NCBI GenBank assembly: GCA_017991515.1
Contig: JAGOQI010000005.1
Location: forward strand, 1-45,144
Length of the DNA: 45,144 nt
Origin: Minisyncoccota bacterium
GTDB taxonomy: Bacteria > Patescibacteriota > Minisyncoccia > Phycocordibacterales > UBA9973
Direction: 5' to 3'
Shown: in pieces, positions 1-45,144 of the stretch
Layout: each line of letters opens with the position of its first letter
Numbering within the stretch: the first letter of the stretch is position 1
The notes under the pieces: generated by a model
What the model was told of the DNA's origin: nothing
The model's input: only the letters and a program-made list of their open reading frames with translations
Databases searched by the model: none
Position numbers and translations under genes: made by a program

Positions 1-165
1 CGAATGGTTTCTTTCTCTGAAAATGGAGGTGGATATCCAGCACCTATGTACGCACGAGACTCTATGGCTACAGGCGCTATGATGAAAGAATCAAGTAATC
101 CTGTTATTCCAGTAGGAGATCAAAAATTAGAATCAAGCGTGACTCTTGTTTACGAAATACGCTAA
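1..165 (+). CDS. SIMPL-domain (DUF541) protein, C-terminal fragment
   Basis: An open frame runs in from the left edge without a start and ends at TAA. The 54 visible residues end with a VPVGDQKLE-like turn followed by the strand SSVTLVYEIR, the usual ending of SIMPL/DUF541 proteins: a Met-rich loop, then a conserved 'P(V/I)xPGxQxixxxVxVxYEI' close. Family members are exported or membrane-anchored proteins of unclear function. The 5' part lies outside the window, so signal peptide and length cannot be judged. The family call rests on this short tail only. Confidence 0.6.
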   Translation, partial: RMVSFSENGGGYPAPMYARDSMATGAMMKESSNPVIPVGDQKLESSVTLVYEIR

Positions 166-179
166 TTTTTATCAGATTG

Positions 180-236
180 ACTAAAAACGCCTTGTAAGGT
201 ATTATCGAAAGGTAATGCCTGCGGGCGTTTTTTAGT
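180..236 (+). terminator. Intrinsic terminator after the SIMPL gene
   Basis: The arms ACTAAAAACGCC and GGCGTTTTTTAGT pair almost perfectly. A second inner stem (GGTATT with AATGCC) stacks on top, and the 3' arm carries the T run. It separates the upstream gene from secE. Confidence 0.8.
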
Positions 237-269
237 AACAGCAATTTATCTCGCAAAAGGCGGAAAAAT

Positions 270-449
270 ATGAAATTCACAAAATTTTTAAAAGAAACAA
301 AAGGAGAAATGAAACAAGTAACTTGGCCTTCACGCCGACACTTAGTTATCTATACATTGGTCGTTATTATTTTTTCAATCGCTATGGCGTATCTTCTTGG
401 AGCATTTGATAGTCTTTTCAAAGCAGGTCTTCGTGCGCTTATTTTCTAA
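270..449 (+). CDS. secE: Protein translocase subunit SecE
   Basis: A 59-residue protein. It has an amphipathic N-terminus, the SecE signature around residues 12-22 (GEMKQVTWPSR) and one transmembrane helix (about residues 26-45). SecE clamps SecY in the inner-membrane Sec translocon. It lies 11 nt before nusG, the classical secE-nusG pair. The ATG at 270 is the only sensible start and has no clear Shine-Dalgarno sequence; the purine run before it (AAAAGGCGGAAAA) may help. The length is typical of single-helix SecE. Confidence 0.93.
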   Translation: MKFTKFLKETKGEMKQVTWPSRRHLVIYTLVVIIFSIAMAYLLGAFDSLFKAGLRALIF

Positions 450-460
450 TCTAAAATATT

Positions 461-1009
461 ATGTCAAAACAAGAACAAACAGGAGAGCGACACTGGTATG
501 CTATCCACACTTATTCAGGATATGAAAGTGCGGTACTTCGTAATCTAAAACAACGAATAGAGTCCTTAGGTGTAGGAGACAAGATTTTTAATGTTGTTGT
601 TCCAACAGAAAAGAAAATCAAAATAAAGGCAGGTAAAAGAGTAGAGGTAGATGAGAAAGTTTATCCAGGTTATGTTTTGGTAGACATGATTGTTACTGAT
701 GACTCATGGTTTGTTGTTCGAAATACTCCTCGAGTAACAGGGTTCGTAGGTGCAGGCGTAACTCCGGTTCCACTTACTCAAAAAGAAATAGACTATCTAT
801 TGGGACAAATGAGTGAAGAGCATATTGCAAAACACAAGATTGATCTTGAAATAGGCGAGACTATTATTATCAACGACGGTCCATTCAAAGAACTTGAAGG
901 AACAGTTAGTGAAGTAGATCAAGACAAAGGTAAGGTTAAGGTCATGGTCTCTCTTTTCGGTCGAGAAACACCTGTTGAGCTAGACTTTTTACAGGTCAAG
1001 AAGTTATAG
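461..1009 (+). CDS. nusG: Transcription termination/antitermination factor NusG
   Basis: 182 residues, the normal NusG length. The NGN domain starts with HWYAIHTYSGYE (residues 11-22) and includes the segment YPGYVLVDM (about 68-76). The C-terminal KOW domain contains the GPFKELEG turn (about 140-147). NusG binds RNA polymerase and links it to Rho or to the ribosome. It follows secE by 11 nt with no promoter between, so the two are probably one transcript. A strong terminator follows the TAG stop directly. Confidence 0.96.
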   Translation: MSKQEQTGERHWYAIHTYSGYESAVLRNLKQRIESLGVGDKIFNVVVPTEKKIKIKAGKRVEVDEKVYPGYVLVDMIVTDDSWFVVRNTPRVTGFVGAGVTPVPLTQKEIDYLLGQMSEEHIAKHKIDLEIGETIIINDGPFKELEGTVSEVDQDKGKVKVMVSLFGRETPVELDFLQVKKL

Positions 1010-1043
1010 AAAAAAAAGCACTCAGAAATGAGTGCTTTTTTGT
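1010..1043 (+). terminator. Intrinsic terminator of secE-nusG
   Basis: The arms AAAAGCACTC and GAGTGCTTTT flank an AGAAAT loop, and the 3' arm ends in a T run. It begins right after the nusG stop. Confidence 0.88.
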
Positions 1044-1052
1044 GCTCTGTAG

Positions 1053-1064
1053 TACAATTAGTAT
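1053..1064 (+). promoter_or_regulatory. Leaderless promoter of the pseudopilin gene
   Basis: TACAAT (1053-1058) is followed by only six bases before the ATG at 1065. Transcription should therefore start at or next to the first base of the start codon. No Shine-Dalgarno sequence is possible. Confidence 0.6.
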
Positions 1065-1901
1065 ATGAAAAATAAAGGATTTACACTTGTCGAACTTTTG
1101 ATCTCTCTAGGTATTATAATTTTATTATTAGCTATAGTTTTAGCTTCAATAAAAAAATCAAAAGAAAAAGCTGTTGATGCTGAGGTTAAGAAAACTGTTT
1201 CAGAAATAGCACTTAAGGCAGAAGGTCAAGATATTGCTCCAGGGGTGATTGATTATCAAAGTGCTTTTAATTCTATAAATGCGACAGAAACACTCGCCCA
1301 GATTGCCGCAAAACAAGGATTGTCTTATGGTTCAGGGCTAGGTTCTTATGATTATAGTTTTAGTGCTAGTGATTATGCTATTTTGTTTCCTTTGAAAAAA
1401 GGAGGCTACTATTGTATTGATTCTTACGGTAACGCAACAGGAAAAGATGTTGTCGGACAGTTTCAAACTACTGGAGCAAAAACTTGTGCAACAGCTACAA
1501 GAACAACGGTACCAACAAATACTAAACCAGTTATTACTTTAAATGGGGCAAATCCTGTAGGTTATACAGTTTACGCTGGGAATTATACATATAGAGGAAG
1601 CCCTGTTTACGGAATACTACCTGCTGATTGGCCAGAAATTTCTTATACTGCTTATGATGTTGAGGATGGAGATTTAACAGCTAGTGTTTTAATAGAATAT
1701 CCAGATGGAGTAAGAATGACACATTTAAGTTTAAATCCAATTCAAAAATCTATTGTTTGGGTAGCAAAAATACTTACCCCAGAATCTGCTTTAGCAGCAA
1801 AAGGAGGAGGTTGCCTGGCGCAGTCTGAAAGACACTATTATGTGACAGATAGTAATGGAAATGTAGGGCATGCATATCGCGGTTTCACCTCTGTTTGCTA
1901 G
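1065..1901 (+). CDS. Type IV pseudopilin-like protein with a DUF5011-like Ig domain
   Basis: 278 residues. The N-terminus is a classical prepilin: MKNK, then the peptidase site G|FTLVELLISLGIIILLL, with Glu5 of the mature protein and a hydrophobic helix. A charged linker (about 30-50) and a globular pilin part follow. From about residue 150 the sequence looks like an HYR/DUF5011 Ig-like domain: KPVITLNGANP, then YDVEDGDLT, then a closing YYVTDSNGN. Cysteines at about 118, 139, 251 and the C-terminus could form disulfides. The gene has its own leaderless promoter and sits between the nusG terminator and rplK, an unusual place. It is probably an adhesive or minor pilin exported by the type IV pilus machinery; which role is not visible. 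Confidence 0.78.
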   Translation: MKNKGFTLVELLISLGIIILLLAIVLASIKKSKEKAVDAEVKKTVSEIALKAEGQDIAPGVIDYQSAFNSINATETLAQIAAKQGLSYGSGLGSYDYSFSASDYAILFPLKKGGYYCIDSYGNATGKDVVGQFQTTGAKTCATATRTTVPTNTKPVITLNGANPVGYTVYAGNYTYRGSPVYGILPADWPEISYTAYDVEDGDLTASVLIEYPDGVRMTHLSLNPIQKSIVWVAKILTPESALAAKGGGCLAQSERHYYVTDSNGNVGHAYRGFTSVC

Positions 1902-1979
1902 TCTGTACAGATATAGCTTTTTCTGTTAAAGTGTAGCCTGTTACGCTATAGCTTCTACTTAGACTAACAAATAAAATTT

Positions 1980-2405
1980 ATGGCTAAAAATATTACTAAA
2001 AAAATCAAAGTTCAAGCGATGGGAGGAGCGGCAACTCCAGCTCCGCCACTAGGTCCCGCCCTTGGACAAGCAGGGGTTAATATCTCTGATTTCGTTCAGA
2101 AGTTTAACGCTGCCACCCAAGACCAAAAAGGTGAAAAACTAGGTGTAAAAATCACTGTTTATGAAGACCGTTCGTACGACTTCACAGTTTCTACCCCACC
2201 TGTAACAGACCTTTTACTTAAGGCTGCAGGGGTCTCAAAAGGCTCTGGTAAGGCTCGTACTTCAAAAGTGGGCAAGATTACCAAAGCTCAGCTCAAGACT
2301 ATCGCAGAACGCAAAATGCCTGACTTAAACGCCAACGACATCGAAGCTGCTATGAAAATCGTAGCCGGTTCAGCCCGAAGCGCAGGTATTGAGATAGTTG
2401 ATTAA
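1980..2405 (+). CDS. rplK: 50S ribosomal protein uL11
   Basis: 141 residues, the usual L11 length. It has the proline-rich N-terminal signature (PAPPLGPALGQAGVNI) and a C-terminal RNA-binding domain ending SARSAGIEI. L11 forms the GTPase-associated centre with 23S rRNA helices 43/44. In most bacteria rplA (L1) follows directly; here a terminator and the oppositely oriented folA follow. The 78-nt spacer before the ATG contains a small hairpin (TAGC/GCTA, about 1934-1949), perhaps a short leader; I could not match it to a known motif. Confidence 0.96.
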   Translation: MAKNITKKIKVQAMGGAATPAPPLGPALGQAGVNISDFVQKFNAATQDQKGEKLGVKITVYEDRSYDFTVSTPPVTDLLLKAAGVSKGSGKARTSKVGKITKAQLKTIAERKMPDLNANDIEAAMKIVAGSARSAGIEIVD

Positions 2406-2474
2406 TTCGCCAAAGCGAACATCCGACCAAAATATAATTTTGGTTTAGGACTAAAAAAACTCAAATTTTGAAAT

Positions 2475-2509
2475 AAAAAATCCCTCACCATTTTGGTGGG
2501 GGATTTTTG
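2475..2509. terminator. Bidirectional terminator between rplK and folA
   Basis: The arms AAAAATCCCTCACC and GGTGGGGGATTTTT pair with a short TTTT loop. A and T runs on both sides suit both converging genes. Confidence 0.85.
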
Positions 2510-2515
2510 TTGAAG

Positions 2516-3121
2516 CTAATATTCTCTCATATAAACTTCAACAATTGCATTGTCAGTGTTTCCTCTATCTACACTTTGACCATCAGCAGAGGTACTCCTT
2601 TTTTTAAACTCTTTAGATTTTCTGAGGTCGATTTTGTATTGATCTGCAGGGAAACCACAAAAATTAATTTCCTTTTCGCCATTTAAGGATTTGTAGGTAG
2701 ATTGTATTTTTGTTATATATATTTCATTTATAACAATAGCTTTTAAGGCTGTTTCATAAAGTCTTCCACCTCCACCAATCCAGGTTTCTTCACCTGGGCA
2801 TTTTTCTGCATAAGAGAGTGCATCGTAAAAAGCAGATATACCTTTTGTTACAATAAAACCCGATTCTTCAAGTTCAGGGTCTCCCTCCGTTGTTACTACA
2901 ATTGTAGTTCTTCCAGGAAATGGTTTACCTAAAATCTTCAACAAACTTTTTGCTGTGTTGTGTCCTATGATAATAGGATTACCTTTTACAGGGCTTTCCC
3001 CACCTCTTGTTAAGAAACTAAAAAGTTTTAAATCATCAGTGATATGCCATCCTGGCATATTTAGACCGTGACCAATAATTGAACTTAAATCACAGGCGAC
3101 TATTAACTTTACTTTTTTCAT
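2516..3121 (-). CDS. folA: Dihydrofolate reductase
   Basis: 201 residues. The N-terminal strand KLIVACDLSSIIG precedes an NMPGWHITDDLKLF segment holding the catalytic acid in the usual MPW-x4-D place. Further on come GRTTIVVT (NADPH site) and the IGGGGRLYE loop. It reduces dihydrofolate to tetrahydrofolate and recycles the product of the thymidylate synthase encoded about 0.6 kb away. The C-terminal third is longer than in most DHFRs (about 160) and carries a hydrophilic stretch (KKRSTSADGQSVDRG). It has its own leadered promoter. Confidence 0.9.
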   Translation of the reverse strand: MKKVKLIVACDLSSIIGHGLNMPGWHITDDLKLFSFLTRGGESPVKGNPIIIGHNTAKSLLKILGKPFPGRTTIVVTTEGDPELEESGFIVTKGISAFYDALSYAEKCPGEETWIGGGGRLYETALKAIVINEIYITKIQSTYKSLNGEKEINFCGFPADQYKIDLRKSKEFKKRSTSADGQSVDRGNTDNAIVEVYMREY

Positions 3122-3139
3122 TGTGTTTTATTTTTGTTT

Positions 3140-3171
3140 AGACAAATACTACACTGATTTGGATATTTGTC
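3140..3171 (-). promoter_or_regulatory. Promoter of folA
   Basis: Read on the minus strand: TGGACA, 16 bases, then TAGTAT, followed by an A-rich leader of about 15-20 nt to the ATG at 3121. Same 16-bp spacing and TAGTAT -10 as the divergent gene at 3232. Confidence 0.5.
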
Positions 3172-3178
3172 CACCCCT

Positions 3179-3206
3179 TTGACTTCTAGACTCTTTGGCG
3201 TAGTAT
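3179..3206 (+). promoter_or_regulatory. Promoter of the gene at 3232
   Basis: TTGACT (3179-3184), a 16-base spacer and TAGTAT (3201-3206). The leader to the ATG is about 20 nt and A-rich. Confidence 0.6.
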
Positions 3207-3231
3207 AAGTTCAAACAAAACTTTAAAAATT

Positions 3232-3663
3232 ATGAAAATGTTTTTATATCCAATGTTTGGAGGAAGTGGGGTAGGGTTAGAACAAAAAGATCACTACTTT
3301 ATTCCAGAAACACAGCTTTGTATTTGGGATAGAGCCTTTCCTAAGCAAGAAGACCATGAGTTTATAAAGTTATCAACAAAAGCCAGACCACTAACAATAG
3401 GGCACCTTATACCAAATGTTTTTGAAGGCAAGGTTTATAATAGAAAAATCGCTGAGAATGGTTGGCATTACCATGAATACGAAGTTACTCATGATGGTTT
3501 CGGTAACAAACCAGTCTGGCTTTATGTAAAAGACTTATTAACTATTAAATTTAATGATTATTCTAAAAATGCCGGTGCTGGAGTTTTTGAAGAACATTAC
3601 GCTATAGAATATCTTAAAACTCTTCCTCCAGATATGAGAGTTCTTATATTAATTTTTATGTAA
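3232..3663 (+). CDS. Conserved-looking hypothetical protein
   Basis: 143 residues; I do not recognise the family. It has no signal peptide, membrane segment or Cys motif, is rich in aromatic residues and His (for example NGWHYHEYEVTHDGFG, about 77-92) and ends with a short hydrophobic tail. The promoter, leader and terminator are clear, so it should be expressed. It sits between folA and thyA on the opposite strand, which may be chance or may indicate a role in folate or nucleotide metabolism. Confidence 0.6.
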   Translation: MKMFLYPMFGGSGVGLEQKDHYFIPETQLCIWDRAFPKQEDHEFIKLSTKARPLTIGHLIPNVFEGKVYNRKIAENGWHYHEYEVTHDGFGNKPVWLYVKDLLTIKFNDYSKNAGAGVFEEHYAIEYLKTLPPDMRVLILIFM

Positions 3664-3697
3664 AAAAATCCCGTCATTGACGGGATTTAAATTTTTA
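3663..3697. terminator. Bidirectional terminator
   Basis: AAAAATCCCGTCA and TGACGGGATTT form a strong stem between two convergent genes (3232 plus, thyA minus). It overlaps the ends of both. Confidence 0.82.
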
Positions 3698-4660
3698 AAC
3701 TGCAACAGGTGCTTTAATTGCTGGATGATACTGATAGTTTTCTAAAGTAAAATCTTCGTATTTAAAACTAAAGATATCTTTTACTTCAGGGCTTATACGC
3801 ATTGTCGGTAGACCATAAGGCGTCCGGCTTAATTGCTCATTTACTTGATCAAAGTGATTTTTGTAAATATGAACATCACCAAAAGTATGAACAAAGTCTC
3901 CAGGGAACATATTTACTACCTGAGCAATCATCATAGTAAATAGTGCATAAGACGCAATGTTAAATGGTACTCCTAAGAATACATCAGCACTCCTTTGGTA
4001 TAGTTGGCAGCTTAGAACTCTTTTTGGTGCTCCAACTAAATCAAGAGCTTTAGTATCCATTTTTTCTGTATAGACACTTGCTCTACCAAGCTTTATTGCC
4101 CACAGTCTTCTTCTTTCATCTTCTGAAATTTCATGTGTTTCAAATTGAAACATACAGTGGCAGGGCATAAGAGCCATTTCTTCGAGCTCGGATACATTCC
4201 ATGCACTAACTATAAGTCTACGACTGTCGGGATTATTTTTTAACTGCTTTATCAAATCACTAATCTGATCTATTGCTTTTGTTTCCCAGTGTCCTTTGAT
4301 TATTTCAGTATCCATTCCTCCACCAACAGGTGTTGGAGGAAAATACTGGTTGGATTCCCAGCTACGCCATTGTTTTCCGTAAACAGGACCAAGGTCGCCG
4401 TTTTTGTCAGCCCATTTATCCCAGATTTTTACTCCGTGTTCTTTTAAGTATTTAATATTAGTTTCTCCTTTTAGAAACCATAAAAGTTCATGAATAATAC
4501 TTTTTAAGTGGACTTTTTTAGTTGTTACTAGAGGGAAGCCTTCACTTAAGTCAAACCTCATTTGATATCCAAACCAGCTTCTAGTTCCTGTACCTGTACG
4601 GTCAGATTTGTCTGTGCCGTTTTGTAAAATGTGTCGCAAAAGGCTTAAATACTGTTGCAT
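3695..4660 (-). CDS. thyA: Thymidylate synthase
   Basis: 321 residues. It has the phosphate-binding DRTGTGT (about 20-26), the catalytic Cys167 in MPCHCMFQF, and the dUMP/folate-binding [17 protein letters not shown] (about 223-239). The C-terminus IKAPVAV matches the usual closing segment. It converts dUMP plus methylene-THF to dTMP and DHF. It is about 57 residues longer than the E. coli enzyme. The extra parts are a Gly-rich insertion (about 112-130) and a charged insertion (about 178-212) just after the catalytic Cys region. Both leave the motifs intact. Confidence 0.95.
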
Positions 4661-4696
4661 ATTTATTTGTTTTAAATGAATGAAATATTTTTGTTT

Positions 4697-4725
4697 AGAC
4701 TACTCTTTAATACAGAAAAGGTCAA
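4697..4725 (-). promoter_or_regulatory. Promoter of thyA
   Basis: On the minus strand: TTGACC (4725-4720), exactly 17 bases, then TAGTCT (4702-4697). The A/T-rich leader is about 30 nt. Confidence 0.65.
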
Positions 4726-4727
4726 AT

Positions 4728-4757
4728 AAAAATCCTTTTGCATTTGCAAAAGGATTT
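4728..4757 (-). terminator. Terminator of the gene at 4759-5103
   Basis: AAATCCTTTTGCA and TGCAAAAGGATTT form a perfect palindromic stem just past the TAG stop. The thyA -35 box lies directly downstream. Confidence 0.78.
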
Positions 4758-4758
4758 A

Positions 4759-5103
4759 CTAGATCAATTTTGATAGCTCTTTTGTTTGTTTTTTGATGTA
4801 AGGGAATACATCTGTAAAAGCCATAAAGATTACTTCTTGATGATTAAACTCTGTGCGGGCAGTATAAACCATCGCAATCACTTTGTCACAACAACGAATT
4901 TCAAGAACAGTGTTGTCGGTTCTTTCAAATGTTTTGTAGTCTATTAAAAGTAGTTTTAATGCATTTTTATAGCCGGTATACTCAACAATACTTTTTAGTA
5001 AAGATCTTTGGAATAAAGCAATACGATTTTGAAGTAGTGTGTTTAGCTCCTCAGAGTCAATAGGCATCTTCATCCTTTTTGGAACTCTTATTTTAATTTC
5101 CAT
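4759..5103 (-). CDS. Hypothetical protein of the folate/dTMP cassette
   Basis: 114 residues, no family recognised. A basic N-terminus (IKIRVPKRMKMP) leads into a helix-rich region with a pair of cysteines (RCC, about residue 70). No membrane segment or signal is visible. Its promoter is a close copy of the thyA promoter (TTGACC, 17 bp, TAATGT) and it has its own terminator, so it is a single-gene unit. A co-regulated role with thyA is only a guess. Confidence 0.55.
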   Translation of the reverse strand: MEIKIRVPKRMKMPIDSEELNTLLQNRIALFQRSLLKSIVEYTGYKNALKLLLIDYKTFERTDNTVLEIRCCDKVIAMVYTARTEFNHQEVIFMAFTDVFPYIKKQTKELSKLI

Positions 5104-5118
5104 ATTAATTTTTTCTTT

Positions 5119-5147
5119 ACATTACTCTTTATGTCTTTAAAGGTCAA
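5119..5147 (-). promoter_or_regulatory. Promoter of the gene at 4759-5103
   Basis: On the minus strand: TTGACC (5147-5142), 17 bases, TAATGT (5124-5119). The spacer shares the run TAAAGAG with the thyA promoter. Confidence 0.6.
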
Positions 5148-5149
5148 AT

Positions 5150-5180
5150 AAAAAACCACTATACTGAGATAGTGGCTTTC
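5150..5180 (-). terminator. Terminator of the Cys-rich small gene
   Basis: On the minus strand, GCCACTATCTC and GATAGTGGTTTTTT-like arms (AGCCACTAT with ATAGTGGTT) end in a T run, 13 nt past the TAG stop at 5193. Confidence 0.75.
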
Positions 5181-5192
5181 ATGGAATTATTT

Positions 5193-5363
5193 CTACTTTT
5201 TTTTGGCTTTTAATTCAGCATTAACAATTTTCATGAGTTCTTCATGGGTGATTTTTCCTTGTTTTTCTATGCAAACAGGATTATCGCAATTACATCCTTC
5301 GCCATGACAGCGGTGCTCGAATGGTTGCCGGACGTTGCAACCAGCACATAATGTATTTTCCAT
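5193..5363 (-). CDS. Small Cys-rich, probably zinc-binding protein
   Basis: A 56-residue frame between thyA-side genes and dut. The first 31 residues hold six Cys and two His (LCAGC, then HRCHGEGCNCDNPVC), spaced like a small zinc finger. The rest is a Lys-rich helix (HEELMKIVNAELKAKKK). I do not recognise the family. Support for a real gene: a TTGACT promoter on the minus strand (5409-5404) with TAAAGT (5387-5382), a short leader and a terminator. It is divergent from dut, with a shared 64-bp intergenic region. Confidence 0.65.
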   Translation of the reverse strand: MENTLCAGCNVRQPFEHRCHGEGCNCDNPVCIEKQGKITHEELMKIVNAELKAKKK

Positions 5364-5381
5364 TTTCTTTAATTTTTCTTA

Positions 5382-5409
5382 ACTTTACCCATAAAACAGA
5401 CAAAGTCAA
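5382..5409 (-). promoter_or_regulatory. Promoter of the Cys-rich small gene
   Basis: On the minus strand: TTGACT, a 16-base spacer, TAAAGT. Start expected near 5375, 12 nt before the ATG. Confidence 0.55.
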
Positions 5410-5412
5410 ATA

Positions 5413-5427
5413 TGCTAAAATCTCGGT
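5413..5427 (+). promoter_or_regulatory. Leaderless extended -10 promoter of dut
   Basis: TGCTAAAAT (TG at 5413, TAAAAT 5416-5421) followed by six bases (CTCGGT) and the ATG at 5428. The same arrangement (TGCTAAAAT, six bases, ATG) recurs at 37010. Confidence 0.65.
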
Positions 5428-5850
5428 ATGAATATCAAGGTCAAAAAGCTAGATGAGTCTTTGAAAGATATTGGCTATGCCAAAGACGGAGATGCTGGTT
5501 TTGATTTGCACACTCGAGAAGAAATAACTCTTTTGCCATCAGTGGCAACAACAGTAGCGACAGGTATAGCACTTGAAATACCCGATGGATTTGTAGGTCT
5601 TGTTTGGGACAAGAGTGGTTTGTCTATAAAGAATAGTCTTAAAGTTTTAGGTGGAGTAATAGATTCGGGTTATAGAGGGGAAGTAATGGTGGGTATGATT
5701 AATCTAGGATCAGAATCTTATACCTTTGCAAAAGGTGATAAAGTGGCACAAATGATTATTCAAAAGTTTGAAAAAGCCAATTTTGAAATAGTTGAAAGTC
5801 TTTCAGAAACTCAAAGAGGTGATACTGGTTTTGGGAGTTCTGGAAAGTAG
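5428..5850 (+). CDS. dut: dUTP diphosphatase
   Basis: 140 residues with all five trimeric dUTPase motifs: DAGFDLHT (22-29), WDKSGLS (60-66, with Lys where Arg is common), GGVIDSGYRGE (75-85), KGDKVAQMII (102-111) and RGDTGFGSSG (130-139). It hydrolyses dUTP to dUMP, feeding thymidylate synthase and keeping uracil out of DNA. Expressed from a leaderless promoter and divergent from the Cys-rich small gene. With thyA and folA it completes a dTMP supply cassette. Confidence 0.95.
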   Translation: MNIKVKKLDESLKDIGYAKDGDAGFDLHTREEITLLPSVATTVATGIALEIPDGFVGLVWDKSGLSIKNSLKVLGGVIDSGYRGEVMVGMINLGSESYTFAKGDKVAQMIIQKFEKANFEIVESLSETQRGDTGFGSSGK

Positions 5851-5869
5851 CATAAGGCATATTTTCTGG

Positions 5870-5882
5870 TATAGTTTTCTAC
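5870..5882 (+). promoter_or_regulatory. Leaderless promoter of argS
   Basis: TATAGT (5870-5875), seven bases, then ATG at 5883. The dut stop lies 20 bp upstream of the -10, so the -35 region falls inside dut. Confidence 0.55.
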
Positions 5883-7574
5883 ATGGAACAAAAGCTTATT
5901 GAGGGAATAAAAAAAGCACTTCGGGAATATAACTTGCCTGGGGTAGATTTTTCTCTGGAACACCCAAAGGAGCTTTCTCACGGAGACTATATGAGTAATG
6001 TTGCCCTTTTGGTGGGTAAACAAATAAATAAGAATTCTTTGGATATAGCACAAGAAATTTTAGAAGTTCTCAATAAACAAAATATAGATACAGTGGAGAA
6101 GATAGAAGTCGCTGGTCCTGGATTTATAAACTTTATTTTGAAGCGAGAAGTTTTTGTAAAAGTTTTGGAAGACGCACAAGATCCAGAATGGGGGAATACT
6201 CATGTTTATGAAAATAAAAAGATTTTGGTAGAACACTCAAGTCCAAATCTTTTCAAACCTTTTCATATAGGGCACTTGATGAACAACACGATAGGTGAGT
6301 CTTTGTATCGCTTAGCAAAATCCTCAGGTGCAAACGCTGTGCCGATATCTTTTCCGTCTGACATATCTCTTGGAGTCGCAAAAGCGGTATATATAATTTT
6401 AGAAAAATATGGAGAAGACTTTGAACCAGAAGATGTTGCCGTTTTGGGAGATGCTTATGTAGAAGGTGTAAAAAAGTATAAAGAAGCTGAGGAAGAACAA
6501 CCTTGTGGAAGTATTGTTTATCGAGTAAAAGAAATAGCTGACAATCTATATGCACAAAAGTCTTCACCAGAATTAAAAGTTTTTATAGCTTGTAAGAAGT
6601 TTAACATTGAATACTTTGAAAATGTTGTAGAGAGTTTGGGTTCACATTTTGATAGTTATATTTATGAAAGTGAAGCGGGGATAGATGGTAAAAAGATAGT
6701 ACTCGAGCATACACCAAAAGTTTTTACAGAGAGCGAAGGAGCGATAGTTTATATACCAGAAGAGAACAAGAAGCTTCACACCTCAGTTTTTATCAATAGC
6801 CAAGGCAATCCAACATATGAAGCCAAAGATATAGGATTACTTGATCTGAAATTCAAGGCTCACAATCCCGACCTTTCTGTTTTTGTAACTGATGGTCAAC
6901 AAGTATCTCACTTTGCTGTTGTACTTGATGCCGGAGAAAAGATAAATAAACAATGGAAAGAAAAAAGTTTGCACCGATACCATGGAAGAATGTCTTTCAA
7001 AGGAGAAAAAATGTCTTCAAGATTAGGGAATGTGCCACTTGTTGAAGATATATTAAATACAGTTATAGAAGAAGTGAAAAATAAAAATCCAGAGACAGAC
7101 TTAGAAACTGCTCGTATGATAGCTATATCGGCTATCAAGTTCACAATACTTCGAACACAAGCCGGCAAAGATATAAACTTCGACCCAGAAACTTCACTTT
7201 CTTTTGAGGGGGATAGTGGCCCGTATCTTCAATATACTGCCGTGCGTGCTGGTTCACTTCTCGAAAAAGGAAAAGCTTTAGGCCTGCCTGCCATGCCTGC
7301 GCATGCAGGGCAGACAGGTACAGAAACACTTGAGAAATTAAACGCTCGATTTTTGGAAATCATTTCTCGCGCGCAAATAGAATGGGCACCACACTATATC
7401 GTGACTTATCTTTCAGAATTGGCTCAAGAATTTAACTCTTGGTATGGGCAAGGCAAGATCATAGACGAAGACAAGGAATCAACTGCCTACCGACTCTATG
7501 TAGTCTCTGCCGTCCGCCAGACTCTCATAAACGGCCTTTGGGTTTTGGGTATAGAAACTCCAGAAAAGATGTAA
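5883..7574 (+). CDS. argS: Arginyl-tRNA synthetase
   Basis: 563 residues, the usual class I ArgRS length. The N-terminal additional domain is followed by the HIGH motif in SSPNLFKPFHIGHLMNN (about 119-135), a KMSS motif in GEKMSSRLGNV, and a C-terminal DALR anticodon-binding domain with the ending GLWVLGIETPEKM. It charges tRNA-Arg. An odd Pro/Ala/Gly segment (PAMPAHAGQTGTE, about residues 470-482) is encoded by an imperfect DNA palindrome at 7283-7318 and looks like an inserted repeat at the start of the anticodon-binding region. Confidence 0.95.
   Translation: MEQKLIEGIKKALREYNLPGVDFSLEHPKELSHGDYMSNVALLVGKQINKNSLDIAQEILEVLNKQNIDTVEKIEVAGPGFINFILKREVFVKVLEDAQDPEWGNTHVYENKKILVEHSSPNLFKPFHIGHLMNNTIGESLYRLAKSSGANAVPISFPSDISLGVAKAVYIILEKYGEDFEPEDVAVLGDAYVEGVKKYKEAEEEQPCGSIVYRVKEIADNLYAQKSSPELKVFIACKKFNIEYFENVVESLGSHFDSYIYESEAGIDGKKIVLEHTPKVFTESEGAIVYIPEENKKLHTSVFINSQGNPTYEAKDIGLLDLKFKAHNPDLSVFVTDGQQVSHFAVVLDAGEKINKQWKEKSLHRYHGRMSFKGEKMSSRLGNVPLVEDILNTVIEEVKNKNPETDLETARMIAISAIKFTILRTQAGKDINFDPETSLSFEGDSGPYLQYTAVRAGSLLEKGKALGLPAMPAHAGQTGTETLEKLNARFLEIISRAQIEWAPHYIVTYLSELAQEFNSWYGQGKIIDEDKESTAYRLYVVSAVRQTLINGLWVLGIETPEKM
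7283..7318. repeat. CCTGCCTGC-type palindromic repeat inside argS
   Basis: An imperfect palindrome beginning CCTGCCTGCC and ending GGGCAGACAGG around a CTGCGCATGC core. It is GC-rich in an A+T-rich gene and keeps the reading frame. A shorter relative occurs in tatD (22636-22653). Confidence 0.65.
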
Positions 7575-7575
7575 T

Positions 7576-7603
7576 TTGACTTTAATTGTGATTCTTGTAG
7601 TAT
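7576..7603 (+). promoter_or_regulatory. Promoter of the gene at 7622
   Basis: TTGACT (7576-7581), 16 bases, TAGTAT (7598-7603), then an A-rich leader of about 12 nt. The stretch TAGTATCAAGAAAAA is identical in the promoter at 24543. Confidence 0.62.
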
Positions 7604-7621
7604 CAAGAAAAACTTAAAGTT

Positions 7622-8149
7622 ATGAAAAAAATAAATTGTCCTTTGTGCCATTCAGTAGGTGTAATTTTTTTCCATGAACCAAAAAAGAAAACAAATATTC
7701 GTCCTGTGCATACTCCTGGAGGAGAGACTCATGTAGGTAATTATTCAATTGATTTTGAAGGAGGTGGATACGATTTCTCTCATGCTGAGACTTGTGAAAA
7801 AATTACAAAAGCTTTTGATAAAAAATCTTTATTGGAATCTTATATAGATCATCCGAGTATGGCCAAGGCAGATCGACACTCTTTTGAAGATTATAAAAAT
7901 CTTTTTAGGATTGCTCGTATCGCTCTTAAAATGGAGATTTTAAGAAAAGAAGAATCTTGGCAGTACTTGTGTTTTCTTATTTCAGAAATTAGGCCTTCAG
8001 ACAGTAAATACAATAAAGCTTTTGCAAAAAGTCCAGACGAAGCTTTTTCTTTGTTGAAACACAGATTATTATGCGGAGAGCTTATCCATGTAACAAATCC
8101 TCCGTTGCAAATGGTTTTAGGTACAATGTTAAGTTTAAAATCTGTTTAG
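7622..8149 (+). CDS. Hypothetical protein with N-terminal CxxC
   Basis: 175 residues, no family recognised. It opens with INCPLCHSVG, a CPxC knuckle with a nearby His, then a Gly-rich segment (HTPGGETHVGNYSI, about 30-43). The C-terminal two thirds look helical (about 75-170). A second Cys/His set (HAETCEK, about 55-61) could complete a zinc site, but that is inference. It is cytosolic by appearance, with its own promoter and terminator. Confidence 0.55.
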   Translation: MKKINCPLCHSVGVIFFHEPKKKTNIRPVHTPGGETHVGNYSIDFEGGGYDFSHAETCEKITKAFDKKSLLESYIDHPSMAKADRHSFEDYKNLFRIARIALKMEILRKEESWQYLCFLISEIRPSDSKYNKAFAKSPDEAFSLLKHRLLCGELIHVTNPPLQMVLGTMLSLKSV

Positions 8150-8155
8150 ATTTTT

Positions 8156-8189
8156 AAAGGCCGCAATATTAAATATTTGCGGCTTTTTT
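8156..8189 (+). terminator. Terminator between the gene at 7622 and ndk
   Basis: AAAGGCCGCAAATATT-like arms (GCCGCAATATT with AATATTTGCGGC) followed by six T. The T run also forms the 5' flank of ndk. Confidence 0.82.
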
Positions 8190-8214
8190 GTTTTCCGAGT
8201 ACTATGAGGGACAT

Positions 8215-8694
8215 ATGATACACGAAAATGAAGAGCGATCACTTATTATTATCAAGCCTGATGCAATACAGCGTTCTATTGTAGGGGAGATAGTTACAAG
8301 ATTTGAAAGAAAGGGTTTGAAAATTATTGGTATGAAAATGATGCACCTCAAAGATGCGTTAGTAGAAGAACATTACTCTCATATTGTCGATAAGCCATTT
8401 TTCCCTCGAATAAAGCGTTTTATGACTTCTGCGCCCGTTATAGTAATGGCAGTTGCTGGGATGAAAGCAGTAGATAGTATTCGTCTTATTGTTGGTATAA
8501 CAAAAAGCTTTGAAGCAGATGCCGGAACCATAAGAGGAGATTATGCTCTTTCTATGCAATCAAATGTAGTTCACGCTTCAGATTCAATAGAAAATGGGAA
8601 ATTAGAAATAAAAAGATTTTTTAGTGATGATGAAATCATTGATTATGATAAGGTTGATACAAAATTCATTTTCTCTGACGACTTGATGGAATAA
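8215..8694 (+). CDS. ndk: Nucleoside diphosphate kinase
   Basis: 159 residues from the ATG at 8215. An in-frame TTG at 8188 would put the start inside the terminator's T run, so I reject it. A TACTAT -10 (8200-8205) sits nine bases before the ATG, giving a leader of at most a few nt. The enzyme signature is clear: SLIIIKPDAIQR (9-20) and the phosphorylated His120 in NVVHASDS. It balances NTP and dNTP pools. The C-terminal tail is about 15 residues longer than the minimal enzyme and acidic. Confidence 0.93.
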   Translation: MIHENEERSLIIIKPDAIQRSIVGEIVTRFERKGLKIIGMKMMHLKDALVEEHYSHIVDKPFFPRIKRFMTSAPVIVMAVAGMKAVDSIRLIVGITKSFEADAGTIRGDYALSMQSNVVHASDSIENGKLEIKRFFSDDEIIDYDKVDTKFIFSDDLME

Positions 8695-8729
8695 GGGTTG
8701 CTCCACACTACTTTTTCTCACTGTCTATA

Positions 8730-8758
8730 TTGTTTTTCAAAAACAAAAAGAGCATAAT
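8730..8758 (+). promoter_or_regulatory. Promoter of the structured ncRNA
   Basis: TTGTTT (8730-8735), exactly 17 bases, CATAAT (8753-8758). Start expected at about 8764-8766, which is the first base of the long closing stem. Confidence 0.62.
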
Positions 8759-8763
8759 GAAAG

Positions 8764-8975
8764 TACGGCTATTTACAATTAGTACCTAGAACAATTTTTG
8801 TATGGGACTTCCCGTGACATTATGAGGTATCGGAACTTTATTTATAATTTTTTGGTGTCTCTAGTGTCCAGAAGACCCACTTGGCTTTCAAGCTAAGGTA
8901 CTAGTTGCTAGATAGCCGTAATAAAAATCCTTCGATATGGTCTCGTCCTGAGCTTGTCGAAGGATTTTTCTATTT
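8764..8975 (+). ncRNA. Free-standing structured RNA with a 6S-like fold
   Basis: The gene-free stretch after ndk folds into one long hairpin. The closing stem pairs 8766-8788 with 8897-8920 (about 23 bp with one or two bulges). A roughly 13 x 13 nt internal loop follows (8791-8803 and 8881-8893). The upper stem pairs 8804-8812 with 8872-8880, then 8817-8820 with 8866-8869, then 8825-8832 with 8855-8862, ending in an A/T-rich loop. Promoter, RNA start and terminator line up exactly with this fold. A closing stem, large central bubble and terminal stem is the architecture of 6S RNA, which binds RNA polymerase as a promoter mimic. The sequence does not prove that identity; an unknown sRNA is the alternative. 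No reading frame of note is present. Confidence 0.62.
8923..8972 (+). terminator. Terminator of the ncRNA, built from a dispersed-type repeat
   Basis: AAAAATCCTTCGA and TCGAAGGATTTTT form a 13-bp stem. The 3' half contains GAGCTTGTCGAAGGA, a palindromic sequence found as a repeat in many bacterial genomes. Confidence 0.8.
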
Positions 8976-9000
8976 TTCTTTTCTTATGAGATAATAAGTC

Positions 9001-9417
9001 ATGCATAAAAGACTTCTATTATCTGCTTGTATACTAATCTTGTTTATTTGGCTAATAAACACTGTAGCCAGTAGTTTTTATTGGTATAGCGCTATGTGGT
9101 GGTTTGATATACCAATGCATATTTTAGGAGGCTTATTTCTCGCTCTTATTTTTGGAGCAACATTTTTCAAAAAAATTATCAATTTTTCAAAAAAAGAACA
9201 ATTGGTCGTAATACTACTCTTTGTTCTTATAGTTGGTATAGGTTGGGAAGTTTTTGAATACGGAGTTCAGTTTTTGATTAAAGGCAAAGAGCTTGCAAAT
9301 TTACCAGACTCAATAAAAGATTTACTAATGGATCTTTTAGGTGGTGTAATCGGTTTTTATTTTGTATTACTCAGCATAAGAAGGTACAATAGAGTGCATG
9401 AAAATAAAAACTCCTAA
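9001..9417 (+). CDS. Four-helix membrane protein, DUF2238-like
   Basis: 138 residues with about four hydrophobic segments (6-25, 38-55, 68-86, 110-128). Conserved-looking polar positions lie within or beside them: FDIPMHILGG (35-44), GWEVFEYG (about 81-88) and DSIKDLLMDLLGGVIG (about 102-117). This His/Glu/Asp layout resembles DUF2238/YjdF-type membrane proteins of unknown function; the match is by eye. A GATAAT box ends five bases before the ATG, so it may be leaderless. It overlaps the next gene by 20 bp. Confidence 0.6.
   Translation: MHKRLLLSACILILFIWLINTVASSFYWYSAMWWFDIPMHILGGLFLALIFGATFFKKIINFSKKEQLVVILLFVLIVGIGWEVFEYGVQFLIKGKELANLPDSIKDLLMDLLGGVIGFYFVLLSIRRYNRVHENKNS
9385..9397 (+). 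promoter_or_regulatory. Leaderless promoter of the beta-CASP gene, inside the upstream ORF
   Basis: TACAAT (9385-9390), seven bases, ATG at 9398. It lies within the last 33 bases of the preceding gene. Confidence 0.55.
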
Positions 9418-10804
9418 GAAAAATACTGGTGACAAAAAATTAAAACTAACTTTTGCTGGTGGCACAGGTGTTGTTACAGGAGCAAATTTTTTAGTTGAAG
9501 CTCCAGAGTCAGATGAAGGATTTAGATTTTTAGTAGATTGTGGACTTGAACAAGGAAGTAAACTCTCTGAAGAAAATAACTTGAAGCCTTTTATATATGA
9601 TGTTTCTACTGTAGACGCACTTTTTATAACGCATGCCCATATAGATCATATTGGTAGAATTCCAAAACTTATACACGACGGATTCAAAGGTACTATTTAT
9701 TCTACTGTTCCAACAAAAGACATTACTGAACTTATGCTGGATGACACTGTTCACATCCTTTCAAGAACAGATAATGAACTTTTGAAACAAATATATACTG
9801 ATGCCAATGTAAAAAAAGCCTTATCTATGTGGAAGGTGATAGATTACCATCAGGACTTACCACTTGGACCTTTTATATTTCGCTATCGAGATGCAGGTCA
9901 TGTCCTAGGCTCTGGAATGCTTGAAATTATTTACAATAATAAGAAAATTATTTTTACAGGTGACCTTGGAAATTCACCTTCGCCACTACTTCGAGATACA
10001 GAGCTGGTTAAAAATGTAGATTATATGTTGATCGAAAGTGTTTACGGTGATCGCAACCACATGACTCGAGACCAAAGACGAGTTAGGCTTGAAGCTATTA
10101 TAGAAGACAACTATCGTCGCAAAGGAACTCTTATTATCCCAACATTTTCTCTTGAGCGATCACAAGAACTTTTATTTGAAATAAATGAGCTTGTTGAAAA
10201 TAAAAGAATTCCACAAATGCCAATATTTTTCGATTCACCACTGGGGATTCGCTTGACCAAGATTTATCGTCAGTATGGGCAATACTTCAATCAATTTGCT
10301 AGAACACAACTCGGAGATGGAGATGATATATTTAACTTCCCAGGACTAAAATCAACTCTTCTGACAGAAGAATCAAAAGAGATAGCAGGTGAACCAAATC
10401 CAAAAATAGTTATTGCTGGTAGCGGTATGAGTAATGGCGGAAGAGTCTTACATCACGAGGCAAAATATTTACCAAGTGCAAACAATACACTTTTGCTCAC
10501 TGGCTACCAAGCTCAAGGAACACTCGGTAGACTTATTCAAGATGGTGCAAAAAGTATTCGTATCAATGGACAAGAGGTAGTAGTTAAGGCAAATATAGAA
10601 TTTATTGAAGGATATTCTGGACACAAAGACTCTGATCACTTGATAGAATTTGTCGAAGGAACAGCAGAGTCACTTAAAAAAGTTTTTGTCGCTATGGGAG
10701 AACCAAAGTCATCACTTTTCTTAACTCAAAGACTTCGAGACTATCTAGGGGTTATGGCTTATGCACCAGAACAAGGAGATGTAGTAGAATTAGATTGTAA
10801 TTAA
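9398..10804 (+). CDS. Metallo-beta-lactamase/beta-CASP ribonuclease
   Basis: 468 residues. The MBL metal motif THAHIDH is at 78-84. Further metal ligands sit in DAGHVLGSG and FTGDLGN. A beta-CASP insertion follows (PTFSLERSQELL, then GSGMSNGGRVLHH), and the C-terminal ligand lies in YSGHKDSDH. This is the CPSF73/YSH1-like branch of RNA nucleases, probably processing or decaying mRNA or rRNA; it is not a canonical RNase J (no long C-terminal domain). It is probably the first gene of a two-gene unit with the LOG-like gene, one base downstream. Confidence 0.88.
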   Translation: MKIKTPKKNTGDKKLKLTFAGGTGVVTGANFLVEAPESDEGFRFLVDCGLEQGSKLSEENNLKPFIYDVSTVDALFITHAHIDHIGRIPKLIHDGFKGTIYSTVPTKDITELMLDDTVHILSRTDNELLKQIYTDANVKKALSMWKVIDYHQDLPLGPFIFRYRDAGHVLGSGMLEIIYNNKKIIFTGDLGNSPSPLLRDTELVKNVDYMLIESVYGDRNHMTRDQRRVRLEAIIEDNYRRKGTLIIPTFSLERSQELLFEINELVENKRIPQMPIFFDSPLGIRLTKIYRQYGQYFNQFARTQLGDGDDIFNFPGLKSTLLTEESKEIAGEPNPKIVIAGSGMSNGGRVLHHEAKYLPSANNTLLLTGYQAQGTLGRLIQDGAKSIRINGQEVVVKANIEFIEGYSGHKDSDHLIEFVEGTAESLKKVFVAMGEPKSSLFLTQRLRDYLGVMAYAPEQGDVVELDCN

Positions 10805-10805
10805 A

Positions 10806-11441
10806 ATGAAAGAACAAAATCAGCAACAAGATAATAAAATCCGTTATAACGGTCTAATGGAAAACAATGACAAACATGGACACCTAAAAATTAAACTAGG
10901 TGTTAGTGGTGCTGCCGAGACAGGGCATTGTGGTCTTGATGCTCTGGATAAAGCTAAAGAGCTTGGAAAAGAAATAATTCGACAAGGTGGTATTTTGATA
11001 ACAGGGGCAACAACAGGGTTTCCTCTATGGAGTGCTATGGGTGCAAAAGAAGAACACGGTATTTCTATAGGACTTTCTCCGGCAATAAGTGCTAAGGACC
11101 ATGTTGAAGGATATAGGTTGCCACTGGACTATATGGATTTGATTATTTATACAGGTTTTGGTTTTCCTGGAAGAGATTTATTATTTACTCGTAGTTGCGA
11201 AGCACTTTTTGTAGGGTGTGGAAGAATAGGAACAATACATGAATTCACTATTGCTTTTGAAGAAGGAAAACCTATCGGAGTTCTTGAAGGATCTTGGACT
11301 ATGGATGAACAAATAAAAGATATGTTAGAGAAAAGTGATAGGCCTTCACCAAATGTAATCTTTGACCCAGACCCAAAGACTTTGGTAGCGAAGGTTATAA
11401 AAATGGTAGAAGAGCAAAATAGAGATTTGAATAACAAATAA
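10806..11441 (+). CDS. LOG-family (SLOG Rossmann) protein
   Basis: 211 residues. The Rossmann-like core starts at about residue 29 (KLGVSGAAETGHCG). GGILITGATTGFPLWSA follows at about 59-75, and the family signature lies in GCGRIGTIHEFTIAFEEGKPIGVLEG. LOG/TIGR00725-type proteins bind nucleotides; some are cytokinin-activating phosphoribohydrolases, but the PGGxGTxxE motif is altered here (GRIGTIHE), so activity is uncertain. The ATG at 10806 directly follows the nuclease stop; the ATG at 10857 is a possible alternative that would drop a charged leader. Confidence 0.72.
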   Translation: MKEQNQQQDNKIRYNGLMENNDKHGHLKIKLGVSGAAETGHCGLDALDKAKELGKEIIRQGGILITGATTGFPLWSAMGAKEEHGISIGLSPAISAKDHVEGYRLPLDYMDLIIYTGFGFPGRDLLFTRSCEALFVGCGRIGTIHEFTIAFEEGKPIGVLEGSWTMDEQIKDMLEKSDRPSPNVIFDPDPKTLVAKVIKMVEEQNRDLNNK

Positions 11442-11449
11442 TCTCGTGT

Positions 11450-11637
11450 TAGGATACACATATAAGCACTTGAGAAGCTATCAACTTCGAGCTTTTGGGA
11501 AGAACCTCTTTTAAGAGTAGTAGAACCCTATAAACAAGAAGGACTTTTGGTCCCCAAAACTAAGGTGGTACCGCGAAGAAATTCGCCCTTGGAATGCAAT
11601 TTATTAATTGTTATTCGAGGGCGAATTTTATTTTTAT
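11450..11637 (+). promoter_or_regulatory. T-box riboswitch of ileS
   Basis: The hallmark AAGGTGGTACCGCGA (11562-11576) is the T-box sequence that binds the tRNA acceptor end. It is followed by a terminator: AATTCGCCCTTG with CGAGGGCGAATT, then TTTTATTTTTA ending at the ATG. Upstream, a hairpin GAAG/CTTC (about 11474-11487) exposes CTATCAA with the Ile codon ATC at 11480-11482, a good specifier candidate. A second stem (GGG...CCC around CTCTTTTAAGAG) and a stem-III-like hairpin (GGAC/GTCC, 11541-11553) complete the set. Uncharged tRNA-Ile should favour the antiterminator and ileS expression. Stem I is much shorter than in classical Bacillus T-boxes. Confidence 0.9.
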
Positions 11638-14600
11638 ATGGAAAAAGATATACAACAAAACAAAGGTGAAAGAGCTCTTAATGAAGAAGCAACTTTGGTA
11701 TTTTGGCAAGAAAATAATATTTTTGAAAAAAGTGTAGAGAAAAAAGCAGACAAAGGAGACTTTATTTTTTATGAAGGCCCTCCAACAGCCAATGCAAAAC
11801 CAGCACTTCACCACCTAGAAGCTCGAGCTTTCAAAGATGTCATACCTCGCTATAAAACTATGCAAGGATATTCTGTGCGTCGTCGCGCTGGTTGGGACAC
11901 ACACGGATTACCTGTAGAGCTTCAAATAGAAAAAAAACTTGGCTTCACTTCAAAAAAAGATATTGAAGAGTATGGCGTCGCGAAGTTCAACAAAGAATGT
12001 AAAGACAGCGTTTTCACACACATTAAAGACTGGGAGTATTTTACTGATCGTATGGGGTATTGGGTAGATAAAGATGACGCGTATTATACTTTCGACAATT
12101 CATATATAGAATCTCTGTGGGGGATAGTTGGCAAAATAAATGATCGAGGACTTTTGTACAAAGACTATCGTGTGACACCGTGGTGTGCTCGTTGTGGTAC
12201 AACACTTGCGACTCATGAACTTGCACAAGGATATATGGATGTGAAAGATTTGTCTGTATATGCGAAGTTTAAAATTATTGACCAAGAAAATACTTTCATA
12301 TTGGCTTGGACTACAACACCTTGGACTCTTCCAGGAAATGTTGCGCTTGCTGTGGGCAAGGATATTTATTATGTAAAAATAAAAGTAGGTGAAGAGTTTT
12401 ATATTTTAGCTCAAGAAAAACTTTCTTTAGTACTAGATACTTTTACTATTGTAGATAGTTTCAAAGGAAGTGATTTGGTAGGAACAAAATATGAGCCAAT
12501 TTATCCTTATTTAAAAAATGAATTAGAAAATAAAGGCATTGAAATATCGAAAGCTTTTCAAGTTTATGATGCAGACTTCGTAACCACGACAGATGGAACA
12601 GGTGTAGTGCACACTGCTGTGATGTATGGACAAGAAGACTTTGAACTTGGAACAAAAATAGGATTACCAAAGCTTCATACCGTGGATGAAAGTGGACATT
12701 TTTTATCAAATATGGATTTTCTCTCTGGTAGATTTGTAAAGGATGAACAAGTAGCGATAGATATCATTAAAGACTTGGCACACAGAGGACTACTTTTCAA
12801 AAAGGAAAAATATGAACACTCATATCCACACTGTTGGCGTTGTAAAACTCCGCTTATTTATTATGCGCGGGATTCTTGGTATGTACGTATGAGTGAGCTA
12901 CGAGAAGATTTATTGAAAGCGAATGAAACTATAAACTGGGAACCAAAACATATTCAACAAGGAAGATTTGGTGAGTGGCTAAGAGAAGTTAAAGACTGGG
13001 CATTTTCTCGTGAGAGATACTGGGGAACACCGTTACCTGTTTGGACTTCGCCTGATGGCAAGCTGGAAGTTGTAGACTCGATAGAAAAGTTAAAATCTTT
13101 GACCAAGTCTTCAGGGAACAAATATTTTGTTATGCGTCATGGCCAAACTGATCATAATGTTCGACAAGAATGGAATGCTGATAGAAATGTTCCAGACCCA
13201 ATGACTGAGCTCGGATTATCCCAAGTTATTGAAGTAGCAAAATCTTTTAAAGAAGATGTAGATATTATTATTACTTCACCTTTTTCTCGCACAACAGAAA
13301 CTGCAAAACTTTTTGTTCAAACAAAAGGTTGGAAAACAGAAATAATAGAAGATGAAAGAATAAGGGAGTGGGAAGTAGGAGAAGAATTTAATAACAAACC
13401 CTTCAGTCAATACTTTGAACTTAGAAATCAAAATGAGGATAGGTATGGATTTAAGGCTAAAGACGGAGAATCCTATATAGATATACTAATTCGTGCAGGA
13501 GAATTCATATATGGCTTGGAACAAAAATATCAAGGCAAGAAGATATTGATAATCACTCACGGAGGTATCGCTAGAGCACTCGAACTTCATAGTCACGGTG
13601 TTTCTTTTGCAAATTTGTATAAAAAAACTCGAGATTATAAAAATTATGAAAATGCTGATTTGCGAGAAATAAATTTTGTTCCACTACCTCACAATGAAAA
13701 CTTTGAGCTTGATTTACATAAACCTTATATAGATGAAGTTACACTTATTAAAGACGGTCAAGAACTTAAGAGAGTAAAAGAGGTGATAGATGTTTGGTTT
13801 GACTCTGGTTCAATGCCATTTGCTCAAGACCCGACAAATATACAATACCCAGCAGATTTTATTTCTGAAGCCATAGATCAAACTCGTGGTTGGTTTTATA
13901 CACTACTGGCTGTTGGAGTTCTTATGGAAAGTAGATCTCCGTATAAAAATGTGATTTGTCTTGGACACTTACTAGATAAAGATGGTAAGAAAATGTCTAA
14001 ATCTATAGGAAACATTGTAGAGCCTTATGAACAAATGGATAAGTTTGGTGTTGATGCTGTCAGATACTGGATGTATAGCGTGAATCAACCAGGGGAGAGT
14101 AAGAACTATGATGAAAAAAGTGTTGCTGAAATAAATAATAAAGTCTTTAATTTGTTTGGTAATGTTTTGTCTTTCTACGAACTTTATCGCGGTAAGGAGT
14201 TAGAAGTTAGTAGTCAGAAGTTAGAAGTTAGTAATGTTTTGGATAAATGGATAATAGCAAGACTAAATCAGCTCATATCTGAAGTAACAACTTCGCTCGA
14301 TAGTTATGATTTGTTCAAACCTACCCGAGCTATAAGAGACTTCATAGACGACCTCTCTACTTGGTATTTGCGCCGTTCTCGTGATCGTATCCGAGATGGA
14401 GACGAAGAAGCAAAACAAACTCTATACACAGTACTTAAAACTACTGCACAACTTCTAGCTCCATTTGCGCCATTTTTCTCAGAAAATGTTTGGCAGAAAT
14501 TAAAGACTGAAAAAGATGAAGAAAGTGTCCACTTGTCTGTGTGGCCAACGTCAGATGATTTTGACCAAGTTCAAATAGACTATATGAGTCAAGTTAGGGA

Positions 14601-15063
14601 GGTAATTTCTTATGGTCTAGAAGCTCGTCAAAAAGAAAACATAAAAGTAAGACAACCATTAGGTGGAGTTGTATTGAAAGAATATCCATTTGTTTCCTCA
14701 GAAATGTTTATGGATTATGGAACTATTATTATGCAAGAATTGAATGTTGAAAAACTAGATTTCTCAAGAAATGGAGATGGAGAAAAAAATGCTGTTCTTG
14801 ATACTAATATTACCCCAGAACTTAGGCGAAAGGGTATTGCTCGTGAACTAATGCGTGCCATTCAAGACATGCGCAAACAAAAAGGTTTGAAACCAGAAGA
14901 TGTTATAGAACTAACTATTGGAACAAATGATATAGGCAAGGAGGTAGTAGAAAAGTTTGAATCAGATATCAAAAAAACTGTCGGCGCAGGAACTTTGAAA
15001 GTAGTCCCAAATGATAGTGGTGAGATTAATATAGAAGATATATCTTTTAGTATAAAGTTTTAA
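11638..15063 (+). CDS. ileS: Isoleucyl-tRNA synthetase with inserted histidine-phosphatase domain
   Basis: 1141 residues from the ATG at 11638. The in-frame TTG at 11608 lies inside the T-box terminator and is rejected. The core is the archaeal/eukaryal-type IleRS: PTANAKPALHHLE (49-61, HIGH replaced by ALHH), an editing domain with TWTTTPWTLPGN and GTGVVHTA, DVWFDSGSMPFAQ, and KMSKS at 785-789. At about residues 492-690, between the 'SIEKLKSL' and 'LHKPYIDEV' segments, lies a complete histidine-phosphatase domain. It contains MRHGQTDHN (R500-H501-G502), SPFSRTTETA (R551), an EWEVGEE acid segment and THGG (H641). The frame is continuous across both junctions. A short repeat encodes KELEVSSQKLEVS near residues 855-868. 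It charges tRNA-Ile; the role of the phosphatase domain is unknown. Confidence 0.95.
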   Translation: MEKDIQQNKGERALNEEATLVFWQENNIFEKSVEKKADKGDFIFYEGPPTANAKPALHHLEARAFKDVIPRYKTMQGYSVRRRAGWDTHGLPVELQIEKKLGFTSKKDIEEYGVAKFNKECKDSVFTHIKDWEYFTDRMGYWVDKDDAYYTFDNSYIESLWGIVGKINDRGLLYKDYRVTPWCARCGTTLATHELAQGYMDVKDLSVYAKFKIIDQENTFILAWTTTPWTLPGNVALAVGKDIYYVKIKVGEEFYILAQEKLSLVLDTFTIVDSFKGSDLVGTKYEPIYPYLKNELENKGIEISKAFQVYDADFVTTTDGTGVVHTAVMYGQEDFELGTKIGLPKLHTVDESGHFLSNMDFLSGRFVKDEQVAIDIIKDLAHRGLLFKKEKYEHSYPHCWRCKTPLIYYARDSWYVRMSELREDLLKANETINWEPKHIQQGRFGEWLREVKDWAFSRERYWGTPLPVWTSPDGKLEVVDSIEKLKSLTKSSGNKYFVMRHGQTDHNVRQEWNADRNVPDPMTELGLSQVIEVAKSFKEDVDIIITSPFSRTTETAKLFVQTKGWKTEIIEDERIREWEVGEEFNNKPFSQYFELRNQNEDRYGFKAKDGESYIDILIRAGEFIYGLEQKYQGKKILIITHGGIARALELHSHGVSFANLYKKTRDYKNYENADLREINFVPLPHNENFELDLHKPYIDEVTLIKDGQELKRVKEVIDVWFDSGSMPFAQDPTNIQYPADFISEAIDQTRGWFYTLLAVGVLMESRSPYKNVICLGHLLDKDGKKMSKSIGNIVEPYEQMDKFGVDAVRYWMYSVNQPGESKNYDEKSVAEINNKVFNLFGNVLSFYELYRGKELEVSSQKLEVSNVLDKWIIARLNQLISEVTTSLDSYDLFKPTRAIRDFIDDLSTWYLRRSRDRIRDGDEEAKQTLYTVLKTTAQLLAPFAPFFSENVWQKLKTEKDEESVHLSVWPTSDDFDQVQIDYMSQVREVISYGLEARQKENIKVRQPLGGVVLKEYPFVSSEMFMDYGTIIMQELNVEKLDFSRNGDGEKNAVLDTNITPELRRKGIARELMRAIQDMRKQKGLKPEDVIELTIGTNDIGKEVVEKFESDIKKTVGAGTLKVVPNDSGEINIEDISFSIKF
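14208..14235. repeat. TTAGAAGTTAG short tandem repeat inside ileS
   Basis: The motif TTAGAAGTTAG(TA) occurs twice, split by GTCAGAAG, and is read in frame as ELEVSSQKLEVS. It falls at the linker before the anticodon-binding domain, where length variation should be tolerated. Confidence 0.6.
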
Positions 15064-15064
15064 A

Positions 15065-15685
15065 ATGGACAATAAAAAGCTGGTTATATTTGATTTTGAT
15101 GGGGTAATAGCAAATACTCATGATATTTCTTTTGCTTTGAATCAAAAGACAAATCCTCATTTGACCGAAGAATTGTATTCTCAAATGTCTCATGGAAACT
15201 TTTATGCATCATTTGAATCAGAAAACCCTATTATTACGTTTAATCCTAATCCAACTTTTGCAGAAGAATATGGAAAATCAATACTTGAAATTGATATACC
15301 ACCTGTTTTGAAAGAGGTAATCATAAGTCTTTCAAGTAAATATATGCTAGCAATATGTTCTTCTGCGTTTGGTCCAACTATTGAAGCTTATTTAGAAAAA
15401 GAAGGAATATTGAATTGCTTCGATAGTATATTTGGAGCAGAAATTCATAAAAGCAAGGTTGTTAAACTCAAGCAACTTTTAGAAAAGTATAAAGTTGAAA
15501 AAGAAAGTGCTGTATTTATAACAGATACTTTAGGTGATGTACTTGAAGCCCATGAAGTAGGTATAAAAAGCATTGCTGAGACTTGGGGATTACATACAAG
15601 AGAAACATTAGAAAAAGGAAAACCTGAAATTATTATTGAAAATCCTGAAGATTTAGAAAAAGTAATTTCAAGTATATTAGACTAG
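15065..15685 (+). CDS. HAD-superfamily phosphatase
   Basis: 206 residues with the HAD motifs in order: nucleophile FDFDGVIAN (9-17), motif II CSSAFG (about 98-103), a Lys in HKSKVVKLK (about 130), and motif IV FITDTLGDVLEA (about 156-167). The alpha-helical cap (about 20-85) is of the phosphoglycolate-phosphatase kind. The substrate cannot be told. It starts one base after the ileS stop, so it is probably co-transcribed and under the same T-box control. Confidence 0.82.
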   Translation: MDNKKLVIFDFDGVIANTHDISFALNQKTNPHLTEELYSQMSHGNFYASFESENPIITFNPNPTFAEEYGKSILEIDIPPVLKEVIISLSSKYMLAICSSAFGPTIEAYLEKEGILNCFDSIFGAEIHKSKVVKLKQLLEKYKVEKESAVFITDTLGDVLEAHEVGIKSIAETWGLHTRETLEKGKPEIIIENPEDLEKVISSILD

Positions 15686-15689
15686 TTAT

Positions 15690-16262
15690 ATGCACACCAT
15701 ACATCACACCCGCGCATTCATTGTTAAAAGTGCTGACAGTGGGGAGGCAAATAAGATGATATGGCTCTTTACAGAAGAGTTTGGTTTGGTGGTGGCTAAG
15801 GTTCAAGGTATCAGGAAAGAAGGTTCTAAACTTCGTCCGCATTTGCTCGACTATACATTTATAGATGTAGACTTGGTCAAAGGCAGGGAAGTTTGGAGGC
15901 TTATTAGTGCCAAAGTAGACATAAATCCTTTTGTCGGAGAATATGATGAACTTCGTGCCCGCTCTTATATACGAGCTTTAGGTCTTGTATCTAGACTTTG
16001 TATAGAAGAAGGGGAAGAAATAGAGCTTTTCAAACATTTATACAAAGTTCTTCAAACTCTGAAAACTCCTTCAGTGAACAATCAATTTTTTGATGCGATA
16101 GTTTTGTGGAAAGTTTTAGTAATACTTGGCTATTTAGAAGTAGAAGAAGGCATGAAAGAATTGTTTGAAAAAGATCTTCTAGAGATAACAGATACACCAA
16201 AGAGTGCTTTGAAAGAGATTATCAAAGATGTGACAGATGCTATAAACAGAACACATCTATAA
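15690..16262 (+). CDS. recO: DNA repair protein RecO
   Basis: 190 residues. The N-terminal OB fold shows the RecO pattern: TRAFIVKSADSGEANKMIWLFTEEFGLV, then the AKGVRK-like VQGIRKEGSKLRPHLL. A helical C-terminal domain with LYKVLQTL and LVILGYLEV follows. It loads RecA on SSB-coated DNA together with RecR. It is shorter than the usual 230-250 residues and lacks the C-terminal Cys zinc cluster. The spacing to the HAD gene is four bases. A TAGACT box (15678-15683) ends six bases before the ATG, so a leaderless internal start is possible. Confidence 0.85.
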   Translation: MHTIHHTRAFIVKSADSGEANKMIWLFTEEFGLVVAKVQGIRKEGSKLRPHLLDYTFIDVDLVKGREVWRLISAKVDINPFVGEYDELRARSYIRALGLVSRLCIEEGEEIELFKHLYKVLQTLKTPSVNNQFFDAIVLWKVLVILGYLEVEEGMKELFEKDLLEITDTPKSALKEIIKDVTDAINRTHL

Positions 16263-16293
16263 TCTCCCTACCAGAATCAGTGGGGAGATTTAG
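16259..16293 (+). terminator. Terminator of the ileS-HAD-recO unit
   Basis: AATCTCCC and GGGGAGATT form the stem, overlapping the recO stop codon. The 3' T run is weak. Confidence 0.7.
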
Positions 16294-16322
16294 CATTTTG
16301 TAATGTTATACTATAAAAGTAT

Positions 16323-18224
16323 ATGTCTGAAGAAAAAATAGACCACATAGCACAGCTCCAACAAAAGCTTTATGCTCGTGACCCAGAAAGTGCTCCAAAG
16401 AGAAGCTTTGGTATTTTGCGACCACTTAAAAATAATGTTGATTCTACATGGGGAGATGATGAACTAAAGAAAAAGAAGTCTGCTCATAAAACTATAGTCT
16501 CAGGGTATAAAAGGCTTTTTGTTGTAGCTTTAGTGTTTTTTCTTTTAGCTCTTGGAGCAGCACTATTTTCTATTTATCGAGGCTCTATAACCTTATCTAG
16601 TAAAAATGTTGAAGTTACAATATTAGGAAATTCTTTTGTCTCTGGTGGAGAGGCACTGCCTATACAGATAGATATGGTTAATAAAAACTCGGTTGATTTA
16701 TTGGAAGCACAAATAACCTTGTCTTACCCTAAAGGCGCTGTAGATGTTACTGGTGGAGAATATGAAAGACTTAAAAAGCCTCTTGGAACAATATCTTCTG
16801 GTAAAACAAAAACAGAAGGATTTTCAGTAGTTCTTTTTGGAGAACAAGGTACTAGCCGGACAATAGTAGCGACTTTAGAATATAAACTTTCTGGATCTAA
16901 TACTGTTTTTGTAAAAGAGCAATCTTTTTCTGTAATGATAAATTCTTCTCCTGTTTCTTTAACTATAGATGCACCAACTGCTACCGCTTCAAATCAACCG
17001 TTTTCTATAACAATAAGAACTGTTTTTTCCGGAGACACTCTCTTGGATAATGCTATTTTGAAAGTAGAGTATCCAAATGGTTTTGTATTTTCTTCTAGTG
17101 TTCCTACACCAGAGAGTGGTACTGGAGTTTGGGCTCTTGGAGATTTGGTTAAAGGTACCGAAAGAACAATAGTGATAAAAGGTAAGTTAATTGGAGAAGA
17201 GCAAGATGAAAAATCTTTCAGAGTATTCGTAGGGTCTAGAGCTAGTCCGTCGGACTCTCGTATTTCAGTGTCTTACAATTCTTTATTACATAGAGTAATG
17301 ATTGCTCAACCTTTCATTTCAGGATTTATACAAATAGGTACACAAAATGCTTCTCAAGATGTTGTGGCATTACCAAACGGCTCTTCTGTTTCAGGAACAG
17401 TAAAATGGACTAACAATGCGCCTATCCGTATTACTAATCCAGTCTTTACTCTTGATTTAGATGGAGAAACTATTGATACATCTTCTATCAAGGCCAACAA
17501 CGCTGTTTATGATAGTTTGGAAAAAAGAATAATTTGGAGTAATGAAACTAGTTTTGACTTGAGTTCTATTGAGTCAGGAGCACAAGGAGAACTTCCTTTT
17601 AGTTTTGATATATTACCAGCCAAGGTAGGTACCGCAGGAGATATCCATTTATCATTATCTGTTTCAGGAACTTTCCCAGATAGAGATTTCTTTGAAGACT
17701 CTATTTCTGGAATAGATCAGAAAACTATTCGTTTTGCTTCAAGATTACAATTTGCTTCACAAGCTGTTTATTCTATCGGTCCGATAAAAAATACTGGACC
17801 ATTTCCTCCAAAAGTAGATAAAGAAACCACTTATACTTTGCAGTGGATTATGAAGCCATCTGAAAATGCTTTAAACAAAGCTGTCGCTAAAGCCGCACTA
17901 CCTCTAGGAGTAACTTGGACTGGTGTGATTTCTCCGCAATCTGAAATAGTTTCCTATGACTCAGAATCTAGGACTGTCTCTTGGAATATAGGAGTTATGC
18001 CTAGAGCGACTAGCGCACAGATTTCTAGGAGTGTATCTTTCCAGGTTAAAGCTAAACCAACCAGTGCACAGATTGGCTCTGAGATAAAGCTTCTAGGAGA
18101 AACCATTCTTGAAGCTTTCGATACTGTTGCCAATACTCCGCTTTCTATAAATAAACAAGAACTAACCAGTCGACTTAATACAGACCCAGCCTATTCCATA
18201 GGAGAGGAAAAAGTGTTACCATAG
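16323..18224 (+). CDS. Single-pass surface protein with Ig-like/DUF11-like domains
   Basis: 633 residues. A charged cytosolic head (1-62) is followed by one transmembrane helix (about 63-85: RLFVVALVFFLLALGAALFSIY). The rest is an extracellular part of about 540 residues built from beta-rich modules. Repeated cues are ATLEYKLSGSNTVFVKE-like strands, LDNAILKVEYPNGF, and 'W.ig.m....' endings (VSWNIGVMPRATSAQISRSVSF), as in DUF11/CARDB-type domains. No enzymatic motif is seen. A TATACT box (16307-16312) lies ten bases before the ATG. It ends six bases before glyS. Likely a cell-surface structural or adhesion protein. Confidence 0.68.
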   Translation: MSEEKIDHIAQLQQKLYARDPESAPKRSFGILRPLKNNVDSTWGDDELKKKKSAHKTIVSGYKRLFVVALVFFLLALGAALFSIYRGSITLSSKNVEVTILGNSFVSGGEALPIQIDMVNKNSVDLLEAQITLSYPKGAVDVTGGEYERLKKPLGTISSGKTKTEGFSVVLFGEQGTSRTIVATLEYKLSGSNTVFVKEQSFSVMINSSPVSLTIDAPTATASNQPFSITIRTVFSGDTLLDNAILKVEYPNGFVFSSSVPTPESGTGVWALGDLVKGTERTIVIKGKLIGEEQDEKSFRVFVGSRASPSDSRISVSYNSLLHRVMIAQPFISGFIQIGTQNASQDVVALPNGSSVSGTVKWTNNAPIRITNPVFTLDLDGETIDTSSIKANNAVYDSLEKRIIWSNETSFDLSSIESGAQGELPFSFDILPAKVGTAGDIHLSLSVSGTFPDRDFFEDSISGIDQKTIRFASRLQFASQAVYSIGPIKNTGPFPPKVDKETTYTLQWIMKPSENALNKAVAKAALPLGVTWTGVISPQSEIVSYDSESRTVSWNIGVMPRATSAQISRSVSFQVKAKPTSAQIGSEIKLLGETILEAFDTVANTPLSINKQELTSRLNTDPAYSIGEEKVLP

Positions 18225-18230
18225 CCCATA

Positions 18231-19562
18231 ATGACTCCCTCGATGGAACAAATAGTTAGTTTGTGTAAGCGCCGTGGTTTTATCTTCCAAGGTTCTGAGA
18301 TTTATGGTGGTTTGGCTGGGACTTTTGACTATGGTCCTCTTGGTGTGGCTCTTAAAAATAATATTAAAAATCTCTGGTGGAAACAGTTTGTTGAAAATCG
18401 TACAGATATGTATGGGGTAGACGCAGCTATTTTGATGAATCAAAAAGTATGGCAAGCCTCAGGACATGTGGGAGGATTTAGTGACCCACTTGTAGAGTGC
18501 TCAAATTGTAAAAGCCGTTTTCGAGAAGATCAAATAGATATCTCTAAATGCCCATCATGTAGTAAGGAGGGAACTTTTGGACAAGCTCGACAATTCAATA
18601 TGATGTTCAAAACAAATATTGGTGTTATTGAAAATGAGGATTCAATATCATATCTTCGTCCAGAGACTGCTCAAGGAATGTTTGTAAATTTCAAAAATAT
18701 TTTAGATACTTTTCATCCAAAACTTCCATTTGGTATGGCACAAATAGGGAAGGCATTTCGAAATGAAATAGCACCTAGAGATTTTATTTTTCGTGTTCGA
18801 GAATTTGAACAAATGGAAATAGAATATTTTGTAGACCCTCGAAATGAAAAGTTAGTAGATGAAACATTCGATGCTCTTTTTGACGAGCAAATGTCTTTTA
18901 TAAATAAACTTGGTCTCTCTAAAGACAAAATTCATAAAATAGAAGTCCCAGAAGGAGATAGAGCTCATTACTCAAAGAGAAGTGTTGATACTGAATACGA
19001 TTTTCCTTTTGGACAAAAAGAGCTTCTAGGGCTTGCCTATAGAACAGATTATGATTTGTCTGCTCATATAAAAGCAAGTGGTGCAGACCTTACTTATTTT
19101 GATGAAGAGGCCAAAGAAAGATTTGTTCCACATTGTATTGAGCCAACTTTTGGACTAGATAGACTCGTTTTAGCGGTACTCTCTGATGCTTATAAGACAG
19201 ATGGTGAAGGAGATGATGCGCGTGTATATCTATCTTTCCCAGTGTCTATTGCTCCTATAAAAGTTTGCGTTTCTCCTTTGGTGAAAAATAAAGAAGCTCT
19301 AGTTTCAAAAGCTCGTGAATTATTTGTAGATTTGAAAAAAAGTTTAGGAGCTGTAGTTTGGGATGACAACGGTAATGTAGGAAAAAGATACAGAAGACAA
19401 GATGAGATAGGTACACCATTTTGTGTTGTTGTAGACTTTGATACCTTAGGTGAGAATCCAGAGCTCCTCGATACTGTGACTGTTCGAGATAGAGATACAG
19501 GAAAGCAAGAAAGAATAGCAATAAAAGATTTAGAAAAATATATAGAAGAAAAGATAAAATAA
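18231..19562 (+). CDS. glyS: Glycyl-tRNA synthetase (class II, homodimeric type)
   Basis: 443 residues, matching the alpha2 GlyRS (also called glyQS). The start region GFIFQGSEIYGGLAGTFDYG is diagnostic. A zinc ribbon has two CxxC pairs (CSNC and CPSC, about 87-107). Motif 2 lies in AFRNEIAPRDFIFRVREFEQMEIEYF and motif 3 in GLDRLVLAVL. The C-terminal anticodon domain contains NVGKRYRRQDEIGTPFC. It charges tRNA-Gly, including the glycylation needed for all GGN codons. The gene follows the surface-protein gene by six bases. Confidence 0.95.
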   Translation: MTPSMEQIVSLCKRRGFIFQGSEIYGGLAGTFDYGPLGVALKNNIKNLWWKQFVENRTDMYGVDAAILMNQKVWQASGHVGGFSDPLVECSNCKSRFREDQIDISKCPSCSKEGTFGQARQFNMMFKTNIGVIENEDSISYLRPETAQGMFVNFKNILDTFHPKLPFGMAQIGKAFRNEIAPRDFIFRVREFEQMEIEYFVDPRNEKLVDETFDALFDEQMSFINKLGLSKDKIHKIEVPEGDRAHYSKRSVDTEYDFPFGQKELLGLAYRTDYDLSAHIKASGADLTYFDEEAKERFVPHCIEPTFGLDRLVLAVLSDAYKTDGEGDDARVYLSFPVSIAPIKVCVSPLVKNKEALVSKARELFVDLKKSLGAVVWDDNGNVGKRYRRQDEIGTPFCVVVDFDTLGENPELLDTVTVRDRDTGKQERIAIKDLEKYIEEKIK

Positions 19563-19565
19563 AAA

Positions 19566-19593
19566 AGTTCCTTGCTTTTATAAACAAGGAACC
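19566..19593. terminator. Terminator after glyS
   Basis: AGTTCCTTG and CAAGGAACCT pair around an A/T loop. The A and T runs on both sides would also serve the small minus-strand gene. Confidence 0.72.
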
Positions 19594-19601
19594 TATTTTC
19601 T

Positions 19602-19736
19602 TTATTTAAAATTTCGTTTTATAGGCAACCAAACAAATATTTGAATTATTAATAAAGTTATTATTAATCCCCAAAATATTATATTACCTATTGTAATAAA
19701 AAAATTACTTGCTAAAAGAACATTTATTAATTTCAT
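19602..19736 (-). CDS. Candidate 44-residue single-helix membrane protein
   Basis: A short minus-strand frame in an otherwise empty gap: MKLINVLL, then a hydrophobic stretch (about 9-37) and the basic end PIKRNFK. Support: a consensus TTGACA -35 (19794-19789) with TAAATA 18 bases on, an AT-rich leader and a shared terminator downstream. No family can be assigned to so short a protein. The alternative is a chance AT-rich frame. Confidence 0.42.
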   Translation of the reverse strand: MKLINVLLASNFFITIGNIIFWGLIITLLIIQIFVWLPIKRNFK

Positions 19737-19764
19737 AACGAATTATTTTAGTTATTTCCCTTTA

Positions 19765-19824
19765 TATTTACCCTATAAGCCCTATATTTGTCAATATTTT
19801 GAAAAAAATGCTAATATTACCAAT
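19765..19824. promoter_or_regulatory. Divergent promoters with overlapping -35 boxes
   Basis: On the plus strand TTGTCA (19788-19793) and the extended TGCTAATAT (TAATAT 19812-19817) end seven bases before the ATG at 19825. On the minus strand TTGACA occupies 19794-19789, so the two -35 boxes share five base pairs. Polymerases could not bind both at once. Confidence 0.5.
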
Positions 19825-20877
19825 ATGAATGACCATCGTCTTATCCGTGTTAGTACAGATACTTTTATTAGGGCAGCTCTTATTGGACTTGCGATTTATG
19901 GTTTTTTTCTTATTAGGGATATAGTTCTACTTATTTTAGGGGCTATAGTCATTGCGTCTTTTGTTGAGTCTGGTGTTAGGGCATTAAGAAGATTTAAAAT
20001 CAATAGACTTTTGGCTGTTCCAATCATTTATACAGTAGTCATAGTTATAATTTTTGCTGTATTTTATGCTTTTGTTCCTATTATATTTAGAGAACTCTCT
20101 GGGGTTATAAGTCTCATTTCAACATATCTTCCTTCTTCTTCAAATATAGATACTCAGTCTATAGAAGGTGCCACTGATTTTGTTAACAATATTTCTAAAA
20201 ATACTTCTATTCCAGACCTTTTATCAAATGTTAAAAGTATTGCCTCAAGCTTTTCACAAGGAGCAACATCTATCATAGGGAGTACTTTTGGTGGAGTAGT
20301 AAATCTTATCTTAGTTATAGTTATGTCTTTCTATTTATCTATACAAGAGAAAGGGATACAGACATTTTTGCGTATCATCACTCCTGCTAAGCACGAGCAA
20401 TATGTAATAGGTCTATGGGTTCGTACTCAGAGAAAAATAGGTCTTTGGTTCCAAGGTCAGCTTGTCCTTGGTGCGGCTATGGCAGCTCTTACTTTCGTCG
20501 GACTTTCTCTGATGGGTGTTCAATACGCTTTCTTGATAGCCATACTAACTGGTATTGCAGAACTTATTCCTTTTGGTGTTATATTTGCAGCTATTCCCGC
20601 TGTACTATTTGCTGTTATTGGCGGAGGAGTATTGCTCGGATTCAAAGTTCTTATCTTTTACATTATTATTCAACAATTAGAAAACTATGTCTTAGGCCCT
20701 GCTATTGTTAAAAGAGTTGTTGGTATACCACCACTTATTGTTTTAGTAGCATTTTTGATAGGTATAAATCTAGCAGGCTTCTGGGGAGCATTACTCGCTA
20801 TACCTGTAGCTGTGTTTGTTCTTGAATATTTAGGAGATGTTGAAAAGAGTAAATATGTAACTCTTACGGAAAAATAA
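19825..20877 (+). CDS. AI-2E/PerM-family membrane transporter
   Basis: 350 residues. The usual PerM topology is visible: two N-terminal helices (about 15-50), one after the basic RRFKINRLLAVP loop, a Ser-rich extracytosolic stretch (about 100-150), then five or more C-terminal helices. These include GQLVLGAAMAALTFVGL and IGINLAGFWGALLAIPVAVF, the family signature. Substrates of the family vary (autoinducer-2, Na+/H+, unknown). The promoter is leaderless (TAATAT, seven bases, ATG). metG starts three bases after its stop, so the two are likely co-transcribed. Confidence 0.88.
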   Translation: MNDHRLIRVSTDTFIRAALIGLAIYGFFLIRDIVLLILGAIVIASFVESGVRALRRFKINRLLAVPIIYTVVIVIIFAVFYAFVPIIFRELSGVISLISTYLPSSSNIDTQSIEGATDFVNNISKNTSIPDLLSNVKSIASSFSQGATSIIGSTFGGVVNLILVIVMSFYLSIQEKGIQTFLRIITPAKHEQYVIGLWVRTQRKIGLWFQGQLVLGAAMAALTFVGLSLMGVQYAFLIAILTGIAELIPFGVIFAAIPAVLFAVIGGGVLLGFKVLIFYIIIQQLENYVLGPAIVKRVVGIPPLIVLVAFLIGINLAGFWGALLAIPVAVFVLEYLGDVEKSKYVTLTEK

Positions 20878-20880
20878 TCT

Positions 20881-22344
20881 ATGAACAACAAATCATTTTA
20901 TATTACAACCACATTACCTTATGTGAACAATGATCCTCATGTGGGTTTTGCTATGGAGATTATTCGAGCTGATACTATAGCTAGAGCAAAAACTCTTCAA
21001 GGTTATGATGTATTTTTTAATACTGGAACAGACGAACATGGTCAAAAACTTTTAACAGATGCACAAAAATCAGGAAAAGATGTAAAAGAATATGTTGATT
21101 ATTATGCAGATAAATTTAAAGGACTTATAAATCTTTTAGGTATTTCTGAAAGTGTTAATTTTATCCGTACTACCGATCAACACCACGAAAGTGCTGCACA
21201 AGAACTTTGGAAAATAGTTGATAAAAATGGATATATTTATAAGAAAAATTACAAGGCAAAGTATTGTGTGGGTTGTGAACTTGAAAAAACAGACAGTGAA
21301 TTAAATGAAGATGGTAGATGTCCGGTACACCCAGACAGAGATATTGAATTGCGAGATGAGGAGAACTATTTTTTTGCTTTTTCAAAAGTAGCACCACTAC
21401 TCGAAAAGCTTTATAGCGAAAAACCTCTATTAGTAATACCAGAGTTTCGTTTTAATGAAATGAAAGCTTTTTTAAGTCGAGGACTTGAAGACTTTTCTAT
21501 ATCAAGGCTCAAATCCAAAATGTCTTGGGGAGTACCAGTTCCAGGAGACGAAGATCATGTTATGTATGTTTGGTTTGATGCTTTGACGAATTATATATCT
21601 ACACTTGGTTGGCCAGAAAACATAGAAAAATTTGAAAAGTATTGGATAAATGGAAATCCTACTCAATATTGTGGTAAAGATAATACTCGTCAACAATCTA
21701 TGATGTGGCAAGGAATGCTTTTGGCTGCAAATCTTCCAACAACAGAACATATAATAATAAACGGATTCATAAACTCTGGTGGTCAGAAAATGTCAAAATC
21801 TTTAGGTAATGTTATAAATCCTTATGATATTGTAGCTATTTTTGCAGGTGTAGCAGGAGATCTTTCTTCTGATGTACTTCGGTACTATTTATTGCGACAC
21901 ATGAATTCTTTTGAGGACTCTGATATGACTATGGAAAGTATCAATGAAGCTTATCAGTCAGGATTAGCCAACGGTATAGGTAACTTAACTTCTCGTATCA
22001 TGACACTTTCAGAAATTCATTGTGAAGGATTTGATGATTTGCCAAATGTGGAACATTCAAAAGAAATAAATAAAGCCATAGAAGAATTTGATTTACAAAA
22101 AGCTATGAATCAGATTTGGCAAAATATCGGGGATGTTGACCAAAAGATTCAGATAACAAAACCTTTCTCTGTCGTGAAAGAAGACAAAGATGCAGGTGCT
22201 GCTATCATAGACTCTCTTGTATCAGACCTTTATGGTATAGCTGTCTCTCTTGCACCGTTTATGCCGAAGACAAGCGAAAGAATTATCGAATGTATTCGAA
22301 GAAACAAAAAACCAGAGACACCTTTGTTTAATCGTTTAGGATAA
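20881..22344 (+). CDS. metG: Methionyl-tRNA synthetase
   Basis: 487 residues. Class I motifs: DPHVGFAME (HIGH equivalent, about 18-26), GTDEHGQK, a zinc knuckle with CVGCELEKTDSEL and C near 143, and KMSKS in NSGGQKMSKSLGNV. The helical anticodon domain follows. There is no C-terminal EMAP/Arc1p-like tRNA-binding domain, so it is the short form. It charges both initiator and elongator tRNA-Met. It lies three bases after the PerM gene and one base before tatD. Confidence 0.95.
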   Translation: MNNKSFYITTTLPYVNNDPHVGFAMEIIRADTIARAKTLQGYDVFFNTGTDEHGQKLLTDAQKSGKDVKEYVDYYADKFKGLINLLGISESVNFIRTTDQHHESAAQELWKIVDKNGYIYKKNYKAKYCVGCELEKTDSELNEDGRCPVHPDRDIELRDEENYFFAFSKVAPLLEKLYSEKPLLVIPEFRFNEMKAFLSRGLEDFSISRLKSKMSWGVPVPGDEDHVMYVWFDALTNYISTLGWPENIEKFEKYWINGNPTQYCGKDNTRQQSMMWQGMLLAANLPTTEHIIINGFINSGGQKMSKSLGNVINPYDIVAIFAGVAGDLSSDVLRYYLLRHMNSFEDSDMTMESINEAYQSGLANGIGNLTSRIMTLSEIHCEGFDDLPNVEHSKEINKAIEEFDLQKAMNQIWQNIGDVDQKIQITKPFSVVKEDKDAGAAIIDSLVSDLYGIAVSLAPFMPKTSERIIECIRRNKKPETPLFNRLG

Positions 22345-22345
22345 T

Positions 22346-23146
22346 ATGAAAATTATTGATACCCATTCACATTTCAACTTACATCAATTTGAACATGATT
22401 TAAAAGAGTCTATAGAGCGCATGGATTATGAAAATGTGGGGACTATTTGTGTAGGTATAGATTTGCCGACCAGTGATCATGCTATGCGACTTGCGCAAGA
22501 TCATGACAGTATCTGGGCTTGTGTTGGTCAGCACCCTACAGAGTGGAATAAGGATTTTGATGAAATAGAATTTCGAAAACTTTTGAGCGAACCAAGAGTT
22601 GTGGCAGTAGGAGAGTGTGGACTTGATTACTATCGCCTGCCTGCGCAGACAGGAGAAAAAGATAGAGTTGGAATAGAAAAACAAAAAGAATTATTTTTGA
22701 AACAAATCACTTTAGCTCATGAATTTGATTTACCTTTAATGCTCCACATCAGACCACAAGAGGGTACTATGGATGCTTATGAAGAAGCACTTGATATCTT
22801 GGAAGAGTACAAAAGTTCTTGGCCCCAGATGCGAGGAACAGCACACTTTTTTGTCGGCAATAAAAAAATAGCTCAGAGATTTTTAGACCTCGGATTTTAT
22901 ATTTCTTTTTCTGGAGTTATTACTTTTGTAAAAGAATATGAAGAAATAGTGTCTTTCGTACCGATAGACCGCATACTTCCTGAAACAGATGCACCATTTG
23001 CTACCCCTAGTCCACACAGAGGCAAGAGAAATCAACCTGAATATGTACTAGAGGTGGTAGAGAAAATTGCCGAAATAAAGGGTTTACCTTTTGAAGAAAC
23101 ACAAAAACAGCTTTTAGAAAATACCAAAAAACTCTTTAATATATAG
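22346..23146 (+). CDS. tatD: TatD-family metal-dependent deoxyribonuclease
   Basis: 266 residues. The TIM-barrel metal ligands are all visible: DTHSHFN (5-11), GECGLDYYR (Glu about 91), LMLHIR (His), TAHFFVG (His) and PETDAPFATP (Asp). TatD proteins are 3'-5' exonucleases linked to DNA repair. The metG-tatD order is common in bacteria. A short palindrome (22636-22653) adds LPAQTGE just after the GLDYYR motif, where other TatDs have a variable loop. Confidence 0.93.
   Translation: MKIIDTHSHFNLHQFEHDLKESIERMDYENVGTICVGIDLPTSDHAMRLAQDHDSIWACVGQHPTEWNKDFDEIEFRKLLSEPRVVAVGECGLDYYRLPAQTGEKDRVGIEKQKELFLKQITLAHEFDLPLMLHIRPQEGTMDAYEEALDILEEYKSSWPQMRGTAHFFVGNKKIAQRFLDLGFYISFSGVITFVKEYEEIVSFVPIDRILPETDAPFATPSPHRGKRNQPEYVLEVVEKIAEIKGLPFEETQKQLLENTKKLFNI
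22636..22653. repeat. CCTGCCTGC-type palindromic repeat inside tatD
   Basis: CCTGCCTGCGCAGACAGG is a one-mismatch palindrome, GC-rich against its surroundings, read in frame as LPAQTG. It shares its ends with the argS repeat at 7283. Confidence 0.65.
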
Positions 23147-23174
23147 GGTATTTTACAAAACAAGTCTTTTCATG

Positions 23175-23245
23175 TAGTATGTGCCCATAGCCCCCGTTCG
23201 TCCCTAAAGGGATGCATTGGTCCGAAGCGGGCTTTTTAGAAATAA
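23175..23245 (+). promoter_or_regulatory. S6:S18-type autoregulatory leader of rpsF
   Basis: After a TAGTAT -10 (23175-23180) the RNA AGCCC-CCG-UUCG pairs with CGAA-GC-GGGCU. This leaves CCG opposite GC in an internal loop, with an inner TCCC/GGGA hairpin. The known S6:S18 motif presents a CCG trinucleotide in just this way, imitating the 16S rRNA site of the S6-S18 dimer. The rpsF-ssb-rpsR order downstream fits feedback control. A T run follows the stem. Confidence 0.65.
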
Positions 23246-23277
23246 CAACCGTTGAAAGCTCAACTTTCAACAATAAT

Positions 23278-23772
23278 ATGTCAGAAACAAATACAAGACT
23301 GTATGAACTTGGTTTTATCCTGGTTCCTACAACACCAGAAACAGAAGTTTCTCAAAAAGTAGAAGTTCTTAAAACATCTATTAAAAATGTGGAAGGAAGT
23401 GTTTCTTCAGAAGGTAACCCTGAGTACATTGACCTTGCTTATCCTATGGATAAAACTATAGGTAGTAAAAAGAGCATTTATTCACAAGGATACTTTGGAT
23501 GGCTCAAGTTTGATGCTGATCCAAGTGCACTTGAAGCTCTTAAAAAATCTCTTGATGCAAACGAAGAATTGGTTCGATATTTACTTATCAAAACAGATGC
23601 AGCTAATACTATCACTTTCAAAAAGCCAAAAGTAGAGGCAAAGAGAGACACAGATATTATAGACGAGTCAGAACTTTTGGAAGGTGAAGAGATGGAAGAA
23701 GATTCTCTAGACCATGAAAAATTACCTGATTTGGCTGATGATGAAAAGGTGGAAACAGAGGAAGCAGAATAA
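23278..23772 (+). CDS. rpsF: 30S ribosomal protein bS6
   Basis: 164 residues from the ATG at 23278; an earlier in-frame ATG at 23212 lies inside the structured leader and is rejected. The S6 ferredoxin-like fold is at about 7-105: RLYELGFILVPTTP, YPMDKTIGSKKSIYSQGYFGWLKFDA, and LVRYLLIKTD. A long acidic tail (about 120-164) extends beyond the usual 95-135 residues. It binds S18 and 16S rRNA in the platform. First gene of the rpsF-ssb-rpsR unit. Confidence 0.93.
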   Translation: MSETNTRLYELGFILVPTTPETEVSQKVEVLKTSIKNVEGSVSSEGNPEYIDLAYPMDKTIGSKKSIYSQGYFGWLKFDADPSALEALKKSLDANEELVRYLLIKTDAANTITFKKPKVEAKRDTDIIDESELLEGEEMEEDSLDHEKLPDLADDEKVETEEAE

Positions 23773-23821
23773 TATCTCTACCGTGTTATACTCCTAATTA
23801 TAGGCTTAACCTTACAAAATT

Positions 23822-24283
23822 ATGTATCTAAACAAAGTATTTCTTATTGGAAACCTAACTCGAGATCCTGAGCTCAAAGCTCTTCCTACTGGCACAAAAG
23901 TGGCGTCTATTGGAATTGCTACAAATCGTACATGGAAAGATGCTCAAGGAGCAAAGAAAGAGAGTGTTGAATTTCACAATGTTGTAGCTTTTGCTCGACA
24001 AGCTGAAGTTTTGGCTCAGTACTGTAAAAAGGGAAGTTCTCTATATATCGAAGGTAGAATTCAAACAAGAAGTTGGGATGCTACTGATGGTACAAAAAAG
24101 TATCGTACAGAAATAGTTCTTGAGAATTTCCAATTTGGTCCTAAGGGCGGAGGAACAGGAACAGGTGCTCCTATGACAGGTCCTCACTCTGATGCTGAAG
24201 CTCCACAAGCAAATGCAAAACCAGACTTAGACACTATTGAATACCCAGAAGAAGAAATAAATTTAGAAGATATACCATTTTAA
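23822..24283 (+). CDS. ssb: Single-stranded DNA-binding protein
   Basis: 153 residues. An OB fold starts with NKVFLIGNLTRDPELKALP (4-22) and includes VEFHNVVAF and LYIEGRIQTRSW. A Gly/Pro-rich linker (about 117-140) leads to the acidic tip EEINLEDIPF, the docking site for RecO and other partners. It coats ssDNA during replication and repair. It sits between rpsF and rpsR as in most bacteria. Confidence 0.95.
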   Translation: MYLNKVFLIGNLTRDPELKALPTGTKVASIGIATNRTWKDAQGAKKESVEFHNVVAFARQAEVLAQYCKKGSSLYIEGRIQTRSWDATDGTKKYRTEIVLENFQFGPKGGGTGTGAPMTGPHSDAEAPQANAKPDLDTIEYPEEEINLEDIPF

Positions 24284-24289
24284 AAAAAT

Positions 24290-24490
24290 ATGAAACAAGA
24301 TTACTTTAACGCAAATAGTATCAACCATATCGACTACAAAGATGTCGATAGTTTGAAGAAATTCTTAAACCCAAACGCACGAATTAACTCTCGTAAGCGA
24401 ACAGGTCTTACTGCTAAAAACCAACGATCACTCGCTGAAGCAGTAAAGAGAGCTCGCTTCATGGGACTACTTCCATTCGTAGCTAACTAA
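24290..24490 (+). CDS. rpsR: 30S ribosomal protein bS18
   Basis: 66 residues, normal for S18. The core reads [19 protein letters not shown], then the [22 protein letters not shown] block and GLLPF. It binds 16S rRNA with S6. It starts seven bases after the ssb stop and closes the unit at a terminator. The N-terminus lacks the Cys cluster of many S18 proteins (a zinc-independent form). Confidence 0.96.
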
Positions 24491-24496
24491 TAAATC

Positions 24497-24522
24497 AAAA
24501 ACCACCCAACAGGGTGGTTTTT
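24497..24522 (+). terminator. Terminator of rpsF-ssb-rpsR
   Basis: AAAAACCACCC and GGGTGGTTTTT, loop AACA: a textbook intrinsic terminator. Confidence 0.9.
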
Positions 24523-24542
24523 GCTATTTTAGGTTGCTGTGG

Positions 24543-24568
24543 TAGTATCAAGAAAAATTGTAAAACAC
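24543..24568 (+). promoter_or_regulatory. Promoter and short A-rich leader of the DUF1543 gene
   Basis: TTGCTA (24521-24526), 16 bases, TAGTAT (24543-24548), then CAAGAAAAA as in the promoter at 7598. Its position rules out the in-frame GTG at 24539 as a start. Confidence 0.55.
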
Positions 24569-25153
24569 ATGAACAATCCTAAATTATTTATGCTCATGCT
24601 TGGTTGTAAGCCACCAGGCAGGTATATAGAACAGCACGACATTCTTTTTACTATCGCTCCTGACTTTGCTAGTACAGAAACAGATGCCAAGGCTTTTTGG
24701 AAAGAGGCTGAGAAAATTCATATTGATGCCTGGAAAAATGTAACTCAAGTAGATGGTTACAAAGTGTCTGTGGTACCTAAGAGATTTATAAAAGAAAATG
24801 ATAGTAAAAAACTTTTCTTTATTAATCTAGGCGGGTACAAAGAAGGAGAATTTGATGAGTTCCATTACAAAGTACTTGTTGTTGCAGAAAACATATCTGA
24901 GGCACAGAAAAAGGCAAAAGATTCAGTTTTCTGTCTGCATCACCCAGGTATTTCAAAACAATCTCTTCCACACATTGATGACAAGTATGGAGTTGATGTT
25001 GAAGAAGATGAGACATATGAAGTAAAGGAAATACTCCCCGTTTATCTTAAGGAAGAGTATTCAATTTTAATTGAGGATATACTTTTCGATAAACAGATAC
25101 TTGAAGATGAAATCCATCTTGGTTATCAACGATATGAAAAAATGAAAAAGTAA
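24569..25153 (+). CDS. DUF1543-domain protein
   Basis: 194 residues from the ATG at 24569. It carries the DUF1543 pattern twice over: LFMLMLGCKPPGRYIEQHDILF (4-25, with the HD pair), AEKIHIDAWKNV, then LFFINLGGYKEGEFDEFHYKVLVVA and the closing HIDDKYGVDVE. Function of the family is unknown. It has its own promoter and a terminator shared with the converging efp. Confidence 0.82.
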   Translation: MNNPKLFMLMLGCKPPGRYIEQHDILFTIAPDFASTETDAKAFWKEAEKIHIDAWKNVTQVDGYKVSVVPKRFIKENDSKKLFFINLGGYKEGEFDEFHYKVLVVAENISEAQKKAKDSVFCLHHPGISKQSLPHIDDKYGVDVEEDETYEVKEILPVYLKEEYSILIEDILFDKQILEDEIHLGYQRYEKMKK

Positions 25154-25156
25154 GAT

Positions 25157-25186
25157 AAAAGCCTCAGCAATGAGGCTTTTCTTTTT
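25157..25186. terminator. Bidirectional terminator between the DUF1543 gene and efp
   Basis: AAAAGCCTCA and TGAGGCTTTT with a GCAA loop, T run on the plus strand and A run on the other side. Confidence 0.85.
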
Positions 25187-25769
25187 AACTCACTCTCTCA
25201 GTGTATTCACCAGTTTCAGTATTAACGCGGATTTTTTCTCCAATGTTTATAAATAAGGGGACATTGACCGTTGCTCCTGTTTCAAGTGTTGCTACTTTGT
25301 TTCCACCTGTTACACTCGCACCTTTGATAGACGGGGGAGTGTCTATAACTTCTAGTTCAAGTTTAATAGGGATTTTTACTCCTATTACTTGCTCTTCATC
25401 GTCATCGTTTGTATAAATAATAGTTTCTATTTCACTATTTGATTTTACAAACTTCATTTTTTCTCCAACTATTTCTTCTTTCAAAGTAAAACGGTTCGAT
25501 GGGTCTTTGACATCACAAAACCAAATCTCATTTTTATTCTTATACAGAAACTTTACTAGACGAGTAGTAATATCAGCCTCTTCAGCCTTTTCAGATCCAC
25601 CAAATGATATTTCAGCCACTCTTCCTGTAATAAGGTTTTTGAGTTTTGTTGCATTTACTGGTTTTCTTTGTTGCTTTCGGAAGACATGAGAAGCGAGGAC
25701 TTCATGAGGTTGTCCGTCCCAAACGATGATTTTATGTTCTTTTATTTCATTATATTCGAGCATTGACAT
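25185..25769 (-). CDS. efp: Translation elongation factor P
   Basis: 194 residues. The KOW-like N domain opens with MLEYNEIKEHKIIVWDGQPHEVLAS. Two OB domains follow and the end GEKIRVNTETGEYTER matches the EF-P signature. It relieves ribosome stalling at polyproline. The tip loop reads FRKQQRKPVNATKLKN: the PGKG(Q) sequence with the modified Lys is absent, and the aligned residue is Gln or Arg. The third codon is also ATG, so either start (25769 or 25763) is possible. recA lies upstream on the same strand. Confidence 0.92.
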   Translation of the reverse strand: MSMLEYNEIKEHKIIVWDGQPHEVLASHVFRKQQRKPVNATKLKNLITGRVAEISFGGSEKAEEADITTRLVKFLYKNKNEIWFCDVKDPSNRFTLKEEIVGEKMKFVKSNSEIETIIYTNDDDEEQVIGVKIPIKLELEVIDTPPSIKGASVTGGNKVATLETGATVNVPLFINIGEKIRVNTETGEYTERVS

Positions 25770-25844
25770 AGTTTTTATTAAGGAAATATATTGTTCCTTG
25801 GTTATTTTTATAGACTGGATTGTAGGCTAAAAAAGAGTAAAAGT

Positions 25845-26906
25845 CTATTCTTCTTCAGATTCAGTAGAAGTTTCGAGTACTACTTCTTTCATTTTCTTCC
25901 GGACATCTTTTTGTATTTGATCACGAACTTTTGGATTCTCTCTCATGAAAATACGAGTCGCATCATAACCTCGGCCAAGTTTTATTTCTTCTTTATCTTT
26001 TCCTTCAGGAGTATAAGAGTACGATGTCCCACTTTTATTCATAACACCAAGCTTTTCTCCCAGAGCAATAAGTTCTCCTTCGAGTGAAATACCTTCACCG
26101 TATATAATATCAAACTCTGTTTGTTTGAAAGGGGAGGCAACTTTGTTTTTAACTACTTTTACTCTAGTTCTAGAACCGACTACTTCTTCACCTTTTTTGA
26201 TTTGAGCAATACGTCTTATATCAAGTCTAACAGAAGTATAAAACTTCAAAGCCTTACCTCCTGGAGTAGTTTCTGGATTACCAAACATAATACCTATTTG
26301 CATACGGATTTGGTTGATAAAAATAACAACAGTTTTTGATTTGTGGACAATAGCAGTCAGCTTACGAAGTGCCTGACTCATAAGACGAGCTTGTTTACCC
26401 ATGTGTTGAGCACCCATATCTCCTTCGATTTCATCTTTTGGTGTAAGAGCAGCGACAGAGTCAACAACAATAACATCTATTTTGCCGCTTCTAACAAGAG
26501 ACTCACAGATCTCAAGACCTTGTTCACCAGTATCTGGTTGAGAGATAAGCAGTTCACTAGTTTTAACTCCTATATTTTTAGCATATTCAGGATCCATAGC
26601 ATGCTCAGCATCGATATAAGCACATATACCACCGAGCTTTTGAGCTTCAGCTACTATATGTAGAGCTAGTGTTGTCTTACCTGAGGATTCAGGTCCAAAT
26701 ATTTCTATAATTCTTCCTCTAGGAACTCCTCCTATACCGAGGGCAATATCAAGACCGATAGAGCCAGTAGGGACGACAGATAAAGAGATTTTGGGAGTAT
26801 CTCCAAGTTTCATAATAGCGCCTTCTCCGAACTTAGTTTGAATGCTCTTTATAGTGTCATCGATAGACGCACCAGTTTCTTTTGTAGTTTTTGTTTTTTT
26901 AGCCAT
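25845..26906 (-). CDS. recA: Recombinase RecA
   Basis: 353 residues, the normal length. Walker A is GPESSGKTT (71-79), Walker B lies in [12 protein letters not shown] (about 140-151), and the L1/L2 loops are recognisable ([42 protein letters not shown]). The acidic tail TSTESEEE is typical. Catalyses strand exchange and drives SOS cleavage where LexA exists. With recO and ssb also in this window, the RecFOR-type loading path appears present. Confidence 0.97.
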
Positions 26907-26920
26907 AAATAATATTTGTT

Positions 26921-27298
26921 TTAATAATTAATTTTCATTGCTGTCGCAACCGAACTAGACGGTTCCGCTACTAACTGAATTGTTTTTTGCCTCTCTTTAC
27001 CGAAGCGATCTCTTTGAATGATCTCAACAATATTATATCCCGGAGAGAGAATAACGCCATCTGAGAAATTACCATTTTTATCCATTGCAATAGTACGCCC
27101 ATTTATATCTATAGTTGTAGTATGTTTTGTTTTGCCTGATATTGGTAAGAAAGCATTTGAGACTGTTGATCCGTTTTGTGCTGTTTGTACAGAAAAGTTT
27201 GAACCAAAAAATAAATCTTTCGTATTGTAAAATACCAAGCCAAATACTCCTATGAAAGCTGTCGTTATTATTATTTTTTTTATGCTTGGTATTTTCAT
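26921..27298 (-). CDS. Membrane-anchored protein with one Ig-like domain
   Basis: 125 residues. A basic N-terminus and one helix (about 8-26: [16 protein letters not shown]) precede a beta-rich domain with the pattern [30 protein letters not shown] and [13 protein letters not shown]. This is the fold of glucodextranase-B/Big-type domains common in surface proteins. It lies between ftsK and recA, same strand, 11 bases from ftsK; a link to either is not evident. Role unknown. Confidence 0.65.
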
Positions 27299-27309
27299 AG
27301 TTTTTTATA

Positions 27310-29457
27310 TTATAACCCCATTTCTTCAGCTACCTCATCTACTGTCGACTGTTTAGGCCCTGTTTCCAATACTTCTCTAGGTTTTGCACCATCGGCAGCT
27401 CCTATAACACCTCTCTCTTCAAGCATATCCATAAGACGAGCTGCTCTAGCATACCCAACCTTAAGTTTTCTTTGTAGATAAGAAGTAGAACCTTTACCAG
27501 CCTCTATGATAACTGCGCGAGCATCTTCGTATAGAGCGTCATCATCGTCACTATCTGCTATACCATCGGCAAAGAGCGATTTCTCGCCAGTCATAGGACC
27601 TGAGAACTCAATAGTTTCTCGTATGTCATTTTTAAAAGATTCTTTCAGATATTTAACTATGGCTTTCACTTCTTCTTCAGTAATATAAGCACTTTGAAGT
27701 CGGCGAGCTTGATTGTCTCCAATCATAGCCAACATATCTCCTTGACCTAGAAGTTTTTCAGCTCCAGTGGTGTCCAAGATAGTTCTTGAATCGATACCTG
27801 TAGGTACACGAAGAGCAACACGAGAGGGAACATTGGCCTTGATAAGTCCAGTAATTACATTAACCTCTGGTCTTTGAGTGGAAAGTATAAGGTGAATACC
27901 AACAGCTCGAGACATTTGTGCCAATCGAACAATAGCAGCTTCGAGTTCACGAGGATAAGCCTGCATAATATCTGCCAATTCATCAATAATAATAACTATA
28001 AATGGCATTCTCTCTGGTCCATCTTCATCCATTTCTGATTTAGCTAAAGCCTTCTCGTGTTTCTTGTGGTAAGAAGTGATATCTCTAACAGCTTCTGCTT
28101 CCAAAACATCGTATCGTCGATTCATTTCTGTTGCTGCCCATTTCAAAGATAAAATAGCTTTTTTAGCCTCAGTAATAACAGGAGTCAATAAATGCGGTAT
28201 GCCGTTGTATAGAGTTAGCTCAACTCTCTTTGGATCAACGAAGATAAATCGTAGGTCATCAGGCCCATGTTTATACAAAAGGGAAGTAATAATTGCGTGA
28301 ATAGTCACTGACTTACCAGAACCAGTTGTACCAGCTATCAAAAGGTGAGGCATTTTTGTCAGACTTTCTATTGTTACTTTTCCAGAAATATCTCGTCCAA
28401 GTGCAACAAGTAAAGGTTTGTGGTTATCAGTGAATGCAGGATTAGAAATAAGTCCAGCCAGCCCAACTGTAGATTTTGTTTTATTTGGTATTTCTATTCC
28501 CACCAAACTCTTGCCTGGAATAGGAGCTTCGATACGGATAGGGTGAGCAGCGAGAGACAGAGCAAGGTCATTTTGCAGACCTACTATCTTAGTCAGTTTC
28601 ACTCCTTGGGCTGGTTTAAGAGCGTAGCGAGTAACAGTTGGACCAATAGTTATTTCATCCATTTCTACTTCTATACCAAACTCTGCCAAAGTTCTTTTGA
28701 TAACATTTGCATTAGCTTTTACATCTCCAACATTGGCTTTACCACTATCACGCTCAAGTATAGAAATAGGAGGGGGAACATAGTTGCTATTGCTTCTGCG
28801 TTTCGGCATAGCTATAGCAAATTCATCTTCGCCATTACTAATCTTCGCTTCTGTTTTTACCGATTTCTGAATTTCTTTTTCTTCAACTATCTCTTCTATT
28901 TCTACTTCTTGAACTCCATACACATCTTCCTCTACCAACTCTTTTGGTTTCTTTTGGAACAAAGATTTTATTTTTTCCCAGATATTTAAAAAGTGGGGGA
29001 ATAGGTTCGGTGTTCTATCAAAGAAAATAATAAGAGAACCAAAAGAAACGATTGTCAGTATCAATGCACTGAACCCTGTATCAAAAAGTGTTACAAAAGG
29101 AAATGCAATAAGGGAACCAATAAATCCTCCATTTGAAGATGTATTAAATACAGATAGGAGACCTATTAAAGATAAAACTCCAACAATACTACCAAACCAT
29201 TCACGAGTTGTAGCCAGCAAACTTTTCTTTCGAATAATTAAAATACCACCAACTAAAAGGCTTACAGGTACCATCAGTGCCCCTGCTCCTAGTAGCATCT
29301 CTGCTCCCTTCCAGAGCATAAATCCACCAATACCTGCCGCACCAAACATGCCACCAAAAGAAACAAGAGATACTAGTAATAAAACTAAACCTAGTACCAC
29401 ATGATTTGTTTGACCTGTTTTTTGAGACCTTTTTTTAGAAGATTGTTTTTTTGCCAT
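27310..29457 (-). CDS. ftsK: DNA translocase FtsK/SpoIIIE
   Basis: 715 residues. Four to five transmembrane helices occupy about 18-150. A charged linker (150-230) leads to the alpha-beta motor with IVGLQNDLALSLAA, Walker A AGTTGSGKS (375-383) and Walker B IVIIIDELADIM. The C-terminal winged helix (gamma domain, about 640-690: TSYLQRKLKVGYARAARLMD) reads KOPS-type sites. It pumps chromosome ends across the division septum. The linker is short compared with E. coli FtsK. Confidence 0.96.
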   Translation of the reverse strand: MAKKQSSKKRSQKTGQTNHVVLGLVLLLVSLVSFGGMFGAAGIGGFMLWKGAEMLLGAGALMVPVSLLVGGILIIRKKSLLATTREWFGSIVGVLSLIGLLSVFNTSSNGGFIGSLIAFPFVTLFDTGFSALILTIVSFGSLIIFFDRTPNLFPHFLNIWEKIKSLFQKKPKELVEEDVYGVQEVEIEEIVEEKEIQKSVKTEAKISNGEDEFAIAMPKRRSNSNYVPPPISILERDSGKANVGDVKANANVIKRTLAEFGIEVEMDEITIGPTVTRYALKPAQGVKLTKIVGLQNDLALSLAAHPIRIEAPIPGKSLVGIEIPNKTKSTVGLAGLISNPAFTDNHKPLLVALGRDISGKVTIESLTKMPHLLIAGTTGSGKSVTIHAIITSLLYKHGPDDLRFIFVDPKRVELTLYNGIPHLLTPVITEAKKAILSLKWAATEMNRRYDVLEAEAVRDITSYHKKHEKALAKSEMDEDGPERMPFIVIIIDELADIMQAYPRELEAAIVRLAQMSRAVGIHLILSTQRPEVNVITGLIKANVPSRVALRVPTGIDSRTILDTTGAEKLLGQGDMLAMIGDNQARRLQSAYITEEEVKAIVKYLKESFKNDIRETIEFSGPMTGEKSLFADGIADSDDDDALYEDARAVIIEAGKGSTSYLQRKLKVGYARAARLMDMLEERGVIGAADGAKPREVLETGPKQSTVDEVAEEMGL

Positions 29458-29631
29458 AGTTCTTTGTATAGCAACATTATATCACGGTCCCTTTGAAAAA
29501 GTATTATAAAACAAGGGTTATTTGGAAACAAAGATGTACTTGCGGCAATAGGTGGTTGTCCCTTATACTGTCTTTAATAAATCTCTTATTCTTTAGGACA
29601 TATTTTTTAAAAGACATAACTACTTGAAATA
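29458..29631. promoter_or_regulatory. Divergent upstream region of ftsK and the HTH gene
   Basis: Gene-free. It holds TGTCCCTTATACTGTC (29557-29572), with a TATACT -10-like box, then AGGACAT (29594) and AAGACAT (29611) before the ATG at 29632. These GGACA/TGTCC elements recur inside the HTH gene and may be operator-like. Confidence 0.35.
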
Positions 29632-30294
29632 ATGAATGCTTTAAACATCGAAACAACAAGGTTAAATCAAAAAGACATAGATAAGGGACAAAAGATTGTT
29701 GCAGCTATTTACCTAACCACAAACCATCTAGCAGAGACAGAGCCTATTAAAAGACAACTAAGATCTCTAGCTTTAGAATTTGTCTGCTCTCTTGTATTTA
29801 AGCAAAAAGAAATAATTTCTCAAATAGATATCTTATTGGGCGGAGCCACTTTAGCAGGGCTTATTTCTGAAAAAAATACCTCAATTATTATCTATGAAAT
29901 AAGAAAGTTTTCAGAAAATCTACAACTTGAAAATACCGATTCAACAGCAGAGAAGTTGTTTGGATCAAACGAGACAAAAGCCCAGTACTCTCAACAATCT
30001 ATAAAGGACATTAAAAGGACAGACTTAATAGCTTATCAAAAGGACAAAAAGACATATCCTCAAGAAATGTCTTTTACAAAAAACCTTTCAAAAAAAGACT
30101 CTAGACAGAACAAAATTTTAAGCTTCATAAACGAAAGAAAAAGTGCGGTTATAAAGGACATCACATCACTGTTCCCAGAGGTCAGCGAAAAGACAGTTCA
30201 GAGAGAGTTAAATGTCCTTATTGATAGTGGCAAAATCACCAAAAGAGGGAGCAAGCGCTGGAGTATCTATATGGCAGTAAACTCACTACTGTAA
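29632..30294 (+). CDS. Winged-helix (DeoR-like HTH) protein
   Basis: 220 residues. The N-terminal half is helical (about 15-105: KIVAAIYLTTNHLAETEPIKRQLRSLALEF). A polar linker (about 110-160) joins it to a C-terminal winged helix: RQNKILSFINERKSAVIKDI, SEKTVQRELNVLIDSG, then KRGSKRWSIY. This is a DeoR/HTH_11-type DNA-binding domain. A role as regulator of neighbouring genes (ftsK, or the surface-protein gene) is inference. The coding sequence contains four AAAGGACA octamers, more than chance suggests. Confidence 0.7.
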   Translation: MNALNIETTRLNQKDIDKGQKIVAAIYLTTNHLAETEPIKRQLRSLALEFVCSLVFKQKEIISQIDILLGGATLAGLISEKNTSIIIYEIRKFSENLQLENTDSTAEKLFGSNETKAQYSQQSIKDIKRTDLIAYQKDKKTYPQEMSFTKNLSKKDSRQNKILSFINERKSAVIKDITSLFPEVSEKTVQRELNVLIDSGKITKRGSKRWSIYMAVNSLL

Positions 30295-30373
30295 AGGTTT
30301 TTCTATTTTTGATATGTAAGATTACTTGTTTTACTTCGTCCTTATACTAAGTGGTTTTTTGTGCCCATTTATT

Positions 30374-30403
30374 TTGTTTATATCTTTTTTAAAAGGTATA
30401 ATA
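30374..30403 (+). promoter_or_regulatory. Promoter of the S-layer-like gene
   Basis: TTGTTT (30374-30379), 18 bases, TATAAT (30398-30403). Expected start near 30410, about 450 nt before the ATG. Confidence 0.6.
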
Positions 30404-30407
30404 TAGT

Positions 30408-30862
30408 TATCGTATTACCCTAGTCTGCTTCGCAGTCTTATGGTAATATGGTAGCTGTCTTTTGCTATGTTTAATCAACAAGATTATTTCATCGCAGAAG
30501 ACAAAATAAATAGGTGGGAAACCACTGAAAAGGAATGCTCGTTGAAAATTTAATAACAATATTTCGTGCACTTGTGTACAAAATATTTTCTTAGTTTTCA
30601 GTCGACATTCCTTGTTTTGTTTTCTGCGATGTTAACACTTAAATTATTTTAATAGTAAAAGTGATAGCAAAACGGAAGACACAATCGGCCCTGTCGACAT
30701 GGCAGATACATACAATCTATATATGTGTTTGCAATAGATAAAAATCGTCATCTTTTAGAGAGGTGATAAAGATTTCTCTAAAGAAGACAAAGGTATATAA
30801 ATCGTAGCGTTCGTCGATGCTACTCAAATAAAAAATATACCCATTATAAAACGATAAAAATT
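30408..30862 (+). ncRNA. Long structured 5' leader of the S-layer-like mRNA
   Basis: No reading frame fills this stretch, but nearly all of it can pair. A first hairpin (30411-30448) is closed by TATTACC/GGTAATA. The core (30491-30630) is a three-way junction: P1 pairs 30491-30509 with 30612-30630 (19 bp); P2 is a 5-bp hairpin with a GAAA tetraloop (30513-30526); P3 pairs 30532-30548 with 30595-30611 (16 bp, two single bulges); P4 pairs 30558-30569 with 30576-30587. Further hairpins follow: CACTT/AAGTG (30636-30663), TTTAGAGA/TCTCTAAA (30754-30780) and GTAGCGT/ATGCTAC (30804-30823). Long stable leaders are known to protect abundant S-layer mRNAs. Whether it is a switch, a stabiliser or a separate RNA cannot be told. 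Confidence 0.6.
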
Positions 30863-33800
30863 ATGAATAAAATTACAAAAATTCTAATCGCTGCTTTTGC
30901 GGTTGTAGCCTTCACGGTTTCTACTGCTAGTGCTGCGTACACTCACACTTCTCTCCTTAAACAAGGATCAAGAGGTGCAAGTGTTATGGAACTACAAAAA
31001 GCGCTTAACATGACTTCATGTCAAGTGGCTGTTGCTGGTAAAGCTGGATCTCCAGGTATGGAAACTTCATACTTCGGTCCTGCTACTACTGCTGCAGTAA
31101 AATGTTTCCAAAATTCTATGGGTGACTTAGTTACTGATGGTCTTGTTGGAAAGAATACAGGTGGAGCTCTTGCTACTATCTCAATGGGAGGTGGTTCAGG
31201 TCTTCCAGCTGGATGTACTTCAACTTCTGGATTTAGTTCAACAACTGGTCAGCCTTGTAATACAGGTGGATCAACTGTTCTTCCTCCAGGTTGTACAACA
31301 TCTGCTGGCTACAGTCCTGTAACAGGTCAGTCATGTGCTGGTGGAAACACTACTCCACAAACTGGTCCTGTTTCAGCTAGTCTTTCTGCTACTACTCCTG
31401 CAGCTGGATATATCATCAACAATCAAGCAACTGCTGGTCTTCTTGATGTTATGTTCACAGGAAATGGTACAGTTAACTCTGTAACACTTACTCGTTCAGG
31501 TATCTCTGATCAAAATACTCTTTCAAATGTTTACCTATATGATGGCGTACAACGTCTAACTGATGGTTTTTCATTTAACAGTACTGGTCAAATTACTATG
31601 AACAATCTTAACCTTGCGGTTAATGGTTCAAGAACTATTTCTGTAAAAGCAGATGCTTCATCTACAGCTTCAAGTAGTTCAACAATTGCTATCGCTCTTA
31701 CAAGTTACTCTTCTGGAACATCTGTTAACACAGTTAACATCCAAGGTAATTTGATGAACCTAGCAACTAGTGGATCAATAGCTCAAATTGGTAAGAGTGG
31801 GTCAAACACTGTTGGATCTGGAAGTGTTAATGCTGGTACATCTTCATACACAGTATGGAGACAAGCTTTCCAAGTAAATACTAGAGCTGTGTGGCTTAAA
31901 GCTGCAAACTTCCGTATTTCTGGTTCAGCTCCTGCTGACGCACTACAGAACGTAGGTCTCTACGTTGACGGTGTTAAGGCTGGAAACAACGCTACAATGA
32001 CAATGACAAATGGTTCAAACTACTTGTCATTTGATATGAGCGCTGCCCCAACTAGTCTTACAACTGGTTCTCATACTGTTGAGGTTCGTGGTGATGTTGT
32101 AAAAGGCTCAAGCTTTAGCTTTACAGTTTCTCTACAACAATCTTCAGACCTTATGGTTATGGATCCACAAGTTGGTGTGAATATAGCTGTTTGTGGTGAC
32201 ACAACATGTACTACTTCATACTCAGCTAGTACTGCAGGTGCTATAAGTATCGGTACAGGTTCATTTACTGCTGTAGTTGATCCTACATTCAGTTCAATGA
32301 CTAATGTTACTGCTAGTGCTTCAAATGTAACTATCGCTAAGTTTAAACTTCACGGTTATGGTGAAGATGTAAAGGTTACATCTCTTCCTATAACTACAGT
32401 TCTTAGTGGTTCTGCTCCTGCAGCTGCTGGTTTACAAAACTTGACAGTGTACTTTAATGGTTCACAAGTTGGTACTCAACTTAGTCAAGCTATTGGACTA
32501 AACACATTCAACCTAGGTTCACAAATGATTGTTCCTGCTGGTGTTGATAGTACTCTTGAGATTCGTGCAGATCTAAGAACAACTGGTGGTACAAGTTATA
32601 CTGCTGGTAATATCTCTGCAAACCTTGGTGCTGCTACAGCTGAAGGATGGAACTCAAAGGCTTCAATCACAGGTCCTACTGCAACTGGTACTATTCTAGC
32701 TATGCAGTCTGGAACTTTGGCTCTATCTAAGAACAATGGTTATTCAAGTCAGAATGCAAATCCTAACACTGCAGGTGTAAAGATTGGTTCATTTGTACTT
32801 CAAAACCAAAGTACTTCTGAGTCAATTCGTGTTACAACACTAAGTATTCTTAATACTTATGGTGTAGGTACTGCATCATCTAATCTTTCAGGTCTTAGAA
32901 CTTCTGAGACTTCAGGTAATGCTGGAACACCAGTTCAACCTTCTGTAGCTACTGGAACAGTAGATGGTACTTGTGCTGGTTCTCCAGGTGTTGAAACAGT
33001 TTGTGGAGGTTCAGCAACAAACACATTTTCATCAGACTTCATTCTTGCACCAGGTGCTGTGAAGACTATTGATGTGTTTGCTGATTCTAGTTCTGATGCT
33101 GGAGCAACTGCTACAGTTATCTCAACTCTTACTGTGACTTCAATTGGTTCAGTAAGTAATGTTTCTGCAACAAGTTCAGCAACAGCTGGTCAAACAATAA
33201 CATTCCGAACAGGTACTCTTAATGCTCCAACAGTTAACTCAGCTTCTTCAACAGTTGCTCAGCTTGTAGCTGCAGCAAATGGTGGTACAGCTGATGGTTC
33301 TCTTGCGCAATACAACTTTACTTCTACAGACGCTAGCTCTGTAATTTCTGAACTTACATTTGTTGTAACTTCAGGTACAGCTACTTCTGTTAAAGTAAAT
33401 GGCGTAACAGCTCCAGTTGTTGGTGGTGTTGCTTATCTAACAGGTCTTAGTATCCCAGTTCCAAATGGTGGCTCAGGTGCTAATATAAGTGTTTATGTAT
33501 CTTACCCAGAGGTAGGTACAAGTGGTGTGGCTTCAGCTACAACATCAACTCTTGCATTGATAACTGTTAAGTCAACAAGTGGAAACACAACAACTACAAC
33601 AAATGTTTCTTCTGCGGCTACAACTTACACATCTGGTACAGTAACCCTAGGAGCACAAACAATAGTTGTTGCTTCAACAGCGGGAATGCTTCCTGGTCAA
33701 GCTATAACAATCGCTGGTGCAACTACTGCTGTGGGTACAATTACATCAATAACAAACGGCACAACCGTTGTTGTTAATATAACAACTGCTGGTGTAACAC

Positions 33801-34381
33801 CTGCAGGTGCAGTTACCTTCTATGGTACTCCTGCCCCTTCTATGACTCTAGTTGGCTCAAAACCTGCTTATGTACTTTCAGGCTCAACAGACACACTACT
33901 TAACGGATCTGTAAAGATTGCTGAAGTTACTGTAACTGCTGACGCTAAAGGTGATATTAAGATTGGAGAACTTCCAATAACTGTAACTTCAACAGGTGTT
34001 GCTGCTATCCTTACAGGTGCAGATAACATTGTTGTTAAAGATACTTCAGGTGCAACAATTGCTACTAGAAACGCAGCTCTTGCTGTTGCGGCAGGTGGTT
34101 CAGGAAGTGCTACAATTTGTTTCGATGATACTACTGCATCTTGTGGTGGAGCAGGAACAGTTGGTGCTGCTTACTTGATCCCAGCTGGAACAAGTAAGAC
34201 ATTCCGAATCTATGTAACAGCTTCTTCTGTTGCAGGTGCTGTTAATACAACATCACTTTCAACAAAACTTGGTGCTGCTTCAAGTGCAAACTACTACGAT
34301 GTAGCAGGTGGTGCTACAGCTGCTCAAGCTGCTACTCTACTTTACGGATACCCAACTGATTCAGTAACTATTCATAACTAA
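30863..34381 (+). CDS. S-layer-like surface protein with N-terminal peptidoglycan-binding domain
   Basis: 1172 residues. A signal peptide ends at about residue 24 (VSTASA|AYT). A PG_binding_1 domain follows at about 30-105 (LLKQGSRGASVMELQKALN, then FGPATTAAVKCFQNSMG and TDGLVG). Two Cys-bearing repeats come next (LPAGCTSTSGFSSTTGQPC and LPPGCTTSAGYSPVTGQSC, about 114-158). The rest is about 1000 residues of Ser/Thr/Ala/Gly-rich beta-sandwich repeats. Codon use is strongly biased (GGT, GCT, ACA, TCA), as in a highly expressed gene. The protein probably binds the wall and forms the cell coat. It has a long structured leader and a strong terminator of its own. Confidence 0.85.
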   Translation: MNKITKILIAAFAVVAFTVSTASAAYTHTSLLKQGSRGASVMELQKALNMTSCQVAVAGKAGSPGMETSYFGPATTAAVKCFQNSMGDLVTDGLVGKNTGGALATISMGGGSGLPAGCTSTSGFSSTTGQPCNTGGSTVLPPGCTTSAGYSPVTGQSCAGGNTTPQTGPVSASLSATTPAAGYIINNQATAGLLDVMFTGNGTVNSVTLTRSGISDQNTLSNVYLYDGVQRLTDGFSFNSTGQITMNNLNLAVNGSRTISVKADASSTASSSSTIAIALTSYSSGTSVNTVNIQGNLMNLATSGSIAQIGKSGSNTVGSGSVNAGTSSYTVWRQAFQVNTRAVWLKAANFRISGSAPADALQNVGLYVDGVKAGNNATMTMTNGSNYLSFDMSAAPTSLTTGSHTVEVRGDVVKGSSFSFTVSLQQSSDLMVMDPQVGVNIAVCGDTTCTTSYSASTAGAISIGTGSFTAVVDPTFSSMTNVTASASNVTIAKFKLHGYGEDVKVTSLPITTVLSGSAPAAAGLQNLTVYFNGSQVGTQLSQAIGLNTFNLGSQMIVPAGVDSTLEIRADLRTTGGTSYTAGNISANLGAATAEGWNSKASITGPTATGTILAMQSGTLALSKNNGYSSQNANPNTAGVKIGSFVLQNQSTSESIRVTTLSILNTYGVGTASSNLSGLRTSETSGNAGTPVQPSVATGTVDGTCAGSPGVETVCGGSATNTFSSDFILAPGAVKTIDVFADSSSDAGATATVISTLTVTSIGSVSNVSATSSATAGQTITFRTGTLNAPTVNSASSTVAQLVAAANGGTADGSLAQYNFTSTDASSVISELTFVVTSGTATSVKVNGVTAPVVGGVAYLTGLSIPVPNGGSGANISVYVSYPEVGTSGVASATTSTLALITVKSTSGNTTTTTNVSSAATTYTSGTVTLGAQTIVVASTAGMLPGQAITIAGATTAVGTITSITNGTTVVVNITTAGVTPAGAVTFYGTPAPSMTLVGSKPAYVLSGSTDTLLNGSVKIAEVTVTADAKGDIKIGELPITVTSTGVAAILTGADNIVVKDTSGATIATRNAALAVAAGGSGSATICFDDTTASCGGAGTVGAAYLIPAGTSKTFRIYVTASSVAGAVNTTSLSTKLGAASSANYYDVAGGATAAQAATLLYGYPTDSVTIHN

Positions 34382-34444
34382 TGAATAGAAACTAGATTAG
34401 CTTAAGTAATCTAATGTAGTGTTTGGTTAAACATAAAATAACCT

Positions 34445-34474
34445 CAAAAACACCCTCTTCGGAGGGTGTTTTTG
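34445..34474 (+). terminator. Terminator of the S-layer-like gene
   Basis: CAAAAACACCCTC and GAGGGTGTTTTTG close on a TTCG loop: the strongest terminator in the window. Confidence 0.92.
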
Positions 34475-34495
34475 TTTACCTTAATTCTAACCCTC

Positions 34496-34520
34496 ATTAG
34501 CTAGAACAGTTCTAGCTAAT
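34496..34520. repeat. REP palindrome copy 1
   Basis: A 25-bp perfect palindrome with 12-bp arms (ATTAGCTAGAAC / GTTCTAGCTAAT) around a central A. Identical to copy 2 (36056) and nearly to copies 3 and 4. Confidence 0.9.
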
Positions 34521-34610
34521 AACTCTTGCCAATATTTTATTGTTTGAGATAATTTATTTAAATAAAAATTCATTAAAAACAAAAAAATGGTTCTAAGGAG
34601 GAGCCACATC

Positions 34611-36182
34611 ATGAAAAAAATAATATTACTTTTAAGTTTTTTCTTTATTTTTTTATCTATTCAATCTCAAAACTGGATGCAAGTCCCGGGTTACCAGACT
34701 TCTTATGGTTCCGTTTCTGGTATTACGAAATATCAAGGCGAACTATGGGTGAAAACAGCCAATGCTATTTATAAAGTTTCAGGTTCAAGTTGGCAGATAA
34801 CAACTACAGGTTTTACTGTAACTAACGGTAGTGGGTGTCTTTACACAGACGGAACAGATCTATATGCCGGTGGTTTATTTATTTTTGGCACATACCAAGC
34901 ACTTGTTTTAAAATGGAATGGTACCAGTTGGGACCCTATTGCTTTTACAAACAATCTCGCTTCGGGTGTTCATGTATCTACTATACTAAAAACTCAAAAC
35001 TACCTTCATGTAGGAGGATTTTTTACTAGTATAGGTAACTCTCCATCAAATATTAATTTATCAATGCAGCATTGGGCCTCACTTGATAACGGCTCTTGGG
35101 TACAATTATTTTCTATGGTTGTTCCTGGTTGCGCTTCGGCTGTATGGGATATTAAAAAAATAGGAGATTCTATCTATGTTGCAGGAGGCTTCAGTGAGAT
35201 AGGTGGTATGTGGACACCAGGAACCTTTAGATTTAAAGAAGGGGGCGGCATGTCTATTTTGGACGGCTATATTTTTTGTAACATAGCAACAAGTTACTCT
35301 ATTTTAGGAGGTGAATTGTATGCTGGTGGAACAAGAAAGCATGATTTAGTTAATATTAATGTAGGCCTTGCCAAAAGAGTTAGTAATACATGGAATGCAG
35401 TAAGTGATCAAATGGAAATTACTAATTCCAGAATTACTAAATTGGTTGATAGGATATTTATAGGAGGGAAGCCAGGAAATGTCAATGGTGTTACAACAAA
35501 CATGTGTTCTTATAATGGATCTATTTTTACTAATGAAGGCATTGGAATTTCATCGCCGACCAGTTTAAATGTTTACCCGGAAGTATATTTGTTATTTGCA
35601 GATACGGTCCTAGGAACTATTTATGTTTCAGGAAGTTTTAAACAGCAAGATGGTAATGTTGCTGATAATTTTGCAGTTAGGGCGATATATCCACTACCCG
35701 TTCATTTATCTTCCTTCAATGCCAAAGTTTTAGCAGATAAAAGCATTAAGCTGGACTGGCGGGATGAAACACCAGAGAATGGTGTTGAATTCGATGTTCA
35801 AGTCAGCAATAACGGTCGGGATTTTCGATCAATTGGTAAGATTACCGAGAAAGGGGACAAGAAGGATTATTCGTTTATTTATCCAAACAAAGATTGCGGA
35901 AAGCTCTTTTTCCGCCTCGCTTTCGAAGGTAAGTACTCTGAAATCCGAACAGTCGATATCCCTTGCGATATTAGTATTATTGCTTACCAAAAGTCTCTAA
36001 GAATCCAAACCCAAAATCCTGGCACCCTTACAATCCTAAACACCTCCAGCCAACTATTAGCTAGAACAGTTCTAGCTAATGGGTACTGTCAGATACCACT
36101 AGATCTTCCGTCAGGTGTTTACATCGCCAAATTTGTTGATAAAAATGGAAACATTTTTTCACAAAAGTTTTTAATTCAATAA
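34611..36182 (+). CDS. Secreted protein with T9SS-type C-terminal sorting domain
   Basis: 523 residues from the ATG at 34611, which has a rare full Shine-Dalgarno (AAGGAGG, 34598-34604); the ATG at 34587 precedes it and is rejected. The signal peptide ends in SIQSQ|NW. A body of repeated W/G-rich strands follows (LYAGGLFIFG, LHVGGFFTSIG, IYVAGGFSEIG: beta-propeller-like, about 40-360). Then come LPVHLSSFNAKVLADKSIKLDW and VEFDVQVSNNGRDFRSIGKI, and an end of the type-A T9SS domain (LTILNTSSQLLARTVL, then LPSGVYIAKF and SQKFLIQ). These are hallmarks of Bacteroidota proteins exported through the gliding/PorSS machinery. In a patescibacterium this suggests lateral transfer. REP copy 2 lies in frame inside the sorting domain. 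Confidence 0.82.
   Translation: MKKIILLLSFFFIFLSIQSQNWMQVPGYQTSYGSVSGITKYQGELWVKTANAIYKVSGSSWQITTTGFTVTNGSGCLYTDGTDLYAGGLFIFGTYQALVLKWNGTSWDPIAFTNNLASGVHVSTILKTQNYLHVGGFFTSIGNSPSNINLSMQHWASLDNGSWVQLFSMVVPGCASAVWDIKKIGDSIYVAGGFSEIGGMWTPGTFRFKEGGGMSILDGYIFCNIATSYSILGGELYAGGTRKHDLVNINVGLAKRVSNTWNAVSDQMEITNSRITKLVDRIFIGGKPGNVNGVTTNMCSYNGSIFTNEGIGISSPTSLNVYPEVYLLFADTVLGTIYVSGSFKQQDGNVADNFAVRAIYPLPVHLSSFNAKVLADKSIKLDWRDETPENGVEFDVQVSNNGRDFRSIGKITEKGDKKDYSFIYPNKDCGKLFFRLAFEGKYSEIRTVDIPCDISIIAYQKSLRIQTQNPGTLTILNTSSQLLARTVLANGYCQIPLDLPSGVYIAKFVDKNGNIFSQKFLIQ
36056..36080. repeat. REP palindrome copy 2, inside the T9SS-type gene
   Basis: Same 25-bp palindrome as copy 1, central A. Read in frame as LLARTVLAN within the C-terminal sorting domain. 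The domain aligns with its family without a gap here, so the copy does not break the gene. Confidence 0.9.
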
Positions 36183-36202
36183 TATTCAGTTCTTTTTAAT
36201 TT

Positions 36203-36228
36203 AAAATCCCCAACTCAGGGGATTTTTT
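36203..36228 (+). terminator. Terminator of the T9SS-type gene
   Basis: AAAATCCCC and GGGGATTTTTT with an AACTCA loop. Confidence 0.88.
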
Positions 36229-36234
36229 GTTATT

Positions 36235-36257
36235 TTAGCTAGAACAGTTCTAGCTAA
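36235..36257. repeat. REP palindrome copy 3, before the RAYT gene
   Basis: 23 bp of the palindrome (arms TTAGCTAGAAC / GTTCTAGCTAA, central A). The RAYT -10 box starts five bases downstream. Confidence 0.9.
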
Positions 36258-36262
36258 TTTGA

Positions 36263-36274
36263 TATAATTTTTCT
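36263..36274 (+). promoter_or_regulatory. Leaderless promoter of the RAYT gene
   Basis: Consensus TATAAT (36263-36268), six bases, ATG at 36275. REP copy 3 overlaps the -20 to -35 region and could block or modulate polymerase. Confidence 0.62.
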
Positions 36275-36949
36275 ATGCTTAGAAAAGATAAATTTGTTTC
36301 AGGCGAGTATTACCATATCTATAATAGAGGTATAGATAAAAGGATTATTTTTCATGACAAGCAAGATAAAGAAAGATTTTTAATGCTTTTATATATTGCA
36401 AATAGTGAAGATAATTTAAAGCTTGATAATTTAACTCATAATCTACATAAGCAGTATAAAGAAATAATGAGTTTAAAAAAAGGAAAACAGTTGGTTTCTA
36501 TTGTAGGCTGGTGTTTGATGCCAAATCATTTTCACATACTCATAAAGCAAGATCTTGAAGAAGGTATTACAAAATTTATGAGGAAGCTAGGTGTTGGATA
36601 CTCCATGTATTTTAATAATAAATATAAAAGACAAGGAGCTTTGTTCGGAGGTCCTTTTAAATCAAAACTAATTGAAGATGACAGTTATTTTAGGAAGTTA
36701 TTTTCTTATATACACCTTAATCCTCTCGAGATAAAATTTCCTCAATGGGAAGAAAATATTTCTTTAAAAAATAAAAGCATTGAGATGGAAAATTTTTTAA
36801 AATCTTATATATATTCAAGTTATCAGGACTATACAGATATCAATAGAACAGAAAGTAGTATTTTAAATAAAGATATTTCTAAATACTATTTTGATGTTGA
36901 GCATTCTTTTAAGAATTTTATAAAACAGTACTTGGAGATCATTAGCTAG
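36275..36949 (+). CDS. REP-associated tyrosine transposase (Y1/IS200-like)
   Basis: 224 residues. N-terminal EYYHIYNRGIDK (11-22) is the RAYT opening. The HUH metal site is PNHFHILI (83-90), and candidate nucleophile Tyr109 or Tyr112 lies in LGVGYSMYFNNKYKRQGALF. The C-terminal part has SYFRKLFSYIHLNPL, also typical. RAYTs nick and join single-stranded DNA at REP hairpins and are usually single-copy, non-IS genes that spread REPs. Palindromes lie 17 bases before the start and across the stop: the TAG is inside copy 4. The gene looks intact. Confidence 0.9.
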   Translation: MLRKDKFVSGEYYHIYNRGIDKRIIFHDKQDKERFLMLLYIANSEDNLKLDNLTHNLHKQYKEIMSLKKGKQLVSIVGWCLMPNHFHILIKQDLEEGITKFMRKLGVGYSMYFNNKYKRQGALFGGPFKSKLIEDDSYFRKLFSYIHLNPLEIKFPQWEENISLKNKSIEMENFLKSYIYSSYQDYTDINRTESSILNKDISKYYFDVEHSFKNFIKQYLEIIS

Positions 36950-36968
36950 AACTGTTCTAGCTAATGAT
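36938..36968. repeat. REP palindrome copy 4, overlapping the RAYT stop codon
   Basis: Central T, so inverted relative to copies 1-3. Arms extend to 15 bp (ATCATTAGCTAGAAC on the left). The RAYT stop TAG is part of its left arm. Confidence 0.9.
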
Positions 36969-36995
36969 TTGTGCCTATCGAAGTCTTTAAAATCT

Positions 36996-37009
36996 GCTAA
37001 AATATAGGT
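36996..37009 (+). promoter_or_regulatory. Leaderless promoter of paralogue 1
   Basis: TGCTAAAAT (TAAAAT 36998-37003), six bases, ATG at 37010. Same extended -10 as dut. Confidence 0.62.
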
Positions 37010-37525
37010 ATGAAATACATAAGTAAGACACATCTTATACTGTTGGTTATAATAGTCATTATTTTAGGAGGAATGCTTTTGTTGGGGGAGAAGTATTCTC
37101 AAAGAAGCTTTTTTTGGAAAGAGACTAGTGTTCCTGTGGCGCCTATAGGTACAGATGAACAGACGTTTCTTAGGGATTCAGGTCAGCCACAATCTCAACT
37201 AGAAATGCAAATGAAATCCGATAGTTTTATTATTAGACCAGGACAAAATAAGCTCTCTTATACAGATGCACTTGATTTATATAAAAACTCTCTAATACAG
37301 TTTAATGAAGATTGCCAAGTATCTTCTGGGGCTAGAGCTTTCGGTCTCAACAATGAAATCATGATAGACAATAGATCCTCTAAGCCAAATACTTTTATTG
37401 TAGGGGATAGCTCTGTTGTAGTTGGTCCATATGATTTTAATTTTTTAATTTTGAAACAAAAAGGTGACGATATAGCCATTGGTTGCGGAGATAAGAGAAA
37501 TGTAGCTATTATTGTCGTCCAGTAG
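37010..37525 (+). CDS. Membrane-anchored two-Cys domain protein, paralogue 1
   Basis: 171 residues: one N-terminal helix (about 7-26) and an exported domain (about 85-171). This domain matches the next two genes: Y..AL.LY, then IQFNEDCQV, IMIDNRSSKP, and CGDKRNVAIIVVQ at the very end. The two Cys of the domain may form a disulfide. A cupredoxin- or Ig-like beta fold is plausible; no metal motif is visible. The most diverged of the three copies. Function unknown. Confidence 0.7.
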   Translation: MKYISKTHLILLVIIVIILGGMLLLGEKYSQRSFFWKETSVPVAPIGTDEQTFLRDSGQPQSQLEMQMKSDSFIIRPGQNKLSYTDALDLYKNSLIQFNEDCQVSSGARAFGLNNEIMIDNRSSKPNTFIVGDSSVVVGPYDFNFLILKQKGDDIAIGCGDKRNVAIIVVQ

Positions 37526-37551
37526 AGATTCTTGCAAAAAGGCATATATTT

Positions 37552-37565
37552 GCTAATGTTTGATT
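37552..37565 (+). promoter_or_regulatory. Leaderless promoter of paralogue 2
   Basis: TGCTAATGT (TAATGT 37554-37559), six bases, ATG at 37566. The in-frame TTG at 37560 falls inside this six-base gap and is rejected as a start. Confidence 0.58.
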
Positions 37566-38066
37566 ATGAAAAATTTTATAGACAAAATACCGAAAAATTA
37601 TAGATTAGCCCTAGGAGCTGTATCTGTGCTTGTAATAGTTGCCCTTGTGGTTCGAGGCGCTCCAAAGTCTGATGTCGTATCAACTGAGCTTCCAATAGAA
37701 ACTCCACAAGAAGAATTGACAATGAAGAAGACTTATAAGAAAGCAGATTTAACTGTCGATCAAACAGCAACAACTCCAGAGATAGTAGATACTCGTAGTT
37801 ACGCAGAATTAATCTTGGCTTTTCAAGGAAAAACACTTCAATTCGGAAATGCTTGTAGTGTTCGAATGAGTGATCAGGTCTATAAAGTTGGCTCTCAAAT
37901 ACTTTTGGACAATAGAAATGATACTCCTGTATCTATAAAAATTGGTTCAGAAACTTACGAACTCTCTGTTTATGGACATAAAGTTATTTCTCTAAATACT
38001 GAAGGAAAGTTTATGGTGGATTGTAGTGAGTACCAAAATGTAGCAACTGTAACGGTTCAGCAGTAA
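37566..38066 (+). CDS. Membrane-anchored two-Cys domain protein, paralogue 2
   Basis: 166 residues from the ATG at 37566. The N-terminal helix (about 11-28) is followed by a polar linker and the shared domain (about 78-166): YAELILAFQGKTLQFGNACSV, ILLDNRNDTP, then VDCSEYQNVATVTVQQ. It is closer to paralogue 3 than to 1 (both have LQF..xC, LDNR, VDC and end in VQQ). Own leaderless promoter. Confidence 0.72.
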   Translation: MKNFIDKIPKNYRLALGAVSVLVIVALVVRGAPKSDVVSTELPIETPQEELTMKKTYKKADLTVDQTATTPEIVDTRSYAELILAFQGKTLQFGNACSVRMSDQVYKVGSQILLDNRNDTPVSIKIGSETYELSVYGHKVISLNTEGKFMVDCSEYQNVATVTVQQ

Positions 38067-38145
38067 CCAGGCTAGATTATTTTAGGATAAAAACATATTA
38101 TGGGTTGTAATATGTTTTTTTGCTTGTGTAATGTTTTTATAGGTC

Positions 38146-38157
38146 CATACTATATAT
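38146..38157 (+). promoter_or_regulatory. Leaderless promoter of paralogue 3
   Basis: CATACT (38146-38151), six bases, ATG at 38158. Confidence 0.5.
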
Positions 38158-38628
38158 ATGGAACCAATACAAAAGAAATCAAATAGTGTGATGTACGCGG
38201 TGGTAGGTATAATCGTTCTAATTATTGTTTTAGTATTAGTAATGTCGAATAAGAAAAGCGCTGTAATTGAGGATGTTATCAATGATCCTCAAGTAGAAGA
38301 TATTACAGCTGTAAATGATCCTGAAAAAGCAGGTGTTTCAGTAGGTAGTAATGCTGGTAAATATGCAGAGATGGTTTTGAAATACAAAGATCGAACTTTG
38401 CAGTTCAACGCAGAGTGTGCAGTTGTTAGAAATAGTTATACATTCAAGCAAGGTACAGATGTAATGCTTGATAATAGAGATACTGCTCCTGCTAAGATTG
38501 TTGTAGGATCTAGAACATTTAATCTACAAGCTCAGTCTTACAGAGTTATCGACCTAGGTTCAACAGGAACTTATAGAGTAGATTGTAATGATCGACTAAA
38601 TGTTGTAACTGTAAATGTTCAACAATAA
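38158..38628 (+). CDS. Membrane-anchored two-Cys domain protein, paralogue 3
   Basis: 156 residues. One helix (about 11-28: VMYAVVGIIVLIIVLVLVM), a linker with repeated NDP, and the shared domain (about 66-156): YAEMVLKYKDRTLQFNAECAV, VMLDNRDTAPAKIVVG, then VDCNDRLNVVTVNVQQ. Closes the tandem array. The three copies are separated by 40-90 bp, each with its own promoter, which indicates duplication of a whole transcription unit. Confidence 0.72.
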   Translation: MEPIQKKSNSVMYAVVGIIVLIIVLVLVMSNKKSAVIEDVINDPQVEDITAVNDPEKAGVSVGSNAGKYAEMVLKYKDRTLQFNAECAVVRNSYTFKQGTDVMLDNRDTAPAKIVVGSRTFNLQAQSYRVIDLGSTGTYRVDCNDRLNVVTVNVQQ

Positions 38629-38649
38629 TCTTTAAAATTTTTTACAAAT

Positions 38650-38680
38650 AGCAAAAACCACTCTTTGAGTGGTTTTTGCT
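38650..38680 (+). terminator. Terminator after paralogue 3
   Basis: AGCAAAAACCACTC and GAGTGGTTTTTGCT, loop TTT. Confidence 0.88.
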
Positions 38681-38697
38681 TGTCTAAGTATGTAGGT

Positions 38698-38709
38698 TAT
38701 AATAGATAT
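38698..38709 (+). promoter_or_regulatory. Leaderless promoter of the small membrane protein
   Basis: Consensus TATAAT (38698-38703), six bases, ATG at 38710. This position excludes the in-frame ATG at 38665, which lies in the preceding terminator. Confidence 0.65.
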
Positions 38710-38967
38710 ATGAAAGAAAAAAAGCTTTGGTTTAAGGCAAAAAGATATGGTTGGGGTTGGTACCCTTCTTCTTGGGAAGGCTGGGTTATTATGGGTTTTT
38801 TTATATATGCCATTTTAAAAGGTACTTGGAGCTTAGAGCCAAGTGACTCTGTTGGTAATGATCTTATAACCCTAGCTTTTCGTGTTATTCCACCGACTAT
38901 TTTCCTACTAATTATTTGCTATGCCAAAGGAGAGAAGCCTCGCTGGCGTTGGGGCAAAAATACCTAG
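38710..38967 (+). CDS. Small two-helix membrane protein
   Basis: 85 residues. A Trp/Tyr-rich N-terminus (WFKAKRYGWGWYPSSWEGW, about 7-25) leads into two hydrophobic stretches (about 25-41 and 53-70) and a basic end. The KRYGWGW(Y/T)P...GW motif recurs in small uncharacterised bacterial membrane proteins. No function can be given. Confidence 0.65.
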   Translation: MKEKKLWFKAKRYGWGWYPSSWEGWVIMGFFIYAILKGTWSLEPSDSVGNDLITLAFRVIPPTIFLLIICYAKGEKPRWRWGKNT

Positions 38968-38999
38968 TGTTTGACCTCCCGCCGATTTGGTGTGGAGGT

Positions 39000-39027
39000 T
39001 TGACGAAATTGGTTTTTCTGCTATTAT
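39000..39027 (+). promoter_or_regulatory. Promoter of rplJ-rplL
   Basis: TTGACG (39000-39005), 16 bases, extended TGCTATTAT (TATTAT 39022-39027). Start expected near 39034. Confidence 0.68.
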
Positions 39028-39033
39028 CTAAGC

Positions 39034-39120
39034 GTGTAGATTAAAGACAGTGGGCATTTATAAGTCCTACCGAGATCTAGTATCTCTTCATCACAATAGA
39101 TGAAATCTAACTGCACAGCG
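39034..39120 (+). promoter_or_regulatory. Ribosomal protein L10 leader
   Basis: The leader contains AAAGACAGTGGG, a loop, then CCTACCGAGA (39043-39074): the L10-leader signature in which GTGGG/CCTAC pairs next to the AGACAG...CCGAG kink-turn that binds the L10-L12 complex. An outer stem TAGATT/AATCTA (39037-39042, 39104-39109) closes it. Excess L10-L12 should repress the downstream genes. Confidence 0.8.
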
Positions 39121-39167
39121 ATGTGTATTTTTTAATACCTCGTTTAAAAACATTAACAAAACAAATT

Positions 39168-39656
39168 ATGGCAATTACTAAAGAAAAAAAGAAGTCTATT
39201 GTTGCTTCATTTTCTGATATTGCTGCCGGAGCAAACTCTATTGCCTTTGTGCAATTTGATAAGCTAACTGTTGCAAACTCTATGGCATTTCGCCGAGCAC
39301 TTCGTGCTGCTGGTGTTGGGTACAAAGTAGGGAAGAAAACTCTTCTCAAGCGAGTACTTGCAGAAAAAGGTTACGAAGGGGAACTCCCTGAACTACCTGG
39401 AGAGATTGCAATAGCATACGGAGAAGACGCCCTTGCGCCTATTCGAGAAGTTTACGAATTTCAAAAAATAAACAAAGGTATTATTACTCTAGTTGGCGGT
39501 GTATTTGAAGGAAGTTTCAAGAATAAAGATGAGATTATGGTTATAGCAACTATTCCACCATTGCAAACCTTGCGTGGAATGTTCGTCAACATTATCAATT
39601 CTCCAATTCAGCGTTTTGTTATCGCGCTTGATCAGATAGCACAAAAGGAAGCTTAA
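39168..39656 (+). CDS. rplJ: 50S ribosomal protein uL10
   Basis: 162 residues from the ATG at 39168; an earlier in-frame ATG at 39123 lies in the leader and is rejected. KEKKKSIVASFSD starts the rRNA-binding domain. It includes VANSMAFRRALRAAGVGYKVGKKTLLKRVL and ends in the helix that carries L7/L12 dimers (about 135-162). It builds the ribosomal stalk base. Followed by rplL after 20 bases. Confidence 0.93.
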   Translation: MAITKEKKKSIVASFSDIAAGANSIAFVQFDKLTVANSMAFRRALRAAGVGYKVGKKTLLKRVLAEKGYEGELPELPGEIAIAYGEDALAPIREVYEFQKINKGIITLVGGVFEGSFKNKDEIMVIATIPPLQTLRGMFVNIINSPIQRFVIALDQIAQKEA

Positions 39657-39676
39657 AAGTTTAAATAAAAATTATT

Positions 39677-40072
39677 ATGGAAGAAGAAATAAAAAAAGTA
39701 GAAGTTCCTGCGAAATTCAAAGACATAGTTGCTTCTGTTGAAGCTCTATCAGTTCTTGAACTCAACGAACTAGTAAAAGTATTCGAAGAAAAATTTGGCG
39801 TGTCTGCTACAGCCGTAGCAGCTGCAGGTCCTGCTGTATCAGCTGATGCTGGTGAAGTTAAGGATTCTTTCACTGTTGTACTTGAGAGTGCAGGTGAACA
39901 AAAAATCGCTGTTATGAAGGTTGTTAAAGAAGCTCTAGGTCTTGGTCTTAAAGAGGCTAAGGATCTTGTAGATGCTGCTCCAGCAACTCTTAAAGACGGT
40001 ATGAAGAAGGATGAAGCTGAAGCTATGAAGAAAGCTATTGAAGAAGCAGGTGGTAAAATTGCTCTTAAATAA
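39677..40072 (+). CDS. rplL: 50S ribosomal protein bL12
   Basis: 131 residues. The N-terminal dimerisation helices ([18 protein letters not shown], about 26-43) are followed by an Ala-rich hinge and the C-terminal factor-binding domain ([27 protein letters not shown], then [14 protein letters not shown]). It recruits EF-G and EF-Tu. Second gene of the L10 unit, closed by a terminator. Confidence 0.96.
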
Positions 40073-40094
40073 TTCTGAAATTCAAAATCATTAA

Positions 40095-40127
40095 CAAAAA
40101 AACCTCACTTGACTGTGAGGTTTTTTT
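40095..40127 (+). terminator. Terminator of rplJ-rplL
   Basis: AAAAAAACCTCAC and GTGAGGTTTTTTT, loop TTGACT. Confidence 0.9.
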
Positions 40128-40158
40128 GTATAGACTGAAATAAATCAAACTACTTTTT

Positions 40159-40617
40159 ATGAAAAAGACATTATTATTCTTTATGAGTTTTTTGTTTACT
40201 CAAATTGTTTTTTCTCAAAAAGATTCTTTATATCTTGGATGGGGGAAAACTTATGATGGCATGAGTAAATCAAAAATGTTCCTGAATCATGGATTACCAT
40301 ATTATGGCAATCGTGAGCGAATTGCTTTTCAATATAAAGTAGTTATGGCTCAACCAATAAACGATGGTGTCCTCCTTGTACCTTTTGCTCTAAAAAATAC
40401 TAAAAAAATATTTTATAGTATTTTCTGTAGAATCTGGTCTTGGGAATATGTGGGCACTGTTAGTTACTTTCCAATCGTTATTAAGTTCAGTAATATGGGC
40501 AATATAACGCTAGAATGTAACGGTGAATTAAAAACTTTTCAACGAGTTCTTTTCGTATCTTCCCCCGGGCTTATCCGGTGGCAAGAAATTTTTTCAGAAA
40601 ATCCTCCTAAACTATAG
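40159..40617 (+). CDS. Secreted hypothetical protein
   Basis: 152 residues. A signal peptide (MKKTLLFFMSFLFTQIVFSQ|KDS) resembles Bacteroidota signal sequences, which often end in (F/A)SQ or AQ, like the T9SS-type protein at 34611. The mature part is beta-rich with Tyr/Trp and no recognised domain or sorting tail. It has its own terminator overlapping the stop codon. Possible second import from Bacteroidota; evidence is only the signal peptide. Confidence 0.6.
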   Translation: MKKTLLFFMSFLFTQIVFSQKDSLYLGWGKTYDGMSKSKMFLNHGLPYYGNRERIAFQYKVVMAQPINDGVLLVPFALKNTKKIFYSIFCRIWSWEYVGTVSYFPIVIKFSNMGNITLECNGELKTFQRVLFVSSPGLIRWQEIFSENPPKL

Positions 40618-40627
40618 GAGGATTTTT
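40598..40627 (+). terminator. Terminator overlapping the stop of the gene at 40159
   Basis: AAAATCCTCCT and AGGAGGATTTTT; the TAG stop is in the loop/3' arm. Confidence 0.85.
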
Positions 40628-40635
40628 ACTTTTTA

Positions 40636-40666
40636 CTTGACGTGGGTGATTTTTTGTATAAAGTGT
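40636..40666 (+). promoter_or_regulatory. Promoter of the gene at 40690
   Basis: TTGACG (about 40636) and TATAAAGT (about 40657) with a short leader before the ATG at 40690. Confidence 0.45.
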
Positions 40667-40689
40667 ATGGAAACTAAATTCATTAAATT

Positions 40690-41088
40690 ATGGTACTAGA
40701 TCAAAAAGAAGTTACTGAGCATTTTAAAATCTTTGTAAATTCAAACAAGACAGTTAAATTGGTAAGCAACAATGCAAAAACTCTAATCAAGAAAAACATT
40801 ACCCCAGTATTTGAGTTGGGGCCAGCTTTTTTGAAAACCCCGTACATTTGTCCTGCTAGTCATACTAGATTTAGCGAGACTTATGTAGAAAAAATAATTG
40901 AAGCTATTTTACAAAAACTTTGCAATAAAGAGATTGTTGCAGAGGTGCCTTTTGGTAAGGTTTTTTCATATGAAAAAGTTGAAGAAATAGTTCTTTTTTT
41001 GAAGCAAGAATTAGGTATTCTCTCTCGTACTAGAGAGATAGAAAGTACTAAAAGCATCTTTTTAGTACTTGAAAAAATACCAGTATAA
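40690..41088 (+). CDS. Hypothetical protein
   Basis: 132 residues, no family recognised. It is Lys-rich and mixed alpha/beta, with no membrane segment or signal. A helical middle (ETYVEKIIEAILQKLCNK, about 64-81) precedes FGKVFSYEKVEEIVLFLKQELG. Two Cys (about 57 and 79). A promoter and a good terminator flank it as a single-gene unit. Confidence 0.55.
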   Translation: MVLDQKEVTEHFKIFVNSNKTVKLVSNNAKTLIKKNITPVFELGPAFLKTPYICPASHTRFSETYVEKIIEAILQKLCNKEIVAEVPFGKVFSYEKVEEIVLFLKQELGILSRTREIESTKSIFLVLEKIPV

Positions 41089-41094
41089 TCTGGC

Positions 41095-41128
41095 AAAACC
41101 CCTTACTAATACTAAGTAAGGGGTTTTT
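41095..41128 (+). terminator. Terminator after the gene at 40690
   Basis: AAAACCCCTTACT and AGTAAGGGGTTTTT, loop AATACT. Confidence 0.9.
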
Positions 41129-41215
41129 ATTTGGGCACATATGACTCTTGGACACAAGGGGAGCAATAAAGTTATAATAAAAGGGTTAAATAAGTGGATA
41201 AGGGGAAAAAGGGAA

Positions 41216-41848
41216 ATGGATATTCTAGCAAAACTATTTGGTGGAGTTGCTCATGTAAAAATCATGCGCTTGTTCTTATTAAATCCTAGTGAAGGATTTG
41301 AAAACTCTATGGTTGCAGACCGTTCTAGACTATCTATGTCCACTACTCGCAAGACCACTACAGCTTTAGCAGGCATCTCTCTTATAAAGAAAAAGTCTTT
41401 TGTAAAGGAAGTTGTAGATGGTAGAACTGGTAAAACTAAGAAAAAAAGAACTTCTGGTTGGTTTTTGAATCACGATTTTCCTTATATCAAGGAGATGAAG
41501 AGTATTTTAGTTGAAGGAGATTTTTTCAAGCACGACGATTTAGCTAGGCGCTTTAAATCAGTAGGCAAAGTACAGTTATTAGTCGTCTCAGGAGTTTTCA
41601 TTCAGCAAAGTGATAGTCGTGTTGATGTTTTAATAGTAGGGGATAATATTAGTAGAAAGTCTGTTCAAAAGACTATTTCTATACTTGAATCAGAACTAGG
41701 CAAAGAACTCTCTTATGCAGTTTTTGATAGCGCAGATTTTAAATATCGAGTTTCTATGTATGACAAATTACTCCGTGATATGTTCGAATATCCTCATGCC
41801 AAACTTATAGCCACAAAAGAGTTTTCCACCTTCGTTTTTCCAAATTAG
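41216..41848 (+). CDS. Winged-helix plus nucleotidyltransferase-like regulator
   Basis: 210 residues from the ATG at 41216. The in-frame ATG at 41141 is upstream of a TATAAT box (41172-41177), so the longer frame would start before its own promoter; a GGGGAAAAAGGGA purine run also precedes 41216. The N-terminal winged helix (about 1-75) reads LAKLFGGVAHVKIMRLFLLNP and SMSTTRKTTTALAGI. From about 115 a MNT-like fold follows (KVQLLVVSGVFIQQSDSRVDVLIVGD), close to nucleotidyltransferase-type domains but without the GSx(D/E)xD catalytic triad in full. It is likely a DNA-binding regulator; the target is unknown. Confidence 0.65.
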   Translation: MDILAKLFGGVAHVKIMRLFLLNPSEGFENSMVADRSRLSMSTTRKTTTALAGISLIKKKSFVKEVVDGRTGKTKKKRTSGWFLNHDFPYIKEMKSILVEGDFFKHDDLARRFKSVGKVQLLVVSGVFIQQSDSRVDVLIVGDNISRKSVQKTISILESELGKELSYAVFDSADFKYRVSMYDKLLRDMFEYPHAKLIATKEFSTFVFPN

Positions 41849-41941
41849 CTTTATATAGTATAATATAACCATACTGTTCGGTGTCTCCGAGGAGTAATAA
41901 TTAATAGAGTTTTCAAGTACGCTTTGCGTATCACACATATT

Positions 41942-42622
41942 ATGCTTTTACAAACATGGAGTGAAGTATTTCAGGTTTCTTTACAAGGTCTATGGTACGG
42001 CTTTGTTGCAACCTTCCCAAAAATTTTGCTTGCTGTCATAGTTTTCATCTTAGGATGGATTGTGGCGACAACACTCGCAAAAATCGTTTCTTCTGCGATT
42101 GATGCTCTTAAACTCGACAAGCTTTTTAAAAGTGCTGGGGTTGAAGAGGTTCTCGGTCGTGCAGGTGTTCGATTACACATCGGTAAATTCTTTGGAGAAC
42201 TAGTAAAGTGGTTTATCATTATCGTTTTCTTGGTAGCATCACTAAATATTCTTAATCTTGACCAAGTAACTATGTTCTTGCAACAAGTTCTTGCATACAT
42301 TCCTCAAATTATTATTGCAGCACTTATTTTAGTAGCTGGAACAATATTTGCTGATTTTGTTCGCAAGCTTGTTTCAGGTGGTGCAGCTATGGCACATGTT
42401 CGTTCAGCAAAAATGTTGGGCAGCATCGCATATTATGCTATCTGGATTCTAGCTATTGTTACTGCTCTTGATAAGCTTGGTATTTTCGGATACTTTGGAC
42501 AAATTATCTTTACAGGGCTAGTTGTTATGCTTGCTCTTGGATTCGGATTGGCCTTTGGTCTAGGTGGCAAAGAAGCTGCTGGACGATGGATCAATAAGAT
42601 CTCTGACGATCTAGGAAAATAA
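41942..42622 (+). CDS. Conserved TM-helix (MscS-like/CmpX-type) membrane protein
   Basis: 226 residues from the ATG at 41942. It has four to five hydrophobic segments (about 17-45, 82-104, 115-138, 155-175, 190-212). The repeated pattern P(K/Q)I(L/I)(L/I)A(V/A)(L/I)I(F/L)(I/V)(L/A)G at 28-40 and 121-133 is the conserved TM-helix repeat (PF05552) of CmpX/MscS-related channels. The end has the Gly-rich LALGFGLAFGLGGKEAAGRW, as in MscS pore helices. The MscS beta domain is absent. Likely osmotic or structural role. A TATAAT box near 41857 implies a leader of about 75 nt containing a purine-rich CGAGGAG. Confidence 0.75.
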   Translation: MLLQTWSEVFQVSLQGLWYGFVATFPKILLAVIVFILGWIVATTLAKIVSSAIDALKLDKLFKSAGVEEVLGRAGVRLHIGKFFGELVKWFIIIVFLVASLNILNLDQVTMFLQQVLAYIPQIIIAALILVAGTIFADFVRKLVSGGAAMAHVRSAKMLGSIAYYAIWILAIVTALDKLGIFGYFGQIIFTGLVVMLALGFGLAFGLGGKEAAGRWINKISDDLGK

Positions 42623-42650
42623 ATCGAAAAAGTACCAATTTCGTAATAAT

Positions 42651-42678
42651 AAAACCCCTTATTTTATAAGGGGTTTTA
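42651..42678 (+). terminator. Terminator before the rRNA locus
   Basis: AAAACCCCTTAT and ATAAGGGGTTTT. Confidence 0.9.
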
Positions 42679-42705
42679 TTATATTTTTTAAAATATAAAT
42701 AAAGC

Positions 42706-42734
42706 TTGACAGTACTTTCTCGCTCATATACAAT
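42706..42734 (+). promoter_or_regulatory. rRNA promoter
   Basis: TTGACA (42706-42711), exactly 17 bases, TACAAT (42729-42734). The best match to consensus in the window, placed right after a terminator. Expected start near 42741. Confidence 0.85.
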
Positions 42735-42740
42735 GTGCCC

Positions 42741-43055
42741 ACTTATGAGTATCCACGAAAAAGCAACCAATATCTAAGGCGTAAGCCGCAAGACATGTTG
42801 CGCCGCCCTAAAGGCGGCATTTTTCGTGAAAAATCATAGGGAGCGTTATTTGATAACAGAATGCTGTTCTCCAGTATAGTTCGTATGAGTAATACTAACT
42901 GCAGGTACGGAGAAACAGAACGTATTTTGTTCTAAAGCGAGCGGTCGCAACAGGACAAAATACAAACCCAATATTTCTGTTTAATTTACAGATCTAGTGG
43001 TTTCTTTATAGTTTTAAAGCGACTATGAAAGAAAATGATTTCTAGATTTCCTAAT
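42741..43055 (+). other. Pre-23S leader
   Basis: About 315 nt between promoter and mature 23S, with no tRNA or ORF. CACGAAAAA (42754) pairs with TTTTTCGTG (42820). Inside lies GCCGCC/GGCGGC (42802-42818) followed by ATTTTT, which has the form of an intrinsic terminator. A second long stem, GTATTTTGTTC/GGACAAAATAC (about 42920-42965), follows. These are probably processing stems and perhaps an attenuator. Confidence 0.6.

Positions 43056-45144
<2,089 letters not shown>

Follow-up and report, generated by a model that had tools for sequence, protein, structure and literature searches.

A 45,144 nucleotide stretch of DNA (the window) carries, within 2.5 kb, four near-identical palindromes around a transposase gene. 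The locus raises the question whether the palindromes belong to the transposase, and how copies lying away from its gene, one of them inside a coding sequence, came to their places. The host (genome G000, 570,666 bases, 98% complete) is a Nomurabacteria-type Patescibacterium. The region has the following features.

34496..34520, no strand: palindrome copy 1, ATTAGCTAGAACAGTTCTAGCTAAT, perfect, right behind the terminator of the preceding gene
34587..36182, + strand: ORF of 531 aa with a T9SS type A sorting domain (TIGR04183) at its end, between copies 1 and 3
36056..36080, no strand: palindrome copy 2, perfect, within the T9SS sorting domain, with the in-frame reading ...LLARTVLANG...
36235..36257, no strand: palindrome copy 3, perfect, in the -35/spacer region, forming the upstream end of the transposase unit
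36260..36268, + strand: extended -10 box TGATATAAT of a leaderless-type promoter, adjoining copy 3 and ending 6 nt before the transposase start codon
36275..36949, + strand: Y1 (HuH) transposase of 224 aa (protein P0001), HuH motif N84-H85-F86-H87, catalytic Y145 in YIHLNP
36938..36968, no strand: palindrome copy 4, 31 nt, perfect, forming the downstream end of the transposase unit
36947-36949: stop codon TAG of the transposase ORF, supplied by copy 4

When up to three mismatches were allowed, the 45-kb window contained four matches to the palindrome, exactly copies 1 to 4, and in 100 dinucleotide-preserving shuffles the mean was 0.02 matches and four were never reached. Search and shuffles agree with the sequence-only reading, which had placed four near-identical palindromes at 34496-36968 and none elsewhere in the window. 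Its observations that copy 3 adjoins the -10 box and that copy 4 holds the stop codon were likewise borne out. It had also described copies 3 and 4 as flanking the gene in opposite orientation; the flanking stands, but the orientation has little meaning because the repeats are near-perfect palindromes, whose two orientations are told apart by nothing but the central base (A or T). The reading had missed that copy 2 is part of a coding sequence, ORF 34587-36182, and is read in frame. All four copies folded well as DNA hairpins (z -4.2 to -7.8).

The transposase and its surroundings

P0001 contains a Y1_Tnp domain (Pfam E 3e-10) and combines a HuH motif with a catalytic tyrosine in a Y1 fold, as expected of HuH/Y1 (TnpAY1) proteins; an HTH match was not found in Pfam. 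H85, H87 and Y145 were invariant in 24 aligned relatives. The YxxxNP motif, present in 91 of 106 relatives and in P0001 as YIHLNP, takes the place of Y---Q and assigns the protein to TnpAY1 class 2 (RAYT-like). Because a PDB search with the P0001 sequence alone gave no match and a profile search gave only weak matches, to TnpA and 4er8, a structure model was used (AlphaFold, pLDDT 88.6). Its top PDB fold match was 4er8 (E 4.5e-6, TM 0.60 by target), which is the E. coli TnpA_REP (RAYT) bound to a REP hairpin, and IS608 and ISDra2 TnpA came next. Judged by domain, aligned motifs and model, P0001 is a RAYT-like HuH/Y1 protein with an intact active-site signature and a predicted TnpA_REP-like fold. 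The gene is AT-rich (26% GC, compared with 36% for the window).

Copies 1 and 4 are 27-nt inverted repeats bounding a 2.5-kb block. The syntenic locus of G002 keeps the order ftsK - ORF - surface protein - small ORF and lacks both the T9SS-tail gene and the transposase; copy 1 is the left edge of the block missing there. It appears likely that the 2.5-kb block moved as one unit, and the gene with the T9SS tail, which copies 1 and 3 enclose, is probably a passenger that arrived with it. The search for empty sites proposed in the sequence-only reading thus succeeded in part: the block is absent at the syntenic locus of G002, but at base resolution neither an intergenic copy nor the transposase unit yielded an exact pair of empty and filled sites.

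The T9SS-tail ORF scored 24.3 bits as protein against TIGR04183 (cutoff 23). The T9SS sorting domain is normally a feature of Bacteroidota; here it is present in a Patescibacteria genome. Two of the 12 members of the window's genus have it, G000 and G006 only, and G006 has two such tails. At 37010-38628 three paralogues, each about 160-170 aa long, stand in tandem, as they also do at the syntenic locus of relatives; the two that were scanned gave no Pfam match. A GNAT acetyltransferase gene of the host genome (L019:4012-4842; G000:C5:75512-76340) has a variant palindrome near each end; it is laid out like the transposase unit and is a possible passenger.

Palindromes and transposases in related genomes

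Counting of the palindrome genome-wide and in relatives, as had been proposed, gave 10 copies within three mismatches of the window palindrome in G000 and 14 copies of a wider core, GCNAGNACNGTNCTNGC; the reversed control pattern had 0 matches in this genome. The core was found in 66 of 147 genomes of the same family, so that dispersed solo repeats, as in REPtrons and TIRtrons, are present. Outside the family it occurred in 7 of 374 phylum-sample genomes, with one match each, mostly imperfect and near the reversed-control rate. In the GTDB collection the exact 19-mer was found only in Candidatus Nomurabacteria contigs. Core variants (GCTAGAAC, GCAAGAAC, GCAAGGAC, GCGAGAAC, GCTAGGAC) show paired changes in both arms, and thus the hairpin is kept.

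Relatives of the transposase were found in 100 of the 147 family genomes, and they fall on two sides of an identity gap, with close relatives at 55% or above and the remainder at 51% or below. Each of the 28 genomes in which the transposase had a close relative contained at least two core palindromes (mean 6.7), compared with 22 of the 119 genomes without one (mean 0.8; Fisher p 9e-17). Two doubts attached to the proposed link, that the palindrome might be common in genomes without this RAYT or might have no copies outside the locus, are removed by these counts. Copies without a close transposase were present in 38 genomes; relics, or copies moved by a distant transposase, are suggested alternatives. 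G107, G124 and G116 each had 13 to 15 matches to the transposase family in a genome of 0.6-1 Mb, which is a heavy load for reduced genomes.

The copy numbers also bear on the idea that the unit is nothing more than an insertion sequence of the IS200 type with a hairpin at either end. A short unit with a single Y1 gene and a hairpin at each end, and the fold similarity to IS608 and ISDra2 TnpA, are what such an element would show. Its Y motif, however, is YxxxNP, whereas that of IS200 is YxxxQ (PMC6006769), and transposases of the same genome share a mean of 49% identity, whereas IS200 copies share about 99% (PMC6006769). Instead of several near-identical full copies, G000 has one transposase gene of this kind, outnumbered by solo palindromes. 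An IS200-type element is therefore quite improbable.

For a view of the pairing that does not depend on the known sequence, the loci most similar to the window protein (more than 100 fetched, 102 usable, from genomes that were mostly fragmented MAGs) were scanned for any perfect palindrome, the known one not being used as query. An upstream palindrome was found in 80 of the 102 loci, its centre at a median of -38 from the ATG (quartiles -40 and -34), a stop-codon palindrome in 76, and both in 66 (about two thirds), compared with a palindrome in 4.2% of random 110-nt stretches from the same loci. In these 66 loci the gene has palindromes of its own to either side, as in REPtrons and TIRtrons, and the two match within the locus: the similarity of upstream and downstream partners was 0.968 on average, compared with 0.56 when permuted (maximum 0.61 in 1000 permutations).

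From locus to locus the palindrome sequences vary widely (TGCTAGGTCTTGCCTAGCA is an example from another relative). Palindrome similarity tracked protein identity (Mantel rho 0.46, permuted maximum 0.13). This correlation owes part to common descent, but common descent does not explain the match within loci across loci of unlike sequence. Dozens of transposase-palindrome pairs that diverged together provide natural swap sets for finding the residues that would read the hairpin. In G015 two adjacent transposase genes each lie beside a different core variant. At L057:1324-1452 (G015:C1) the same genome also retains 42 aa of a transposase N-terminus as a remnant, with a palindrome on either side; both palindromes have a common downstream promoter sequence, and two tandem transposase genes adjoin.

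The promoter geometry was also preserved. A -10 box lay between the upstream palindrome and the ATG in 75 of 80 genes, ending at a median of 6 nt before the ATG; such a box occurs in 16% of random 24-nt stretches. With the -10 box about 6 nt before the ATG, leaderless transcripts are predicted, which places the upstream palindrome over the -35 region; on this sequence-based prediction it fills the -35 region of the promoter. Of the 76 downstream palindromes, 40 overlapped the stop codon. A role of the palindromes as intrinsic terminators was rejected, as a T-run followed only 3 of the 76 downstream copies.

Taken together, these data make it probable that the unit is a REPtron/TIRtron-like element, one HuH/Y1 transposase gene bounded by two copies of its own palindrome. 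The transposase would bind this palindrome as a single-stranded hairpin, cut near it and spread solo copies. The obvious inference from the promoter geometry is autorepression: binding to the upstream copy over the -35 region of the leaderless promoter would repress the transposase gene. The 14 copies in G000 count against this explanation, being few in comparison with the more than 100 of classical REPs; so do the failed search for an exact empty/filled pair and the 38 genomes with copies but no close transposase.

The palindromes could instead be operators only, bound as double-stranded DNA by a dimer for regulation, with nothing moving. Near-perfect dyad symmetry around a 1- to 5-nt centre suits such an operator, as does the fixed distance of the upstream copy from the ATG in the -35 region. 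This is nevertheless unlikely, since there is no promoter role for copies in rsmA, tsaD, alkD and other coding sequences, and none as operator for the partner at the stop codon. Moreover, the sequences match within a locus and differ among loci, and the only protein consistently linked to them is the HuH nuclease.

Palindrome copies within genes

The fetched loci contained 116 distinct core copies, of which 32 lay within ORFs of at least 90 aa; some of these ORFs may be spurious. Four genes were compared with homologues. In rsmA, TTAGCTAGAACAGTTCTAGCTAT encodes LARTVLA within ...LLSLARTVLAIEKD..., and relatives have ...LLVTAKKVIAIEKD... at this place; there was no gap against the relatives covering the region, and the copy is also present in G006. 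Copy 2 in the T9SS tail showed no gap, as counted by eye, against a palindrome-free T9SS tail of G006. In tsaD, ...KALLARTVLASKALLFP... stands against ...KAIEKK--FPSISVLFP... in G006 and is two codons longer, and alkD of G059 exceeds most palindrome-free relatives by about two to three codons and is one codon shorter than another. The net gain was 0 to about 9 bases for palindromes of 23 to 41 bases. As far as these alignments tell, the solo copies of all four genes take the place of existing codons and keep the frame, the net change being 0 to about +3 codons. Essential genes are among those that contain copies, and the palindrome could enter them if it replaces codons instead of being inserted.

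Replacement as a rule for every in-gene copy was rejected: the copies in cobalamin adenosyltransferase and MurE, which were compared with solved homologues only, look 6-9 codons longer. Because of these two addition-like copies, replacement holds where relatives are good and is not universal. secA has a further copy (L047:1361-3016), in the segment that precedes the C-terminal tail.

Copies inside genes might be ascribed to chance or codon convergence rather than to copying, as a beta strand could plausibly contain the peptide ARTVLA, and the core varies only at wobble positions of the A-R-T-V-L-A frame. We regard this as very unlikely: a near-exact match of 23 bases in rsmA and a perfect palindrome of 41 bases in tsaD are unexpected by chance, the reversed control found nothing in G000, and some copies are read in another frame. 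The wobble-only variation may be a sign of coding origin; the chance that two variable arm positions of eight fall in register is 1 in 28, and the search pattern was built on them.

Spread of the REPtron/TIRtron-like element's palindrome by copying could, as a tentative and somewhat doubtful proposal, proceed by overwriting. A native half-site would serve as the start, half a palindrome would be written by template switching, and fold-back synthesis would complete the hairpin, thereby inverting local sequence into the outer arms of the palindrome. In tsaD all 41 bases of the palindrome pair perfectly; the local K-A is retained in the left arm, of which the right arm holds the inverted copy, a sequence pattern as expected if fold-back synthesis took place. 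Across 97 copies the perfect arm extended 4.2 pairs past the core, compared with 0.4 expected, although the first two of these pairs, nearly always present, may belong to the core itself; the outer sequences were unlike among copies.

How REP palindromes spread is an open problem, and in-gene copies that take the place of codons while hardly altering the length allow a concrete, testable statement on how palindromes get written into DNA. The in-gene copies also show how streamlined genomes tolerate palindromes.

Comparison with known systems

The sequence-only reading had called the locus a REP/RAYT system. This stands insofar as the protein is RAYT-like, most relatives have their own palindrome pair, protein and palindrome change jointly, and copies occur genome-wide; the kind known from Gammaproteobacteria it is not. 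Canonical REPs are defined by a GT[AG]G foot of the hairpin (Quentin et al. 2018, PMC6006769). That the locus is a canonical GTAG-type system of the E. coli kind, as the RAYT fold and the flanking palindromes might suggest, is extremely unlikely: the foot was present in only 4 of 156 palindromes (2.6%, below the 4.5% of controls), and P0001 scored 43.3 bits against NCBIfam NF047646 (REP_Tyr_transpos), under the curated cutoff of 80 bits.

Among the closest known systems are the REPtrons with RAYTs of subclasses 2.2, 2.4 and 2.5 (PMC6006769; 4er8). They share with the present elements the fold, the HuH and YxxxNP-type motifs, gene-specific flanking palindromes, dispersed solo copies, copies inside genes and low identity among the transposases of one genome. 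The elements described here differ in lacking the GT[AG]G foot, in their symmetric stems and low copy number, and in the motif signature, which is that of subclass 2.1. With TnpAY1 subclass 2.1 (RAYT group 1), compared by motifs alone, P0001 and its relatives agree in NH[YF]H, F(Q/E/G)G (the W motif of the subclass being of FQ type) and Y[IV]HLNP (Table 1 of PMC6006769), and in a length around 225-240 aa. This subclass was reported to be without REP-like sequences (PMC6006769) and had been thought REP-free, whereas most of the genes studied here, whose proteins resemble it, have palindromes.

Rickettsia palindromic elements are likewise short in-frame palindromes inside conserved genes, but they were described as insertions (PMC3733652), whereas here the copies that are well resolved lengthen the gene by only 0 to about 3 codons. 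In a literature search that extended to journals outside subscription, no paper on such a system in Patescibacteria was found, and a large set of such palindromes in this group is apparently undescribed.

The nearest known arrangement is the TIRtron, in which a Y1 gene (TIRYT) is framed by inverted repeats without GTAG. Some of these repeats are self-complementary, and some recur in the genome; REPs inside genes were reported in the same work (Di Nocera et al. 2013, PMC3733652). TIRtrons belong to another phylum and have other repeats, and their GGGGWSAS consensus was not seen here. In comparison with them, the elements described here have near-perfect palindromes at both ends in most relatives and a fixed promoter geometry, and several of their in-gene copies replace codons.
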